Positions 1-64,000 of a stretch of DNA of 64,000 nt are shown piece by piece. A program made the translations under genes and the position numbers. Positions within the stretch are counted from its first letter, which is position 1, and every line of letters starts with the position of its first letter. The stretch is from contig NZ_BNBE01000001.1 of the NCBI RefSeq assembly GCF_014654895.1, positions 1,054,001-1,118,000 on the forward strand, given 5' to 3'. Below the pieces are notes generated by a model, which was given only the letters and a program-made list of their open reading frames with translations, searched no databases and was not told the origin of the DNA. This DNA comes from Streptomyces filamentosus (GTDB lineage: Bacteria; Actinomycetota; Actinomycetes; Streptomycetales; Streptomycetaceae).

Positions 1-935
1 GGGAGGACGGGGCCGCGGCGGGCGGGGGCGAGGTCGCCGATGGCTCCGACGAGTTCGACGATCTCGTCGGCGTCGGTGACGAGGGTGGCGCCGCCGCGCA
101 GGAGTTCGTGGACGCCGGCGGAGAGGGCGCTGGTGACGGGGCCGGGGACGCCCATGGTGTGGCGGCCGAGGCGGGTGGCGGCGCGGGCGGTGACGAGGGA
201 GCCGCTGCGGTGCTGGGCTTCGACGACGACGGTGCCGCGGGTGAGGGCGGCGATGACGCGGTTGCGGAGGATGAAGCGGCTGGGGGTGGGGTGGCTGCCG
301 GGTGGGAGTTCGCCGATGAGGAGTCCTTGGCGGGCGATGCGGTCGAGCAGGCCGGTGTGGCCGCGGGGGTAGGAGGTGTCGACGCCGCTGGCGAGGACGG
401 CGGCGGTGGCTCCGCCGGCGGCGAGGGCGCCTCGGTGGGCGGCGCCGTCGATGCCGTAGGCGGCGCCGGAGACGACGACCCAGCCGTGGCGGGTGAGGCC
501 GGTGGCGAGGTCGGCTGCGGTGTGGGCGCCGTACGGGGTGCAGGCGCGGGCGCCGACGAGGGCGACGGAGCGGAGGGCCCAGGTGCGGAGGGGTGCGGGG
601 CCGCGGGTCCAGAGGCCGAGGGGGCGGGAGTCTCCGAGGTCGTCGAGTTGGGTGGGCCAGTCGGGGTCGCCGGGGATGAGGAAGCGGCCGTCGAGGCGGG
701 TGATGTGGTCGAGGTCGGCGTGGGGGTCGGTGGTGCGGGCGCGGTGGCGCCAGCCGGCGAGGCGGCGGGGGCCGGTGCCGGGGAGCGGGGGTTCGTGGGG
801 GTCCTGGAGGAGGGCGAGGAGGGTGGTGGCGCCGTGGGTGCGGAGGGCGTGGCCGGCTTGTTCGTCGCCGGGTTCGACGATGCGGGTGAGGGCGGCGCGG
901 GCGAGGCGTTCGTCGTCCGGGGGGCGGGGGGTCAC
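1..935 (-). CDS. dprA: DNA processing protein DprA (3' end outside window)
   Basis: DprA binds incoming single-stranded DNA and loads RecA in natural transformation; its role in non-competent actinomycetes is unclear. About 311 codons are visible, and the C-terminus lies beyond the window edge. On the minus strand I read a Rossmann-type start (VALVGAR followed by YG), an SG-x-AYGID motif and an F-x-x-RNR-x-I motif, all typical of the DprA/Smf fold. The start is GTG at 935, overlapping the comM stop as GTGA, which suggests translational coupling. The dprA-comM-yraN order is common in actinobacteria. The family call is firm; only the C-terminal domain cannot be judged. Confidence 0.9.
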   Translation of the reverse strand, partial: MTPRPPDDERLARAALTRIVEPGDEQAGHALRTHGATTLLALLQDPHEPPLPGTGPRRLAGWRHRARTTDPHADLDHITRLDGRFLIPGDPDWPTQLDDLGDSRPLGLWTRGPAPLRTWALRSVALVGARACTPYGAHTAADLATGLTRHGWVVVSGAAYGIDGAAHRGALAAGGATAAVLASGVDTSYPRGHTGLLDRIARQGLLIGELPPGSHPTPSRFILRNRVIAALTRGTVVVEAQHRSGSLVTARAATRLGRHTMGVPGPVTSALSAGVHELLRGGATLVTDADEIVELVGAIGDLAPARRGPVL

Positions 936-2545
936 GGGCGGTCTCCGGTGGTGAGGGGGACGCCCCGGGTGATGCCGGTGCGCAGTTGGAGGGCGTGGGC
1001 GATGTCGTCGTGGTCGGGGCGGTCGTGTCCGGCGAGGTCGGCGATGGTCCAGGCGACGCGGAGGACGCGGTCGAGGCCGCGGGCGGTGAGGAGTCCTCGT
1101 TCGATGTCGCGTTCGGCGTGGGCGAGGGCTCCGGGGGCGGCGAGGTGGCGGGTGCGGAGTTCGTGTCCGGGGATCTCGCTGTTGAGGGTCCAGGGGGTGC
1201 CGGTGAGGCGGGCGGTGGCGCGGGCGCGGGCTTCGCGGACGCGGTCGGCGACGGCGGTGGTGGGTTCGCCCCGGCCGCCGTGGCCGAGGAGGTCGGCGCG
1301 GGTGACGGGTTCGGCTTCGACGCGGAGGTCGACGCGGTCGAGGAGGGGGCCGGAGAGGCGGGCCTGGTAGCGGCGGACGACGGAGGGCGGGCATTCGCAG
1401 CCGGCGCCGTGGAGGGTGTGGCGGCCGCAGGGGCAGGGGTTGGCGGCGAGGGCGAGGAGGAAGCGGGCGGGGAGGCGGACGACGCCGGCGGCGCGGGCGA
1501 TGACGACGTGCCCGGATTCGAGGGGTTGGCGGAGGGCGTCGAGGGCTTTGGTGGAGAACTCGGGGGCTTCGTCCATGAAGAGGACGCCGCGGTGGGCGAG
1601 GGAGACGGCGCCGGGCCGGGGGATGCCGTTTCCGCCGCCGACCAGGGATTGCATGGTGGCGGAGTGGTGGGGTGCGCAGTAGGGGGCGCGGCGGACGAGG
1701 GGTTCGCCGGGCGGGAGGATGCCGGCGACGGAGTGGACGGCGGTGACTTCGAGGGATTCCTGGCGGGTGAGGGGCGGGAGGATGCCGGGGAGTCGTTCGG
1801 CGAGCATGGTCTTTCCGGCGCCGGGTGGTCCGGTGAGGAGGAGGTGGTGTCCGCCGGCGGCGGCGATCTCCAGGGCGCGGCGGGCGGTGTGCTGTCCGGC
1901 GACGTCGGCGAGGTCGGGGCCTTCGCCGGGGTCGGGGGCGAGTCCGGTGCCGGTGCCGGCGCCGGGGATGAGGAGGCCGGCGAGCATGGCGTCGGGGCGG
2001 CCTTGTTCGGTGGGTTCCTCGTCGGGGACGGGTTCGCCGTTGAGGACGGCGATGAGTTGGCGGAGGCTGCGGATGCCGAGGACGGAGACGCCGGGGACGA
2101 GGGAGGCTTCGCCGGCGGTCTGTTCGGGGACGACGACCTGGTGGTAGCCGGCGTCGGCGGCGGCGAGGACGGCGGGGAGGATGCCGCGGACGGGGCGGGC
2201 GCGTCCGTCGAGGCCGAGTTCGCCGATGAGGACGAGGTCGGCGATGGAGCGGGGGTCGACGTGTTCGGCGGCGGCGAGGACGGCGGCGGCGACGGCGAGG
2301 TCGAATCCGCTGCCGGATTTGGGGACGGAGGCGGGGCTGAGGCCGACGGTGAGTTTCTTCTGGGGCCATTCGGCTCCGGAGTTGACGACGGCGGCGCGGA
2401 CGCGGTCGCGGCTTTCGCTGAGGCTCTTGTCGGGGAGGCCGACGAGGGTGAAGGCGGCGACGCCGGGTTCGAGGTCGGCCTGGACCTCGACGACGACGCC
2501 TTCGACGCCGACGAGGGCGACGGAGCAGGTGCGGGCGAATCCCAT
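932..2545 (-). CDS. comM: YifB/ComM family AAA+ ATPase (Mg-chelatase-like)
   Basis: This 537-aa protein belongs to the ComM/YifB family. In naturally competent bacteria ComM is a branch-migration helicase acting on recombination intermediates; its job in Streptomyces is inferred. The N-terminal lon-protease-like domain covers about residues 1-125, Walker A (GPPGAGKT) lies at about 239-246, Walker B reads FMDEAPEF, and a cysteine cluster (NPCPCG with a later CEC) comes before the Mg-chelatase C-terminal domain. The ATG at 2545 overlaps the yraN stop by one base (TGATG). A much longer in-frame reading upstream is ignored because it would run antisense-like through yraN. The gene sits between yraN and dprA with overlaps on both sides, so it is probably in one operon with them. 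Confidence 0.93.
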   Translation of the reverse strand: MGFARTCSVALVGVEGVVVEVQADLEPGVAAFTLVGLPDKSLSESRDRVRAAVVNSGAEWPQKKLTVGLSPASVPKSGSGFDLAVAAAVLAAAEHVDPRSIADLVLIGELGLDGRARPVRGILPAVLAAADAGYHQVVVPEQTAGEASLVPGVSVLGIRSLRQLIAVLNGEPVPDEEPTEQGRPDAMLAGLLIPGAGTGTGLAPDPGEGPDLADVAGQHTARRALEIAAAGGHHLLLTGPPGAGKTMLAERLPGILPPLTRQESLEVTAVHSVAGILPPGEPLVRRAPYCAPHHSATMQSLVGGGNGIPRPGAVSLAHRGVLFMDEAPEFSTKALDALRQPLESGHVVIARAAGVVRLPARFLLALAANPCPCGRHTLHGAGCECPPSVVRRYQARLSGPLLDRVDLRVEAEPVTRADLLGHGGRGEPTTAVADRVREARARATARLTGTPWTLNSEIPGHELRTRHLAAPGALAHAERDIERGLLTARGLDRVLRVAWTIADLAGHDRPDHDDIAHALQLRTGITRGVPLTTGDRP

Positions 2546-2928
2546 CAGGCCACCCCCTGGACGTGGGTGAGGACGGGGGCGCCTCGGCGGGGCAGGACGA
2601 TGCCGACGAGGTCGACGCGGACGCCGCCCGCGGGCGGCGGGCTGTCGGTGTGGTCGAGCCAGCATCCGGCGAGGTACAGGAGCCTGGCCGTCTTGTGCGG
2701 GGTGACGGCGGCCATGGGGTGTTCGAACCGGCCGATGCGGCGGGTCTTGACCTCGCAGATGACGAGGGTGTCGCCGTCGCGGGCGACGATGTCGATCTCT
2801 CCGGCGCGGCCGTAGCGCCAGTTGCGGGCGAGGATGTGCAGGCCGGTCTCGGTGAGCCGGCGGGCCGCCAGCTCTTCTCCGTACCGTCCGAGTGCTTGGG
2901 TCGCGTTGATGTGGACCACCTCCGTCAC
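2545..2928 (-). CDS. yraN: YraN/UPF0102 family endonuclease-like protein
   Basis: This is a 127-aa protein of the UPF0102 family, which has a restriction-endonuclease-like fold. Family landmarks are the [13 protein letters not shown] start, the [10 protein letters not shown] segment that holds the acidic catalytic-type residues, and E-V-K-T-R downstream, giving the usual E...D...ExK arrangement. The cellular role is not established; a part in DNA repair or recombination is inferred from the fold and from linkage to comM and dprA. The start at 2928 gives the usual family length. It overlaps comM by one base, so the two are probably co-translated. Confidence 0.88.
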
Positions 2929-3024
2929 CGACTGTGACGGAGGTGGTCCGGGGCGTGTGCGGGGCTGTGGACGAGTGGGCGGCGGTGGAGAACCGGCTCA
3001 CTCACACGGGTGAGAGGAGCGGGG

Positions 3025-3333
3025 TCAGCTGCCGGGCAGTTCGAGGTCGCTCTTGTTGAGTTCCTCGATGTTCACGTCTTTGAAGGTGAGGACGCGGACC
3101 TGCTTGACGAACCTGGCCGGCCGGTACATGTCCCAGACCCAGGCGTCGGCCATGCTGACTTCGAAGAAGACCTCGCCCTGGACCGAGTGCACCTGCATCT
3201 CGTAGTCGTTGGTGAGGTAGAACCGTCGCTCGGTCTCGATCACGTATTTGAACAGCCCGACGACGTCGCGGTACTCCCGGTAGAGCTTCAGCTCCATCTC
3301 GGTCTCGTACTTCTCGAGGTCCTCGGCGCTCAT
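3025..3333 (-). CDS. DUF2469 family protein
   Basis: This 102-aa acidic protein is conserved in actinobacteria and has no established function. The visible core runs from MSAEDLEKYETEMELKLYRE through a hydrophobic middle (DVVGLFKYVIETERRFYL) to a VRVLTFKDVNIEEL tail. I chose the ATG at 3333 because an AAGGGGA ribosome binding site lies just upstream; the longer reading from 3489 would run over the Nudix gene. It lies 55 bases after the Nudix stop, so it is probably in the sipZ-nudix transcription unit, which in S. lividans is reported to carry three unrelated genes after sipZ. Confidence 0.82.
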   Translation of the reverse strand: MSAEDLEKYETEMELKLYREYRDVVGLFKYVIETERRFYLTNDYEMQVHSVQGEVFFEVSMADAWVWDMYRPARFVKQVRVLTFKDVNIEELNKSDLELPGS

Positions 3334-3388
3334 GGCATGTTCCCCTTCAGCCGTGCGTCCCCCTATTGTGCGCCAGCCGCACGCGCCC

Positions 3389-4129
3389 CTAGACGATTTC
3401 CGGGGCGAGCACGACGGGCGTGCTCGGGGGTCCCTCGTCGAGCAGCGTGCGCAGCAGCTCGGCGAGCCTGATGGGGTACACGGTCTCATGGGCCGCCGAC
3501 AGTTCGGCGGAGGTCCACCATCTCAGGCCGGAGAGACTGCGGGTCTCCAGTTCGGTGAGGGCCTGGGGGCCGGGTGCGGGGGCGGTGCGGCGGGTGCGGG
3601 CGAGGAAGTACCACTCGTCCTGGTCCCAGCGGCGGCCCGCGAAGGGGAAGGAGCAGTGGCGGCGCCAGAGGACGGGGCCGAGTTCGGCGTCGGTGATGCC
3701 GGTCTCCTCGGCGAGTTCGCGGAGGGCTGCCTGTTCGCGGGTCTCGTCGCCTTCTAGGCCGCCGCCGGGGGTGAACCACCAGGTGTGGGTGGGGTCGTCG
3801 GGTTCGTGGCCGTGGACGAGGAGGACGCGGTCGTCGGGGTCGAGGAGGATGAGCCGCGCGACCTGCCGGAGGCCGACGGAGGCGGAGCCCGTACCGGCTT
3901 CGCCGCCGGGAGCGGAGCCGGTACCGGTTTCGCCGCCGGGGACGGAGCCCGTGCCTGCGTCACCGCCGGGAACGGATCCTGTACCTGCGTCACCGCCGGA
4001 GACGGAGCCCGTACCCGCGTCGCTCTCGGGGGCGGAGCCCGTACCGGCTTCGCCGCCGGGGGTCGTGCCCGTGCCGCCGGCGGGGGCGTTCTTGTCAGGT
4101 CCCGTGCCGTCCCCGCTGTCCGGGGTCAT
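3389..4129 (-). CDS. NUDIX hydrolase with repetitive N-terminal extension
   Basis: This is a 246-aa Nudix (MutT-like) pyrophosphohydrolase; the substrate cannot be told from sequence. The Nudix box (G-x5-E-x7-REL-x-EE-x-GI) occupies about residues 122-144, after a beta-strand start at about 86 (LRQVARLILL). The first 85 residues are unusual: residues 25-84 are six near-identical 10-residue units of the type GGDAGTGSVP, with no counterpart in a normal Nudix domain. The ATG at 4129 overlaps the sipZ stop as ATGA, so the repetitive part is very probably translated. A housecleaning role beside signal peptidase is conserved by synteny only, with no functional link shown. Confidence 0.88.
   Translation of the reverse strand: MTPDSGDGTGPDKNAPAGGTGTTPGGEAGTGSAPESDAGTGSVSGGDAGTGSVPGGDAGTGSVPGGETGTGSAPGGEAGTGSASVGLRQVARLILLDPDDRVLLVHGHEPDDPTHTWWFTPGGGLEGDETREQAALRELAEETGITDAELGPVLWRRHCSFPFAGRRWDQDEWYFLARTRRTAPAPGPQALTELETRSLSGLRWWTSAELSAAHETVYPIRLAELLRTLLDEGPPSTPVVLAPEIV
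3878..4057. repeat. Six 30-bp tandem repeats inside the Nudix gene
   Basis: Six consecutive 30-base units encode residues 25-84 of the Nudix protein. The consensus peptide is GG(D/E)AGTGS(V/A)P. The units keep frame and differ at a few bases, mainly in the codons for positions 3, 4 and 9. The array looks like a coding minisatellite that could vary in copy number between strains. Confidence 0.85.
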
Positions 4130-4887
4130 GCCTTCACCTTCTCGCGCGCGGGCTTGGTGCGGCGGGTCAGGCGGGTGCTCAGGGGGCCGTAGGCGGCGCC
4201 GGCGAGGATCAGGGCGGCGCCGGCGGCGATGGCGGTCATGAGGGGGACGGCGGGGCCGGGGGTGGAGGTGCCGCCGGGGAGGGCGGCGAAGGCGGCGGGG
4301 CGTTCGACGGTGCCGCCGGAGAGGGGCCAGACGACGGTGTCGACGCGGGCGACCACGGTGGAGCGGGGGACGGAGCCCTGGGCGGCGTCCTCCAGGTGGG
4401 TGCGGGAGTCGAGGGAGGCGGTGCGGTCGTCGCCGAGGAGGAAGAGGCTGTCGGCGGGGACGGTGGCGGTGAAGTCCTCGCCGGAGGCGCGGAGGCTGCC
4501 GCCCGGTCCGGGCCGCAGATACGGTTCTTCGACGGGGGTGCCGTTGACGGTGAGGTGGCCGTCGTCGTCGCAGCAGGCGACGGTGTCGCCGCCGACCGCG
4601 ACGACCCGCTTGAGCATGGGCGAGTTGCCCCAGAGGGGGTCCTTGAAGACGACGACGTCGCCGCGCCGGACCTCGTCGCCGTCGATGCGCTGGGCGAGGA
4701 CCTTGGAGCCGATGGCGAGGGTGGGGGTCATGGAGCCGGTGGGCACGGTGTACGGCTGGTAGAGCAGGGCTCCCCCGGCGAAGCCGCCGAGGAAGAGCAG
4801 ACAGCCGACGGCCACGGCCAGTCCCGACAGCGTGCTGCCGAGCCGGCCGCGGCCGTCACTCTTCTTGGTCGTTCCGCTCATGCGCAC
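4126..4887 (-). CDS. sipZ: Type I signal peptidase, SipZ-like
   Basis: This 253-aa membrane protease removes signal peptides from secreted precursors on the outer face of the membrane. An N-terminal membrane segment spans about 20-42. The catalytic serine is Ser52 in PTGSMTPTL and the general-base lysine is Lys93 in KRVVAVGGD. Box E reads GDDRTASLDSR. A second hydrophobic segment near the C-terminus (about 215-235) is followed by a basic tail, the extra anchor described for SipX, SipY and SipZ of S. lividans. It is the last of four tandem sip genes. A 47-base gap separates it from sipY, in agreement with the S. lividans report that sipZ heads its own operon. Confidence 0.92.
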   Translation of the reverse strand: MRMSGTTKKSDGRGRLGSTLSGLAVAVGCLLFLGGFAGGALLYQPYTVPTGSMTPTLAIGSKVLAQRIDGDEVRRGDVVVFKDPLWGNSPMLKRVVAVGGDTVACCDDDGHLTVNGTPVEEPYLRPGPGGSLRASGEDFTATVPADSLFLLGDDRTASLDSRTHLEDAAQGSVPRSTVVARVDTVVWPLSGGTVERPAAFAALPGGTSTPGPAVPLMTAIAAGAALILAGAAYGPLSTRLTRRTKPAREKVKA

Positions 4888-4934
4888 CCCAGAGGTCTGT
4901 CGACGTTCCGGGACGGCACCCTACCCGCGGGAAG

Positions 4935-5840
4935 CTACTCGGCGGTATGCCGTGCGGCCCGCTTCTTGCGGCGCCAGAGCACCAGCGGGAGCGCTCCGGC
5001 GAAGCCGGCGGCCGCGGGGAGCGCCTGGTCGAGGCCGGGCTGGTCGAAGACGTCCGGCACCGGGAGCGTGGCCCAGCGGGTGACGGGCCAGACGACGAGG
5101 ACGGCGCGGCCGACGACCTGGTCCTCGGCGACGGTGCCGCCGCCGGGCAGCTCCTGGTGGAAGCGGGAGTCGAGCGAGTTCTGCCGGTTGTCGCCCATGA
5201 CCCAGATGCGGTCCTGGGGGACCTTGATCGGGCCGAAGGAGTCCTGGCAGGGGACGGAGCCTGGGAAGAGGTAGGCGGTCTCGTCGAGTTCCTTGCCGTT
5301 GAGGACGACCTTGCCGCCCGCCTTGCAGGAGACGGTGTCGCCGCCGACGGCGATGACGCGCTTGATGAGGTCCTTCTCCTCGGCGGACGGCATGAGGCCG
5401 ATGAAGCTGAGGAACTTCTGGATCGCGTTGGGCGCGGGCGTCTGCGCGGTCTCCAGCCAGCCGCCCGGGTCGTGGAAGACGACGACCTCGCCGCGCTCGG
5501 GCTCGGAGCCGAACCAGGGGGTCAGTTTGTCGACGAGGACCCGGTCGCCCTTCTTCAGGGTGTTCATCATCGATTCCGAGGGGATCGAGAACGCCTGCAC
5601 CAGGAAGGTCTTGATCAGCAGGGCGAGAATCAGGGCGATGCCGATGAGGAGCGGCAGTTCCTTCCAGAAGGAACGCTGCTTCCTCGGGTGCGCGCCGGAT
5701 CCGCCGGTCTCGTCGGCGGATCCGGTGCCGTCGGCTCCGTCGCCGAACCCGCCGGTCCCGCCGGACCTGTCGGTCCCGCCGGTTCCGTCCGGTTCTCCGC
5801 CGGGCGACGACGTCCCGCCGCTGGTGTTGTCTTCCGTCAC
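4935..5840 (-). CDS. sipY: Type I signal peptidase, SipY-like
   Basis: This is a signal peptidase I of about 301 aa. A long polar Gly/Asp/Thr-rich cytoplasmic N-terminus (1-58) comes before a membrane segment at about 62-84. The catalytic pair is Ser90 (PSESMMNTL) and Lys160 (KRVIAVGGD), and box E reads MGDNRQNSLDSR. A short C-terminal hydrophobic stretch ends in WRRKKRAARH. I chose the GTG at 5840 because GAGGTG lies at good spacing and the codon begins four bases after the sipX stop; the ATG at 5924 would overlap sipX by 80 bases. In S. lividans SipY has a major role in secretion; that role here is inferred. Confidence 0.9.
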   Translation of the reverse strand: MTEDNTSGGTSSPGGEPDGTGGTDRSGGTGGFGDGADGTGSADETGGSGAHPRKQRSFWKELPLLIGIALILALLIKTFLVQAFSIPSESMMNTLKKGDRVLVDKLTPWFGSEPERGEVVVFHDPGGWLETAQTPAPNAIQKFLSFIGLMPSAEEKDLIKRVIAVGGDTVSCKAGGKVVLNGKELDETAYLFPGSVPCQDSFGPIKVPQDRIWVMGDNRQNSLDSRFHQELPGGGTVAEDQVVGRAVLVVWPVTRWATLPVPDVFDQPGLDQALPAAAGFAGALPLVLWRRKKRAARHTAE

Positions 5841-5844
5841 GCTC

Positions 5845-6852
5845 TCACCTCTGGCCCCGTCGGCCCTGTCCTCGGGCCCGTCCTGTCCGGAACGCGCGCC
5901 GACGGCCACTTCCCCCACGTCCACTCCTCGATTCGTGCGAACGCCGGTCCCCGAACAGGAACAGGCCCGCCATTCCCATAACGAGCAGGAGTTCCCCGGG
6001 GGTCGGTGGCCGGGGCGATCCGTTCACGTTCCGAGGGGACACACTATGCGAGATGCCGAGCGCGGTCCCGGAGGCCGCGGGTCCGTCCGGCACGGCGGCG
6101 AAGGTCTCGCGTTCCTCCAGGCGGCGCCAGTGGCCGAGGGGCCAGGCGATCACGACCGCGCGGCCGACGACCTGTTCCTCGGCGATGGTGCCCCGGCCGG
6201 GTTCGTCGAGGTGGTAGCGCGAGTCGGCGGAGTCGGAGCGGTGGTCGCCGAGGACGAAGATCCGGCCCTCGGGGACCTTCACCTCGAAGGGGATCGTGGA
6301 GGGCTTGTCGCCGGGGTTGAGGTACGGCTCGTCCAGGGGCACGCCGTTGACGGTGATCCGGCCGTCCTGGCCGCAGCAGCGGACGGTGTCGCCGCCGACC
6401 GCGACGACGCGCTTGATGAGGTCGCGCTCGTCGGCGGAGGGCATGAGTCCGATGAAGGTCAGCGCCTGCTTGAACTGTTTCACGCCGATCGGGTCGTCGG
6501 CGGCGGGTGCCGTCTCCTGGTGGAGCCAGTTCCCGGGGTCCTCGAAGACCACGACGTCCCCGCGCTGCGGCTTCGCGCCGAACCACGGGGTGAGCTTGTC
6601 GACGAGGACCCGGTCGTCGATCCGGATCGTCTGCTCCATGGAGCCGGACGGGATGACGAAGGCCTGGACGAGGAAGGTCTTGAGGACGAGCGCGATCAGC
6701 ACGGCGACGCCGACGAGGAGGGGGATCTCGCGGAGCGCGGAGCGCTGCCGGCGCCGCTTGACCTTGCGGGCCAGCCGGCGGCGGTCGGCCCTGCCGGGGG
6801 GTGCCGGGGCCTCGCCCGGTTCCGTGGCGGCCCGGCGGCCGCGGCTACCCAT
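5845..6852 (-). CDS. sipX: Type I signal peptidase, SipX-like
   Basis: This 335-aa signal peptidase I has a very basic cytoplasmic N-terminus (arginine/lysine run at 21-42) and a membrane anchor at about 43-65. The catalytic pair is Ser71 (PSGSMEQTI) and Lys147 (KRVVAVGGD). Box E reads LGDHRSDSADSR. A second hydrophobic segment near 295-312 (LLLVMGMAGLFLFG) gives the two-anchor layout. The ATG at 6852 has GGGGGAG upstream and overlaps the sipW stop by eight bases, so sipW-sipX-sipY read as a tightly packed operon. Confidence 0.92.
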   Translation of the reverse strand: MGSRGRRAATEPGEAPAPPGRADRRRLARKVKRRRQRSALREIPLLVGVAVLIALVLKTFLVQAFVIPSGSMEQTIRIDDRVLVDKLTPWFGAKPQRGDVVVFEDPGNWLHQETAPAADDPIGVKQFKQALTFIGLMPSADERDLIKRVVAVGGDTVRCCGQDGRITVNGVPLDEPYLNPGDKPSTIPFEVKVPEGRIFVLGDHRSDSADSRYHLDEPGRGTIAEEQVVGRAVVIAWPLGHWRRLEERETFAAVPDGPAASGTALGISHSVSPRNVNGSPRPPTPGELLLVMGMAGLFLFGDRRSHESRSGRGGSGRRRAFRTGRARGQGRRGQR

Positions 6853-7786
6853 GTCCGCTCCCCCGGGGCCCGGTCGGGTGCCCGCCGGCCGGCGGCGCCG
6901 GTACGGCGTCGTACGCGCCGCTCTCGGGGACGGTGGTCCAGCGGGCGACGGGCCAGACGATCCAGTCGGCGCGGCCGACGACCTTGTCGACGGGGACCAT
7001 GCCGCCGCCGGGGCTGCCGAGGTGGTCGCGGGAATCGCTGGACTGGCTGCGGTGGTCGCCCATCACCCACAGGGTGCCCGGGGGGACGACGACGTCGAAG
7101 GGGACGTCGGAGGGGCGGTCGCCGGGGGTGAGGTACGGCTCCTCGACGCGGGTGCCGTTGACGGTGATCCGGCCCTTGGCGTCGCAGCAGACGACCCGGT
7201 CGCCGCCGACGCCGACGACCCGCTTGACGAAGTCGGTCTCGTCGGGGGCGGCGAGGCCGAGGGCGGCCGCGGCGTCGCGCAGGGGGCCGGTGACGGGGTT
7301 GTCCGCGGGCTCCTCGCGGACGAACGATCCGGTGCCGTCGAAGACGACGACGTCACCGCGGCGCGGCTCGCTGCCGAAACGGTACGCCAGTTTGTTGACC
7401 AGGATCCGGTCCCCGACCTGGAGGGTGGGCTCCATGGAGCCGCTGGGGATCAGGAAGGGCTGGGCGACGAAGTGGCTGAGGAGCAGCAGGAAGCCCACGC
7501 AGGCGACGCCGAGGAGGCCGGTCCTGCGCCAGGAGGGCCCGGCGCCGCGCCCGGAGGCACCACCGTCCGCGTCCTCCGGGCCGTCCCCGCCCTTCGGGCT
7601 TTCCGAGCCCGCCGCCCCCTTCGAGCCCTTCGGGTCCGCCGTGTCCTCCGCGTCGCCGGGGCCGTCCGGGGCTCCCTGCGTCCCGGAAACGCGCACGGAG
7701 CGCGACCCGTCGTCCGTGGCGGGATCCGGTGGGGGATCCGCCGGGGACGAGGGGTCGCGCTCCGTGTGCTGTGCTTCGGTGTCCAT
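6845..7786 (-). CDS. sipW: Type I signal peptidase, SipW-like
   Basis: This 313-aa signal peptidase I is the first sip gene after rplS. A disordered acidic N-terminus (about 1-85) comes before the single membrane anchor (about 89-112). The catalytic pair is Ser117 (PSGSMEPTL) and Lys188 (KRVVGVGGD); box E reads MGDHRSQSSDSR. Unlike the other three it ends in a polar Pro/Gly tail with no C-terminal hydrophobic segment, the difference described for S. lividans SipW. The ATG at 7786 lacks a clear ribosome binding site, so an internal GTG start remains possible. Confidence 0.88.
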   Translation of the reverse strand: MDTEAQHTERDPSSPADPPPDPATDDGSRSVRVSGTQGAPDGPGDAEDTADPKGSKGAAGSESPKGGDGPEDADGGASGRGAGPSWRRTGLLGVACVGFLLLLSHFVAQPFLIPSGSMEPTLQVGDRILVNKLAYRFGSEPRRGDVVVFDGTGSFVREEPADNPVTGPLRDAAAALGLAAPDETDFVKRVVGVGGDRVVCCDAKGRITVNGTRVEEPYLTPGDRPSDVPFDVVVPPGTLWVMGDHRSQSSDSRDHLGSPGGGMVPVDKVVGRADWIVWPVARWTTVPESGAYDAVPAPPAGGHPTGPRGSGHG

Positions 7787-7855
7787 CGGGGGGTGAGCCT
7801 ATCCGGCCCGCCTGTACGAGGAGCGTGAAGCGTCACGCGGGCGGTGAGCCGGGGC

Positions 7856-8206
7856 TCAGCGGTCGCGCTTCTCCTTGATCTTCGCGGCCTTGCCGCGGAG
7901 CTCACGGAGGTAGTAGAGCTTGGCGCGACGGACGTCACCGCGGGTCACGACCTCGATCTTCTCGAAGATCGGGCTGTTCACCGGGAAGGTGCGCTCGACG
8001 CCGACGGAGAACGAGACCTTGCGGACGGTGAAGGTCTCGGAGACGCCGGAGCCCTGGCGGCGGATGACGACGCCCTTGAACTGCTGGATACGCGAGCGGT
8101 TGCCCTCGATGACGCGCACGTGGACGTTCACGGTGTCGCCGGGACGGAAGGCGGGCAGGTCGGAGCGGAGGGAAGCCGCGTTCACCTGGTCGAGCAGGGA
8201 GGCCAT
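7856..8206 (-). CDS. rplS: 50S ribosomal protein L19
   Basis: L19 sits at the 30S-50S interface. The 116-aa sequence holds the family core ([47 protein letters not shown]) and the [16 protein letters not shown] tail. I start it at the ATG at 8206, giving [12 protein letters not shown], which is the usual actinobacterial N-terminus; GGAAAGAGA lies upstream. The extra nine codons from 8233 are not family-like. It is the last gene of the rpsP-khpA-rimM-trmD-rplS cluster and is followed by the sip genes. Confidence 0.96.
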
Positions 8207-8333
8207 GGAGGTCTCTTTCCTCGCCGATGCCACAGGTCATCAGCGGTGACGTACGAATCATGGGAGCGCCGTACGGTCGTTGGCGGGCGGCTCCCCCTGT
8301 GGCAGGGGCGCGCGCCGGACGTACGGCAGTCGC

Positions 8334-9155
8334 CTATTCTTCCACGCCCACGACCCTGCGCCAAAATCGGCCGCCGGGCTCGGGGGCCCAGCCGAGGATG
8401 GAGAGGGTCTCGCGGTCCTTCTTGTCGAAGGCGGCCGGGTCGCAGCGCTCGATGAGGTCGGGCCGGTTGGCCGTGGTGCGGCGGAACGCCTCGTCGCGGC
8501 GCCAGCGGGCGATCTTGCCGTGGTGGCCGCTGAGCAGCACCTCGGGGATCTCGCGTCCGCGCCACGTGGGGGGCTTGGTGTAGACGGGGCCTTCGAGGAG
8601 GTTGGCCATGGCGCCGGGGGCGAAGGAGTCGTCGCGGTGCGATTCGGCGTTGCCGAGGACGCCGGGGAGGAGGCGGGCGACGGCCTCGGTGACGACGAGG
8701 ACGGCCGCTTCGCCGCCGGCGAGGACGTAGTCGCCGATGGAGACCTCGTAGACCGGGATCCGGGTGGCGTACTCGTCGATGACGCGGCGGTCGATGCCCT
8801 CGTAGCGGGCCGGGGTGAAGATCAGCCAGGGGCGCTCGGAGAGCTCGACCGCGAGCTCCTGGGTGAAGGGCCGGCCGCTGGGCGTGGGGACGACGAGGGC
8901 GGGGCTGTGGGCGCCCGCCTCGTAGCCGTCGGCGAGGGTCTGGTCGAGGGCGTCGCCCCAGGGCTCGGTCTTCATGACCATGCCGGGGCCGCCGCCGTAG
9001 GGGGTGTCGTCGACGGTGTTGTGCCGGTCGTACGTCCACCGGCGCAGGTCGTGCACGTGGACGTCCAGCCGGCCACGGGCGCGTGCCTTGCCGACGAGGG
9101 AGACGTTCAGCGGTTCGAGGTACTCGGGGAAGATCGTGACGACGTCGAGCCTCAT
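8334..9155 (-). CDS. trmD: tRNA (guanine37-N1)-methyltransferase TrmD
   Basis: TrmD makes m1G37 in tRNAs that read CNN and some other codons, preventing +1 frameshifts. The 273-aa protein starts [13 protein letters not shown] and shows the [10 protein letters not shown] loop and the trefoil-knot SAM site around [10 protein letters not shown]. The C-terminal domain has [17 protein letters not shown]. The ATG at 9155 overlaps the rimM stop as ATGA, so the two are translationally coupled. The 127-base gap to rplS may hold a leader structure, as it contains GC-rich inverted repeats between about 8270 and 8330. Confidence 0.96.
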
Positions 9156-9748
9156 GCCTGGCCGTCCTCTTCGGAGCCGTCCTTCTCCGCGTCGGCCCCG
9201 TCCTCGGCCTCGGCGTCGCGGGCGGAGGCGATCTCGGCGCGGTCGTCGATGAGGCCGGGCGGCGGGTCAATGACGGCCCGCTGGTTCTCCAGGTCGATCT
9301 CGGTGACGATCTGCTCGACGAAGGGGATCATCAGCTCGGTGCCGTCGGGGCGTTCGACGATGAAGAGGTCCTGCGAGGGCAGGTGGGAGATCTCGGTGAT
9401 CGCGCCGACGAGGGTGCCGTCGGCGAGGACCACGTCGAGGTCGACGAGCTGGTGGTCGTAGTACTCGTCCTCCTCCTCGGGGAGTTCCGCGGGGTCGACC
9501 TCGGCGATGAGGAGGGTGTTGCGGAGCGCCTCGGCGGCGTTGCGGTCGCGGACGCCCTCGAAGCGGAGCAGGAGCCGACCGCTGTGCACCTTGCCGGACT
9601 CGACGGTCAGCGGACCGGCGGAGGCGGGGTCGGTGAGCAGGACGGCGCCGGGTCCGAGCCGCAGCTCGGGCTCGTCGGTGCGCACCTCCACGGTGACGTC
9701 GCCCTTGATCCCGTGGGCGCGGCCGATCCGCGCGACTACCAACTGCAC
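9152..9748 (-). CDS. rimM: Ribosome maturation factor RimM
   Basis: RimM assists late 30S maturation and binds ribosomal protein S19. The 198-aa sequence starts [16 protein letters not shown], the classic RimM start, and has the PRC-barrel segment [16 protein letters not shown] with LVGAITEI downstream. The last 30 residues are an acidic tail ([18 protein letters not shown]) beyond the core fold. It overlaps trmD by four bases. A strong hairpin lies between khpA and rimM, so rimM-trmD-rplS could be expressed at a lower level than rpsP-khpA. Confidence 0.95.
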
Positions 9749-9773
9749 TGGTGAACTCTCCTGTCGTACGGCA

Positions 9774-9810
9774 ACGGGCCGGGGTGGGCGGTCTGCCCTC
9801 CCCGGCCCGT
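9774..9810 (-). terminator. Intra-operon hairpin between khpA and rimM
   Basis: Two 16-base arms (9774-9789 and 9795-9810) pair with one mismatch around a 5-base loop. The stem is nearly all GC and no clear U-run follows. It sits 15 bases after the khpA stop and 26 bases before the rimM start. It may be a partial terminator or an RNA-processing/stability element; the sequence cannot decide. Confidence 0.6.
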
Positions 9811-9825
9811 GCCGGTGTCAAACTT

Positions 9826-10065
9826 TCAGCGGACCTGGTCCACGTCGACGAGGTCGACGCGGATGCCACGACCGCCGATGGCGCCCACGACGGTGCGCAG
9901 CGCACGCGCGGTGCGGCCGTTGCGGCCGATCACCTTGCCGAGGTCGTCGGGGTGGACCCGGACCTCCAGCACGCGGCCGCGACGCAGGTTGCGCGAGGCG
10001 ACCTGCACGTCGTCGGGGTTGTCGACGATGCCCTTCACGAGGTGCTCGAGAGCCTCCTCGAGCAT
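9826..10065 (-). CDS. khpA: KhpA-type KH-domain RNA-binding protein
   Basis: This 79-aa single-domain KH protein carries the GxxG loop in GKVIGRNGRTARAL and otherwise consists only of the KH fold. In other bacteria KhpA pairs with KhpB/Jag and binds many RNAs, affecting cell division and translation; that role is inferred here. The gene lies two bases after the rpsP stop, the standard location (rpsP-khpA-rimM-trmD). The start at 10065 gives MLEEALEHLVKGIVDNPDDV, as in relatives. Confidence 0.93.
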   Translation of the reverse strand: MLEEALEHLVKGIVDNPDDVQVASRNLRRGRVLEVRVHPDDLGKVIGRNGRTARALRTVVGAIGGRGIRVDLVDVDQVR

Positions 10066-10067
10066 GA

Positions 10068-10505
10068 TCAGGCCTCGGTCGACTCGGTGGACTCGGCCTC
10101 GGCCTCGTCCGCCTTGGCCTTCTTGGCCTTCGGGGTGATGGCCTCGCCCTTGTCGTCAGCGCCCTCGAGGGCCTTGGCGAACTCGTCGAAGGAGGCGCGC
10201 TTGGCTTCCTTGGTCGCCGGGACGAGCAGAGCCTTCTCGGGGGCCGGGAGGCCCTTGTGCTTCTGCCAGTCGCCGGTGAGCTTCAGGATGGCGAGGACGG
10301 GCTCGGTCGGCTGGGCGCCGACGGACAGCCAGTACTGCGCACGCTCGGAGTCGACCTCGATACGCGACGGGTTGTACGTCGGGTGGTAGAGGCCGATCTC
10401 CTCGATCGCGCGACCGTCGCGGCGGGTGCGCGAGTCGGCGACGACGATGCGGTAGTGCGGCTGGCGGATCTTGCCGAGGCGCTTGAGCTTGATCTTGACT
10501 GCCAC
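10068..10505 (-). CDS. rpsP: 30S ribosomal protein S16
   Basis: S16 is needed for assembly of the 30S body. The core is complete: [20 protein letters not shown], then [18 protein letters not shown] and a YNP segment. The 145-aa protein carries an extra C-terminal tail rich in Lys, Ala and Glu (from about 115), which is typical for actinobacteria. The start is GTG at 10505, with AGGAG eleven bases upstream, slightly farther than usual. It heads the rpsP to rplS transcription unit. Confidence 0.96.
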
Positions 10506-10659
10506 TGGAGTGGTGTCTCCTGGTCTTGACGTGGTGGGGCACTTGAGATGCCACGTGGGGTTGCGGTACTCGGGTGCCCGATGGACGCGTCAGCCGGAGG
10601 AGAGAGGGGTCCTGTGCGACTGTCGAGTACAGCTGTCCATTGTGCCACACGCCGTGGGG

Positions 10660-11253
10660 TCAGCTTGCGGCGCCCACCGTCTCGGGGATGCGGAACGGCT
10701 TGCCGCAGCCGCCGCACACGATCGGGGCCTGGGCGAGGACCGAGGGCACCACGCGGACGTTGCGCCCGCAGTCGCAGACGGCCTTGACGCGGACGCCGCC
10801 GCCCGAGGAGCCGTGCCGGGCGGCCGGTCCGCGGAAGGAGCGCTTGGTGTCGGCCGCCGTGGCGACGGTGTGGGCCTTGAGGGCCCGCTGAAGCCGCTCC
10901 ATGGTGGGCCGGTAGCGCCGCTTCGCCTCGGGGTTGAGCGTGACCAGGGAGAAGCCGCTGCTGGCGTGCGGCTCCTCGGGATGGTCGAGGCCCATCTCCT
11001 CGGCGATCGCGAGGAATCTGCGGTTGTGGTAGCGGCCGGCGCGGGAGGTGTCGCGGACACCCCGGGCGGCGGCGATGCCGTGGACTGCCTCGTGGAGCAG
11101 TCGCTCGAAGGAGAGCTCGGCGCCGCAGGCGGACGAGGACTCTCCGATCAGGGACTCGGGCGCGGCGAGGTCCGGCAGCTCGGGGTGGTGCCGCTGAATG
11201 TCGGCCCACGCCTGCGCCAGCTCTGCGGCGAGGACAGGTGGTGTCGTGCTCAC
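10660..11253 (-). CDS. SprT-like putative zinc metalloprotease
   Basis: This 197-aa protein has an HEAVH motif at about residues 54-58 in LLHEAVHGIAAARG, which fits the HExxH zinc-protease signature, followed by RAGRYHNRRF as in SprT-like domains. The C-terminal third holds a zinc-ribbon pattern (CDCGRN and, later, CGGCGKPF). SprT-domain proteins include the DNA-protein crosslink protease Spartan; here both substrate and function are unknown. It is transcribed toward rpsP from its own upstream region. The call rests on the motif and the ribbon, not on overall similarity. Confidence 0.72.
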   Translation of the reverse strand: MSTTPPVLAAELAQAWADIQRHHPELPDLAAPESLIGESSSACGAELSFERLLHEAVHGIAAARGVRDTSRAGRYHNRRFLAIAEEMGLDHPEEPHASSGFSLVTLNPEAKRRYRPTMERLQRALKAHTVATAADTKRSFRGPAARHGSSGGGVRVKAVCDCGRNVRVVPSVLAQAPIVCGGCGKPFRIPETVGAAS

Positions 11254-11595
11254 GTCGGGTACAACGAGCCTGGGCGCCTCCGGGTTCCATTCCGGGGCAA
11301 CTCAAATATTTTGCACGTACCCGTCAGTCGGTACTCAGGCGTCCACAGCCGGTGCACAGCGGCGCATACGCCCCGGCGCGCGGTGTCGTCACGCGCGCCG
11401 GAGCGGTGTGGGAGGGGACACTACCGGGCCGCTGCCCGACTTCGGGCACCGCCCCCCTCCCCCGGACGCGGCCGTGCCCGGCAGGGGGCGCGAACTCGTC
11501 CGGGGCCGTCCGGCGCGAGCACTGGACGCCGGGCGCGAAGCGCAGTTCCCTGGCTACGGGGGGCTGTCGTCCAGACAAGGAATGGGGCCTCGTCC
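11254..11595. other. Divergent intergenic region
   Basis: These 342 bases separate the divergent SprT-like and methyltransferase genes. A small AT-rich island (aaatattttgc, about 11305-11315) stands out and may hold the minus-strand promoter; I find no convincing -35/-10 pair. The remainder is GC-rich without coding potential that I trust. Confidence 0.5.
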
Positions 11596-12321
11596 ATGAC
11601 ACCCACGCTCGTCCCGCACCACCCCGCGCGCGACTGGGCCGAGATCCAGGAACGGATGCTCGTCCCGCTCTACGAGGCCGTCTACGCACGGCTCGGCGTG
11701 GGGCCCGGCACCCGGCTGCTCGGCCTGGACTGCGGCACCGGCCTCGCCCTGCTGATGGCGGCGGCCCGCGGGGCGGTGGCCGCCGGGGCGGAGCGGGACC
11801 ACGCGCGCGCGGAGCTGGCGAGGGTCCGGCTCCCGGAGGGCGTGACGGTCGCCTCGGAGGTGCCCGGGGACGGCCCGTACGACGTGGTCACCTCCTTCCA
11901 CGCCGCCGACCGCACCTCCTTCGGGCCGGGCGACCTCACCCGGGCGGCCCAGCCGGGCGCGGCGGTCGTGCTGGCCGGCTGGGGGCCGCCGGAGCGGTGC
12001 GCGACGGAGCCCCTGCTGCGGCTGGCGGACCGGCTCGCGGACCGGCGTCCCTCCCCCCGCACGGATCTCGGCGCCCTCGTCGTCCGGGCCGGGCTGCGGC
12101 CGGTGGGCTCGGGGCGGGTGGCCTGTCCCTTCGGGTACGCGGACGAGGCGAGCGCGGTGCGCGGGCTGCTCTCCACCGGGGTCTTCGACGCGGCCGTGCG
12201 GACGGCCGACCCCGCGCAGGTCGAGAAGGAGATCGGGGAGGCGCTGGCCCCGTACCGGCGGGCCGACGGCACGGTGTGGATGCCGAACGCCTTCCGGTAC
12301 GTGGTCGCGCGCGTGCCGTAG
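11596..12321 (+). CDS. Class I SAM-dependent methyltransferase
   Basis: This 241-aa protein has the SAM-binding motif I as LLGLDCGTGLALL at about residues 40-52, an acidic residue (GAERDHA) at the end of the next strand, and DVVTSFHAAD as the post-I region. The substrate is unknown. The ATG at 11596 fits the usual start for this family; the open frame continues far upstream to 10471 but that part runs antisense to the SprT-like gene. It converges on ftsH with only 19 bases between the stops. Confidence 0.8.
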   Translation: MTPTLVPHHPARDWAEIQERMLVPLYEAVYARLGVGPGTRLLGLDCGTGLALLMAAARGAVAAGAERDHARAELARVRLPEGVTVASEVPGDGPYDVVTSFHAADRTSFGPGDLTRAAQPGAAVVLAGWGPPERCATEPLLRLADRLADRRPSPRTDLGALVVRAGLRPVGSGRVACPFGYADEASAVRGLLSTGVFDAAVRTADPAQVEKEIGEALAPYRRADGTVWMPNAFRYVVARVP

Positions 12322-12340
12322 GGGGAGGGGGGCGGGCGGC

Positions 12341-14299
12341 TCAGGCGGGCGGCTCGGGGTTGGGCCCGACCCCGGGCTCGGGGGCGTCCGGGGCGGGGCG
12401 TTCGATGCCCGCCGCGCGGTAGGCCGCGTCCTCCTCCAGGGTCTCGTCGGCGAGGAGGGCGGTGGAGAGGGCGTCCAGCTTGTCGCGGTGCTCGTTCAGG
12501 AGGCGTACGGCGTCCTCGTAGCACTCGTCGACGATGCGGCGCATCTCGGCGTCGACGGTGTCGAGGGTCGCGGGGGCGGCGGAGAGGCCGTACGCCTGCT
12601 GGGCGTCGCTCGGGATGGCGGTGAGCCGGCCGACGGTCTCGCTCATGCCCCAGCGGCCGACCATGCCGCGGGCGATGTTGGTGACCTGTTCCAGGTCGCT
12701 CTCGGCTCCGGTGGTGATGACGCCGAAGACGACCTGTTCGGCCGCCATGCCGCCGAGGGCGCCGATGATCCGGCCCCGCAGATACTCCTCCGTATAAGCG
12801 TATTTATCGGCGTCGGGTGTGGACAACGTGACGCCGAGGGCGCGGCCTCGGGGCACGATGGTGATCTTGCGGACGGGGTCGGCGCCGGGCTGGAGCATGC
12901 CGAGGAGGGCGTGGCCGCTCTCGTGGTAGGCGGTGCGGCGGCGTTCCTCCTCGGGCATGACGAGGGGGCGTTCGGCGCCGAGCTGGACCTTCTCCAGGGC
13001 GTCGGAGAGGTCGGACTGGGTGACGGCCTTCTGGTCGCGCTTGACGGCGAGGAGGGCGGCCTCGTTGGCGAGGTTGGCGAGTTCGGCGCCGGTCATGCCG
13101 GGGGTGGTGCGGGCGACCTGTTCGAGGTCGACGTCTTTGGCGAGCGGGATCTGCCGGGTGTGGATCCTGAGGATGGCCTCGCGGCCGCCGCGGTCGGGCG
13201 GGTTGACGTGGACGACGCGGTCGAAGCGGCCGGGGCGGGTGAGGGCGGGGTCGAGGACGTCGGCGCGGTTGGTGGCGGCGAGGACGATGACGCCCTCGGA
13301 GCCGGTGAAGCCGTCCATCTCGGTGAGGATCTGGTTGAGGGTCTGTTCGCGTTCGTCGTGGCCGCCCATGCCGGAGCCGCCGCCGCGGGCGCGGCCGATG
13401 GTGTCGATCTCGTCGATGAAGATGATCGCGGGGGCCACCTTGCGGGCCTCGGCGAAGAGTTCGCGGACGCGGGAGGCGCCGACGCCGACGATCATCTCGA
13501 TGAACTCGGAGGCGGAGGCGGAGAAGAAGGGCACGCCGGCCTCGCCGGCGACGGCGCGGGCGAGGAGGGTCTTGCCGGTGCCGGGCGGGCCGGCGAGGAG
13601 GACGCCGCGGGGCATCTTGGCGCCCATGGCGCGGTAGGCCTGGGGGTTCTTGAGGAAGTCGACGACGTCGTTCAGCTCGCCCTCGACCTCGTCGATGCCG
13701 GCGACGTCGGCGAAGGTGGTGCGCTTGCCGCCCTCCAGCTCGACCGGTTTGGGCGGCTGTTTGCGGCCGAGCATGCCGCCGCCCCCGCCCATGCCCGCGC
13801 TCATCCGGCGGGCGATGAAGACCCAGAGGAGGACGAGGAGCAGCATCGGGGCGAGCGAGAGCAGGAGATTGGCGAGGAACGAACGTTCCTGCACCACTGG
13901 TTCGGCGGTGACGGTGACCTTCTGCTTGGTGAGCTGGGCCCACAGGTCGTCGTCGGCGAAGGCGGGCCGCTGGGTCTGGAACTTGGTGTAGTCGCCCTTG
14001 CCGTCGGGGACGGGCTGCTTGTTCTTGAGCTGGCCCTGGATCGCGTCGCCCTTGGAGTAGATCTTGGTGACGTTCCCGGCCGCGACCTGCTTGTCGAACT
14101 CGGTGTACGAGATCGTCGGCCCGTCGCCCTCGTTGAAGAAGGAGAGCACCACGTTGGCGATGAGGTAGACGGCGAGGGCGGTGAGGACGAGGCTGCCCCA
14201 GCCGCCCGGCATCCGCTTCTTCGGCGCCGGGGGCGGCGGCGCCCCTTCCGAGCGCCAGGGCTGGTCGGTCCGGTCGCGCGGGGGTACGGGGTTGGCCAC
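12341..14299 (-). CDS. ftsH: FtsH-type ATP-dependent zinc metalloprotease
   Basis: This 652-aa membrane AAA+ protease degrades misfolded or regulatory proteins. Membrane segments lie at about 36-55 and 141-163 with an FtsH extracytoplasmic domain between. Walker A (GPPGTGKT) is at 237-244, Walker B (IDEID) at 295-299, and the zinc site HESGH at 459-463. Streptomyces genomes carry a second FtsH elsewhere (next to folE/hpt), so this one, beside ffh, is probably the second paralogue. Codons 498-503 (D-K-Y-A-Y-T) use a local AT-rich run with AAA, GCT and TAT, unlike the rest of the gene. Confidence 0.94.
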
Positions 14300-14380
14300 T
14301 GGGCTCTCCTCGGGGCGGCAGTGGCCTCAGTATCGAAGATCGCGACAAGGGCGGCATTCCGGGTGGTCCGGGCGGACGAA

Positions 14381-14428
14381 GAAGGGCCCGGTCCGGTTTC
14401 GCGGAGGCGAAACCGGACCGGGCCCTTC
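14381..14428 (-). terminator. Terminator after ffh
   Basis: A perfect 22-bp inverted repeat (14381-14402 with 14407-14428) surrounds a 4-base GGAG loop, 16 bases beyond the ffh stop and upstream of ftsH. No U-run follows, which is common for Streptomyces terminators. Confidence 0.85.
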
Positions 14429-14444
14429 CCCAGGGGGGCCGGTG

Positions 14445-15998
14445 TCAGCCCATGAACTTCTTGAACTCGTCCGGCAGCTCGAAGTCCTGCGGGCCCTGGC
14501 CGGCGCCCGGCAGGCCGAAGGCACCGCCCTGCTGGGCCTGCTCCCGCTTCTCCTGGGCGGCCTGCTCCTCGGCCTTCCGCTTCATCGGGTTGCCGCTCTT
14601 GCGCTTGCCCTTGGCCTGCTTGATCTGCTTCTTCTGCCGGCCGGGGCCGCCGCCCATGCCCGGGATGCCGGGCATGCCGGGCAGGCCGCCGCCCTGGGCC
14701 ATGCGGGACATCATCTTGCGGGCCTCGAAGAACCGCTCGACCAGGCCCTTCACGGCGCTGACCTCGACGCCGGAACCCTTGGCGATGCGGGCGCGGCGGG
14801 AGCCGTTGATGAGGGTCGGGTCCTGGCGCTCGGCCGGGGTCATCGACTTGATGATGGCGGCGGTGCGGTCCACGTCCCGCTCGTCGATGTTGGCGATCTG
14901 CTCCTTCATCTGGCCCATGCCGGGCAGCATGCCGAGGAGCTTCGAGATGGAGCCCATCTTGCGGACCTGCTCCATCTGGGCGAGGAAGTCGTCCAGGGTG
15001 AAGTCCTGGCCCTTCTTCGACGCGAGCTTCGAGGCCATCTTGGCGGCCTCTTCCTCGTCGAAGGTCTGCTGGGCCTTCTCGATGAGCGACATCATGTCGC
15101 CCATGCCGAGGATGCGGGACGCCATGCGGTCCGGGTGGAACGCGTCGAAGTCGTCCAGCTTCTCGCCGTTGGAGGCGAACATGATCTGCTTGCCGGTGAC
15201 GTGCGCGATGGAGAGCGCGGCACCGCCCCGGGCGTCGCCGTCGAGCTTGGAGAGCACGACGCCGTCGAAGCCGACGCCGTCGCGGAAAGCCTCGGCGGTG
15301 TTGACCGCGTCCTGACCGATCATGGCGTCGACGACGAAGAGGATCTCGTCGGGGCTGACGGCGTCGCGGATGTCCGCGGCCTGCTGCATCAGCTCCTGGT
15401 CGATGCCGAGGCGGCCGGCGGTGTCGACGATGACGATGTCGTACATCTTGGTCCGCGCGTACTCGATCGAGTCCTTCGCGACCTGGACCGGGTCACCGAC
15501 GCCGTTGCCCGGCTGCGGGCCGTAGAAGGCCACGCCCGCGCGGTCGGCGACGACCGAGAGCTGGTTGACGGCGTTGGGGCGCTGGAGGTCGCAGGCGACG
15601 AGCAGCGGGGAGTGGCCCTGGCCCTTCAGCCAGAGGCCGAGCTTTCCGGCGAGGGTGGTCTTACCGGCACCCTGGAGACCGGCGAGCATGATCACGGTGG
15701 GCGCGGTCTTGGCGAACCGCAGGCGGCGGGTCTCGCCGCCCAGGATGGACACCAGCTCGTCGTTGACGATCTTGATGACCTGCTGGGCGGGGTTGAGGGC
15801 CTGGGAGACCTCCGCGCCGAGCGAGCGCTCCTTGACCTGCTTGATGAAGGAGCGGACGACCGGAAGGGCCACATCCGCTTCGAGCAGGGCGATCCGGATC
15901 TCGCGTGCGGTGGCGTCGATGTCCGCCTCGGACAGACGGCCCTTGCCGCGGAGGTTCTTGAAGGTCGCTGCAAGGCGGTCGGAGAGGGTATCGAACAC
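14445..15998 (-). CDS. ffh: Signal recognition particle GTPase Ffh (SRP54)
   Basis: Ffh binds signal sequences at the ribosome and delivers them to FtsY. The 517-aa protein shows the N domain (1-95), the G domain with P-loop GLQGAGKT at 107-114, DTAGR and TKLDGDARGG, and a methionine-rich M domain (about 330-480) for signal peptide and 4.5S RNA binding. The tail after 480 is Gln/Lys-rich. The start MFDTLSDRLAATFKNLRGKG is canonical. Its receptor FtsY is encoded 9 kb away at 25-26 kb. No 4.5S RNA gene is seen here. Confidence 0.97.
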   Translation of the reverse strand: MFDTLSDRLAATFKNLRGKGRLSEADIDATAREIRIALLEADVALPVVRSFIKQVKERSLGAEVSQALNPAQQVIKIVNDELVSILGGETRRLRFAKTAPTVIMLAGLQGAGKTTLAGKLGLWLKGQGHSPLLVACDLQRPNAVNQLSVVADRAGVAFYGPQPGNGVGDPVQVAKDSIEYARTKMYDIVIVDTAGRLGIDQELMQQAADIRDAVSPDEILFVVDAMIGQDAVNTAEAFRDGVGFDGVVLSKLDGDARGGAALSIAHVTGKQIMFASNGEKLDDFDAFHPDRMASRILGMGDMMSLIEKAQQTFDEEEAAKMASKLASKKGQDFTLDDFLAQMEQVRKMGSISKLLGMLPGMGQMKEQIANIDERDVDRTAAIIKSMTPAERQDPTLINGSRRARIAKGSGVEVSAVKGLVERFFEARKMMSRMAQGGGLPGMPGIPGMGGGPGRQKKQIKQAKGKRKSGNPMKRKAEEQAAQEKREQAQQGGAFGLPGAGQGPQDFELPDEFKKFMG

Positions 15999-16117
15999 GG
16001 CGGTCGCGGATCCTCAGGTGTCGTGGGCGGTCGGATTGCCCTCCAGGGTATCGGGCCGTCCGGCGGGTGTGGCCCCGGCCGCCCGATCCGGTGTGCTCCG
16101 GACGTCCGGGGCGGCCC

Positions 16118-18577
16118 TCATCGCAGCGCCTCCTCCAGCGCCCGGGCCAGGTCGACGGCCTCCTCGTCGGGGAGGAGGGAGCCGTCGGGGCGGGTCACGT
16201 AGAGGGTGTCGACGGCGTTGGCGCCGAGGGTGGAGACGTGGGCGCTGCGGACGCGGACGGCCGCTCCCTCCAGGGCGCGGCCGATCCGGTGCAGCAGTCC
16301 CGGGGCGTCCTGGGCGCGGACCTCCAGGACGGTGGCGAGGCGGGACTCGGCCGGGGCGACGGTGACGCGGGGCGGCGGGGCCTGGACGCCGCGGCGGCGC
16401 GGGTAGGCGGCCTCGCGTTCGGCGAGCCGGGCGGGGATGTCGAGGGAGCCGTCGAGGGCGCGCAGCAGGTCGGCGCGGAGCCGGTGGCCCTGGGGCAGGG
16501 AGCCGTACTCGGCGGCGACCCGCCAGTCGAGGACGAGGACGGAGCCGGGGCCGGGGCCGGGGCTGAGCGCGGCGGGGAGCTCGACGGCGCGGAGGTCGGC
16601 GGCGCGGACGGTGAGCCGGTGGAGGGCGAGGACGCCGGCGACGGCGGGCAGGACGCCGGGCTGGTCGGGGAGGGCGATGAGGAGCTCGACGCCGACGGGT
16701 TCGGGTTCGTCGGGGTCGAGGGGCTGTTCGCCCTGCGCGTGGAGGGCGAGGACGGGTTCGCCGGTGCGCAGGGCCTCGACGGCGAGGCGTTCCTGTTCGG
16801 CGCTGGGGGCGGCGGCCTCGGGGTCGGGGAGGGGTTCGCCGGCGAGGACGCCGGTGACGCGTTTGACGAGGTCGGCGACGAGGGAGGCGCGCCAGGCTGA
16901 CCAGGCGGCGGGGCCGGTGGCCAGCGCGTCGGCCTCGGTGAGGGCGTGGAGGAGTTCGAGGGTGCCGACGGTGCCGACGGCGGCGGCGACGGACTCGACG
17001 GTGGCGGGGTCGTCGAGGTCGCGGCGGGTGGCGGTGTCGACGAGGAGGAGGTGGTGGCGGACGACGGTGGCGACGGTGGCGGTGTCGGTGCGGTCGAAGC
17101 CGATGCGGGCGGCGAGGTCGCGGGCGATGGTCTCGCCGGCGACGGAGTGGTCGCCGGGCCAGCCCTTGCCGATGTCGTGGAGGAGGGCGGCGACGAGGAG
17201 GAGGTCGGGGCGGCCGACGCGGCGGGTGAGGGAGGCGGCGCGGACGGCGGTCTCCACGAGGTGGCGGTCGACGGTCCAGGTGTGGACGGGGTTGCGCTGG
17301 GGGCGGTGGCGGACGCGCTCCCAGTCGGGCAGGAGGCGGGTGACGAGTCCTTCGGCCTCCAGGGCCTCCCAGACGGGCACGGCGGTGGCGCCGGCGCCGA
17401 GGAGGGTGACGAGGGCCTCGCGGGCCTCGGCGGGCCAGGGCACGGGCAGCGGCTTGGCGGTGGCGGCGAGGTGGCGGACGGCGTGCGGGGAGAGCGGCAG
17501 GCCGTGCTGGGCGGCCGCGGCGGCGGCGCGGAGCGGGAGGGCGGGGTCGCGTTCGGGCCGGGTGGTCAGGGCCAGGACGGCCTCGCCGTCCATCTCGACG
17601 ACGCCGTCCGCGAGCGGGGTCCTCTCGACGGGCGCCTTGGGACCGGTCCGGCCGCCGAGGAGGCCGCGGAAGCGGGGGCGGGCGGAGCGGGCCTTGAGGA
17701 CACGGCCGACCTCGCGCCAGGTGACGTCGGAGGCGTACGTGACGGTGCCGGCGGCCTCGTACACCTCGCGGAGCAGGGTGTCGGCGTCGAGGAGGCCGAG
17801 TTCCTTCGCGACGGCGTCCTGTTCCTGGAGGGCGAGGCGGTCGGTGGCGCGGCCGGTGGCGAGGTGGAGGGCGTCGCGGGCGTCGAGGAGGCGGCGGCGG
17901 GCGGTGTCGAGGCCGTCGCGGGGGGCGTCGGCGAGCCAGGAGGCGGCGACGGCGCGCAGGGCCTGGACGTCGCGGAGGCCGCCGCGGGCCTCCTTGAGGT
18001 CGGGTTCGAGGAGGAAGCGGAGCTCGCCGGAGCGTTCGGCGCGGTCGCGGCAGAGTTCGGCGAGTTCGGGGAGGCGGCGGACGGCCTGGTTGCGCCAGTC
18101 GGCGAGGACGGTGGAGCGCAGGGCGCCGGCGAGGGCGGTGTCGCCGGCGAGGGGCCGGGCGTCGAGGAGGCCGAGCTGGACCTTGAGGTCGTCGGCGGCG
18201 GTGGCGCGGGCCTGGGCGGGGGTGCGGACCGAGTGGTCGAGGGCGATCCCGAGGTCCCAGACGGGGTACCAGAGGCGGTCGGCGAGGGCGGCGACGGCCT
18301 CCTGGGGGGCGGTGCCGTCGTGGAGCAGGAGGAGGTCGAGGTCGCTGCGCGGGGAGAGCTCGGCGCGGCCGTAGCCGCCGACGGCGACGAGGGCGACCCC
18401 CTTGGGCGGTGCGGCGGCGGCGAAGAGGGCGGCCAGCCAGTCGTCGGTGAGGGCGGCGAGGGCGGTGCGGCGGTCCGGTCCGGACGGCGCCCTCTCCTGG
18501 AGGAGCCGCAGCCGGGCCGCCGCGTAGCCGCCGGGTCCCTGTGCTTCGGTCGCGTCCTGCGGTTCGGGGGTGGTCAC
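16118..18577 (-). CDS. glnD: GlnD, [protein-PII] nucleotidyltransferase
   Basis: This 819-aa protein modifies and demodifies the PII protein. The nucleotidyltransferase domain has GGYGRAELSPRSDLDLLLL; the HD domain shows LLHDIGKG; two ACT domains fill the C-terminal 200 residues (for example APGLLHRIGRAL). In S. coelicolor GlnD adenylylates GlnK rather than uridylylating it, so the name uridylyltransferase may mislead here. It is transcribed after amtB-glnK with a 285-base gap full of GC-rich repeats, so read-through may be regulated. The open frame that continues to 19229 in another phase is a shadow. Confidence 0.93.
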   Translation of the reverse strand: MTTPEPQDATEAQGPGGYAAARLRLLQERAPSGPDRRTALAALTDDWLAALFAAAAPPKGVALVAVGGYGRAELSPRSDLDLLLLHDGTAPQEAVAALADRLWYPVWDLGIALDHSVRTPAQARATAADDLKVQLGLLDARPLAGDTALAGALRSTVLADWRNQAVRRLPELAELCRDRAERSGELRFLLEPDLKEARGGLRDVQALRAVAASWLADAPRDGLDTARRRLLDARDALHLATGRATDRLALQEQDAVAKELGLLDADTLLREVYEAAGTVTYASDVTWREVGRVLKARSARPRFRGLLGGRTGPKAPVERTPLADGVVEMDGEAVLALTTRPERDPALPLRAAAAAAQHGLPLSPHAVRHLAATAKPLPVPWPAEAREALVTLLGAGATAVPVWEALEAEGLVTRLLPDWERVRHRPQRNPVHTWTVDRHLVETAVRAASLTRRVGRPDLLLVAALLHDIGKGWPGDHSVAGETIARDLAARIGFDRTDTATVATVVRHHLLLVDTATRRDLDDPATVESVAAAVGTVGTLELLHALTEADALATGPAAWSAWRASLVADLVKRVTGVLAGEPLPDPEAAAPSAEQERLAVEALRTGEPVLALHAQGEQPLDPDEPEPVGVELLIALPDQPGVLPAVAGVLALHRLTVRAADLRAVELPAALSPGPGPGSVLVLDWRVAAEYGSLPQGHRLRADLLRALDGSLDIPARLAEREAAYPRRRGVQAPPPRVTVAPAESRLATVLEVRAQDAPGLLHRIGRALEGAAVRVRSAHVSTLGANAVDTLYVTRPDGSLLPDEEAVDLARALEEALR

Positions 18578-18659
18578 CGGCGGCTCCTTCGCTCAGCGGG
18601 GCGGCGGGGTGGGACGGTTCACGGCTCCGGGCACGGCCGCCCGGGGTCCTGCCTCCCGG

Positions 18660-18862
18660 GGCACGACGTCCTGGCACGGCCGCCGGGAGGGCACGGCCGC
18701 CGGGAGGGCACGGGACCCGGGTACGCGGCCCGGGCACGGGACCCGGGTACGGCTCCAGGGGCACGGAGCCCGGGTACGGCTCCGGGGGTACGGCCTCCGG
18801 GACCGGAGGCCGTACCCCTGACCGGGGTGTTCCCGGAAGCCGTACCCCCTGGGGTGCCGCTT
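18660..18862. repeat. GC-rich repeats and hairpin between glnK and glnD
   Basis: The glnK-glnD gap (18578-18862) contains a tandemly doubled 17-base unit (cacggccgccgggaggg, about 18674-18707), several copies of a gggtacggctcc-like unit, and a perfect 16-bp hairpin (18785-18800 with 18803-18818, a 2-base centre) flanked by another ccgtacccc copy. Transcription runs on the minus strand through this region, so the hairpin could attenuate glnD or protect the amtB-glnK mRNA 3' end. Confidence 0.6.
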
Positions 18863-22274
<3,412 letters not shown>

Positions 22275-22303
22275 CTGGCGGGCTCTGCGGTTGACCTGGC
22301 GGG

Positions 22304-22307
22304 CTAG
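22304..22307. repeat. Target-site duplication CTAG (left copy)
   Basis: CTAG directly abuts the left inverted repeat and recurs at 23709-23712 on the other side. A 4-bp YTAR-type duplication is characteristic of IS701-family insertion. Confidence 0.85.
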
Positions 22308-22343
22308 TACTGCAACGGTGTTTGCTGTGACTGGTGGCCAGGT
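22308..22343. repeat. IS left terminal inverted repeat
   Basis: This 36-bp end pairs with the reverse complement of 23673-23708, with a single T/C mismatch at position 19. The natural end of the transposase frame (before its frameshift) falls exactly at 22343. Confidence 0.9.
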
Positions 22344-22507
22344 TATGGGGGTGTGTGGCCGCGTTGTTTGTAGTGGCTGATGCGGGCTTGGTGTTGTCGT
22401 CGGCGGCGCCAGGTCGACCAGTGCAGGACGTGGTCGACCGAGACCGGTCGGCGGTGGGTGAGGCGGTGGATCAGGCGTCTGAGCTCGGGAAGGCTGAGGG
22501 GGACGAG
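22343..22507 (-). pseudogene. Out-of-frame C-terminal segment of the IS701 transposase
   Basis: In the -1 frame relative to the main transposase ORF this stretch reads LVPLSLPELRRLIHRL and later WSTWRRRRQHQARISHYK. That is the typical C-terminus of Streptomyces IS701 transposases. It is cut off from the main ORF by an apparent one-base deletion near 22508-22509. With the base restored the protein would be about 446 aa and end at 22343, next to the terminal repeat. Confidence 0.75.
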
Positions 22508-23682
22508 GCCGGAGGATCCGTTTCTGCTTTCCCGGCGTCGAGTTCGCGGGCCCGCAGCACGGTCAGGCAGGCATGGGCGGCCATGGCCAGAGTCATGTGT
22601 CGGTGCCAGCCGGGGTAGCGGCGGACCTGGTAGTCGTCCAGGCCGCACTCCTGCTTCGCGCTCTGGAAGCACTCCTCGACCGCCCACCGGCTGCCGGCGA
22701 CATGGATCAGCTGGTCAAGTGTGGTGCCGGCGGGGCAGTAGGCGATGTAGTAGGAGATCTCCTCGGGCCGGCGGACACTGCGGCGGGCGATCACCCAGTG
22801 CCGCCGGTCCTCCCGGTGCCAGGGCCGCACCTCGACCCTGGCCCAGTCGAAGACCCGCGGTCCGTGGGCCCCGTTGCCGCAGGAACGGCGTTTCCACTTC
22901 TGTCTGGGCAGGTCGTGGAACAGGTCGTGAACCGGATGGTCCAGGGCCCAGCGGGTCACGACGGTGTCGTGACGGGTGGTGGCCATGACATGGAAGACAT
23001 CCGCCCGCTCCAGCTCGGACCGCCAGCTTTTCGAGTAGCCGTAGCCGGCGTCCGCGGTCACCCACCCGAACGGAATCTTCTCCTCGATCGCCCGGCGGAC
23101 CATCGCCCTCGCCATCGCGACCTTGGTCTCGAAGACAACCGTGTCGCCGATACCGGCCCGCCGGCACCGTTCACGGTCGTCGGTCCAGGACGCCGGCAGG
23201 TAAAGGCGCCGGTCGATCAGGGTGCGGCCGCGGCCGGTGGCATAGGCGAGGAAGACCCCGACCTGGCAGTTCTCCGTCCGGCCGGCCGTGCCGGAGTACT
23301 GCCGCTGAACCCCGGCCGACCGGACCCCTTTCTTCAGGAAGCCGGTGTCGTCCACGATCAGCACCGCACCTGGGTCTCCGAGGTACTCGACGACGTACTC
23401 GCGCACGTCGTCCAGCACCTCGTCCGCGTCCCATTCGATCCGGTTCAGGAGCCGGTGGAGCCGGTCCGGGCCCGCATGCCCGGCCTCCTCGGCAAGCGTC
23501 CAGCCGTTCTTCCGCTCCAGCGGAGCGATCAGTCCCCGCATATACGCAAGCGCCGACTCACGCGGCTCCGACCTGGCAAACCGGTGCACGAACCGCTCAT
23601 GCAGAGACCTCAGTTCACCCGCCCACGACCGGGCATCAGCAAGTTCCCCACCCATGAACACACCAACGAACGACCTGGCCAC
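22471..23682 (-). CDS. IS701 family transposase (frameshifted C-terminus)
   Basis: This 403-aa ORF has the DDE catalytic core: first Asp in LIVDDTGFLKKG, second in VTADAGYGYSK, and Glu in WAVEECFQSAKQECGLD followed by YQVRRYPGWHRH. After GKAETDPP the frame runs into a non-family tail (ASSPSAFPSSDA), whereas the expected tail continues in the -1 frame to 22343. The transposase may therefore be inactive, or the full protein may be made by slippage; a sequencing error is also possible. The ATG at 23682 lies inside the inverted repeat; the ATG at 23655 (MGGELADARSW) is an alternative start. Confidence 0.9.
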   Translation of the reverse strand: MARSFVGVFMGGELADARSWAGELRSLHERFVHRFARSEPRESALAYMRGLIAPLERKNGWTLAEEAGHAGPDRLHRLLNRIEWDADEVLDDVREYVVEYLGDPGAVLIVDDTGFLKKGVRSAGVQRQYSGTAGRTENCQVGVFLAYATGRGRTLIDRRLYLPASWTDDRERCRRAGIGDTVVFETKVAMARAMVRRAIEEKIPFGWVTADAGYGYSKSWRSELERADVFHVMATTRHDTVVTRWALDHPVHDLFHDLPRQKWKRRSCGNGAHGPRVFDWARVEVRPWHREDRRHWVIARRSVRRPEEISYYIAYCPAGTTLDQLIHVAGSRWAVEECFQSAKQECGLDDYQVRRYPGWHRHMTLAMAAHACLTVLRARELDAGKAETDPPASSPSAFPSSDA

Positions 23683-23708
23683 CAGTCACGGCAAACACCG
23701 TTGCAGTA
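23673..23708. repeat. IS right terminal inverted repeat
   Basis: This is the 36-bp partner of 22308-22343. The truncated nsdA frame enters this repeat and meets a TGA at 23686-23688. Confidence 0.9.
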
Positions 23709-23712
23709 CTAG
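23709..23712. repeat. Target-site duplication CTAG (right copy)
   Basis: This is the second copy of the CTAG target, part of nsdA codons 33-34 (Leu-Ala) before insertion. Confidence 0.85.
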
Positions 23713-23808
23713 TTCGCCCTTGGACCAGCCGCTGCGCACGAACCACGAGCCGAGCCGCTCGTTGGGGCGTTTGCCGACAGTCGTACCGTCTGCGCCGTTG
23801 CCGCCCAC
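23710..23808 (-). pseudogene. nsdA: 5' remnant of nsdA
   Basis: These 33 codons encode MGGNGADGTT followed by KRPNERLGSWFVRSGWSKGEL, which agrees with the N-terminus of S. coelicolor NsdA as I recall it. The start is probably GTG at 23808, with GGGGGG eight bases upstream; an ATG at 23823 is in frame. After the CTAG the frame continues seven codons into the IS and stops at 23686. The remnant keeps the native promoter side of nsdA, separated from the rest of the gene by 1.4 kb. Confidence 0.88.
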
Positions 23809-24247
23809 TGGAACGCCCCCCATCCACCTGATTGCCTGTCGTGCGAACCCCTATCAGAATGCCGCGTCCCGCGGCACTCCGCCCGGGGTTCCGACTCCTT
23901 CGAACGGGAAACCGGGTTGCCTCCGGCATACCCGCTCGTGCACGCGCCCCTGGGTTACGGGTACCGAAAGTAATCCTACGATCACCCCTCCCGTGAGGCC
24001 GTTTCAAGAAACGCCACCATTCGCCACCCCTTCGAATGAACTCGCCGGGCGCTCCACGCGATTCACTTGACATGCGAAGAACCGGAGTCGGCGGACAGAG
24101 GCGTGAAGAGGCGCGCGCCACCGTGCGCACCACCCCGTTCACGACCGTGCGCCACCCCGGGCGACGAGCCCCGGGCCGTGCGTCACGGTGCGTGACGGAG
24201 GTGTTCCGGGTCGTAACCACCGGCGCGTCCGACCCGTTGGAGGGGGC
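23809..24247. other. Divergent region between nsdA and PrimPol-like gene
   Basis: These 439 bases should hold the nsdA promoter (minus strand) and the promoter of the plus-strand gene. They are less GC-rich than neighbours. A TTGACA hexamer (24067-24072) is visible on the plus strand, without a clear -10 at 17 bases. On the minus strand TGATAGGGG near 23851-23859 could be a -10 for nsdA. No ORF convinces me. Confidence 0.45.
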
Positions 24248-24901
24248 ATGGGCTTCACGATCGGCGGCATCCGCGAGATGCGGTCCGGCACACGGCGCCG
24301 CGCACGCACGACCGAGTGCACGGCGGTGACCGAGTACACCGGACTCTGGGGCTGGGACGTCCAGCCCGGCGCGCGGGCCGTCTCCGGCCGGTGCTCCTGC
24401 GGCGACCGGGCCTGCGCGGCCCCCGGCGCGCATCCCCTCTCCTTCGCGCCCCCCGTCCCGGCGGGCGCGTCGCTCGACGAGGCGGCCGGGGCGTGGGCGG
24501 AGCATCCCGGGGCGGCGCTGCTGCTGCCGGTGGGCCGCGCCTTCGACGTGATCGAGGTGGCCGAGGCGGCGGGCCGGCGGGCGCTGGTCCGGATGGAGCG
24601 GATGGGGCTGCCGCTGGGCCCGGTCTGCGCGACCCCGACCGGGCGGGCGCAGTTCTTCGTCGCGCCGGGCGCGGCGGCGGAGCTGCCGAGGCTGCTGTAC
24701 CGGATGGGCTGGGACGACGCGGACCTGGACCTGCACTGTCTGGGGCCGGGCAGCCACATCACCGCTCCCCCGTCGGACCTGGGCGGGTTCGGGCCGGTGC
24801 GCTGGCTGCGGCCGCCGACGCTGGACACGGCGGGGGCGCCGCCGCAGGCCCGGCTGCTGCTCGGCACGCTGGCGTACATGTGCCATCGGACGCACGCGTA
24901 G
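24248..24901 (+). CDS. Bifunctional primase/polymerase (PrimPol N-terminal-like) domain protein
   Basis: This 217-aa protein resembles the DNA primase/polymerase N-terminal domain family found in Streptomyces and phages. It has a C-x-CGD-x3-CAAPGAHP segment at about 48-61, then hydrophobic strands (AALLLPVGRAFDVIEV) and LDLHCLGPGSHITAPPSD near the end, similar to the catalytic part of such domains. No helicase or zinc-primase part follows, so activity is uncertain. The ATG at 24248 is preceded by GGAGGGGG. It is divergent from nsdA and convergent with ftsY. Confidence 0.65.
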   Translation: MGFTIGGIREMRSGTRRRARTTECTAVTEYTGLWGWDVQPGARAVSGRCSCGDRACAAPGAHPLSFAPPVPAGASLDEAAGAWAEHPGAALLLPVGRAFDVIEVAEAAGRRALVRMERMGLPLGPVCATPTGRAQFFVAPGAAAELPRLLYRMGWDDADLDLHCLGPGSHITAPPSDLGGFGPVRWLRPPTLDTAGAPPQARLLLGTLAYMCHRTHA

Positions 24902-24911
24902 CCGGATCCAC

Positions 24912-25004
24912 CGGGCGCGCACGCGGGCGGACGCACGCGGAGGCGGACACCCGCCGGACACGCACGCGGGCGGCGCGGACGCGGGCGGACGCGGGCGGAC
25001 GCGG
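24912..25004. repeat. Degenerate 10-bp tandem repeats
   Basis: Copies of gcgggcggac and close variants fill the gap after the PrimPol-like gene, with three near-perfect adjacent units at about 24978-25000. They directly precede the bidirectional terminator. Confidence 0.65.
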
Positions 25005-25005
25005 A

Positions 25006-25043
25006 GAAGGGCCCCCGCTCCTGGACAGGAGCGGGGGCCCTTC
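25006..25043. terminator. Bidirectional terminator
   Basis: A perfect 17-bp stem (25006-25022 with 25027-25043) with a 4-base loop lies between two convergent genes, the PrimPol-like gene (+) and ftsY (-). Confidence 0.85.
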
Positions 25044-25061
25044 CGTGTGCCGGTGCGGCGG

Positions 25062-26315
25062 TCAGTCGCCGATGAGGGCGTCGACGAAGGCGGCCGGCTC
25101 GAAGGGGGCCAGGTCGTCGGGGCCCTCGCCGAGGCCGACGAGCTTGACCGGGACGCCCAGCTCGCGCTGGACGGCGACGACGATGCCGCCCTTGGCGGTG
25201 CCGTCGAGCTTGGTCAGGACGATGCCGGTGATGTCCACGACCTCGGCGAAGACGCGGGCCTGGATGAGGCCGTTCTGGCCGGTGGTGGCGTCGAGGACGA
25301 GGAGGATCTCGTCGAGCGGGCCGTGCTTCTCGACGACGCGCTTGACCTTGCCAAGCTCGTCCATGAGGCCGGTCTTGGTGTGCAGGCGGCCGGCGGTGTC
25401 GATGAGGACGACGTCGGCCTTCTCGGCGATGCCCTCCTTGACGGCGTCGTACGCGATCGAGGCGGGGTCGCCGCCCTCGGGGCCGCGGACGGTGCGGGCG
25501 CCGACCCGGTCGCCCCAGGTCTGGAGCTGGTCGGCGGCGGCGGCGCGGAAGGTGTCAGCGGCGCCGAGGACGACGGACTTCCCGTCGGCGACCAGGACGC
25601 GGGCGAGCTTGCCGGTGGTGGTGGTCTTGCCGGTGCCGTTGACGCCGACGACCATGACGACGCCGGGGACGTCCTCGGGGCTCTCGGTGTGGACGGTGCG
25701 GTCGTAGTCGCCGAGGAGGGCGATCAGCTCCTCGCGGAGCAGGCCGCGCAGCTCCTCGGGGGTGCGGGTGCCGAGCACCTTGACGCGCTCGCGCAGCCGG
25801 TCGACCAGCTCCTGGGTGGGGGCGACGCCGACGTCGGCGGTGAGGAGGGTCTCCTCGATCTCCTCCCAGGTGTCCTCGTCGAGGTGCTCGCGGGACAGGA
25901 GCGTGAGCAGCCCCTTGCCGAGCGAGTTCTGGGAGCGGGCGAGGCGGGCCCTGAGGCGGACGAGGCGGCCGGCGGTGGGCTCGGGCACCTCGATCTCGGG
26001 CGCGGCGGGAGCCTCCGGCTCCGCGGCGGCCGGGGGCGCCTCGGCGACGACCGGGTCCTCGACGGCGGCGGGGGTGCCGGTCGCCTCCTCGGCGGTCGGG
26101 AGGCCGACCTCCTCGACGGTGCGGCGTGGTTCTTCCCGCGGTGTCTCCGCCTCGTCGCCGACGTGCGGCTCGGCGGGCGGAGCGGTGATGGTCGGCGTGG
26201 TGGACGGCGGCTCGGCCGGCGGCAGCTGCTTCTTCTTGCGGCCGCTGATCACGAGCCCGCTCGTCACGGCGACCGCGACGACCAGAGCGATGACTACAGC
26301 AAGGATGAGTTCCAT
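25062..26315 (-). CDS. ftsY: SRP receptor FtsY
   Basis: FtsY receives ribosome-nascent chain-SRP complexes at the membrane. The protein, about 417 aa from the ATG at 26315, begins with a membrane helix (MELILAVVIALVVAVAVTSG), then an acidic Pro/Glu/Ala-rich linker (about 30-115) and the NG domain with P-loop GVNGTGKTTT, DTAGRLHTKTGLMDEL and TKLDGTAKGG. A GTG start at 26336 would add seven residues; I prefer 26315 because the membrane helix then starts the protein as in relatives. The N-terminal membrane helix is typical for actinobacteria and replaces the amphipathic attachment seen in E. coli. Confidence 0.94.
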   Translation of the reverse strand: MELILAVVIALVVAVAVTSGLVISGRKKKQLPPAEPPSTTPTITAPPAEPHVGDEAETPREEPRRTVEEVGLPTAEEATGTPAAVEDPVVAEAPPAAAEPEAPAAPEIEVPEPTAGRLVRLRARLARSQNSLGKGLLTLLSREHLDEDTWEEIEETLLTADVGVAPTQELVDRLRERVKVLGTRTPEELRGLLREELIALLGDYDRTVHTESPEDVPGVVMVVGVNGTGKTTTTGKLARVLVADGKSVVLGAADTFRAAAADQLQTWGDRVGARTVRGPEGGDPASIAYDAVKEGIAEKADVVLIDTAGRLHTKTGLMDELGKVKRVVEKHGPLDEILLVLDATTGQNGLIQARVFAEVVDITGIVLTKLDGTAKGGIVVAVQRELGVPVKLVGLGEGPDDLAPFEPAAFVDALIGD

Positions 26316-26425
26316 AACGCGTCCAGTATCGGCCACGACCCGCCCGGTGACGCCGTACGCACGCAGCGTGGGTCGTGTCCCCGTGCCGGGGGGTGCCGCC
26401 GGGCGGGGGTCGCGGCCGTTCTCAT

Positions 26426-26440
26426 CTGACGATACGTCAG
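26426..26440. promoter_or_regulatory. Palindromic operator-like site before the LLM oxidoreductase
   Basis: CTGACG-ATA-CGTCAG is a perfect 6+3+6 palindrome 45 bases upstream of the ATG. A TATGGT (26442-26447) directly follows and could be the -10, so the palindrome would sit in the promoter spacer, a normal place for a repressor site. This layout resembles TetR-type operators; the regulator is unknown and no tetR gene is nearby. Confidence 0.6.
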
Positions 26441-26485
26441 CTATGGTCGCCCCTCGCCGGCCGCCCAGTCACGGAGGGGACTCCC

Positions 26486-27457
26486 ATGACCTTCAGCGTC
26501 GTACGGTTCAACCTCGTCGATCCCCGCGCCACCCCCGAGTCCCTCGCGGAGCGCTACCGGGCCGCCCTGGAGATGGCCGCGTACGCGGACGGGCACGGCG
26601 TGGACACCGTGCAGACCGAGGAGCACCACGGGGTGGAGAACAACTGGCTCCCCTCCCCCTTCGTCTTCGCGGGCGCGGTCTTCGGCGCCACCCGCCGGAT
26701 CGCGGTCACCGTCTCCGCGGTCATCGGCCCGCTGCACGACCCGCTGCGGCTGGCGGAGGACATCGCGGTGCTCGACCTGCTGAGCCGCGGCCGGCTGATG
26801 ACGGTGGCGGGGATCGGCTACCGGCCGGAGGAGTACGAGGAGCGCGGGGTCGACTGGGGGCGGCGCGGGAAGCTCCAGGACGAGCTCCTGGAGACCCTCC
26901 TGGCCGCCTGGACGGGCGAGCCCTTCGCGTACCGGGGCCGTACGGTACGGGTCACCCCGCGGCCCTTCACCCGGCCGCACCCGCTGCTGCTCGTCGGGGG
27001 CTCCTCGAAGGCCGCGGCGCGCCGGGCGGCCCGGCTCGGGCTGCCGTTCTTCCCGTCCGCGCACCTGCCGGAGCTGGAGGCGTACTACACCGGGCTGTGC
27101 GCGGCGTACGGCACCGAGGGGTGGACGATGATGCCGGCCCGGGAGACCCCGCTGCTGCACGTGTCGGAGGACCCGGACCGGACCTGGGCGGCGTACGGGG
27201 AGCACTTCCTGCACGAGGCGCGGACCTACGCCTCCTGGCAGTCGAAGGACATCCGGTCGGCGGTGCGGTCGGCGGCGGGGACGGTCGCGGAGCTGCGGGC
27301 GGAGGGGGTGTACCGGGTGGTGACCCCGGAGGAGTGCGTGGCGCTCGGGCTGGAGAGCCCGGTGCTGCACCCGCTGTGCGGGGGGATGCCGGTGGAGGAG
27401 GGGTGGCGGAGCCTGCGCCTGTTCTGCGAGGAGGTGCTGCCCCGCCTGGGGGCGTAG
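26486..27457 (+). CDS. LLM-class flavin-dependent oxidoreductase
   Basis: This 323-aa bacterial-luciferase-like protein presumably uses FMNH2 or F420; the substrate is unknown. Family segments include VDTVQTEEHHGVENNWLPSP, RIAVTVSAVIGPLHDPLRLAEDIAVLD, GRLMTVAGIGYRPEEY and LLVGGSSKAAARRAARLG. The ATG at 26486 has GGAGGGGA at good spacing; the longer frame from 26375 would overlap the palindromic operator. It is convergent with glcP, with only three bases between the stops, so the two transcripts probably overlap. Confidence 0.86.
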   Translation: MTFSVVRFNLVDPRATPESLAERYRAALEMAAYADGHGVDTVQTEEHHGVENNWLPSPFVFAGAVFGATRRIAVTVSAVIGPLHDPLRLAEDIAVLDLLSRGRLMTVAGIGYRPEEYEERGVDWGRRGKLQDELLETLLAAWTGEPFAYRGRTVRVTPRPFTRPHPLLLVGGSSKAAARRAARLGLPFFPSAHLPELEAYYTGLCAAYGTEGWTMMPARETPLLHVSEDPDRTWAAYGEHFLHEARTYASWQSKDIRSAVRSAAGTVAELRAEGVYRVVTPEECVALGLESPVLHPLCGGMPVEEGWRSLRLFCEEVLPRLGA

Positions 27458-27460
27458 CCG

Positions 27461-28894
27461 TCAGCCCATCTCCTCCAGGGCCTTGCCCTTGGTCTCCTTG
27501 ACGAAGAGGAGCACGAAGGGGATGGAGAGGACGGCGAAGACGGCGTAGATGACGTAGGTGCCGGAGAGGTTCCAGTCGGAGAGGGACGGGAAGCTGGCGG
27601 TGATGGCCCAGTTGGCGATCCACTGGGCGGAGGCGGCGACGCCGAGGGCGGCGGCGCGGATCCGGTTGGGGAACATCTCGCCGAGGAAGACCCAGACGAC
27701 CACGCCCCAGGAGAGGGCGAAGAAGAGCACGAAGACGTGGGCGGCGACGAGGGCCACGACGCCCTGGGTGGTGGGGAGCTTGCCGTCGACGAGGTCGGCG
27801 GAGAAGGCCCACGCCTCGCAGGCGAGGGCGGCGGCCATGCCGACGGAGCCGACGAGGGCGAGCGGCCGGCGGCCGACCCGGTCGACGAGGACCATCGCGA
27901 TCACGGTGCCGACGATGTTGATGATCGACGTGGTGAACGAGTAGAAGAACGAGCCGGACGGGTCGATGCCGACGGACTGCCAGAGCGTCGAGGAGTAGTA
28001 GAAGGCGACGTTGATGCCGACGAGCTGCTGGAAGACGGAGAGGCCGATGCCGACCCAGACGATGGGCAGGAGGCGGAAGCTGCTGCCGGGGACGAGGAGG
28101 TCCCTGAAGGTGGACTTGTGCTCCCTGCGCATGGCGAGCTCGATCTCGGCGACGCGGTGGTCGAGGTCGACGCCCTTGCCCTCGACCTCGGACAGCACCT
28201 CCTTGGCGCGTTCCTTCCTGCCCACGGAGATGAGGAAGCGGGGGGACTCGGGGATGGCGAAGGAGAGCAGTCCGTAGAGGAGCGCGGGGACGACCATCAC
28301 GCCGAGCATCCACTGCCAGGCCTCCAGGCCGCCGATCTTGCCGCGCTGGTCGCCGTCGGCGAGCTGGAGGATGCCGTAGTTGACGAGCTGGGAGATGGCG
28401 ATGCCGATGACGATGGCGGCCTGCTGGAAGGAGCCGAGGCGGCCGCGGTAGGCGGCGGGGGCGACCTCGGCGATGTAGGCGGGGCCGATGACGGAGGCCA
28501 TGCCGATGGCGAAGCCGCCGACGATCCGCCAGAAGGCCAGGTCCCAGAGGGCGAAGGGGAGGGCGGAGCCGACCGCGCTGACGGTGAAGAGGACGGCGGA
28601 GATCTGCATGCAGCGGATGCGGCCGATGCGGTCGGCGATCCGGCCGGCGGTCGCGGCGCCGATGGCGCAGCCGATCAGGGCGATGGCGATGACCTGGGCG
28701 AGGGTGGCGGAGCCGATGTCGTAGCGGTCGCGGATGGCCTCGACGGCGCCGTTGATGACGGAGCTGTCGTAGCCGAAGAGGAAGCCGCCCATGGCGGCTG
28801 AGGCGGTGATGAAGATGACGTGGCCGAGATGGTCCGGGTGCGCCGCCCGGCCTTCGGAGGGCGGCGGGGAGGGCGCCTTCTCGGTGCTGGTCAC
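27461..28894 (-). CDS. glcP: Glucose permease GlcP (MFS sugar porter)
   Basis: This 477-aa major facilitator of the sugar porter family imports glucose by proton symport. Signatures are FLFGYDSSVINGA in helix 1, GRIADRIGRIR in the 2-3 loop, PESPRFL after helix 6, QQLVGINVAFYYSS in helix 7, and DRVGRRPL in the 8-9 loop; 12 helices are evident, ending in FVKETKGKALEEM. S. coelicolor glcP1 occupies the same position next to smc and is its main glucose permease, so the assignment rests on synteny plus family. An inverted repeat 36-51 bases upstream may be a regulator site. Confidence 0.88.
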   Translation of the reverse strand: MTSTEKAPSPPPSEGRAAHPDHLGHVIFITASAAMGGFLFGYDSSVINGAVEAIRDRYDIGSATLAQVIAIALIGCAIGAATAGRIADRIGRIRCMQISAVLFTVSAVGSALPFALWDLAFWRIVGGFAIGMASVIGPAYIAEVAPAAYRGRLGSFQQAAIVIGIAISQLVNYGILQLADGDQRGKIGGLEAWQWMLGVMVVPALLYGLLSFAIPESPRFLISVGRKERAKEVLSEVEGKGVDLDHRVAEIELAMRREHKSTFRDLLVPGSSFRLLPIVWVGIGLSVFQQLVGINVAFYYSSTLWQSVGIDPSGSFFYSFTTSIINIVGTVIAMVLVDRVGRRPLALVGSVGMAAALACEAWAFSADLVDGKLPTTQGVVALVAAHVFVLFFALSWGVVVWVFLGEMFPNRIRAAALGVAASAQWIANWAITASFPSLSDWNLSGTYVIYAVFAVLSIPFVLLFVKETKGKALEEMG

Positions 28895-28929
28895 GTGGGC
28901 TCCTCGGTGCGGCGGTCCTGTCGGTTGCT

Positions 28930-28945
28930 TCCTGGGGTTCCAGGA
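28930..28945. promoter_or_regulatory. Inverted repeat in the glcP upstream region
   Basis: TCCTGG-GGTT-CCAGGA forms a perfect 6-bp inverted repeat within the 106-base smc-glcP gap. A further copy, on the minus strand TCCTGGG, lies at about 28958-28964. Spacing of CCTGG units suggests an operator, but the regulator is unknown. Confidence 0.4.
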
Positions 28946-29000
28946 GGGTTCCGGTTACCCAGGATTCCCAGTGGCGCACACCTTCGGCCCGTCCACCACT

Positions 29001-32000
29001 TCAGCGGAGCCGCTGGCTGATGACCTTCGAGACCCCGTCGCCCTGCATGGAGACGCCGTAGAGGGCGTCCGCGACCTCCATCGTCCGCTTCTGGTGGGTG
29101 ATCACGATCAGCTGGGAGGACTCCTGGAGCTCCCGCATGATCCCGATGAGCCGCTGGAGGTTGGTGTCGTCGAGGGCCGCCTCGACCTCGTCCATGACGT
29201 AGAAGGGGCTGGGGCGGGCCTTGAAGATGGCGACCAGCAGGGCGACGGCGGTCAGCGAGCGCTCGCCGCCGGAGAGGAGGGAGAGCCGCTTGACCTTCTT
29301 GCCGGGCGGGCGGGCCTCCACCTCGACGCCGGTGGCGAGCATGTCGTCGGGGTCGGTGAGGACGAGCCGGCCCTCGCCGCCGGGGAAGAGGCGGGAGAAG
29401 ACGCCCTCGAACTCGCGGGCGGTGTCGCGGTAGGCCTCGGTGAAGACCTGTTCGACGCGCTGGTCGACCTCCTTGACGACCTGGAGGAGGTCGGCGCGGG
29501 TCTTCCTCAGGTCCTCCAGCTGTTCGGAGAGGAAGCGGTGGCGGTCCTCCAGGGCGGCGAACTCCTCCAGGGCCAGCGGGTTGACCTTGCCGAGCTGCTG
29601 GAAGGCGCGCTCGGCGGCCTTCAGCCGCTTCTCCTGCTCCGAACGGATGAAGGGGCGCGGCCGGTTGCGGGGGTCGTCGGGGTCCTCGGGGAGGGTCTCG
29701 CCCTCGGCGGGCGGGGACGGCGGGACGGGCTGGTCGGGGCCGTACTCGGCGGTGAGGGCGCCCGCCTCGACGCCGAACTCCTCCAGGGCCCGCGCCTCCA
29801 GCTGCTCGATCCGCAGCCGCTTCTCGGCGCCCAGGACCTCGCCGCGGTGGACGGAGTCGGTCAGCTTGTCCAGCTCGTCCTTGAGGGCGCGGCCCCGGGC
29901 GCGGGCGGCGGTGAGGTCCTGCTCGCGGTCGGCGCGGTCGGCGGCCGCGGCGGCGCGCTCGCGGCCGGCGCGTTCCAGGGAGACCTCGACGTGGGCGAGG
30001 AGGGTACGGGCTCCGCCGGCGACGGCGGCGGCGACGCGGGCCTCGTGGCGCAGGCGGGTGCGGCGCTGTTCGGCACGCGCGCGTGCGTCCCGTTCGGCGC
30101 GGGCGGCCCGGTCGAGGGAGTCGGCCCGGCCGGCGAGGGCCTTGGCCCGCTCCTCGTGGGTGCGGACCTGGAGGCGGGCCTCCAGCTCGGTCTGGCGGGC
30201 GGTCGCGCCGTCGAGGGCGAGCCGGTCGCGGACGGTGGTGTCGGGTTCCTCCTCGGCGGGGGCCTCCTCGGCGGCGAGGAGCCGTTCGGCCAGTTCCCCG
30301 GCCTCGGTCTCGGCCCGTTCCAGGGCCTCCTGGGCGCGGGCGACGGCGGCGGCGGTCCGTTCGGCCTCGCCCGCGGCCGCCCGGGCCTGGCCGGCGAGGC
30401 GGCCGAGTTCCTGGGCGACGGACGCCTTCTCCTTCTCGGTGCCGCGGCGCAGCGCGTCGAGCTCCTCCACGCGGGCGGCGGCGTCCCGGCGGCGCCCGGC
30501 GGCCTCCTCCTGGGCGCGGGCCAGCTCCTCGCACCGCGTGCCGAGGGCGGCGAGTTCGGCGGCGGCCTCGTCGACCTGGGTGCGCACTTCGAGGAGGCTG
30601 GGGGCGCCGGCGGAGCCGCCGTGCGCGTAGTGGGCGCCGAGCAGGTCGCCCTCGGCGGTGACGGCGGTGAGTCCGGGGTGGCGGCGGACGAGTTCCAGGG
30701 CCTCGTCGAGTCCGCCGACGAGGACGACGCCGTCGAGGAGGCGCCGGACGGCACCGAGGAGGCCGGGGGGTCCGTCGACGAGTCCGGCGACGGGCACGGT
30801 GCCCTCGGGGAGGGCGGCCGGGGGCTGTTCGGGGGCGGTCAGGAGGAGGGTGGCGCGGCCCGCGTCCTGCTTGCGCAGGAGGCGGAGGGCTTCGGCGGCC
30901 GCGGCGGGGCCGTCGGCGGCGAGGGCGTCGGCGGCGGCGCCGAGGGCGGCGGCGACGGGGACCTCGTGGCCGGGGACGACGGTGAGGAGGCCGGCGGCCG
31001 GGCCGAGGACGCCGGTGAGGCCGGCGGAGAGCAGGGCTCCGGTGCCGTCCTTGCGGCGCAGGCCGAGGGCGAGGGTGTCGTGGCGGGCGCGGACGGCGGC
31101 GCGGCGGCGTTCGGCGTCGGCGGCGGCCTCGCGGGCGGCGGTCAGGTCGGCCTCCGCGGCGGCGAGGGCGCGGCGGGCCTCCTCGTGCCGTTCGCCGTGG
31201 GCGGTGTCGGTGGCGTCGAGGCCGTCGACCTCGGCCTTGAGGAGTTCGTACTCCTCCTGGGCGGTGACGGCCCGTTCGGCGGCGGCGTCGCCGGCGTCGG
31301 CGAGGCGGTCGATCTCGGCCCGGGCGGAGGCGGCGCGCGAGCGGGCGGCGTCGACCTGGCCGTGCAGCCGGGCGAGGCCCTCGCGGCGGTCGGCGAGGGC
31401 GCGGGCGGCGTCCTTGAGGCGCCGTTCCTCGGCGGCGAGGGCGCGCTCCAGTTCGGCCCGGTGCTCGACGGCGTCCTCCAGGGCCTGTCGGGCGGCCTCC
31501 AGGGCGGCCTCCAGCTCGGCCTCCTGCTCGCGGACGCGGGCGGCCTCGCGCTCCAGGTCCTCGGGGTCGCGGCCGCGCCGTTCCTCGGCGGGGGCGGCGG
31601 TGGCGCTCTTCACGCGCGCGTCGGCGAGGGAGACCGTGCCGCGGACGCGTTCGGCGAGCTGGGAGAGGGCGTACCAGCTCTGCTGGGCGCGCTCCAGTCG
31701 GGGGGCGAGGTCCCGGACGGCGGCCTCCAGGGCGGCCTCGTGGGCGAGGGCGGCGCGCAGCTGCTCCTCGGTGGCCTCCTTGCGGGCGAGGAGGGCGGCC
31801 TCGTCGGCGAGTTCGGCGCGCAGCGCCCCCTGGAGGCGGACGAGGTCGTCGGCGAGGAGGCGGAGGCGGGCGTCGCGCAGGTCGGCCTGGATGACGACGG
31901 CGCGGCGGGCGACGGCGGCCTGCCGGCCGAGGGGCTTGAGCTGGCGGCGGAGTTCGTCGGTGAGGTCCTGGACGCGCGCGAGGTTGGCCCGCATGGCGTC

Positions 32001-32543
32001 GAGCTTCCGCAGCGCCTTCTCCTTGCGCTTGCGGTGCTTGAGGACGCCCGCGGCCTCCTCGATGAAGGCGCGGCGGCCCATGGGGTCGGCGTGGAGCACG
32101 GAGTCGAGCTGTCCCTGGCCGACGATGACGTGCATCTCGCGGCCGATGCCGGAGTCGGAGAGGAGGTCCTGGATGTCGAGCAGCCGGCAGGTGTCGCCGT
32201 TGATCTGGTACTCGCTGCTGCCGCCCCGGAACATGATCCGGGTGATCGTGACCTCGGCGTAGTCGATGGGGAGGGCGCCGTCGGAGTTGTCGATGGTGAG
32301 CGAGACCTCGGCGCGGCCGAGCGGGGGCCGCCCGGTGGTGCCGGCGAAGATGACGTCCTCCATCTTGCCGCCGCGCAGCGACTTGGCGCCCTGTTCGCCC
32401 ATGACCCAGGAGAGCGCGTCCACGACGTTGGACTTGCCGGAGCCGTTGGGGCCGACGACACAGGTGATTCCGGGTTCGAACCTCAGTGTGGTGGCGGAGG
32501 CGAACGACTTGAATCCGCGGAGCGTCAAGGCCTTGAGGTGCAC
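29001..32543 (-). CDS. smc: Chromosome partition protein SMC
   Basis: SMC dimers organise and segregate chromosomes together with ScpA/ScpB, important in sporulating hyphae. The 1,180-aa protein has Walker A (GPNGSGKS, residues 31-38), long Ala/Glu/Arg-rich coiled coils on both sides of a hinge (about 500-650, containing GVLGPAAGLLTV), and, near the C-terminus, LSGGERSL followed by Walker B FYVMDEVEAALDD. The ATG at 32543 gives MHLKALTLRGFKSFAS, the canonical start. The gene runs toward glcP. Confidence 0.96.
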   Translation of the reverse strand: MHLKALTLRGFKSFASATTLRFEPGITCVVGPNGSGKSNVVDALSWVMGEQGAKSLRGGKMEDVIFAGTTGRPPLGRAEVSLTIDNSDGALPIDYAEVTITRIMFRGGSSEYQINGDTCRLLDIQDLLSDSGIGREMHVIVGQGQLDSVLHADPMGRRAFIEEAAGVLKHRKRKEKALRKLDAMRANLARVQDLTDELRRQLKPLGRQAAVARRAVVIQADLRDARLRLLADDLVRLQGALRAELADEAALLARKEATEEQLRAALAHEAALEAAVRDLAPRLERAQQSWYALSQLAERVRGTVSLADARVKSATAAPAEERRGRDPEDLEREAARVREQEAELEAALEAARQALEDAVEHRAELERALAAEERRLKDAARALADRREGLARLHGQVDAARSRAASARAEIDRLADAGDAAAERAVTAQEEYELLKAEVDGLDATDTAHGERHEEARRALAAAEADLTAAREAAADAERRRAAVRARHDTLALGLRRKDGTGALLSAGLTGVLGPAAGLLTVVPGHEVPVAAALGAAADALAADGPAAAAEALRLLRKQDAGRATLLLTAPEQPPAALPEGTVPVAGLVDGPPGLLGAVRRLLDGVVLVGGLDEALELVRRHPGLTAVTAEGDLLGAHYAHGGSAGAPSLLEVRTQVDEAAAELAALGTRCEELARAQEEAAGRRRDAAARVEELDALRRGTEKEKASVAQELGRLAGQARAAAGEAERTAAAVARAQEALERAETEAGELAERLLAAEEAPAEEEPDTTVRDRLALDGATARQTELEARLQVRTHEERAKALAGRADSLDRAARAERDARARAEQRRTRLRHEARVAAAVAGGARTLLAHVEVSLERAGRERAAAAADRADREQDLTAARARGRALKDELDKLTDSVHRGEVLGAEKRLRIEQLEARALEEFGVEAGALTAEYGPDQPVPPSPPAEGETLPEDPDDPRNRPRPFIRSEQEKRLKAAERAFQQLGKVNPLALEEFAALEDRHRFLSEQLEDLRKTRADLLQVVKEVDQRVEQVFTEAYRDTAREFEGVFSRLFPGGEGRLVLTDPDDMLATGVEVEARPPGKKVKRLSLLSGGERSLTAVALLVAIFKARPSPFYVMDEVEAALDDTNLQRLIGIMRELQESSQLIVITHQKRTMEVADALYGVSMQGDGVSKVISQRLR

Positions 32544-32675
32544 GCCGGGGACTCTACCCGGGGTGTCGCGTTTCGCCCGTGATCGTGCAGGGCAGACCCT
32601 CGGGTGAACGGAGGGTGTGACGAGGGGGACGGGACGGTGGGGGACGGACGGTGAGAGCGGGCGGGGAAAGAAAAG

Positions 32676-32697
32676 AAGGGACGCCGAAGCGTCCCTT
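32676..32697 (-). terminator. Rho-independent terminator after the 72-aa gene
   Basis: On the minus strand a 9-bp stem closed by a TTCG tetraloop is followed by CTTTTCTTT. It lies 42 bases after the stop of the small coiled-coil gene and before smc, so smc probably has its own promoter in 32544-32675. Confidence 0.88.
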
Positions 32698-32738
32698 GCC
32701 TATTCAGCTGTTCCCACCTGAGCCCGTCGGGGCGGGTG

Positions 32739-32957
32739 TCAGGTGAGCGCAGGCTCCGCCTGGGGTACGTCGAGGTCGATGCGGTCGAGCAGCGACTCGC
32801 CCTGGTGCTGAGCGGCGGCCGCGGCGAGCGTGTCGTTCTCGGTCTGGATCCGTACCAGCTCGGATTCCAGATCCTGGACACGCTGCTGAAGCCGTCGCAT
32901 CTCGGCGAGGAGTCGCGGGTCGGAGCCGCCGACGTAACCGAGAAGCGCCTTTGCCAT
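32739..32957 (-). CDS. Small conserved coiled-coil protein
   Basis: This 72-aa protein starts MAKALLGYVGGSDPRLLAEM and continues into a predicted coiled coil (RRLQQRVQDLESELVRIQTEND) and an acidic tail. I do not know a function; it is a short actinobacterial conserved protein in my memory of this locus. The ATG at 32957 has GGAGGA nine bases upstream; the longer frame to 33071 contains no family-like residues. It has its own promoter region and its own terminator. Confidence 0.75.
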   Translation of the reverse strand: MAKALLGYVGGSDPRLLAEMRRLQQRVQDLESELVRIQTENDTLAAAAAQHQGESLLDRIDLDVPQAEPALT

Positions 32958-33385
32958 GATGAGTGGTCCTCCACACTGAGTGACCGACCGATTGCGGTGT
33001 GGGTCGTGAGGGATGGATTCGCACCCGCGGTGCTCGGCAGTACCTGAGTCGTGCCGGTGTTCTACTGCCACACAGCTAAGGTGCGCGGGGCTTCCAGAGT
33101 CTCACCAAAAAGTTTGACGGTCAACACGATCACGCCCCGATCGGTGCGGCGGACGGGGAGTTCGCGGCCGCGTCGCAGGCGGCGGCGCCTCTCGACCCGT
33201 TGCCCCGGGGCGTGGCGATCATCCTTGTGCGGGAAGCCTGGCACGAGCGCCGAGTCTTGGCAACCACCAGGCGCTTCCCCTGTTCACCGGCGTTCATGCG
33301 CCCGTCGCCGGCCCCCGTCCGGGGCCCGCCGGGGCGTTCGGCGGGTGCCGGGCGGAGGGCCGGCGAGGGGGCCGGGAGGGCGGGG
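32958..33385. other. Intergenic region upstream of the coiled-coil gene
   Basis: These 428 bases contain a TTGAC-G-GTCAA palindrome (33114-33124) within an AT-richer stretch (caaaaagtttgacggtcaaca), plausible as a minus-strand promoter/operator. The part from 33130 to 33385 has only unconvincing reading frames on either strand and GC-rich inverted repeats near 33300-33380 that may terminate the acylphosphatase transcript. Confidence 0.5.
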
Positions 33386-33667
33386 TCAGCGGATGGCGAA
33401 GCCGTCGTACCCGCCCCGGGGTGTGCTCCATATCTCGGTGACCCCGTCCACGCGGCCGGGCGTGTCGCCGGTCCGCAGCCAGTCGAGGAGACGGTGGCAA
33501 TGGTCACTCGGACCCTCGGCCACCACCTGCACCCGGCCGTCGTCGAGGTTCAGGGCGAAGCCCGTGAGGCCGCCGATCTCCAGGGCGTTTGCCCTGGTGA
33601 ACCAGCGGAAGCCCACTCCCTGTACCCGTCCGCGCACCCAGGCGGTCATCCGTACGTCGTCGCTCAT
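33386..33667 (-). CDS. Acylphosphatase
   Basis: This 93-aa enzyme hydrolyses acyl-phosphates such as 1,3-bisphosphoglycerate in vitro. The active-site signature is [12 protein letters not shown] (arginine loop) and the essential Asn lies in [15 protein letters not shown]. The size and the complete alpha/beta sandwich are normal. In S. coelicolor it also sits between mutM and smc. It appears to be monocistronic. Confidence 0.93.
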
Positions 33668-33868
33668 GGCTGCACGCTAGCGGGCGGATTGCCCGAACAG
33701 CACGTCGCGGCGGCTTCCCATGGCGTACAGTCCGACGAAATGCGCCTCACCCACACGGGTGCACGTCTTTCGGTCATTCCCACGCAGCGTGACGCTCCGT
33801 GGCACATCCATGCCGAAAGCAAAGGCCGCAAAGACCCAGCAAAGAGCCAGCTCAGGGAGGCAGGGCAG

Positions 33869-34909
33869 ATGGGACGCCACCGTCGCTCCGGCGCCGCGCC
33901 CGCCGAGGCAGACTACGCGACCGGCACCGACCACGGTCAGGGGGGTGCCCGCCGCAGGCGGCGCGGCCACCCCGTCCGCACGGGACTGCTCGGCGCCTCG
34001 GCGGCGGTCGCCGTCGGCGCCGTCGCGGTCGCCACGGGTCTCCTCCCGGGCGGCGAGACCCTCACCGCGGGCAGCGCGGGCAGCAGCCGGCCGGTCGCCA
34101 CGGAGGCCCGGCAGGCCCCCGAGCTGACCACGCAGGGCGGGGCGACCCGGACCCCGGCGGACGAGTCGGCGGGCACCGGCACCCGTACGGGCACGGGCTC
34201 GGGTTCCGGCGGGGAGGCGCCCACGGCCGCACCGAAGACCCCGGCGTCCGCGTCGGCCTCCCCCAAGGCGGCCCCCAAAGCGACTCCCACGCCCACCCCC
34301 ACGCCCGCCCCCACGAAGACCGCCGCCCCCTCCCCCACGCCGTCGAAGGCCCCCGCCCGGACCCCTGCGGCCCCCGCCACGCAGGCCGCTCCGAAGCCCT
34401 CGAAGGCACCGGCCACCACTCCGGCCGCCCAGGACTCCGCCACCCCCGCCCGGACCCAGGCCCCGGCCACGGCCCCGGCCCAGGAGGCCCGGACGAGCGA
34501 GGCGGCCGGGGCCGGTTCCACCGCCGACCGCGCGGACGCGGCCGAGGCCGAGGTGCTGCGCCTGGTGAACACCGAGCGCGGCAAGGCGGGCTGCTCCCCG
34601 CTGCGCCCCTCGGAGGACCTGGACCGGCTGGCCGGCGCCCTCAGCGCCGACATGGCGAACCGCTCCTTCTTCGGCCACACCGACCCCGACGGCGCCACCC
34701 CCTGGGACCGCGCCCGGGCGGCGGGCGTCACCGGCCTCGGCGCCGAGAACATCGCCCGCGGCCAGGTCGACGCGGCCGCCGTGATGGTCTCCTGGATGAA
34801 CAGCGACCAGCACCGCGCCAACATCCTGAACTGCGACTTCACCACCCTGGGCGTCGGCGTCCACTTCGCCGACGGCGGCCCCTGGTGGACCCAGGACTTC
34901 GGCTCCTAG
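33869..34909 (+). CDS. Exported CAP/SCP-domain protein
   Basis: This 346-aa protein has a basic N-terminus (GARRRRRGHPVRTG), a membrane/signal segment at about 40-64 (LLGASAAVAVGAVAVATGLL), a long Pro/Thr/Ala/Ser-rich linker (about 75-215), and a C-terminal CAP domain (about 222-346). The CAP part shows VLRLVNTERGKAGC, RSFFGHTDPDG, GAENIARGQ and WMNSDQHRANILN, with the histidines and glutamates of the CAP cavity. Function in bacteria is unknown; it is probably cell-wall exposed, with the linker spanning the wall. The ATG at 33869 is preceded by GGGAGG. Confidence 0.87.
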   Translation: MGRHRRSGAAPAEADYATGTDHGQGGARRRRRGHPVRTGLLGASAAVAVGAVAVATGLLPGGETLTAGSAGSSRPVATEARQAPELTTQGGATRTPADESAGTGTRTGTGSGSGGEAPTAAPKTPASASASPKAAPKATPTPTPTPAPTKTAAPSPTPSKAPARTPAAPATQAAPKPSKAPATTPAAQDSATPARTQAPATAPAQEARTSEAAGAGSTADRADAAEAEVLRLVNTERGKAGCSPLRPSEDLDRLAGALSADMANRSFFGHTDPDGATPWDRARAAGVTGLGAENIARGQVDAAAVMVSWMNSDQHRANILNCDFTTLGVGVHFADGGPWWTQDFGS

Positions 34910-35006
34910 GCCACGCCTTCCGGAGCGACGACCCGCCCGCCCCACGCGCTCACTTTTCGAAAGCGCACTCTGGTGGCGAGCGGGTCGCGCGCGTACGGTG
35001 GAGGGC

Positions 35007-35390
35007 ATGACCGACGATCTCGCCTTCGACGTGTTCGCGCGCGGATGCGCCTCGCGGGTGACGCTGGAGCACGTCACCGGACGCTGGGGCGGCCTCACCC
35101 TCGGGGCGCTGCACGAGGGGTCCTTCCGCTTCAACGAGCTGCGGCGCCGCGTCGACGGCGTCAGCGAGAAGATGCTGGCGCAGACCCTGCACGCCCTGGA
35201 GCGGGACGGACTCGTGCACCGGGAGGCGCAGCCGGTCAATCCGCCCCGCGTCGACTACCGGCTGACCCCGCTCGGGCGGGAGGTCGCCGAGCGGCTCGTC
35301 GGGCTGATCGAGCTGGTGGAGGGGCGGATGCCGGAGATCGTCGCGGCCCGGGAGGCGTACGACGCCGGGCGGGCGCCCGTCACGGGCTGA
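35007..35390 (+). CDS. HxlR-family winged-helix transcriptional regulator
   Basis: This 127-aa MarR-like/HxlR regulator has the family core: [39 protein letters not shown] as helix-turn-helix (given here as landmarks VTGRWG, RFNELRR and SEKMLAQTL), then [13 protein letters not shown] and the wing [11 protein letters not shown]. It lacks the common N-terminal cysteine pair (one Cys at 14), so redox sensing is possible but unproven. The start is ATG at 35007. An 8-bp palindrome TTTCGAAA at 34955-34962 in its upstream region may be its operator. It converges with and overlaps mutM by 11 bases. Confidence 0.88.
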
Positions 35391-36249
35391 CGCGCGGCGG
35401 GCGCTGGCAGCGCGGGCAGAAGTAGCTGGACCGGTTCATCCAGGCGCGGCGGCGCATCGGCGTGCCGCAGCGGCGGCAGGGCTCGTCCTCCCGGCCGTAG
35501 GCGTCGAGCGAGCGGTCGAAGTAGCCGGACTCGCCGTTCACGTTCACGTAGAGGCTGTCGAAGCTGGTGCCGCCGGCCGCGAGCGCCGCGTTCATCACGT
35601 CGCGGACGTGGCCGAGGAGCTCGGCCGAGCGGGGGCGGGTGAGGGTGGCCGTCGGCCGGTCGTAGTGCAGCTTGGCGCGCCACAGCGCCTCGTCGGCGTA
35701 GATGTTGCCGACGCCGCTGATCAGCGACTGGTCGAGGAGCGCCCGCTTGATCGTCGTGCGGCGCAGCCGGAGCGCGGCGTGGAAGGCGGCGTCGTCGAAG
35801 GCGGGGTCCAGCGGGTCGCGGGCGATGTGCCCGATGACGTCCGGCAGTCCGTCGGCGCTGTCGGGGGCCGTGTCGTGGAGCGAGAGGCCGCCGAAGGTGC
35901 GCTGGTCGACGAAGCGGAGTTCCGTGCCCGTGGTGTCGGCGAAGCGGATCCGGACGCGCAGGTGCTTCTCGTCGGGGGCGTCCTCCGGCTGCACCAGGAG
36001 CTGTCCGCTCATTCCGAGGTGGCCGAGGACGGAGCCGGCGCCGTCGGCGAGCGGCAGCCACAGGTACTTGCCCCGGCGGCGGGCCGGCTCGAAGCGCTGC
36101 CCGGCCAGCCGGGCGGCGAAGTCCGCGCCGCCCGCCGGGTGGCGCCGCACGGCCCGCGGGTGCAGCACCTCGACCCCGGCCACGGTCCGGCCGGCGACCC
36201 AGCGCTCCAGTCCGCGCCGGACGACCTCGACCTCGGGCAGCTCGGGCAC
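35380..36249 (-). CDS. mutM: Formamidopyrimidine-DNA glycosylase (Fpg/MutM)
   Basis: MutM excises 8-oxoguanine and formamidopyrimidines. The 289-aa protein keeps the N-terminal catalytic MPELPEVE (Pro2, Glu3), the RRGKYLWL lysine strand, [12 protein letters not shown] (helix-two-turn-helix) and a C-terminal zinc finger C-x2-C...C-x2-C (CRRCG and CPRC). The stop overlaps the HxlR regulator gene on the opposite strand by 11 bases. It follows rnc in the same direction, a conserved pairing in actinobacteria. Confidence 0.95.
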
Positions 36250-36346
36250 GGCACTCCTCCGGAGGACGACGAAAACGGTGGTCCTCGCAGCCTACCGCCG
36301 TCCCGTCCCCGCCCGGTTCCCCCCGGGGCGGCGCCCGGAAACGGCT

Positions 36347-36375
36347 CCGCCCGCCCCCTGGGGAGGGGCGGGCGG
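36347..36375 (-). terminator. Hairpin between rnc and mutM
   Basis: An 11-bp all-GC stem (36347-36357 with 36365-36375) with a 7-base loop lies 44 bases after the rnc stop and 98 bases before mutM. It may terminate or attenuate transcription entering mutM. Confidence 0.6.
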
Positions 36376-36418
36376 GGAGAAAGACTTCCGCTGAAGGGAG
36401 CGGGAGCCGGAGGAACGG

Positions 36419-37201
36419 TCAGGCGGTGGCCGGAGCGGCCCCGTCCTTCCGGTCCGGGCCGGTGTCGGCCGCGGCCTTGGCCGCCGCCTCGCGCTCGTCC
36501 GCGTCGGCGCGGATGGCGCGCCACGCGGATTCGGCGGCCTGCTGCTCCGCCTCCTTCTTGCTGCGGCCGGTGCCGGTGCCGTACGAGACACCACCGACGC
36601 GGGCGGCAGCGGTGAAGGTCTTCTCGTGGTCGGGGCCCTCCTCGGAGACGAGGTACTCCGGCACGCCGAGTCCCTCGGCCGCCGTCAGCTCCTGGAGACT
36701 GGTCTTCCAGTCCAGGCCGGCACCGAGGTTCGAGGACTTCTCGATCAGCGGGTCGAAGAGCCGGTGCACCAGCTCGGACGCCGCTTCGAGGCCCTGGTCG
36801 AGGTAGACCGCGCCGATCACCGCTTCCAGGGTGTCGGCGAGGATGGATGCCTTGTCCCGGCCGCCCGTGCCCTCTTCGCCCCGGCCGAGCCGGATGAAGG
36901 AGCCCAGGTCGAGGCCGCGCCCGACGTCCGCCAGCGCACGCGAGTTGACCACCGCGGCCCGAAGCTTGGCCAGCTGGCCTTCGGGGAGATCGGGGTGGGT
37001 GCGGTAGAGGGTGTCGGTGACCACCAGGCCGAGCACGGAGTCCCCGAGGAACTCCAGCCGCTCGTTGGTGGGCAGACCGCCGTTCTCGTACGCGTACGAG
37101 CGGTGGGTCAGCGCACGCACCAGAAGGGCGGACTCGAGGTGATACCCGAGCCGCCCTTCCAGAAGCGTGTGGGACGAGGCGCTGTTGATGTTGTCAGACA
37201 T
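36419..37201 (-). CDS. rnc: Ribonuclease III
   Basis: RNase III cleaves double-stranded RNA and matures rRNA; in S. coelicolor rnc is absB, a global regulator of antibiotic production. The 260-aa protein has the signature [14 protein letters not shown], the second acidic cluster [15 protein letters not shown], and a C-terminal dsRNA-binding domain ([16 protein letters not shown] to [13 protein letters not shown]). I start it at the ATG at 37201 with GAGAGG upstream; the longer frame to 37300 overlaps rpmF. The rpmF-rnc-mutM order is the normal one. Confidence 0.95.
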
Positions 37202-37221
37202 CGTGCCTCTCACCAGCCCGC

Positions 37222-37395
37222 TCAGACCGAGAGGACCTGGCGCTTGTTGTAGGTGCCGCAGCTCGGGCACGCGATGTGCTGCAGCTTCGGCTCCTGGCAA
37301 CGCTCACACGAAACCAGGGTGGGGACCGCAGCCTTCCACTGCGACCGGCGGTGGCGCGTGTTGCTGCGCGACATCTTCCGCTTCGGAACAGCCAC
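37222..37395 (-). CDS. rpmF: 50S ribosomal protein L32
   Basis: This 57-aa protein has all L32 landmarks: [20 protein letters not shown] and two CxxC knuckles (CERCQ and CPSCG), so it is the zinc-binding type. The start is GTG at 37395 with AGGAGAAG upstream, two bases after the stop of the YceD-like gene. That tight pairing (yceD-rpmF) is conserved widely in bacteria. Confidence 0.96.
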
Positions 37396-37397
37396 GG

Positions 37398-38036
37398 CTA
37401 CTTCTCCTGCTTCTCGTCGACACCGGTAGCGGCGTCGCTCATGTTGTCCTTCTCGTCGGCTCCCAGCGAACCGGCGAGTTCCTGCAGTGCCGCCCAACGG
37501 ATGTCGGTGGCGTCGTGGTGGTGGTCGGGGTTCTCGTTCAGGTTGATTCCACAGTCGGAACACAGACCTGCACAGTCCTCCCGGCACACCGGCTGCATGG
37601 GCAGCGCGAGCACCACTGCGTCACGCAGCACGGGTTCGAGGTCGAACATGCCGTCCTCGAGGGGGATCATGTCCTCGTCTTCATCGTCCTCGCCGTCCGC
37701 GGCCGCCTTGACGCGGCCCCGGTCGTCGGAGTCGGGGTACGAGAACATCTCCTGGAAGTCCGCGTCGAGCTCCAGCTCGACGGGCTCCAGACACCTTACG
37801 CACTCCCCCTCGGCCGATGCACGGGCGGTGCCTGTGACAAGCACCCCTTCCATGACCGACTCGAGTCGGAGCTCGATCTCCACCGGGGCGCCCTCGGGCA
37901 CTCCGACGACCCCCGCGACGCCGAGATCGGCGGGCGCTTCGATCGTGCGGGAGATCCGCTGGAGGGCACCGGGACGCCGCCCCAGCTCGTGTGTGTCGAA
38001 CACGAGGGGGTTGCGGTGGTCGAGGCGCGTGCTCAG
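37398..38036 (-). CDS. YceD family protein (DUF177)
   Basis: This protein of about 212 aa belongs to the DUF177/YceD family, linked to 23S rRNA accumulation and always encoded beside rpmF. Landmarks are [37 protein letters not shown] and the Cys pair in [17 protein letters not shown]. The start is uncertain: family similarity begins at about STRLDHRNP, and the best fit is a CTG at 38036 preceded by AGGAAG. Upstream ATG codons (for example 38102) would add non-conserved residues, and a GTG at VFDTHEL would cut conserved ones. Confidence 0.85.
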
Positions 38037-38179
38037 GGTTCTTCCTGCTTTCGGATCGTTCGCGTCGCAAGTCTTCAGGGGGCTGCCGCTCGCGGGCAGC
38101 ATGGATCGCGGCATACACGCGACCGAAGGGCCAGGATACTGGACGCTTCGCCCAGGGCCCAATCCGGTCCCTTCGGGGG

Positions 38180-39220
38180 CTACTGCCCCTGTTCGTACCG
38201 GCGCAGCTGCTCCAGGTCGATCATGCTCGTGTCGAAGAAGCTGGTCTCGTCGAGCGCCGCGGCCTGCGGCTGGACCTGCGGCTGCTGCTGGTACGCGTAC
38301 GGGTCCTGCTGCTGGTAGGCGTACGGATCGGCCTGCGGGGGCTGCTGGTACGCGTAGGGGTCCTGCTGCTGGTAGGCGTACGGGTCCGTCTGCGGGGGCT
38401 GCGGGTAGCCGTAGGGGTCCTGCTGGGCCGGGATCTGGGCGGCGACGGGCGCGTGCGCCGGGGCGGCGGGCGCGACGGCGGCCGGCTCCGGGTCGGCGAG
38501 CTCGGCGAGGCCCGCCAGGTAGTCGGCGTCGCTGGTGTGCACGGCGTGGCCGAGGCCGTCCTGGGCGGCCATGTGCTCGCCGAGGGCGTCGGTGGCGATC
38601 CGGCCGTGCAGCTTCTGCCGGCCGCGTCCGACGGCCTCCAGGGTCTTGGAGAGGACCGCCTCGAAGGCGCCCAGCTTGGCGTCGACGTACGCGTCGGCCC
38701 GCTGGATCAGGGTCTGCGGGTCGGCGCTGTACTCGGGGGCGTCCTGCTCCGGGTAGCCGTTCTCGTCAAGGCCCGGACCGCGGCCGAGGAGCTTCTCGCG
38801 GCCCCGGTCGACGGAGCCGATGGTCTTGTTGAGGACGACCTCGAAGTTGGCGAGCTTGGAGTCGACGTACTCGTCGGCCTCGGCGCGGATCTCCTCGGCC
38901 TCGCGGCGGGCCTCGGAGAGGATCCGGTCGGCCTCCTCCTGGGACTGCCGGGCGATCTGGGTGTCGGAGACGATCGTGCCGCGCTCGGCGTGGGCGGCCT
39001 CGATGATCCGCTCGGCCTCCTGGCGGGCCTGCTCGACCATCTGCTCGCGCCCGCCGATGAGCTCCTGGGCCTGGGCGAGGGAGTTCGGCAGGGCGTCCCG
39101 CACCTGGGCGAGGAGGTCGAGCAGATCGGCGCGGTTGACCACGCAGGAGGCCGACATGGGCATCGAGCGGGCGTTCTGCACCGTCGCGACGATCTCTTCG
39201 AGCTTCTTCTGCACGTCCAC
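38180..39220 (-). CDS. DivIVA-like coiled-coil cell-division protein
   Basis: This 346-aa protein has a DivIVA/ATP-synthase-b-like coiled coil (about 45-150, rich in Glu/Ala/Arg), two similar segments containing YVDSKLANFEVVLNKT and YVDAKLGAFEAVLSKT (about 115 and 187), and a C-terminal low-complexity region with repeated DPYAYQQ units (about 275-325). Such proteins in Streptomyces are annotated as cell-division initiation or ATP synthase subunit B-like; the exact role is unproven. The gene lies upstream of the yceD-rpmF pair and downstream of coaD on the same strand. Confidence 0.78.
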   Translation of the reverse strand: MDVQKKLEEIVATVQNARSMPMSASCVVNRADLLDLLAQVRDALPNSLAQAQELIGGREQMVEQARQEAERIIEAAHAERGTIVSDTQIARQSQEEADRILSEARREAEEIRAEADEYVDSKLANFEVVLNKTIGSVDRGREKLLGRGPGLDENGYPEQDAPEYSADPQTLIQRADAYVDAKLGAFEAVLSKTLEAVGRGRQKLHGRIATDALGEHMAAQDGLGHAVHTSDADYLAGLAELADPEPAAVAPAAPAHAPVAAQIPAQQDPYGYPQPPQTDPYAYQQQDPYAYQQPPQADPYAYQQQDPYAYQQQPQVQPQAAALDETSFFDTSMIDLEQLRRYEQGQ

Positions 39221-39330
39221 CGGGTGCTCGCCACTCTCTACAGCTGGATGGAGACGGACGGGACGACTGTAAGGGCAGTCGCGGCCCGTCCGACACCAGG
39301 TGACGGAGCGTCAGCGGCGGTGGCCGCGCG

Positions 39331-39810
39331 TCACTTCTCCCGGAGGCGCTCGGCGAGCCGCTCCTGGACCACCGGCGGCAGCAGGTGGGAGACGTCGCCG
39401 CCCCAGGCCGCGACCTCCTTGACCAGGGAGGACGACAGGAAACTGTAGGTCGGGTTGGTGGGCACGAACAGCGTCTCGACGCCCGACAGACCGTGGTTCA
39501 TCTGGGCCATCTGGAGCTCGTAGTCGAAGTCGCTGACCGCGCGCAGGCCCTTGACGATGGCGGGGATGTCGCGCTGCTTGCAGAAGTCGACGAGGAGGCC
39601 GTGGAAGGACTCCACCTCGACGTTGCCGAGGTCGGCGGTGGCCTCGCGGATCAGGTCGATCCGCTCCTCGACCGTGAACAGGCCCTTCTTGGCGGGGTTG
39701 ATCATCACCGCGACGTGCACGACGTCGTAGAGCTTGGAGGCCCGGCCGATGATGTCGAGGTGTCCGTTGGTGATGGGGTCGAACGACCCGGGGCAGACGG
39801 CGCGGCGCAT
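39331..39810 (-). CDS. coaD: Phosphopantetheine adenylyltransferase
   Basis: CoaD makes dephospho-CoA from 4'-phosphopantetheine and ATP in CoA synthesis. The 159-aa protein starts MRRAVCPGSFDPITNGHLDI, with the TxGH nucleotide motif, and has SSSLVKEVAAWGGDV near the C-terminus. I choose the ATG at 39810 (AGGAAG upstream) because the family starts there. An in-frame ATG at 39840 overlaps the rsmD stop as TGATG with its own GAGAGGA and would add ten residues; both starts are possible. Confidence 0.94.
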   Translation of the reverse strand: MRRAVCPGSFDPITNGHLDIIGRASKLYDVVHVAVMINPAKKGLFTVEERIDLIREATADLGNVEVESFHGLLVDFCKQRDIPAIVKGLRAVSDFDYELQMAQMNHGLSGVETLFVPTNPTYSFLSSSLVKEVAAWGGDVSHLLPPVVQERLAERLREK

Positions 39811-39839
39811 CGTGTCTTCCTCGCTCTCCGGTGCGGTCA

Positions 39840-40415
39840 TCAGAGGTCCTCTCCGGCCGCGACACGGCCGTACCAGAACGTTCCCTCACCGTAGCGGCGG
39901 GAGCGCAGGGCCTCGAAGCCGTCCGGCCAGCCGAACTCCCCGCCCCGCGTGGCGCGCTCCACGGTGACGACGGCATCCTCGCTCAGCCAGCCGCCCGCGC
40001 GCAGTGTGAGGAGGATCTCCCGCAGCTCCTCGTCGGGGACGGCGTAGGGCGGGTCGAGGAAGACCAGGTCGTACGGCTCGGCCGGGGCCGGTCCCGCGGC
40101 GACCTGCTCGGCCCGGCCGGTGCGGGCCTCGGCGCCGGGCAGGCCGAGCGCGCGGACGTTCTCCCGGACGGTGCGGGCCGCGCGGGCGTCGGCCTCGACG
40201 AGCAGGGCGTGGGCGGCGCCGCGGGAGAGCGCCTCCAGGCCGACGGCTCCGGAGCCCGCGTACAGGTCGGCGACCCGGGCGTCCTCGATGCCGTGGAGCG
40301 CCTCCCAGGTGGAGAAGAGGCCCTCGCGCGCCCGGTCGGAGGTGGGGCGGGTGCCGTTGCCGGGGGGCACGGCCAGGCGCCGTCCGCCGGCGGTGCCGGC
40401 GATCACGCGGGTCAT
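39840..40415 (-). CDS. rsmD: 16S rRNA (guanine966-N2)-methyltransferase RsmD
   Basis: RsmD methylates G966 of 16S rRNA in the assembled 30S subunit. The 191-aa protein starts MTRVIAGTAGGRRLAVPPG, has the SAM motif DLYAGSGAVGLEALSRGA and the catalytic FLDPPY motif. The rsmD-coaD pair is conserved and here adjoining. The longer frame upstream in this phase runs through recG and is a shadow. Confidence 0.94.
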   Translation of the reverse strand: MTRVIAGTAGGRRLAVPPGNGTRPTSDRAREGLFSTWEALHGIEDARVADLYAGSGAVGLEALSRGAAHALLVEADARAARTVRENVRALGLPGAEARTGRAEQVAAGPAPAEPYDLVFLDPPYAVPDEELREILLTLRAGGWLSEDAVVTVERATRGGEFGWPDGFEALRSRRYGEGTFWYGRVAAGEDL

Positions 40416-40483
40416 CGTCGTCCTCGATCGTCGCTCGCGTACCGCGTCCGCGGCACCCGACCAGCTTAGGACGGCTCCTCCCG

Positions 40484-42682
40484 TCACCCCTTCTCCAGGT
40501 ACTCCTCCCGCTCCTCGCTCAGCAGGGCGTCCAGGGCGGTGCGCAGCCCGGGGTGGGCTTCGAGGTCCGGATCGGCGAGGACGAGGGCGGTGGCCTCCTC
40601 GCGGGCGGCGGCGATGACCTCCTCGTCGTCGATGACGGTGAGGACGCGGAGGGAGGAGCGGGCCCCGGACTGGGCCTGGCCGAGGACGTCGCCCTCGCGG
40701 CGCTGTTCGAGGTCGATGCGGGAGAGCTCGAAGCCGTCGAGGGTGGCGGCGACGGCGCCGAGGCGCTGCCGGGCGGGACTGGCCTCGGGCATCTCGGTGA
40801 CGAGGAGGCAGAGGCCGGGGGCGGAGCCGCGGCCGACGCGGCCGCGGAGCTGGTGGAGCTGGGAGACGCCGAAGCGGTCGGCGTCCATGATCACCATGGC
40901 GGTGGCGTTGGGCACGTTGACGCCGACCTCGATGACGGTGGTGGCGACGAGGACGTCGAGGTCGCCGGCGGCGAAGCGGCGCATGACGTCGTCCTTGTCG
41001 TCGGGGTGCATGCGGCCGTGCAGGGCGGCGATCCGGAGTCCGGCGAGGGGCCCGGCCCGGAGCTGGTCGGCGACGTCGAGGACGGCGAGCGGGGGCCGCT
41101 TCTCGGCGTCGTCCTCGGCGGAGGGCTTGCGCTTGGCGGCCTTCTTCCGGTCCTCCTCGTCGCCGATCCGGGGGCAGACCACGTACGCCTGGTGGCCGCC
41201 CTCGACCTCCTCGCGGACCCGCTCCCACGCGCGGGCGAGGAAGTGCGGCTTGTCGGCGGCGGGGACGACGTGGCTGGCGATCGGGGAGCGTCCGGCGGGG
41301 AGCTGGTCGAGGACGGAGGTCTCCAGGTCGCCGAAGACGGTCATGGCGACGGTCCTGGGGATCGGGGTGGCCGTCATGACGAGCAGGTGCGGGGGCTGCT
41401 TGCCCTTGCCCCGCAGGGCGTCGCGCTGCTCCACGCCGAAGCGGTGCTGCTCGTCGACGACGACCAGGCCCAGGTCGTGGAACCCGACCTTGTCCTCGAT
41501 GAGGGCGTGGGTGCCGATGACGATCCCCGCCTCCCCAGTGACCAGGTCGAGGAGGGCCTGGCGGCGGGCGGCGGCGCCCATGGAGCCGGTGAGCAGCACG
41601 ACCTTGGTGCCCTGGTCCGCGCCGCCGAGCATCCCCCCTTCGGCGAGCTCGCCCATCATCTCGGTGACGGACCGGTGGTGCTGCTGGGCGAGGACCTCGG
41701 TGGGGGCGAGCATGGCGGCCTGTCCCCCGGCGTCGACGACGGCGAGCATGGCCCGCAGCGCCACCATGGTCTTGCCGGACCCGACCTCTCCCTGGAGGAG
41801 GCGGTGCATGGGGTGGTCGGTGGCGAGGTCGTCGAAGATCTCCCTGGAGACCTTGTTCTGGCCTTCGGTGAGGGTGAAGGGGAGCTTGGCGTCGAAGGCG
41901 GTGAGGAGGCCGTCGGCGGCGGGGCGGCGGGGGACGGCGGGGAGCTGGGTGTCGGCGTGCCGGCGGCGGGCGAGGGCGACCTGGAGGACGAAGGCCTCGT
42001 CCCACTTGAGCCGGTCGCGGGCGGCGGCGACGTCGGCCTTGGTGCGGGGGCGGTGGATCAGCGTCAGGGCCTCGGGGAGGCCGGCGAGGCCGCGGCCCTC
42101 GCGGAGCGTGCCGGGGAGCGGGTCGACGGCCTCGGCGGCGAAGGGGAGGACGCTGTCGACGGCCTTGGCGATCTTCCAGGACTCCATCTTGGTGGTGGCC
42201 GGGTAGATCGGGATGAGGGCGCCGGCCCAGGTGTCCACCGCCACGTCCCCGTCGCCGCGCAGGAGTTCGTAGGCGGGGTGGGCGAGCTGGAGGCGCCGGT
42301 TGAAGAGCGAGACCTTGCCGGAGAACATCGCGCGGGTGCCGGGCAGCAGGTCGTGGTGCGGCTTGTGGACGCCCTTGCCGAAGAAGACCAGCTGGAGGCG
42401 GCCGTAGCCGTCGGTGAGGGTGACTTCGAGGCGCTGGGTGCGTCCCTTGGCGCCGTTGAAGGTGTGCACCCGGGCGTCGGCGACCTGGGCGACCACCGTG
42501 ACGTGCTCGTCGAGGGGCAGCTCGGAGAGGGTCGTCAGCTCGCCCCGCTCCGTGTACCGCCGGGGGTAGTGGTGGAGGAGGTCGCCGACCGTGTGCAGGT
42601 CGAGGGCCTCGGCCAGGACCTTGGCGGTGGCGGGACCGAGGTGCTTCTTGAGGGGTTCGTCGAGCGCGGGCACGCGTCCCAT
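40484..42682 (-). CDS. recG: ATP-dependent DNA helicase RecG
   Basis: RecG remodels stalled replication forks and Holliday junctions. The 732-aa protein has the wedge/OB domain (about 60-160), then helicase motif I GEVGSGKT, motif II DEQH (VVVDEQHRFGV), TATPIPRT, and motif VI QLRGRVGRG. The start MGRVPALDEPLKKHLGPATAK at 42682 matches the usual N-terminus. It follows the DAK-like gene with a 62-base gap and leads into rsmD-coaD, the common actinobacterial order. Confidence 0.95.
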   Translation of the reverse strand: MGRVPALDEPLKKHLGPATAKVLAEALDLHTVGDLLHHYPRRYTERGELTTLSELPLDEHVTVVAQVADARVHTFNGAKGRTQRLEVTLTDGYGRLQLVFFGKGVHKPHHDLLPGTRAMFSGKVSLFNRRLQLAHPAYELLRGDGDVAVDTWAGALIPIYPATTKMESWKIAKAVDSVLPFAAEAVDPLPGTLREGRGLAGLPEALTLIHRPRTKADVAAARDRLKWDEAFVLQVALARRRHADTQLPAVPRRPAADGLLTAFDAKLPFTLTEGQNKVSREIFDDLATDHPMHRLLQGEVGSGKTMVALRAMLAVVDAGGQAAMLAPTEVLAQQHHRSVTEMMGELAEGGMLGGADQGTKVVLLTGSMGAAARRQALLDLVTGEAGIVIGTHALIEDKVGFHDLGLVVVDEQHRFGVEQRDALRGKGKQPPHLLVMTATPIPRTVAMTVFGDLETSVLDQLPAGRSPIASHVVPAADKPHFLARAWERVREEVEGGHQAYVVCPRIGDEEDRKKAAKRKPSAEDDAEKRPPLAVLDVADQLRAGPLAGLRIAALHGRMHPDDKDDVMRRFAAGDLDVLVATTVIEVGVNVPNATAMVIMDADRFGVSQLHQLRGRVGRGSAPGLCLLVTEMPEASPARQRLGAVAATLDGFELSRIDLEQRREGDVLGQAQSGARSSLRVLTVIDDEEVIAAAREEATALVLADPDLEAHPGLRTALDALLSEEREEYLEKG

Positions 42683-42744
42683 TGCACACCACGGCGCCGA
42701 CAATCGGGGCGAGGGCCGTGGACGACCCACTGGCGGCCTCCCGG

Positions 42745-44535
42745 CTACTCGACCCCGATGAGGAGCGGCGGGGCCCCCTCGCCCGCGTGGTACGTGACGG
42801 TGTCGACGGCCAGGTAGCCGCGGCGGACGTGGGTCTCCAGGGTGTCGGCGAGGCCGGGCGGGGTGCCGTCGGCGACGACGAGGGTGACGAGTTCGCCGCC
42901 GGCCTGGAGCATGCGGTCGAGGACCGTGCGGGCGGTCTCGGTGAGGTCCTGGCCGATGACGGCGACGTCGCCCTCGATGAGGCCGAGGACGTCGCCGGCC
43001 TGGCAGACTCCGGCGGAGGTGAAGGACTGGCGTTCGGCGACGGCGAGTTCGGCGTAGCGGGTGGCGCCGGCGGCGGCCGTCATGGCGACGACGTCCTCGT
43101 CGAAGCTGCGTCCGGGTTCGTGGACGGCGAGGGCGGCGATGCCCTGGACGGCGGCCCGGGTGGGGATGAGGGCGACCCGGATGCCCTCGGCGCGGGCCCG
43201 TTCGGCGGCGGCCGCGGCGGCGGCCCGCAGGTCGGTGTCGTTGGGCAGGAGGACCACCTCGCGCGCGTGGGCGCGGCGGACGGCGGCGAGGAGTTCGTCG
43301 CCGGCGGGGGGTTCGCCGGGCCGGGCCTGGACGGTGGTGGCACCGGCCTCGGCGCAGAGTCCGGCGAGGCCCTCGCCGGGGAGGACGGCGACGACGGCGC
43401 GGGGGGCGCGTTCCTCGCGCGCGTGGCCGGGCTCCTCGACGGGGGCGCCGGGGGCCGGGGCGGCGGACGGGCCGGGGGCCGGGGCGGGGAGGGTGCTCGC
43501 GAAGTGGGTGATGCGGATCCGGTGCGGCCGGCCGGCCTCGACTCCGGCCTCGACGGCGGCGCCGGGGTCGTCGACGTGGACGTGGACGTTCCACAGGCCG
43601 TCGCCGCCGACGACGACGAGGGAGTCGCCGAGGGCGTCGAGGCGGGCCTTGAGGAGGTCGACGGCCGCGTCCCCGGCCTCCAGGAGGTAGAGGACCTCGT
43701 AGGCGGGCCCCTGCGCGGCGGGCCCGCAGCCCTCCCCCGTACCGGCCCCGCCCGGCTCCCCCGAAGCCGAAGCCGGTGCCGAAGCCGAAGCCGGTACCGA
43801 TGCCGAAGCCGGTGCCGGGACCAGGGGCGGCGAGGGGACCCCCGCCGGGGACGGCTGCCGCGGCGCGCGGCCGGTCACGGTCTCCACGAGCGCGCCGAGG
43901 ACGGTCACCAGGCCCCGTCCGCCGGCGTCCACGACCCCGGCGCGGCCGAGGACGGCCAGCTGGCCGGGGGTGGCCTCCAGGGCGGTCCCGGCCGCCTCGT
44001 GGGCCCTCCTGGCCACGTCCGGGAGGGTTCCGCCGCCCGCGCAGCCCGCGGCCGCGGCGGTGGCGACGGTGAGGATGGTGCCCTCCTCGGGGTGGGCGAC
44101 GGCCGCGCGGGCGGCGCGGGCGGCGGCGTCGAGGGCGCGGGCGAGGTGGTCGCCGTCGGCGGCCTCGGCGAGCACCCCGGCCATGCCGCGCAGCAGCTGG
44201 GACAGGATCGTCCCGGAGTTGCCGCGGGCGCCGAGGAGGGCGCCGTGGGCCAGGGCCCGCACGGCGTCGGCGGTGTCGGGGGCGGAGGCGCCGGCGGCCC
44301 CGGGGGCGGTGAAGACGGCCTCGACGGCCCGGTGGGCGGCGTCGGCGGTCAGGTAGAGGTTGGTGCCGGTGTCCCCGTCGGCGACCGGGTAGACGTTGAT
44401 GGCGTCGATCGCGGCGCGTTCCCGCCCGAGGGCCTCGGCCGTCCGCGCGCTCCAGGCTCGGACCGCCTCCGCGTCGAGGACGAGACGCTCGTCACTCCGG
44501 ACGGCGGGGTCGAAGGGCTGCGGGGCGCGCGACAA
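42745..44535 (-). CDS. DAK2/FakA-like kinase (YloV family)
   Basis: This 596-aa protein matches the YloV/FakA family: an N-terminal DhaL/DAK2 nucleotide domain (NVYPVADGDTGTNLYLT, GARGNSGTILSQLLRG, DAGGRGLVTVLGALVE) and a C-terminal DegV-like fold (VVLLPNDTDLRAA, IEGDVAVIG). In Firmicutes FakA phosphorylates fatty acids with FakB partners; that function is inferred here. A low-complexity Pro/Ala/Ser insert at about 230-265 comes from short tandem DNA repeats. The likely start is TTG at 44535, with AAGGAGGA six bases upstream; no ATG or GTG fits. Confidence 0.85.
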   Translation of the reverse strand: MSRAPQPFDPAVRSDERLVLDAEAVRAWSARTAEALGRERAAIDAINVYPVADGDTGTNLYLTADAAHRAVEAVFTAPGAAGASAPDTADAVRALAHGALLGARGNSGTILSQLLRGMAGVLAEAADGDHLARALDAAARAARAAVAHPEEGTILTVATAAAAGCAGGGTLPDVARRAHEAAGTALEATPGQLAVLGRAGVVDAGGRGLVTVLGALVETVTGRAPRQPSPAGVPSPPLVPAPASASVPASASAPASASGEPGGAGTGEGCGPAAQGPAYEVLYLLEAGDAAVDLLKARLDALGDSLVVVGGDGLWNVHVHVDDPGAAVEAGVEAGRPHRIRITHFASTLPAPAPGPSAAPAPGAPVEEPGHAREERAPRAVVAVLPGEGLAGLCAEAGATTVQARPGEPPAGDELLAAVRRAHAREVVLLPNDTDLRAAAAAAAERARAEGIRVALIPTRAAVQGIAALAVHEPGRSFDEDVVAMTAAAGATRYAELAVAERQSFTSAGVCQAGDVLGLIEGDVAVIGQDLTETARTVLDRMLQAGGELVTLVVADGTPPGLADTLETHVRRGYLAVDTVTYHAGEGAPPLLIGVE

Positions 44536-44630
44536 CGGGGGTCCTCCTTCGGCGGTGAAGCTCACCGCAGGGTAGACCGGGGTCCTCGTGACCCGGGGGC
44601 CGGGACGGGGTCGGCCCGGACCGTGGTAGT

Positions 44631-44660
44631 TTCGTTCCACGGAAGCAGTCGTTGTATGCT
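44631..44660 (+). promoter_or_regulatory. Possible rpmB promoter
   Basis: TATGCT at 44655-44660 is a plausible -10 with a weak -35 (TTCGTT, 44631-44636) at 18 bases. It would give a leader of about 100 bases, which includes an inverted repeat (gcccggc-actc-gccgggc). This is a weak match, listed because the gap contains no better candidate. Confidence 0.35.
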
Positions 44661-44766
44661 GCTTCGGTTGCCCGGCACTCGCCGGGCCATCCCCGGCAAG
44701 CCACTTCAGACTCCTGATTCCGGTGCGCCGGATCTCACTGTAAATCTGAAGTCTTTGGAGTGACCC

Positions 44767-44952
44767 GTGGCTGCCAACTGCGACGTCTGCGGCAAGGGGC
44801 CGGGCTTCGGCAACAACATTTCGCACTCGCACCGCCGTACGTCTCGTCGCTGGAACCCGAACATCCAGCGTGTGCGTGCCGTGGTCGGTCGGACGCCGAA
44901 GCGGCTCAACGTCTGCACCTCGTGCATCAAGGCCGGCAAGGTCTCGCGCTAA
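44767..44952 (+). CDS. rpmB: 50S ribosomal protein L28
   Basis: This 61-aa protein reads [20 protein letters not shown] and continues through [12 protein letters not shown] to [12 protein letters not shown]. Two CxxC pairs mark the zinc-binding (C+) type of L28. The GTG start at 44767 has GGAG upstream. It is monocistronic and followed by a strong terminator. Confidence 0.96.
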
Positions 44953-44997
44953 TTCGCGACGTTTCCGTGTCGTAGCGCAGCCCCTGCGGTTGCCTTG

Positions 44998-45030
44998 AAA
45001 GGCCGGTTCACCTCGGTGAACCGGCCTTTT
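44998..45030 (+). terminator. Rho-independent terminator after rpmB
   Basis: A stem of about 14 bp (arms 44998-45012 and 45015-45029) is followed by TTTT. It starts 46 bases after the rpmB stop. Confidence 0.9.
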
Positions 45031-45065
45031 GCCTTCTCTGCGCCACGAGCCCTGCCCGCTTGACG

Positions 45066-45106
45066 CGAAGGGCGGGTCCGACCTCGGGGGTCGGACCCGC
45101 CCTTCG
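45066..45106 (-). terminator. Terminator after thiD
   Basis: An 18-bp perfect stem (45066-45083 with 45089-45106) with a 5-base loop lies 14 bases beyond the thiD stop on the minus strand. Together with the rpmB terminator it separates two convergent units. Confidence 0.88.
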
Positions 45107-45119
45107 TCGTGCCGGTGGG

Positions 45120-45919
<800 letters not shown>

Positions 45920-45923
<4 letters not shown>

Positions 45924-46882
45924 TCGGTCTCCCCGAAGTGGTCCCAGCCGCCCGCGCTGTGCCAGGGGGCGCCGTCGACGGTCACCTGGGGCAGCGCGGA
46001 GGGGGCGATGACCTCGCCGATGACCTTCCAGCGGGCGGGCAGCTTCACGTCGGGCGGGAAGGTGGCGACGATCGCGTGGTCCTCGCCGCCGGTGAGGACC
46101 CACTGGAGCGGGTCGACGCCGACGGCCTGGCCGATGTCGTGCATCTGGCCGGGGATGTCGATGAGGCCGGAGCGCAGGTCGATGCGGACGTTGCTGGCCT
46201 CGGCGATGTGGCCGAGGTCGGCGATGAGGCCGTCGCTGACGTCGCACATGGCGGTGGCGCCGAGTCCGGCGGCGGCGGGGCCCGCGTGGTACGGCGGTTC
46301 GGGGCGGCGGTGCGCCTCGACGAAGGCCCGCGGGGAGCGGAAGCCCCGGGAGAGGACCGCGTAGCCGGCGGCGGACCAGCCGAGCCAGCCGGTGTAGGCG
46401 ACGACGTCGCCGGGCTCGGCGCCGCCCCGGGTGACCGGGTCGTGGTTGCGGAGGTCGCCGAGGGCCGTGATGGAGACCATGATCGTGTCGCCGCGGACGA
46501 CGTCGCCGCCGACCACCGCCGCGCCCGCGACCTGACATTCGTCGCGCAGGCCGTCCATGAGTTCCGTGGGCCAGGTGACGGGGAGTTCGGCGGGGACGAC
46601 GAGGCCGAGGAGCAGGGCGGTGGGGACCGCGCCCATGGCCGCGATGTCGGCGAGGTTCTGCGCGGCGGCCTTGCGGCCGACGTCGTACGCCGTCGACCAG
46701 TCGCGCCGGAAATGACGTCCTTCGAGGAGGATGTCCGTGCTGGCCACCACGCGCCGGTCGGGGGCGGAGACCACGGCGGCGTCGTCGCCGGGCCCGATCC
46801 GTACCGCCGGGGTGGAGGTGAGCCGGGACGTGAGCTCCTTGATGAGCCCGAACTCGCCCAGTTCTCCGACTGTGCCCTTCAC
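45920..46882 (-). CDS. thiL: Thiamine-monophosphate kinase
   Basis: ThiL makes thiamine pyrophosphate from thiamine monophosphate. The 320-aa protein starts [20 protein letters not shown] and has the GPGDDAAVV and [15 protein letters not shown] motifs of the PurM/ThiL fold, plus [16 protein letters not shown] and [16 protein letters not shown]. It is divergent from the Lrp-like gene. The upstream region contains a perfect palindrome (46976-46992). Confidence 0.95.
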
Positions 46883-46975
46883 CGCGTCTCACCTCGTGTC
46901 GTCGTGCCGGCCGGCCCGCGGCGGAGCGTCCGCTCGCGCCGCGGGTCGCGGGCCGTCACCGTGCTGGGTACCGTC

Positions 46976-46992
46976 AAGTTGACCGTCAACTT
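46976..46992. promoter_or_regulatory. Palindrome between thiL and the Lrp-like gene
   Basis: AAGTTGAC-C-GTCAACTT is a perfect 8+1+8 palindrome in the 233-base divergent gap, 94 bases from thiL and 124 from the Lrp-like gene. Its TTGAC halves could also serve as back-to-back -35 elements. Regulator unknown. Confidence 0.5.
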
Positions 46993-47115
46993 CTGTCCTG
47001 TGTACGCCACACCCCGAGTGCCCCGGAAGGCGCGGGTCTCCCCGCGGCCCTCGGCGACGCGGTACCGTGGCGTCCCTTTCTCCCACAAGATCCTCGTGGC
47101 CGCCCTGGAGGTTCC

Positions 47116-47349
47116 GTGGTACAGGCGTACATCCTGATTCAGACCGAGGTGGGCAAGGCGTCGACCGTCGCCGACACCATCGCCAAGATCCCGGGGGTGA
47201 TCCAGGCAGAAGACGTGACCGGACCGTACGACGTGATCGTGCGGGCCCAGGCCGACACGGTCGACGAACTCGGCCGCATGGTGGTCGCGAAGGTCCAGCA
47301 AGTGGACGGCATCACGCGCACCCTGACCTGCCCGGTCGTCCATCTGTAG
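47116..47349 (+). CDS. Lrp/AsnC-type RAM-domain protein
   Basis: This 77-aa protein consists only of the ligand-binding RAM domain of Lrp/AsnC regulators (VQAYILIQTEVGKASTVAD, then GPYDVIVRAQADTVDELGRMV). There is no helix-turn-helix, so it cannot bind DNA in the usual way; stand-alone RAM proteins may bind amino acids or hetero-associate with Lrp proteins. The GTG at 47116 follows GGAGG. The lipoprotein gene starts 23 bases downstream, so they may be co-transcribed. Confidence 0.88.
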   Translation: MVQAYILIQTEVGKASTVADTIAKIPGVIQAEDVTGPYDVIVRAQADTVDELGRMVVAKVQQVDGITRTLTCPVVHL

Positions 47350-47372
47350 CCCCCGTCTACCCTTGGCCGGTG

Positions 47373-47858
47373 ATGTCTTCCCACCGGCCTCTCGGCCTGC
47401 CCGTCTCAGCCGCCGTCCTGCTGCTGGCCGTGACCGGCTGCTCCGCCGGCGCCCGGGCGTCGGTACCGGCACCGGCCCCGCCCGCGGCGGAGGCGGCGCT
47501 CTGCCGTGCGCTGGCGAAGGAGCTCCCGGACACCGTGGCGGGGCAGGAGCGGAGCGATCCGTCCCCCGACTCCGAACTGACCGCGGGGTGGGGCGACGGA
47601 GCGATCGTACTGCGCTGCGGGGTCCCCCGGCCCGAAAAGATGAGCGATCCGCAGGCGCGGGCGATATCCGCCGACGGCGTGCGCTGGATGCTGGAGCAGC
47701 CGGAGGGCGGCGGCCCGCGGTTCACCACGGTGTACCGCGAGACGTACGTCGAGCTCGCCCTGGACGAGCGGTACGCCCACGACGTCGCGCCGCTGGTCGA
47801 CCTGGCCGCCCCGGTGGAACGCGCGGTGCCCTGCGCCCTGGAGCCCGAGTGCCGCTAG
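47373..47858 (+). CDS. DUF3515 family lipoprotein
   Basis: This 161-aa protein has a lipoprotein signal peptide: a short basic start, hydrophobic VSAAVLLLAVTGC with lipobox ending at Cys23, and a polar Ser/Ala/Pro stretch. The mature part has two Cys (CRALAKELP and VLRCGVPRP) and a C-terminal pair, as in DUF3515. Function unknown; it is anchored outside the membrane. The ATG at 47373 is preferred; the overlapping GTG at 47370 would add one residue. Confidence 0.85.
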   Translation: MSSHRPLGLPVSAAVLLLAVTGCSAGARASVPAPAPPAAEAALCRALAKELPDTVAGQERSDPSPDSELTAGWGDGAIVLRCGVPRPEKMSDPQARAISADGVRWMLEQPEGGGPRFTTVYRETYVELALDERYAHDVAPLVDLAAPVERAVPCALEPECR

Positions 47859-47903
47859 GGCCCGCCGCGCCGTGGGGACCCCACGCGCCGTGAGGGCCCG
47901 CCC

Positions 47904-47929
47904 CCCTGCCGGGGACGGGCCCGGCAGGG
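47904..47929. terminator. Terminator between lipoprotein gene and ddlA
   Basis: A 10-bp GC stem (47904-47913 with 47920-47929) with a 6-base loop lies between two convergent genes and directly touches the ddlA stop. Confidence 0.65.
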
Positions 47930-49069
47930 CTAGCGCAGGCCCGTGGAGCGGGTCAGCGCGGCCTGGATGAGCCGGTCGACCAGCTCGGGGTAGCTCACGC
48001 CGCTCTCCTGCCACATGCGCGGGTACATGGAGATCGGGGTGAAGCCGGGCATGGTGTTGATCTCGTTGATGACGAAGTCGCCTTCCTCGGTGAGGAAGAA
48101 GTCGGCGCGGACCAGGCCCTCGCAGGAGACGGCCTCGTAGGCGGCGACGGCGAGGCGCTGGACCTCGGCGGTGGCCTCGTCACCGATCGGGGCGGGCACC
48201 AGGCCGGAGGCCGAGTCGATGTACTTGGCCTCGAAGTCGTAGAAGTCGTGGTCGGTGACCGGCGGGATCTCGGCGGGCACGCTGGCGCGCGGGCCGTCCT
48301 CGAACTCCAGGACGCCGCACTCGATCTCGCGGCCGCGCAGCAGCGCCTCCACGATGATCTTCGGGTCGTAGCGGCGGGCCTCCTCGACGGCCTCGTCGAG
48401 GCCGGAGAGGTCGTCGACCTTGGTGATGCCGACGGAGGAGCCGCCGCGGGCGGGCTTCACGAAGAGCGGCCAGCCGTGGTCGGCGGCGAACTCGACGATC
48501 TTCTTGCGGGCCTCGGCCGGGTTGCGGTCCCACTCGCGCGGCCGGATCACCTCGTACGGGCCGACGGGCAGGCCGTAGGAGACGAAGACGCGCTTCATGT
48601 ACTCCTTGTCCTGGCCGACGGCGGAGGCGAGGACGCCGGCGCCGACGTACGGGATGCCGGAGAGTTCCAGGAGGCCCTGGAGGGTGCCGTCCTCGCCGTA
48701 CGGGCCGTGGAGCACCGGGAAGACGACGTCGACCTCGCCGAGGGCCTGCGGCAGGCTGCCGGGCTCGTGCAGGACGACCTCGCGGCTGGCCGGGTCGACG
48801 GGGAGGACCACGCCGCCGGTCTCCGACTCGGCGAGCTGGGCGACGTCCGGCAGGGAACGCTCGGCGATCGCCATCCGCTCGGGGGCGTCGGCGGTCAGCG
48901 CCCAGCGCCCCTCCCGGGTGATGCCGATGGGCAGCACGTCGTACTTGGTCCGGTCGATCGCCTTGAGGACGGCGCCGGCGGTGACGACGGAGATGGCGTG
49001 CTCCGAGCTGCGTCCGCCGAAGACGACGGCCACGCGCGGCTTGCGGGGGCTCTGGGTGTTCTCGCTCAT
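47930..49069 (-). CDS. ddlA: D-alanine--D-alanine ligase
   Basis: Ddl joins two D-alanines for peptidoglycan precursors. The 379-aa ATP-grasp protein shows VAVVFGGRSSEHAISV at the N-terminus, HGPYGEDGTLQGLLELSGIPYVG, KPARGGSSVGITKV, and NEINTMPGFTPISMYP near the end. The Tyr in ISMYPRMWQ and the loop architecture fit D-Ala-D-Ala rather than D-Ala-D-Lac ligases, but I cannot confirm specificity. It follows gpsA in the same direction. Confidence 0.94.
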   Translation of the reverse strand: MSENTQSPRKPRVAVVFGGRSSEHAISVVTAGAVLKAIDRTKYDVLPIGITREGRWALTADAPERMAIAERSLPDVAQLAESETGGVVLPVDPASREVVLHEPGSLPQALGEVDVVFPVLHGPYGEDGTLQGLLELSGIPYVGAGVLASAVGQDKEYMKRVFVSYGLPVGPYEVIRPREWDRNPAEARKKIVEFAADHGWPLFVKPARGGSSVGITKVDDLSGLDEAVEEARRYDPKIIVEALLRGREIECGVLEFEDGPRASVPAEIPPVTDHDFYDFEAKYIDSASGLVPAPIGDEATAEVQRLAVAAYEAVSCEGLVRADFFLTEEGDFVINEINTMPGFTPISMYPRMWQESGVSYPELVDRLIQAALTRSTGLR

Positions 49070-49137
49070 ATCGCGTTGAGCGTACCTTGCGGTGTCCGAA
49101 CTCCTGAGCGCCCCGCTGACCGCCTCCCGCGTCCGGC

Positions 49138-50139
49138 TCAGCGGCGTTCGGGCTTGGCGCTGCGCGACATCAGTTCCTTGAGCGCGACCGTCGGCGGCTT
49201 GCCGTCGTGGACGATCGAGACGACCGTCTCGGTGATGGGCATGTCGACGCCGTGCCGGCGGCCCAGGTCGAGCACCGACTCGCAGGACTTGACGCCCTCG
49301 GCGGTCTGCCTGGTGGCCGCGACGGCCTCCTGGAGGGTCATCCCGCGGCCCAGGTTGGTGCCGAAGGTGTTGTTCCGGGAGAGCGGCGAGGAGCAGGTGG
49401 CGACGAGGTCGCCGAGGCCCGCGAGGCCGGAGAAGGTGAGCGGGTCGGCGCCCATGGCGAGGCCGAGGCGGGTGGTCTCGGCGAGGCCGCGGGTGATGAG
49501 CGTGGCCTTGGAGTTGTCGCCGAGGCCCATGCCGTTGGCGATGCCGACGGCGAGGCCGATGACGTTCTTCACCGCGCCGCCGAGCTCGCAGCCGACGACG
49601 TCGGTGTTGGTGTACGGGCGGAAGTACGGGGTCATGCAGGCGGCCTGGAGCCGCTGGGCGACCGACTCGTCGACGCAGGCGGCGACGGCGGCGGCGGGCT
49701 GCCGGGCGGCGATCTCGCGGGCCAGGTTGGGGCCGGTGAGGACGGCGACGCGCTCGGCGGGGACGCCGGCGACCTCGGTGATGACCTCGCTCATCCGCTT
49801 GGCGGTGCCGAGTTCGATGCCCTTCATCAGGGAGACGAGCACGGTGTCGGGGCCGAGTTTCGGAGCCCAGGCGGCGAGGTTCTCGCGCAGGGTCTGGGAG
49901 GGGACGACGAGCACGGCGAAGTCGGCCCCCTCGGCGGCCTCGGCCGCGTCGGCGGTGGCCGTGATGCCCTTGGGGAGTTCGACGCCGGGCAGGTAGTCCG
50001 GGTTGGTACGGGTCTCGTTGATGGTCCCGGCGAGCGCGGGGCGGCGGCCCCAGAGGCTCACCTCGCAGCCCGCGTCGGCCATCACCATGGCGAAGGCGGT
50101 GCCCCAGGACCCGTTTCCGAAGACGGCGGCCTTGGTCAC
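49138..50139 (-). CDS. gpsA: Glycerol-3-phosphate dehydrogenase [NAD(P)+]
   Basis: GpsA reduces dihydroxyacetone phosphate to sn-glycerol-3-phosphate for phospholipids. The 333-aa protein has the nucleotide motif VFGNGSWGTAFAMV, GPNLAREIA, KNVIGLAVGIANGMGLGDN with the catalytic Lys, and GLAGLGDLVATCSSPLSRN. The GTG at 50139 overlaps the plsC-like stop as GTGA. The gpsA-plsC-ddl order places lipid and wall precursor genes together and is conserved. Confidence 0.95.
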   Translation of the reverse strand: MTKAAVFGNGSWGTAFAMVMADAGCEVSLWGRRPALAGTINETRTNPDYLPGVELPKGITATADAAEAAEGADFAVLVVPSQTLRENLAAWAPKLGPDTVLVSLMKGIELGTAKRMSEVITEVAGVPAERVAVLTGPNLAREIAARQPAAAVAACVDESVAQRLQAACMTPYFRPYTNTDVVGCELGGAVKNVIGLAVGIANGMGLGDNSKATLITRGLAETTRLGLAMGADPLTFSGLAGLGDLVATCSSPLSRNNTFGTNLGRGMTLQEAVAATRQTAEGVKSCESVLDLGRRHGVDMPITETVVSIVHDGKPPTVALKELMSRSAKPERR

Positions 50140-50897
50140 TTGGCGCCCTCCTCTGCGGCCTTGCGGCGCTTCTCCCGGAGGGCGCGGCGCGGGTCGTACG
50201 GCTCGGCGGGGGCCTGCTCGCCGCGGACCTCCTCCAGGAGGGCGGTGATGGCGGCCATGATCGTCTCGGTGGCCTCGCGCAGCACGTCGGGCGTGGGCTC
50301 CAGGCCGTCGAAGCGGGAGAGGTCGACCGGCGGGCCCGCCTGGACGATCAGCGTCTTGCGCGGGAAGAGCTTGAACTTGTCCTTCTTGGCGTACGGCGGC
50401 ATGGCGAGGTTCGCGCCCCACTGGGCCACCGGGATGACGGGCGCCTTGGTGAGCAGGGCCACGCGGGCGGCGCCGGTCTTGCCCGGCATGGGCCACATGT
50501 CGGGGTCGCGGGTGAGGGTGCCCTCGGGGTAGAAGGCGACGCACTCGCCCCGTTCGATGGCGTCGACGGCGGCGCGGAAGGCGCCCACGGCGTCGGCGGT
50601 CTCGCGGTAGACGGGGATCTGCCCGGTGTTGCGGAGCATGGTGCCGACGAAGCCGGACTTGAAGAGGCCCGCCTTGGCCAGGAAGCGGGGCACCCGGCCG
50701 GTGTTGTACTGGTAGTGCGCGTAGGAGAGCGGGTCGAGGTAGGAGTTGTGGTTGACCGCGGTGATGAAGCCGCCCTCGGCGGGGATGTGCTCCGTGCCGC
50801 GCCAGTCCCGCTTGAACAGAACCACCAGGGGGGGTTTGGCGATGACCGCCGCGAGGCGGTACCAGAAGCCGATTCTGCGGCGGGGCACTCGGGGCAC
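50136..50897 (-). CDS. plsC: 1-acyl-sn-glycerol-3-phosphate acyltransferase
   Basis: This 253-aa PlsC-family enzyme acylates lysophosphatidic acid at the membrane. It has motif I NHNSYLDP (H-x4-D), motif II-like GFVGTMLRNTGQIPVYRE, motif III YPEGTLTRD, and motif IV VIPVAQWGA. An N-terminal hydrophobic stretch (WYRLAAVIAKPPLVVLF) supports membrane attachment. Start GTG at 50897 (a second GTG at 50888 is possible). It couples to gpsA, which makes its backbone substrate. Confidence 0.9.
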   Translation of the reverse strand: MPRVPRRRIGFWYRLAAVIAKPPLVVLFKRDWRGTEHIPAEGGFITAVNHNSYLDPLSYAHYQYNTGRVPRFLAKAGLFKSGFVGTMLRNTGQIPVYRETADAVGAFRAAVDAIERGECVAFYPEGTLTRDPDMWPMPGKTGAARVALLTKAPVIPVAQWGANLAMPPYAKKDKFKLFPRKTLIVQAGPPVDLSRFDGLEPTPDVLREATETIMAAITALLEEVRGEQAPAEPYDPRRALREKRRKAAEEGAK

Positions 50898-51015
50898 CTT
50901 TCTCCGGGTCTTGCTGGCAGGGGGTCAAGTGTCGCCCCATGCTCCTGCTCTGTCGAGTGACACCGTACGCCCCGGGACCGGGGCCGTCCCGCACGGGCGG
51001 GACAGAAGGGCGGCG

Positions 51016-51663
51016 ATGAACACGGATGAGGACGACGGGTGGTCCCTGGTGGTGCCCCTGAAGCCCCTGGCCCTCGCGAAGAGCCGGCTGGCCCCGGCCT
51101 CCGGGGAGCGGCTGCGGCCCCGGCTGGCCCTGGCCTTCGCCGAGGACACGGTGGCGGCGGCGCTGGCCTGTCCGGAGGTGCGGGACGTGGTGGTGGTCAC
51201 GGACGACCCCGCGGCGGGCCGGGCGCTGGCCGGGCTGGGGGCGCGGATCGTGCCGGACGCCCCGGCGGCGGGGCTCAACGCGGCGCTGGCGCACGGGGCC
51301 CGGGCGGTACGGGAGCGGCGGCCACGCGCGCGCGTGGCGGCGCTGAACGCGGACCTGCCGGCGCTGCGGCCCGGGGAGCTGGCGCGGGTCCTGGCGGCGG
51401 CCCGGCAATTCCCCAGGGCATTTCTCGCGGATGCCGCCGAAATAGGTACGACATTCCTCTCGGCCGGTCCGGGCGTGGAATTGGAACCGGCTTTCGGAGG
51501 TCCGTCGCGGCTTCGGCATTTGTCGTCGGGAGCGGTGGAAATACGGCTGACCGGGGTGGATTCCGTGCGCCGGGACGTGGACACCGGCGAGGACCTGGCG
51601 GCGGCGGGGGCGCTGGGGCTCGGCCCCCGGACGGCGGTCCGGCGGGCGGCGCCGGCCGGATAG
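51016..51663 (+). CDS. cofC: CofC, phospholactate/phosphoenolpyruvate guanylyltransferase
   Basis: CofC activates 2-phospholactate or phosphoenolpyruvate with GTP in coenzyme F420 synthesis. The 215-aa protein has VVPLKPLALAKSRLAP at the start (nucleotide loop), VVTDDPAAGRAL, LNADLPALRPGEL and GTTFLSAGPG. The ATG at 51016 has GAAGGG upstream. Codons from about 51405 to 51545 contain rare forms for this genome (ATA, AGG, TTT, TTG, CAA), so the 3' third has a distinct, lower GC composition. Confidence 0.9.
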   Translation: MNTDEDDGWSLVVPLKPLALAKSRLAPASGERLRPRLALAFAEDTVAAALACPEVRDVVVVTDDPAAGRALAGLGARIVPDAPAAGLNAALAHGARAVRERRPRARVAALNADLPALRPGELARVLAAARQFPRAFLADAAEIGTTFLSAGPGVELEPAFGGPSRLRHLSSGAVEIRLTGVDSVRRDVDTGEDLAAAGALGLGPRTAVRRAAPAG

Positions 51664-51673
51664 GCTGCGGCCC

Positions 51674-51883
51674 ATGCAGGCGACCGCGTACACGTACGAC
51701 CCCGAGACCCGCAGCGGCAGTGTGCTGCTCGACGACGGCACCCCGGTGGAGTTCGGGACGGATGCCTTCGACGCGGGCGGGCTGCGGCTGCTGCGGCCAG
51801 GCCAGCGGGTCCGCGTCGAGACGGCTCCGGGGACCTCGGGCCCGGACCTCCGCATCACCCTGGTGACGCTCCAGACCTTCTGA
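51674..51883 (+). CDS. Small OB-fold/cold-shock-like protein
   Basis: This 69-aa protein, ten bases after cofC, reads as a compact beta-barrel: GSVLLDDGTPVEFGTDAFD then GLRLLRPGQRVRVETA. The pattern resembles cold-shock-type OB proteins (a G-x-V strand, DG turn, and LRPGQRV) but lacks the RNP1/RNP2 aromatic set. Function unknown; probably co-transcribed with cofC. Confidence 0.75.
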   Translation: MQATAYTYDPETRSGSVLLDDGTPVEFGTDAFDAGGLRLLRPGQRVRVETAPGTSGPDLRITLVTLQTF

Positions 51884-52004
51884 CCGGCCGGGCCGGATCC
51901 TCCCCGGCCTCCCCGCCCTTTTCGGGTCTTCGGGGCCTCCAGGGCCCCGGGGGGTCTCGCCCCCGCTCCCCCGCTCCCCCGTCCCGTCCGCCGGAACGCG
52001 CCGC

Positions 52005-52034
52005 GGGCCGGGCTCCCGTGCGGGAGCCCGGCCC
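52005..52034. terminator. Bidirectional terminator between OB-like gene and hupS
   Basis: A 13-bp GC stem (52005-52017 with 52022-52034) with a 4-base loop separates convergent genes; it lies 25 bases after the hupS stop. Confidence 0.75.
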
Positions 52035-52058
52035 GGCGGACCTGCGACGACCGGCCTG

Positions 52059-52754
52059 CTACTTCTTGGCCGCGGTCTTCTTCGCCGCGGTGGTCTTGCG
52101 CGCCGTCGTCTTCTTGGCGGGCGCCTTCTTCGCCGTGGCCTTCTTGGCCGGGGCGGTCTTCTTGGCGACGGTCTTCTTCGCCGCGGGGGCCGGGGTGGCC
52201 TTCTTGGCGGCGGCGGTCTTCTTGGCGGCCGCCGCCGTCTTCTTGGTGGCCGCGGAAGTCTTCTTCGCGGCCGCGGCGGTGGTCTTCTTCGCCGGGGTCG
52301 CCTTCTTCGCGACGGTGGCGGTGGTGGTCTTCTTCGCCGGCGTGGCCTTCTTGGCGGCGGCCTTCTTGGCCGTGGTGGCCTTCTTGGCCGCGGCCTTCTT
52401 CACGGTGGCGGAGGCGCCGCCGGTCAGGCTGCCCTTGGGGGCCTTCTTGACGGAGACCTCACCACCCTTGGGGAGCTTCTTCGAGCCGCTGACCAGGTCC
52501 TTGAAGCCCTGGCCCGCGCGGAAGCGCGGCACGGAGGTCTTCTTGACCCGCACGCGCTCACCCGTCTGGGGGTTGCGGGCGTAACGGGCCGGGCGGTCGA
52601 CCTTCTCGAACGAGCCGAAGCCCGTGACCGAGACCCGGTCGCCCGAGACCACGGCGCGCACGATGGCGTCGAGCACGTGGTCGACGGCTTCGGCGGCCTG
52701 CTGGCGACCGCCCAACTTGTCGGCAATCGCTTCTACGAGCTGCGCCTTGTTCAC
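52059..52754 (-). CDS. hupS: HupS, HU-type nucleoid protein with lysine-rich tail
   Basis: HupS compacts the spore nucleoid in Streptomyces. The 231-aa protein has an N-terminal HU domain (1-90: MNKAQLVEAIADKLGG, VTGFGSFEKVDRPAR, NPQTGERVRV) and a histone-H1-like C-terminal tail (about 105-231) made of KK-A and KKTTA-type repeats. The tail resembles that of mycobacterial HupB and eukaryotic H1. The GTG at 52754 is preceded by GGGGAAGA. The promoter is visible upstream (52806-52834). Confidence 0.95.
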   Translation of the reverse strand: MNKAQLVEAIADKLGGRQQAAEAVDHVLDAIVRAVVSGDRVSVTGFGSFEKVDRPARYARNPQTGERVRVKKTSVPRFRAGQGFKDLVSGSKKLPKGGEVSVKKAPKGSLTGGASATVKKAAAKKATTAKKAAAKKATPAKKTTTATVAKKATPAKKTTAAAAKKTSAATKKTAAAAKKTAAAKKATPAPAAKKTVAKKTAPAKKATAKKAPAKKTTARKTTAAKKTAAKK

Positions 52755-52805
52755 GTCTTCCCCTTCGGAGACTTTGCCAGAACGAAACTGTTCAAGCTTT
52801 TTCGC

Positions 52806-52834
52806 ACGTTAGGCATGTATATACCGCAAATCAA
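52806..52834 (-). promoter_or_regulatory. Predicted hupS promoter
   Basis: On the minus strand TTGATT (52829-52834) and TAACGT (52806-52811) are separated by 17 bases within an AT-rich tract including TATATA. The predicted leader is about 45 bases. Confidence 0.55.
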
Positions 52835-52897
52835 ACACGAAACGGTCTAATCACCCTAGTGCCGCAACGCGGAAGTGCCGTTGCGGAGTTCCTGGTG

Positions 52898-53125
52898 TCA
52901 GTCGCCTTCGGGGAATCGACCCTCGTCGAGGTCCTTCATCAACCGGTCCAGACGCGTCGCCGCGTCCGCGAGATCGTGCTTCGCCGCGGCCGTGACGACC
53001 AGCAGCTTCCGGGACAGCGCCATCCTTACGCCCTCCGGGACTTGCAGTGCGCGCACCCGGGAGTGCGCTTCCTTCAATCGGTCGGCGACTTCCTCGTAGA
53101 GCTTGAGTTGGTTGTCGCGTTCCAT
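52898..53125 (-). CDS. Short conserved actinobacterial protein
   Basis: This 75-aa basic/acidic helical protein reads MERDNQLKLYEEVADRLKEA and later VPEGVRMALSRKLLVVTAAA, ending in a DLDEGRFPEGD tail. I do not recognise a named family; the sequence suggests a helical bundle. It is encoded between leuD and hupS, the location seen in S. coelicolor. The ATG at 53125 fits; the long frame that continues through leuD is a shadow. Confidence 0.72.
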   Translation of the reverse strand: MERDNQLKLYEEVADRLKEAHSRVRALQVPEGVRMALSRKLLVVTAAAKHDLADAATRLDRLMKDLDEGRFPEGD

Positions 53126-53179
53126 GCACCGATTGTGCCATCTAGGGCGAGTTGTCGCCCGACAGGGTCTCAACAAGCG

Positions 53180-53213
53180 ACTGCGCCCCCCACCGGAGGG
53201 TGGGGGGCGCAGT
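53180..53213 (-). terminator. Terminator after leuCD
   Basis: A perfect 14-bp stem (53180-53193 with 53200-53213) with a 6-base loop lies 17 bases after the leuD stop. Confidence 0.88.
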
Positions 53214-53229
53214 CTTGGAAAAGCGCTGC

Positions 53230-53823
53230 TCAGGCCGTAATTGTACGGGGCTTGAAGGACGGCCTGGCCGCCTCGTAGGCCGCGATGTCGGCTTCGTTCT
53301 GAAGGGTGAGGCTGATGTCGTCCAGGCCGTTCAGGAGCCGCCAGCGGGCGTTCTCGTCGAGCTCGAAGTCGGCGTCGATCCCGGGTGCCAGGACCTTGCG
53401 GGACTCCAGGTCGACGGTGACCTCGGCGGTCGGGTCGGCCTCGGTCAGCGCCCAGAGGGCGTCGACGGTCTCCTGCGGCAGGACGACGGTCAGCAGACCG
53501 TTCTTCAGCGAGTTGCCGCGGAAGATGTCGGCGAAGCGGGAGGAGATGACGGTCTTGAAGCCGTAGTTCTGGAGCGCCCAGACGGCGTGCTCGCGGGAGG
53601 AGCCGGTGCCGAAGTCGGGGCCGGCGACCAGGACCGTGGCGCCCTGCCGCTCGGGGCGGTTGAGGACGAACTCGGGGTCCTTGCGCCATGCCTCGAAGAG
53701 GCCGTCCTCGAAGCCGTCGCGGGTGACCTTCTTGAGCCAGTGCGCGGGGATGATCTGGTCGGTGTCGACGTTGCTGCGGCGCAGCGGGACGGCCCGGCCG
53801 GTGTGCGTGGTGAAAGCTTCCAT
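53230..53823 (-). CDS. leuD: 3-isopropylmalate dehydratase small subunit
   Basis: LeuD pairs with LeuC to isomerise 2- and 3-isopropylmalate in leucine synthesis. The 197-aa protein has the swivelling-domain landmarks [35 protein letters not shown] and [19 protein letters not shown]. It starts six bases after the leuC stop, so the two are co-transcribed. Control by NdgR is known for leuCD in S. coelicolor. Confidence 0.95.
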
Positions 53824-53829
53824 GGTTCC

Positions 53830-55254
53830 TCAGACCCCCGCGGTGGTGACGGCGTCGGACAGGTCGGCCGGGGAGGCCAGATGGCCCAGTACGGCGGTGG
53901 CGGCGGCGACCTGGGGGGAGACCAGGTGGGTGCGGCCGCCCTTGCCCTGCCGGCCCTCGAAGTTGCGGTTGGAGGTGGACGCCGAGCGCTCGCCGGGGGC
54001 CAGCTGGTCGGGGTTCATGCCCAGGCACATGGAGCAGCCCGCGTGCCGCCATTCGGCGCCGGCCTCCTTGAAGACCTTGTCCAGGCCCTCCTCGACGGCC
54101 TGGAGGGCGACCCGGACGGAGCCGGGGACGACCAGCATGCGGACGCCGTCGGCGACCTTGCGGCCCTCCAGGAGCGAGGCGGCGTTGCGCAGGTCCTCGA
54201 TGCGGCCGTTGGTGCAGGAGCCCACGAAGACGGTGTCGACCTTGATGTCGCGCAGCGGCTGCCCGGCGGTCAACCCCATGTACTCCAGGGCCTTTTCGGC
54301 GGCGAGGCGCTCCGAGGGGTCCTCGTACGCGGCCGGGTCGGGGACGTTCGCCGAAAGCGGGGCGCCCTGGCCGGGGTTGGTGCCCCAGGTGACGAAGGGG
54401 GCCAGCGCGGCGGCGTCGATGACGACCTCGGCGTCGAAGACGGCGTCCTCGTCGGACTTCAGGGTCTTCCAGTACGCGACGGCGGCGTCCCAGTCCTCGC
54501 CCTCGGGGGCGTGGGCGCGGCCCTTGAGGTAGGCGAAGGTGGTCTCGTCGGGGGCGATCATGCCCGCGCGGGCACCGGCCTCGATCGACATGTTGCAGAT
54601 GGTCATGCGGGCTTCCATCGAGAGCTTCTCGATGGCGGAGCCGCGGTACTCCAGGACGTAGCCCTGGCCGCCGCCGGTGCCGATCCGGGCGATGATCGCG
54701 AGGATCAGGTCCTTGGCGGTGACGTCGGCGGGCAGCTCGCCGTCCACGGTGATGGCCATGGTCTTCGGGCGGGCCATGGGCAGCGTCTGGGTGGCCAGGA
54801 CGTGCTCGACCTGGCTGGTGCCGATGCCGAACGCCAGGCCGCCGAAGGCGCCGTGCGTGGAGGTGTGGGAGTCGCCGCAGACCACGGTCATGCCGGGCTG
54901 GGTCAGGCCCAGCTGCGGTCCCACCACGTGGACGACGCCCTGCTCGACGTCGCCGAGCGGGTGGAGCCGTACGCCGAACTCCGCGCAGTTCTTGCGCAGG
55001 GTCTCCAGCTGGGCGCGGGAGACGGGGTCCGCGATCGGCTTGTCGATGTCGAGGGTGGGGGTGTTGTGGTCCTCGGTGGCGATGGTGAGGTCGAGGCGCC
55101 GCACCTGCCGGCCGTTCTGACGGAGACCGTCGAAGGCCTGGGGGCTGGTCACCTCGTGGAGCAGGTGAAGATCGATGAAGAGGAGATCGGGCTCGCCCTC
55201 GGCGCGCCGGACGACGTGGTCGTCCCAGACCTTCTCCGCGAGTGTCCTACCCAT
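53830..55254 (-). CDS. leuC: 3-isopropylmalate dehydratase large subunit
   Basis: LeuC carries the 4Fe-4S cluster of isopropylmalate isomerase. The 474-aa protein has [19 protein letters not shown], cluster ligands in [13 protein letters not shown] and [13 protein letters not shown], and [21 protein letters not shown] start it at ATG 55254 ([15 protein letters not shown]) with GGAGGG upstream; codons before that to 55290 are leader. A short hairpin (55295-55299 with 55305-55309) lies in the leader. Confidence 0.95.
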
Positions 55255-55358
55255 CGCTTTCCCTCCGGCCGGCGGCTGCGCCGGCACCACTAGAGACCGT
55301 TTCGCGGTCCGTTGTGCGGCCGCCTCACCAGAGTGACAAGTTCCTCGGGAAATTGAAC

Positions 55359-55387
55359 TTGCGTTTCACAGAGTGAGACGCGAATAT
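55359..55387 (+). promoter_or_regulatory. Predicted promoter of a leaderless ndgR transcript
   Basis: TTGCGT (55359-55364), a 17-base spacer and GAATAT (55382-55387) end six bases before the ndgR ATG, so transcription would start at or next to the A of ATG. No ribosome binding site is seen, in agreement with leaderless translation. An AAGTTC-n11-GAACTT inverted repeat (55338-55360) just upstream is a candidate NdgR site in the leuC-ndgR gap. Confidence 0.55.
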
Positions 55388-55393
55388 CGTTGC

Positions 55394-56110
55394 ATGGACA
55401 ACTCTAGCGGCGTAGGCGTTCTCGACAAGGCAGCCCTTGTCCTGAGCGCTCTGGAGTCCGGTCCGGCCACCCTCGCAGGACTGGTCGCGGCGACGGGACT
55501 CGCACGACCCACGGCCCACCGTCTGGCCGTGGCATTGGAACACCACCGGATGGTCGCCCGCGACATGCAGGGCCGTTTCATCCTCGGTCCGCGGCTGGCG
55601 GAGCTGGCCGCCGCGGCGGGCGAGGACCGTCTCCTGGCGACGGCCGGGCCGGTGCTGACGCACCTGCGGGACGTCACGGGCGAGAGCGCGCAGCTCTACC
55701 GGCGCCAGGGCGACATGCGGATCTGCGTGGCGGCGGCCGAGCGGCTGTCCGGCCTGCGGGACACCGTCCCGGTGGGCTCGACGCTGACCATGAAGGCCGG
55801 CTCGTCGGCGCAGATCCTGATGGCCTGGGAGGAGCCCGAGCGGCTGCACCGGGGCCTCCAGGGCGCCCGTTTCACGGCGACGGCCCTGTCGGGCGTGCGG
55901 CGCCGCGGCTGGGCCCAGTCGATCGGCGAGCGGGAGCCGGGCGTCGCGTCCGTCTCCGCGCCCGTGCGGGGCCCGTCGAACCGCGTGGTGGCCGCCGTGT
56001 CGGTCTCGGGTCCGATCGAGCGCCTGACGCGCCACCCCGGCCGCATGCACGCCCAGGCGGTCATCGACGCCGCCGCCCGCCTCAGCGAGGCCCTGCGCCG
56101 CAACGGCTGA
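55394..56110 (+). CDS. ndgR: IclR-family regulator NdgR
   Basis: NdgR controls leuCD and other amino-acid genes and affects antibiotic production in S. coelicolor. The 238-aa protein starts MDNSSGVGVLDKAALVLSAL and holds the winged helix (LAGLVAATGLARPTAHRLA) and the IclR effector domain (GSTLTMKAGSSAQILMAW and GVASVSAPVRGPSNRVVAAV). It agrees almost residue for residue with the S. coelicolor protein as I recall it. It is divergent from leuC. An upstream in-frame start at 55373 is unlikely. Confidence 0.95.
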   Translation: MDNSSGVGVLDKAALVLSALESGPATLAGLVAATGLARPTAHRLAVALEHHRMVARDMQGRFILGPRLAELAAAAGEDRLLATAGPVLTHLRDVTGESAQLYRRQGDMRICVAAAERLSGLRDTVPVGSTLTMKAGSSAQILMAWEEPERLHRGLQGARFTATALSGVRRRGWAQSIGEREPGVASVSAPVRGPSNRVVAAVSVSGPIERLTRHPGRMHAQAVIDAAARLSEALRRNG

Positions 56111-56136
56111 GCTTCCTCTGTTGATCTGTACGTTCC

Positions 56137-56172
56137 CCGGCCCACCGCTCCAACGCCGCAGCGGTGGGCCGG
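56137..56172 (+). terminator. Terminator after ndgR
   Basis: A perfect 13-bp stem (56137-56149 with 56160-56172) with a 10-base loop starts 26 bases after the ndgR stop. Confidence 0.8.
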
Positions 56173-56210
56173 AGTTGTGTCCGGACGCGCGCCGGACCCG
56201 GGTACAGCGA

Positions 56211-56240
56211 AGAAGCCCTCCCCCGAAGGGAAGGGCTTCT
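56211..56240 (-). terminator. Terminator of the tRNA cluster
   Basis: On the minus strand a 13-bp stem with one G-U pair is closed by a UUCG tetraloop. It lies nine bases after the last tRNA-Glu. Confidence 0.82.
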
Positions 56241-56248
56241 CTGTCGCG

Positions 56249-56321
56249 TACCCCCGACCGGATTCGAACCGGCGCTACCGCCTTGAGAGGGCGGCGTGCT
56301 AGGCCGCTACACAACGGGGGC
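56249..56321 (-). tRNA. tRNA-Glu (CTC), copy 1
   Basis: This 73-nt gene folds as a cloverleaf: acceptor GCCCCCG with CGGGGGT, anticodon loop CTCTCAA (anticodon CTC, reads GAG), and T-loop TTCGAAT. CCA is not encoded. It is identical to the two other tRNA-Glu genes of this cluster. Confidence 0.96.
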
Positions 56322-56363
56322 TTTGGATCTTGCGGGCGGTGAATTCACCGTCGCAGATCCGAG

Positions 56364-56435
56364 CTGGTCTACCAGGACTCGAACCTAGACTAACTGAACC
56401 AGAATCAGTCGTGCTGCCAATTACACCATAGACCA
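56364..56435 (-). tRNA. tRNA-Gln (CTG), copy 1
   Basis: This 72-nt cloverleaf has acceptor TGGTCTA with TAGACCA, anticodon loop TTCTGGT (anticodon CTG, reads CAG) and T-loop TTCGAGT. It differs from copy 2 by paired changes in the acceptor and T stems. Confidence 0.96.
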
Positions 56436-56457
56436 ATACGTGGTTAGACCAGCGTCG

Positions 56458-56530
56458 TACCCCCGACCGGATTCGAACCGGCGCTACCGCCTTGAGAGGG
56501 CGGCGTGCTAGGCCGCTACACAACGGGGGC
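56458..56530 (-). tRNA. tRNA-Glu (CTC), copy 2
   Basis: This 73-nt gene is identical to the tRNA-Glu at 56249-56321, with the same CTC anticodon. Confidence 0.96.
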
Positions 56531-56591
56531 CCTAGCGATCCTGCATCGGCATCATCGGGAGCTACCCAGGTGATGCCGCGGGAAGGATCTG

Positions 56592-56664
56592 TACCCCCGA
56601 CCGGATTCGAACCGGCGCTACCGCCTTGAGAGGGCGGCGTGCTAGGCCGCTACACAACGGGGGC
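56592..56664 (-). tRNA. tRNA-Glu (CTC), copy 3
   Basis: This is the third identical 73-nt tRNA-Glu gene, with the CTC anticodon. Confidence 0.96.
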
Positions 56665-56705
56665 TCGTGGATGCCAATCCACTGTTTGCAGATGAGCTCT
56701 GCGAG

Positions 56706-56777
56706 CTGGCCTACCTGGACTCGAACCAAGACTAACTGAACCAGAATCAGTCGTGCTGCCAATTACACCATAGGCCA
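56706..56777 (-). tRNA. tRNA-Gln (CTG), copy 2
   Basis: This 72-nt cloverleaf is the promoter-proximal gene of the cluster. Acceptor TGGCCTA pairs with TAGGCCA, and the anticodon is CTG. Relative to copy 1 the acceptor pair U-A became C-G and a T-stem A-U pair is inverted, so structure is kept. Confidence 0.96.
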
Positions 56778-56870
56778 CCGGGGCAACTTCCCCACCAGGG
56801 AGGATCTTGCTCGGCTTGCGCTTTGCGGGTTCCTGCCTTTTGGCTTGTTCCCCTCGGCGCAGGAAGAACA

Positions 56871-57596
56871 TTACCCGAAGGTGGACGGTGCTCCAAAACG
56901 GGTATCGCCGAGGAGCAGCGGGGGGAGCTGGTGGAGGTCGGTGACCCGGTGCAGGCCGGGCTGCCCGCCGGTGCCGGCGCGGTCCAGCCAGATGCCGAGG
57001 AGCCCCGCCTCCCGGGCGCCGAGCGCGTCGGTGTCGGGGCGGTCCCCCACGTACGCCACCTCGTGCGGCGGCAGGCCCAGGGCCGTACAGGCGGCGTGGA
57101 ACGCCTCGGCGGCCGGTTTGGCGGAGCCCAGCTCGGCGGCGCACAGGACGGCCTCGAAGTGGTCGCGGACGCCGAGGGCCCGCAGCTTGGGCTCCTGGGC
57201 GTGGATGCTGGAGTTCGACAGGACGGCCTGCCGGTAGTCGCGGGCGAGCAGGTCGAGGACGGGCAGCGCGTCCGGGAAGAGCTCCCAGGCGGCCTCGTAG
57301 TGGGTGACGTACCGGTCGAACCAGGCGTCGGCCTCGGCGTCGGTCATCGCCCGGAGGTCCAGGAAGTCGCGGACCCGCCGGCGGCGCTGGTCCTGCCAGG
57401 TGCCGGTCGGGTCCTCCTCGTAGAGCCGCCAGTGCAGCTCGGTGAGCTCCTTCCAGCGGACCAGGGCGTCCTCGACGGAGCCGTGCAGCCCGGCCAGGCC
57501 CTCGGCGGCGAGGTGGGCGCGCATCCCGGCGCGGTCGGCCGCCGCGTAGTCGAAGAGCGTGTCGTCCACGTCCCAGAGGACGGCGCGGATGGTCAT
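56871..57596 (-). CDS. HAD-superfamily hydrolase
   Basis: This 241-aa HAD phosphatase-like protein has motif I DVDDTLFD at residues 9-16, a helical cap, motif II LSNSS, the motif III lysine in GSAKPAAEAF, and motif IV VGDRPDTDALGA. The substrate is unknown. It lies upstream of the tRNA cluster on the same strand, 93 bases from the first tRNA; the tRNA promoter is presumably in that gap or inside its 3' end. Confidence 0.86.
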   Translation of the reverse strand: MTIRAVLWDVDDTLFDYAAADRAGMRAHLAAEGLAGLHGSVEDALVRWKELTELHWRLYEEDPTGTWQDQRRRRVRDFLDLRAMTDAEADAWFDRYVTHYEAAWELFPDALPVLDLLARDYRQAVLSNSSIHAQEPKLRALGVRDHFEAVLCAAELGSAKPAAEAFHAACTALGLPPHEVAYVGDRPDTDALGAREAGLLGIWLDRAGTGGQPGLHRVTDLHQLPPLLLGDTRFGAPSTFG

Positions 57597-57637
57597 GGGA
57601 CCGACGGTACGCCGCCGGGGGGCCGGCGGGAGCGGTT

Positions 57638-58279
57638 TCAGAGGGCCTTGGCGAAGCGGAAGGGCCGGAAGTCCGTGACGAAACAGGCGACCTCGCCGTC
57701 GGCGTCGCGGCCGACCCAGGTCGGGTAGAGCCCGTCGCCCCAGCCCGAGCCGAAGACGGCGACGCTGTGGCCGTTCTCACCCTCGGCGACGAAGGCGTCC
57801 GGGTTCTCCGGGCCGTCCAGGACCTCCCAGATGACGCCCTCCTCGTCGGCGGTGCCGGGGAAGGAGTGGTGGGCGGCGGCGTCGAGGAAGCAGCCGAGCC
57901 CGGCGTCGACGCCGTAGCCGAAGCAGTCGTCCTCCGGGGCGGGCTCACCAGGGACCAGGGCGGGCTCCCAGCGGACCGCGGGGACGTCGCGGACGACCAG
58001 GCGGGCGGCGGCGTTCACGGTGTGGCCGTAGGGGTACGTGAAGGACGCCTCGGCGGTCTGGACGCGGTAGCGGCCGGGCGGGACCCCGACCACGAAGGGC
58101 TCGGGGGGCTCCTCGTCGTCCCCGAGGTGGACGATCGGGTCGCAGGCGACGAGCCGGCCGGTGGGGAGGGTGATCTCCCCCACCTCCCGCACCCGGAAGA
58201 CGACGTCCCCGCGGTCCTCGGTCGGCACGACCGCTCCGGGGGTGAACCAGTGGGCGAAGTCAGGCACTGTCATGGACAT
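57638..58279 (-). CDS. DUF4241 domain protein
   Basis: This 213-aa protein fits the DUF4241 family: GEITLPTGRLVACDPIVHL near residue 35, VGVPPGRYRVQTAEASF, then CFGYGVDAGLGCFLDAAA and a GWGDGLYPTWVGRDADGEV segment near the end. Function unknown; similar proteins occur with polymorphic toxin immunity genes and as stand-alone genes. Nothing around it suggests a toxin partner. Confidence 0.78.
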   Translation of the reverse strand: MSMTVPDFAHWFTPGAVVPTEDRGDVVFRVREVGEITLPTGRLVACDPIVHLGDDEEPPEPFVVGVPPGRYRVQTAEASFTYPYGHTVNAAARLVVRDVPAVRWEPALVPGEPAPEDDCFGYGVDAGLGCFLDAAAHHSFPGTADEEGVIWEVLDGPENPDAFVAEGENGHSVAVFGSGWGDGLYPTWVGRDADGEVACFVTDFRPFRFAKAL

Positions 58280-58325
58280 GCGCCGACTGTAGAGGGCGGG
58301 TGCGACAAGGGGGCGGGCACGGCGA

Positions 58326-58366
58326 CGGGGCGGCGGCCGGAGGGGTGCTCCGGCCGCCGCCCCGTG
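58326..58366 (-). terminator. Terminator after gltX
   Basis: A perfect 18-bp GC-rich stem (58326-58343 with 58349-58366) with a 5-base loop lies 18 bases after the gltX stop. Confidence 0.88.
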
Positions 58367-58384
58367 GCGTGCGTGGTGCCGTGG

Positions 58385-59860
58385 TTACGCGGCGAGCTTC
58401 GCCAGGGCCGCGTCGATGCGGGCCAGGGTCCTCTCCTTGCCCAGGATCTCCAGGGACTCGAAGAGGGGCAGGCCGACGGTGCGGCCGGTGACGGCGACGC
58501 GGACCGGGGCCTGGGCCTTGCCGAGCTTGAGGCCGTGGGCCTCGCCGGCGGCGAGGACCGCGCCCTTGAGCGACTCGGCGTCGTTCCAGTCGGCGGCGTC
58601 GAGCTTCTCGCGGGCGGTGGTGAGGAGGGCCGCGGGCTCGCCCTTCATCGCCTTGTCCCACGAGGGCTGGTCGAAGACCGGCTCGGGCAGGAAGAGGAAG
58701 TCGACGTTGGCCGTGATCTCGGAGAGCACGGTCAGCCGGGTCTGGGCGTAGGGGGCGATCCGCTCCCAGGCCGCGCGGTCGAAGTCCTCCGGCGCCCAGG
58801 GGGCGTGCGGGGCCCGGAGCCAGGGCTCGCAGGCATCGGCGAAGGCCTTCTCGTCCAGCATGCGGATGTGGTCCGCGTTGATGGACTCGGCCTTCTTGAG
58901 GTCGAAGCGGGCCGGGTTGGAGTTGACGTCGTCGATGTCGAACTTCGCGACCATGTCCTCGATCGAGAAGACGTCCTGGTCGGCGGAGAAGGACCAGCCG
59001 AGGAGCGAGAGGTAGTTCAGGAGGCCCTCGGGGAGGAAGCCGCGCTCCCGGTAGAGGTTGAGGGACGCCTGCGGGTCGCGCTTGGAGAGCTTCTTGTTGC
59101 CCTCGCCCATCACGTACGGCAGGTGGCCGAACTGCGGGATCTCCTTGGCGACGCCCAGCTCGATCAGCGCCTTGTACAGGGCGATCTGGCGGGGGGTGGA
59201 GGAGAGCAGGTCCTCGCCGCGCAGGACGTGGGTGATCTCCATCAGCGCGTCGTCGACCGGGTTGACCAGGGTGTACAGCGGGGCGCCGTTGGCGCGCACG
59301 ATGCCGTAGTCGGTGACGTTCTCCGGCTGGACGGTGATCTCGCCGCGGACCAGGTCGGTGAAGGTGGTCGCCTCGTCCGGCATCCGGAAGCGGACGATGT
59401 GGCTGCGGCCCTCGGCCTCGTACGCCTGCTTCCGCTCGTCCGTGAGGTCGCGGCAGTGGCCGTCGTAGCCCGAGGCGCGGCCGGCGGCGCGGGCCGCCTC
59501 GCGGCGCTCGTCGAGCTCCTCGGTGGTGCAGTAGCAGGGGTACGCGTAGCCGCCGGCGATCAGCTTGTCGGCGACGTCCTTGTAGAGGTCCATCCGCTGC
59601 GACTGGCGGTACGGCGCGTGCGGGCCGCCGATCTCGGGGCCCTCGTCCCAGGTGAAGCCGAGCCAGCGCATCGAGTCGAGCAGCTGCTGGTACGACTCCT
59701 CCGAGTCGCGCGCGGCGTCGGTGTCCTCGATGCGGAAGACGAACGTGCCCCCGTTGTGCCGGGCGAAGGCCCAGTTGAAGAGAGCGGTGCGGACCAGGCC
59801 CACGTGGGGGTTGCCGGTCGGCGAGGGACAGAAACGGACGCGGATATTCGCGTTAGCCAC
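58385..59860 (-). CDS. gltX: Glutamyl-tRNA synthetase
   Basis: This 491-aa class I synthetase charges tRNA-Glu and, as actinobacteria lack GlnRS, presumably also tRNA-Gln, to be converted by GatCAB. The HIGH-type motif is in SPTGNPHVGLVRTALFNW and the KMSKS-type motif is KLSKRD. A Cys-containing segment (CYCTTEELDERREAARAAGR) follows the Rossmann core. It overlaps the upstream FAH-family gene by eight bases. Five tRNA-Glu/Gln genes lie downstream on the same strand. Confidence 0.95.
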   Translation of the reverse strand: MANANIRVRFCPSPTGNPHVGLVRTALFNWAFARHNGGTFVFRIEDTDAARDSEESYQQLLDSMRWLGFTWDEGPEIGGPHAPYRQSQRMDLYKDVADKLIAGGYAYPCYCTTEELDERREAARAAGRASGYDGHCRDLTDERKQAYEAEGRSHIVRFRMPDEATTFTDLVRGEITVQPENVTDYGIVRANGAPLYTLVNPVDDALMEITHVLRGEDLLSSTPRQIALYKALIELGVAKEIPQFGHLPYVMGEGNKKLSKRDPQASLNLYRERGFLPEGLLNYLSLLGWSFSADQDVFSIEDMVAKFDIDDVNSNPARFDLKKAESINADHIRMLDEKAFADACEPWLRAPHAPWAPEDFDRAAWERIAPYAQTRLTVLSEITANVDFLFLPEPVFDQPSWDKAMKGEPAALLTTAREKLDAADWNDAESLKGAVLAAGEAHGLKLGKAQAPVRVAVTGRTVGLPLFESLEILGKERTLARIDAALAKLAA

Positions 59861-60638
59861 GCTTGATCACCTTGTTGGTGAGAGTGCCGATGCCTTCGAT
59901 GGTGACGGCGACCTCGTCGCCGACGGTGAGGGGGCCGACCCCGGCGGGGGTGCCGGTGAGGATGACGTCGCCCGGGAGCAGCGTCATGGCCTCGGTGATG
60001 TGGACGACCAGGTCCTCGATGGAGCGGATCATGTCGCTCGTCCGACCGAGCTGGCGTTGTTCGCCGTTGACCGTGGCCTGGACGGCGAGGTCGCTCGGGT
60101 CGAGGTCGGTCTCCACCCAGGGGCCCAGCGGGCAACTCGTGTCGAAGCCCTTGGCGCGGGCCCACTGGGCCTCGTTCCGCTGGACGTCGCGGGCGGTCAC
60201 GTCGTTGGCGCAGGTGTAGCCGAAGATCACGTCCTTGACGCGCTCCCGGGGCACCTCGCGGCACATGCGGCCGATCACCACGGCCAGTTCGGCCTCGTGG
60301 TGCAGCTCGCTGGAGAAGGAGGGGAACTCGATGGCGTCGCCGGGGCCGATCACCGAGGTGGTCGGCTTGAAGAAGGCGACCGGGACCTCAGGGACCTCGT
60401 TGCCGAGCTCCTCGGCGTGCTCCGCGTAGTTGCGGCCGATGGCCACGACCTTGTTGGGGAGCACCGGCGGCAGGAGGCGGACCTTGCTCAGCGGGACCTT
60501 GGTGCCGCTGAGCTCGAAGTCGGTGTACGGGATGCCCTTGATGATGTCGATGACCAGGCCGCCGGACTCGACGGTCCCCTCGCCCTCGACCGCGCCGAAG
60601 GCGACGTTGCCGTCGATGGAGAATCTGGCGATGCGCAC
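59853..60638 (-). CDS. Fumarylacetoacetate hydrolase-family protein
   Basis: This 261-aa FAH-family protein holds the metal-binding core HHEAELAVVIGR, FGYTCANDVTARDVQ, and ILTGTPAGVGPLTVGDEV. Members cleave C-C bonds of beta-diketo acids or act as oxaloacetate decarboxylases; the exact substrate is not decidable. Start ATG at 60638. The gene overlaps gltX by eight bases, so expression is coupled, a frequent arrangement in actinobacteria. Confidence 0.88.
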   Translation of the reverse strand: MRIARFSIDGNVAFGAVEGEGTVESGGLVIDIIKGIPYTDFELSGTKVPLSKVRLLPPVLPNKVVAIGRNYAEHAEELGNEVPEVPVAFFKPTTSVIGPGDAIEFPSFSSELHHEAELAVVIGRMCREVPRERVKDVIFGYTCANDVTARDVQRNEAQWARAKGFDTSCPLGPWVETDLDPSDLAVQATVNGEQRQLGRTSDMIRSIEDLVVHITEAMTLLPGDVILTGTPAGVGPLTVGDEVAVTIEGIGTLTNKVIKRG

Positions 60639-60709
60639 GAGTGCTGTCGCCCCTCACTTGGTACTGGCTGGAGTCTGACGCTCCAGGCTAACGCGGCGGG
60701 GGCGGCCGA

Positions 60710-60729
60710 CCGGCGGGGACGCCCGCCGG
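60710..60729 (-). terminator. Possible terminator after the 65-aa gene
   Basis: An 8-bp GC stem (60710-60717 with 60722-60729) with a 4-base loop lies 20 bases after the stop of the small repeat protein. It is weak compared with the other terminators here. Confidence 0.4.
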
Positions 60730-60748
60730 AGGGGCGGGGCCGGTCCGG

Positions 60749-60946
60749 TCAGACCTCGGCGAGGTAGGCCGGCACGTAGGGCGCGGGGGCCTGCATGAGG
60801 ACCGTGCGGCGCGGGTTGGCCGTGGTGCCGGGGAGCTCCGCCGCGTACTCGGGGGTGGCGCCGCGGCCGAGGTCGGCGGCGTCCGGGAGGTGGGCGAGCG
60901 TGGAGCGGCGCGGGTTGGCCGTGGTGGCGGGCGTGGGTGCAGTCAT
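60749..60946 (-). CDS. 65-aa protein with duplicated TTANPRR motif
   Basis: This small protein has two copies of TTANPRR(S/T)-x-L, at about residues 8-18 and 41-51. The DNA repeat behind the motif is 22 bases, identical at 60806-60827 and 60905-60926, 99 bases (33 codons) apart. Between the copies lies LPDAADLGRGATPEYAAELP; the C-terminus is Pro/Ala/Tyr-rich. GC3 is high, which supports real coding. No family is recognised; there is no signal peptide or Cys. It is divergent from cvnA1, so it may be linked to that signalling operon. A RiPP-like precursor is conceivable but no maturase is nearby. Confidence 0.7.
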   Translation of the reverse strand: MTAPTPATTANPRRSTLAHLPDAADLGRGATPEYAAELPGTTANPRRTVLMQAPAPYVPAYLAEV

Positions 60947-61517
60947 CGCGCTGGCAGACCTTGTTCCGGGACGGGCGCCCGTGGGGGCGCGAGGATGGGC
61001 TAAAGCGTCAGGCTAAATCAAGACGTTCCCTTCGAATGCATGGCCAAGACATCCACGGACGTGTGAGTTTGCTCACCACTGGGCGAATATTCCGGGCATT
61101 ACGGGCGTCGATGTCAGGTCACGGAAAGGGACATTCCGCCACTGAAGCATTTATTCCGCTCCTGATCATCGCGACTGGGACACTCGGGGACGCCCAGCCA
61201 TTGGAGGGGAAAAGTCCGAATCCTCCGTGATCATCTTCTACACGCGGTGATCTCCCGCGTACGGGTTGTCATCCCTTCTGCGGTACAGACCTCAGCCCTT
61301 GTTGGAGGTCCGGCACTGTGCTGGAATTCCCGCACCGCCGCGGGTTTCGACGCCGGCACGCAGGGGGCGCAACGCAGCGCCGGCCGAGTGGCGGAGAAGG
61401 GGGATCTGCGCCGGTCACCGACGACCACCCGGGGCGTGCCGACGCGCCCCGAAGACGCCGACACCGTCCTTCCGGTTTTCACCCGGAAGGACGCCTGGTC
61501 CAGAGGTTGCGACGCTA
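60947..61517. other. AT-richer divergent regulatory region upstream of cvnA1
   Basis: These 571 bases separate the 65-aa gene and cvnA1. From about 61010 to 61250 the sequence is clearly less GC-rich than the surroundings. It holds a GTGAG-TTTG-CTCAC inverted repeat (61063-61076), two TGATCATC direct repeats (about 61172 and 61229), and a weak plus-strand promoter (TTGTTG 61299-61304, 17 bases, TGGAAT 61322-61327). The 83-codon minus-strand frame at 61231-61482 is not convincing as a gene. Confidence 0.55.
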
Positions 61518-64000
61518 GTGCAGGGACGTTTCAAGAGGGATGGCGCGGGCTCCGCCCCGGCCCGCAAGGGCCGCGCGGAGGCTCCGGCGGAGCAGGAACC
61601 GCGTGCCGGGACCGATCGTGGTCCCGCGGCCCCGCACTCCGCCCAGCAGGCGCCCGGCCAGGGTGCCCAGGGCAGGAAGCGGGACAGGACCGCACGGCCG
61701 AACGGCGAGCCCGGCGAGGGCTCCGCACGCCGTTCCGGCCCGTCCGCCGCGCCCGGCGAGCAGGCCGGCGCGCCCGACGCCGGCGAGCGGCGCGGCGACA
61801 AGGGCGGCGCCCCGGCGGTCCCCGAGAACGCGGTCGGCCCCCGAATAGCCCTGCGCAACTGGCGCATCTCCACGCGCCTCGTGGCCCTGCTGACCCTCCC
61901 CGTGGTCGCGGCCACCTCCCTCGGCGGCATCCGCATCAGCGAGTCGCTCCAGGACATGGAGCAGCTCGACCACATGCAGCTGCTCACCAAGCTGACCCGT
62001 GAGGCGACCGGCCTCGCCCAGGCCCTCCAGGCCGAGCGCGACCTGTCCGCCGGTCCGCTGGCCAACGGCCGCCCGGCGAGCGACTACCAGGTCGCCAACC
62101 CGCGCCGGAACACGGACCGCAAGTACAACGCCTTCCTCGACGCCACCCGCGAGGTGCCCAGCGCCGCGGAGGACGAGGCGCTGCGGAGCATCCGCTCCAA
62201 CGTCAACACCATCGCCTCCCAGGTGCTGGACCTCCACAACATCCGGACGAACGCCTACAAGGGCGGCGTCTCGCACTCGGTGACGGTCGAGGCCTACAGC
62301 CGGCTCATCCGCTCGCTGCTCAGCCTGTCCCAGGACATGGCGCAGGCGACCAGCAACCCCGACATGATCAAGCGGACCCGCGCGCTCGCCGCGTTCTCGT
62401 CCGCCAAGGAGTACGCCTCCATCCAGCAGGCGATCATCGCGGGCGCCCTGCCGGCCAGCGACAAGACCTCCGGCCGGATCCAGCCCGGTGACCGCCTCTA
62501 CGGCGAGGCCGCGCTCAACGGCGAGAGCAACGCCTTCAAGTCCTTCACCGCGGTCTACGAGGCGACCGGCGGCCAGGCCACCGACCTCACCGACTCGCTG
62601 CGCTCCGGCAACCCCACGATCGTGGACGCCGAGAAGTACGCCGAGCGCGTGCTGAAGTCCGACGAGGCCATGCCCAGCGGCGCCAAGCGCGGCTACCTCA
62701 ACTTCACCGACGAGTACGAGACCAAGATCGCGGCCATGGGCCGCATCGAGAACGAACTCCTCGGCGACATGGAGACGATGGCGCGTGAGCTGCGGCAGGA
62801 GTCGCAGCGCGAGGCCATCATCAACGGTGCGCTGATCCTCCTCGTCCTCGGCGTCTCGCTCGTCGGCGCCTTCGTCGTGGCCCGGTCCATGATCCGCTCG
62901 CTGCGCCGCCTCCAGGACACCGCGACCAAGGTCGCCCAGGAACGCCTGCCCGAGCTGGTCAAGCAGCTCTCCGAGTCCGACCCGCAGGACGTCGACACCT
63001 CCGTCGAGTCCGTCGGCGTGCACTCCCGCGACGAGATCGGCCAGGTGGCCGCGGCCTTCGACGACGTGCACCGCGAGGCCGTCCGCCTCGCCGCCGAGCA
63101 GGCCCTCCTCCGGGGCAACGTCAACGCGATGTTCACCAACCTCTCGCGCCGTTCGCAGGGCCTCATCCAGCGCCAGCTCTCGCTCATCTCCGAGCTGGAG
63201 TCCCGCGAGGCCGACCCGGACCAGCTCTCCTCGCTCTTCAAGCTGGACCACCTCGCGACCCGTATGCGCCGGAACGGCGAGAACCTCCTCGTCCTCGCCG
63301 GCGAGGAGCCGGGCCGCCGGTGGACCCGCCCGGTCCCGCTGGTCGACGTGCTCCGCGCCGCCGCCTCCGAGGTGGAGCAGTACGAGCGCATCGAACTGGC
63401 CGCGGTCCCGGCGACGGACGTCGCCGGCCGGGTCGTCAACGACCTCGTGCACCTCCTCGCCGAGCTGCTGGAGAACGCCACCTCGTTCTCCTCCCCGCAG
63501 ACCAAGGTCCGGGTCACCGGTCACGCGCTGCCCGACGGCCGCGTGCTCGTCGAGATCCACGACACCGGCATCGGCCTCTCCCCCGAGGACCTGGCGGCGA
63601 TCAACGAGCGGCTCGCCTCGCCGCCCACCGTGGACGTCTCCGTCTCCCGCCGCATGGGCCTCTTCGTGGTCGGCCGCCTGTCCCTGCGGCACGGCATCCG
63701 GATCCAGCTGCGTCCGTCCGACTCGGGCGGCACCACCGCGCTCGTCATGCTGCCGGTCGACGTCGCCCAGGGCGGCCGCAAGCCGGCCCCGAAGACGGGT
63801 CCCGGCTCCCAGGGCCCGGCCCCGCAGGGCGGCAACGCCCCCGGCGGGCGGCTCCCCGGCGGCCCCGGCGCGGCCGGTGGTCCCGGTGCGGGCGGTCCCG
63901 GCGGTCGTCCGGGCCTCGGCGGTCCGGCGGCCCCGGCCGGCCGGCTCGGCGCCGGTCCCGGTGCCGCGCGTCCCCAGGTCGGTCCCGCGGGCGGTCCGCG
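61518..64000 (+). CDS. cvnA1: Conservon sensor protein CvnA (3' end outside window)
   Basis: CvnA is the membrane sensor of a conservon, a Streptomyces operon (cvnABCD) linking a histidine-kinase-like protein to roadblock and Ras-like GTPases. About 827 codons are visible. A charged disordered N-terminus (1-110) precedes TM1 (about 118-136, LVALLTLPVVAATSLGG), a NIT-type extracytoplasmic sensor domain (about 137-430), TM2 (AIINGALILLVLGVSLVGAFVV) and HAMP. The kinase part has LLAELLENATSFSSP (N box) and IHDTGIGLSPED (G box) but a non-standard dimerisation region (LFKLDHLATRMRRNGENLLVLA) without a canonical H box. The C-terminus becomes Gly/Pro-rich and runs off the window. The start is GTG at 61518 (MQGRFKRDG). 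Synteny with gltX suggests copy 1. Confidence 0.88.
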   Translation, partial: MQGRFKRDGAGSAPARKGRAEAPAEQEPRAGTDRGPAAPHSAQQAPGQGAQGRKRDRTARPNGEPGEGSARRSGPSAAPGEQAGAPDAGERRGDKGGAPAVPENAVGPRIALRNWRISTRLVALLTLPVVAATSLGGIRISESLQDMEQLDHMQLLTKLTREATGLAQALQAERDLSAGPLANGRPASDYQVANPRRNTDRKYNAFLDATREVPSAAEDEALRSIRSNVNTIASQVLDLHNIRTNAYKGGVSHSVTVEAYSRLIRSLLSLSQDMAQATSNPDMIKRTRALAAFSSAKEYASIQQAIIAGALPASDKTSGRIQPGDRLYGEAALNGESNAFKSFTAVYEATGGQATDLTDSLRSGNPTIVDAEKYAERVLKSDEAMPSGAKRGYLNFTDEYETKIAAMGRIENELLGDMETMARELRQESQREAIINGALILLVLGVSLVGAFVVARSMIRSLRRLQDTATKVAQERLPELVKQLSESDPQDVDTSVESVGVHSRDEIGQVAAAFDDVHREAVRLAAEQALLRGNVNAMFTNLSRRSQGLIQRQLSLISELESREADPDQLSSLFKLDHLATRMRRNGENLLVLAGEEPGRRWTRPVPLVDVLRAAASEVEQYERIELAAVPATDVAGRVVNDLVHLLAELLENATSFSSPQTKVRVTGHALPDGRVLVEIHDTGIGLSPEDLAAINERLASPPTVDVSVSRRMGLFVVGRLSLRHGIRIQLRPSDSGGTTALVMLPVDVAQGGRKPAPKTGPGSQGPAPQGGNAPGGRLPGGPGAAGGPGAGGPGGRPGLGGPAAPAGRLGAGPGAARPQVGPAGGP

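What the first reader, a model, noticed from the sequence alone, without database searches (positions are those of the whole stretch)
60749..60946. Small repeat protein (TTANPRR twice) divergent from a conservon sensor
The 65-aa protein consists of two near-identical TTANPRR(S/T)xL units 33 codons apart, coded by a 22-base exact direct repeat. Such short duplicated motifs occur in signalling peptides, RiPP precursors and phospho-docking proteins. I know no family for it. Its location next to cvnA1 is suggestive because Cvn inputs are unknown.
Basis: partly seen in the sequence, partly recalled or inferred. Interest (0 to 1): 0.6.

Follow-up and report, generated by a model that had tools for sequence, protein, structure and literature searches.

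The report
Twin-motif small protein beside cvn1
Nearly every sampled relative of Streptomyces carries a tiny, apparently unstructured, unnamed protein that keeps two copies of one short motif (ANPRRT) and sits back to back with the cvn1 signalling operon, which makes it a candidate missing partner of a poorly understood developmental switch.

Summary
The 65-aa ORF (60946 to 60749, minus strand) carries TTANPRRSTL and TTANPRRTVL 33 codons apart, coded by a 22-base exact repeat. It is a real gene family: 290 of 297 Streptomycetaceae genomes match, and 5 of the other 7 hold a divergent two-motif version at the same place; outside the family 1 of 268 genomes matched, weakly. No Pfam, NCBIfam, PHROG or PDB family fits. 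dN/dS is 0.09 and 0.16 in the motifs, 0.64-1.23 elsewhere; AlphaFold predicts no fold. It looks like a disordered bivalent docking protein. It lies divergent from cvnA1 in 67 of 67 long loci. Rearrangement (5 genomes) or insertion (2) separates it from the FAA-hydrolase gene; nothing seen separates it from cvnA1. The shared 570-base intergenic region is conserved in blocks, and papers report the cvn1 promoter as bound by BldC, BldD and WhiA/WhiB. Two genomes keep cvn1 but lack the gene, so it is not indispensable. Best reading (moderate confidence): a soluble accessory of the Cvn1 system that uses two identical motifs to engage a dimeric partner. The partner is not shown. RiPP-precursor and FAH-gltX-leader readings are disfavoured.

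The parts
60749..60946 (-). small twin-motif protein gene, 65 aa, ATG start
   Evidence: alignment A1; profile search
60896..60925 (-). motif 1, TTANPRRSTL (residues 8-17)
   Evidence: A, N, P and the second R kept in 121 of 121 sequences (the set was chosen with a pattern that asks for the motif)
60797..60826 (-). motif 2, TTANPRRTVL (residues 41-50)
   Evidence: T, A, N and the second R kept in 121 of 121 sequences (same caveat)
60905..60926 (.). 22-base exact direct repeat, copy in motif 1
60806..60827 (.). 22-base exact direct repeat, copy in motif 2
60959..60962 (-). Shine-Dalgarno-like AAGG before the ATG; an AGG-type sequence lies near this place in most relatives
60999..61017 (-). conserved promoter-like block upstream of the small gene (TTTAGCCTGACGCTTTAGC on the minus strand)
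   Evidence: function inferred only
61062..61077 (.). palindrome TGTGAGTTTGCTCACC (GTG-N8-CAC, CRP/GlxR-like); strict form GTGAG-N4-CTCAC within 260 nt of the small gene in 86 of 117 loci, 0.04-0.15 expected from shuffles
   Evidence: motif comparison from PMC10033298 passages
61179..61183 (+). GACAC, WhiA-type site in a conserved block
   Evidence: GACAC consensus from PMC3781837 passages
61297..61330 (.). strongly conserved block CCTTGTTGGAGGTCCGGCACTGTGCTGGAATTCC
   Evidence: function unknown
61460..61464 (+). GACAC, WhiA-type site in a conserved block (CGACACCGTCC)
61497..61529 (+). strongly conserved cvnA1 start region
61518..64000 (+). cvnA1, NIT-HAMP-HATPase_c sensor kinase; runs off the window; cvnB1 (Roadblock), cvnC1 (DUF742), cvnD1 follow in the genome (L100)
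59853..60638 (-). FAA-hydrolase family gene (FAH) downstream of the small gene
58385..59860 (-). gltX

Best explanation
The gene encodes an intrinsically disordered, cytosolic, bivalent docking protein that belongs to the cvn1 signalling module of Streptomycetaceae. Shown by sequence: a real protein-coding family; two motifs (T/I-A-N-P-R-R-T/S-x-L) under strong purifying selection in a near-neutral background; a family-wide position divergent from cvnA1; a conserved shared intergenic region; no secretion or membrane segment. Inferred: the two motifs bind equivalent sites on a homodimeric partner, most likely in the Cvn1 complex (CvnA1 kinase dimer or CvnB1 Roadblock dimer), so that the small protein clamps, activates or inhibits the complex during the developmental stages set by the shared regulators (BldC, BldD, WhiA/WhiB). 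The T/S after RR may be a phospho-switch.
For: Family-wide presence, one match in each matching genome (290 of 297, plus 5 divergent ones). Motif dN/dS 0.09 and 0.16 against 0.64-1.23 in the six other segments (121 sequences, 2726 related pairs). Motif-to-motif spacing 30-51 residues, 33 in 74 of 118, so a flexible tether. AlphaFold mean pLDDT 63.8, pTM 0.19, no fold. No hydrophobic segment in 117 of 118 by a hydropathy scan. cvnA1 divergent next to it in 16 of 16 named-organism loci L024-L039, 40 of 40 loci L100-L139, 5 of 5 divergent loci L141-L145 and 6 of 6 further loci L156-L161; one genome is in there twice (L038 and L114). A rearrangement shared by 5 genomes left the small gene with cvn1 and away from FAH. 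Intergenic conservation. BldC, BldD and WhiAB reported at the cvn1 promoter (PMC6428758 and PMC5859096, passages). The distance matrix of the small protein correlates most with the CvnA1 sensor (Spearman 0.83; partial 0.67 given gltX; 39 loci).
Against: No interaction, expression or phenotype data. Two genomes (G010, G054) keep FAH, gltX and cvn1 but lack the gene. Conserved adjacency can reflect a shared regulatory region only. The distance correlation has no control for evolutionary rate; FAH also correlates (0.755), CvnB1 and CvnD1 less (0.64, 0.54), which does not favour CvnB1 as partner. The NIT sensor domain is extracytoplasmic by family knowledge, whereas the small protein has no export signal. 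The motif counts come from sequences picked partly by a motif pattern.
Confidence: 0.42

Rival explanations
1. A developmental small protein that only shares the bidirectional promoter region with cvn1 and docks on an unrelated dimeric or clustered partner, for example a cell-division, chromosome or transcription factor.
For: The intergenic region is long and holds separate conserved blocks near each gene. cvn1 survives without the small gene in G010 and G054. No second copy of the motif was found in the window's genome, so no shared partner can be read off.
Against: The small gene stayed with cvn1 through the one rearrangement seen, although shared control alone could also explain that.
Confidence: 0.35
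2. A phosphorylation-regulated substrate or decoy: the conserved T/S after RR in each motif is phosphorylated by a Ser/Thr kinase and the phospho-form is bound by a reader domain.
For: The position is T or S in 121 of 121 for motif 1 (110 T, 11 S) and T in 120 of 121 for motif 2 (one I) (the anchoring pattern asked for T, S or I here).
Against: The preceding A-N-P is about equally conserved, which a kinase site alone does not need; no phosphoproteome data were accessible.
Confidence: 0.12
3. A precursor of an exported or modified peptide (RiPP or signalling peptide cut at the dibasic RR sites).
For: Two short repeated units with dibasic residues.
Against: No signal or membrane segment in 117 of 118. 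The usual flanking genes are gltX, FAA hydrolase and cvnA1-D1. The two units differ consistently just outside the shared core.
Confidence: 0.05
4. A leader or regulatory peptide of the FAH-gltX transcript.
For: It is the first gene in the FAH-gltX direction, 82-250 nt before FAH (p10-p90 of 112 of 118 loci).
Against: In 5 genomes a rearrangement puts FAH elsewhere and the protein is retained; in two more FAH starts about 1.8 kb further on. No attenuation-like run of one amino acid, no Rfam match in 60500-61700, and the first motif is far from the C-terminus.
Confidence: 0.03

Closest known systems
CvnE (P450) and CvnF (GAF) conservon accessory proteins
   Same: Extra component linked to a conservon (PMC13343842: abstract, section 6 and passages).
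   Different: Those follow the cvnA-D core, are folded P450 or GAF proteins, and accompany CvnA proteins that lack a sensory domain; this one is divergent, tiny, predicted disordered, and beside a NIT-type CvnA1.
Small two-component-system modulator proteins (Sda, PmrD, MgrB, SafA; recalled)
   Same: Tiny proteins that tune a sensor kinase; this is what it would work like.
   Different: Similarity not tested here; no double motif recalled; several of those are membrane proteins.
Bacterial short-linear-motif proteins (SSB tail, clamp-binding motifs; recalled)
   Same: Short conserved motif in a disordered chain.
   Different: Motif differs, and here the two copies would make it bivalent. Recalled, not tested.

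Membership tests
Conservon accessory protein (CvnE/CvnF type) | P450 or GAF domain | tested here: not met
   Of 39 members scanned against Pfam at E<=1, two single-member chance-level matches (DUF7311, HTH_43) and nothing else; none
Conservon accessory protein (CvnE/CvnF type) | Follows the cvnA-D core in the operon | tested here: not met
   Divergent, upstream of cvnA1
Conservon accessory protein (CvnE/CvnF type) | Partner CvnA lacks a sensory domain | tested here: not met
   CvnA1 of this genome has NIT, E=7e-42
Component of the Cvn1 system (any type) | Constant genomic linkage to cvn1 | tested here: met
   67 of 67 long loci: 16, 40, 5, 6; one genome counted twice
Component of the Cvn1 system (any type) | Always present where cvn1 is present | tested here: not met
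   G010 and G054 have cvn1 without it
Component of the Cvn1 system (any type) | Physical or genetic interaction with CvnA1-D1 | not testable with these tools
   needs two-hybrid, pull-down or epistasis
RiPP precursor | Modifying enzymes or exporter next door | tested here: not met
   Neighbours are gltX, FAA hydrolase, cvnA1-D1 in the window's genome and in nearly all loci L100-L139
RiPP precursor | Processed, modified product | not testable with these tools
   needs mass spectrometry
FAH-gltX leader peptide | Obligate position upstream of FAH-gltX | tested here: not met
   5 genomes with FAH elsewhere keep the gene
Secreted or membrane peptide | Hydrophobic segment or signal peptide | tested here: not met
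   Maximum 17-residue hydropathy 0.88 in the window protein; above 1.6 in 1 of 118; no signal-peptide program was run

The most novel reading that the evidence does not exclude
A previously undescribed core protein family of Streptomycetaceae is a dedicated soluble ligand of an actinobacterial G-protein (conservon) system: a disordered tether whose two identical ANPRRT motifs bridge the two halves of the Cvn1 complex, so that its dosage, set by the divergent developmental promoter, gates the switch from inside the cell.
Probability: 0.28. Interest if true: 0.8.

Novelty: new variant of a known kind. Interest (0 to 1): 0.6.

Why it matters
Inputs and partners of conservons are largely unknown, and CvnA1 is reported to promote aerial growth and antibiotic production (PMC9739842 passages). 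A nearly family-wide, one-copy gene with two strongly conserved motifs beside cvn1 gives a compact handle: a deletion, a motif swap or a peptide pull-down can test whether Cvn1 has a dedicated intracellular ligand. If the partner is elsewhere, the motif still reveals an unknown docking site kept in nearly all sampled Streptomycetaceae. It also means that ChIP peaks assigned to cvnA1 may report control of a second, overlooked gene.

Tried and rejected
Motif shared with the sensor: CvnA1 of the window has VANPRRNTDR in its sensor region, but ANPR(R/K) stands there in only 9 of 56 aligned loci, all close to the window, so I take it as chance. Other copies of the motif in the window's genome: none convincing. 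A 24-base codon pattern with up to 3 mismatches matched exactly only at motif 2; motif 1 had 2 mismatches, as did 8 unrelated places, and the counts were close to the reversed-pattern control. An exact degenerate ANPRRT pattern hit motif 2 and three other places, two of which code Ser in place of an Arg and one of which is read in a short stretch between stops. Outside the family: one weak match in the class sample (G342, E 2e-4), whose fetched stretch shows no TANPxR motif, FAH or cvn. Plasmids and phages: no match. RNA family in 60500-61700: none. Consensus sigma-70 promoter or terminator in 60600-61560: none. The 'absent' genomes G041, G057, G068, G059 and G077 turned out to be divergent members; G177 (71% complete) and G001 (79% complete) lack a close FAH match, so the locus is probably unassembled.

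Rows dropped and bias: the 118-sequence counts used a pattern that demands the motif; I added three variants found by the profile (L107, L160, L161) for the 121-sequence counts, and the anchoring there again asks for AN, the second R and T/S/I, so invariance is partly by construction. Left out were L104 (no start chosen by my rule; both motifs present), L118 (only the second motif intact in the open frame, the first reads HRQPRRTTL; genome 76% complete; against invariance unless it is a sequencing error) and L015 (contig edge). Residues were looked at only in fetched loci, not in every one of the 290 matching genomes. The correlation used 39 of 66 loci: six were dropped beforehand and 21 lacked one of the eight proteins. 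An earlier dN/dS with a full alignment gave 0.12 and 0.90.

Not done: no multimer prediction is offered by the tools; supplementary files of papers were not available; no transcript or proteome data were seen.

Full report
What was checked first. The ORF at 60946-60749 on the minus strand translates to 65 residues with TTANPRRSTL and TTANPRRTVL 33 codons apart, coded by a 22-base exact direct repeat. Its start lies about 570 bases from the GTG start of cvnA1 (61518), which reads the other way. CvnA1 has NIT, HAMP and HATPase_c domains, followed by Roadblock (CvnB1), DUF742 (CvnC1) and an ATP_bind_1-family protein (CvnD1). Downstream of the small gene, in its own direction, lie an FAA-hydrolase gene (FAH) and gltX.

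It is a real family. A single-sequence search matched 23 of 25 genomes of the window's family, and none of 16 others, among 41 relatives. A scan of GTDB contigs gave 16 loci with record titles, among them Streptomyces, Actinacidiphila and Streptantibioticus. All 39 loci carried both motifs in one frame, usually with an AGG-type Shine-Dalgarno sequence before an ATG or GTG start (alignment A1). The profile matched 290 of 297 Streptomycetaceae genomes, one match in each, in 15 of 17 genera. In a class-wide sample it matched 29 of 296 genomes: 28 of the window's own genus and 1 of the 268 others (G342, E 2e-4), whose fetched stretch shows no TANPxR motif, FAH or cvn. Of the 7 unmatched family genomes, 5 (genera g7 and g10) hold a divergent two-motif version between FAH and cvnA1. 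G177 is 71% complete with no close FAH match. G054 has the FAH, gltX and cvn1 block but no small gene. G010, from the first search, also has the block without the gene, although the GTGAGCAAACTCAC palindrome remains upstream of its FAH. No family in Pfam, NCBIfam or PHROGs and no PDB chain matches (two single-member Pfam matches at E 0.03-0.09 are chance-level). Plasmid and phage collections have none.

How it evolves. Over 121 sequences, A, N, P and the second R of motif 1, and T, A, N and the second R of motif 2, are kept in all; P of motif 2 in 120; the first R varies (R, K, Q, L, N, E); the following residue is T or S in 121 (motif 1) and T in 120 (motif 2). These sequences were picked mostly by a pattern that asks for the motif, with three variants added and three loci left out (see Tried and rejected), so exact invariance is partly by construction; one left-out locus, L118, has a broken first motif in a 76% complete genome. 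Pairwise counting gives dN/dS 0.09 for motif 1 and 0.16 for motif 2, against 0.64-1.23 for the other six segments (2726 pairs, related sequences counted many times). The spacing between the motifs is 33 residues in 74 of 118 and ranges from 30 to 51. AlphaFold on 17 sequences gave mean pLDDT 63.8 and pTM 0.19 with no fold. No hydrophobic segment is present in 117 of 118. The simplest reading is a disordered tether with two equal docking motifs. The exact 22-base DNA repeat is a local feature: the two copies of the 18 bases for xANPRR are identical in 6 of 118.

Where it sits. cvnA1 lies divergent next to the small gene in 16 of 16 loci L024-L039, 40 of 40 loci L100-L139, the window included, 5 of 5 divergent loci L141-L145 and 6 of 6 further loci L156-L161. 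That is 67 loci, with one genome in twice (L038 and L114). The distance from the small start to the cvnA1 start is 521-603 bases (p10-p90, 117 of 118 measured); from the small stop to FAH it is 82-250 (112 of 118 measured; in the other 6 FAH was not found although more than 1.1 kb was at hand). In L036 (Streptomyces albus), L156, L157, L158 and L161 the small gene is followed by an opposing gene shared by all five, so this is probably one event; in two of these genomes, G152 and G083, FAH lies about 11-12 kb away on the far side of the cvn block, as after an inversion that carried the small gene with cvn1. In L139 and L159 FAH starts about 1.8 kb after the small gene. No break between the small gene and cvnA1 was seen. 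In the four genomes of other families of the order that I looked at, FAH has no cvnA in the fetched stretch and no small gene beside it.

Regulation. The intergenic region is conserved in blocks across 117 loci. Near the small gene are TTTAGCCTGACGCTTTA and, about 116 bases upstream of its start in the window, the palindrome GTGAGCAAACTCAC; the strict form GTGAG-N4-CTCAC lies within 260 nt in 86 of 117 loci against 0.04-0.15 expected from shuffles: 69 of 73 unnamed loci of the window's genus, 11 of 16 named loci and 6 of 28 loci of other genera. It fits GTG-N8-CAC, the GlxR motif, and resembles, with a mismatch, the Streptomyces Crp motif (PMC10033298, passages). Near cvnA1 are CGACACCGTCC and a strongly conserved start region; GACAC is the WhiA consensus (PMC3781837, passages; that paper's main text does not mention cvn). 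Papers report BldC and BldD binding at cvnA1 and WhiAB at the cvn1 promoter (PMC6428758, passages; PMC5859096, passages; PMC4850268, one supplementary-figure legend), and a cvn1 mutant impaired in aerial growth (cited in PMC6428758; the original was not read). Which of the two genes these sites control is not known from what I saw.

Mechanism. The evidence supports a bivalent docking protein of the cvn1 module; that the partner is CvnA1 or CvnB1, both expected to be dimers from family knowledge, is inference. A rough distance comparison over 39 loci ranks the CvnA1 sensor first (Spearman 0.83), then the CvnA1 kinase part (0.77), FAH (0.755), CvnC1 (0.71), gltX (0.66), CvnB1 (0.64) and CvnD1 (0.54); fast-evolving proteins tend to correlate better in such tests and I ran no rate control. 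The conserved T/S after RR allows a phospho-switch. Against a tight Cvn1 role stand the two genomes with cvn1 and without the gene.

Known or not. I found no paper on this protein. Searches of the held PMC library for SCO5545, for guessed neighbouring locus tags and for 'ANPRR' with Streptomyces returned 0 papers; one search returned 4 papers, none holding SCO5545; conservon papers came as listings, of which I read passages only. Subscription papers and supplements are outside that library. SCO5544 is CvnA1 (PMC9739842, passages) and SCO5546 is a widely conserved hypothetical protein (PMC3224560, one table passage), which fits FAH; that the small gene is SCO5545 is inferred from numbering. Published conservon accessories are CvnE and CvnF (PMC13343842, abstract, section 6 and passages), which this is not. 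Passages of PMC2374992, PMC8510531 and PMC12175524 were also seen; the first and last show cvn1 expression changing with ppGpp and in co-culture, and none mentions this gene in the passages shown.

Noticed in passing
window 61062-61077: CRP/GlxR-like palindrome TGTGAGTTTGCTCACC upstream of the small gene: strict form in 69 of 73 unnamed loci of the window's genus and 6 of 28 of other genera; it remains in G010 where the gene is lost.
   Followed up: partly
window 61297-61330: Strongly conserved block CCTTGTTGGAGGTCCGGCACTGTGCTGGAATTCC inside the intergenic region, far from both genes (9-mers in 80-104 of 117 loci); function unknown, possibly a regulator site or a third transcript.
   Followed up: no
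window 61497-61529: The region before and at the cvnA1 start (GGTCCAGAGGTTGCGACGCTAGTGCAGGGACGT) is kept at the DNA level, its 9-mers in 102-115 of 117 loci, although most of it is non-coding.
   Followed up: partly
L104 7132: One genus (g11) has a further TANPRRT reading 84 nt upstream of motif 1 in the same open frame, before the usual start codon; possibly a third motif.
   Followed up: no
L024: The record named Microtetraspora glauca NRRL B-3735 carries a 94% identical protein and the same Streptomyces gene order, so the record's organism name looks wrong.
   Followed up: no
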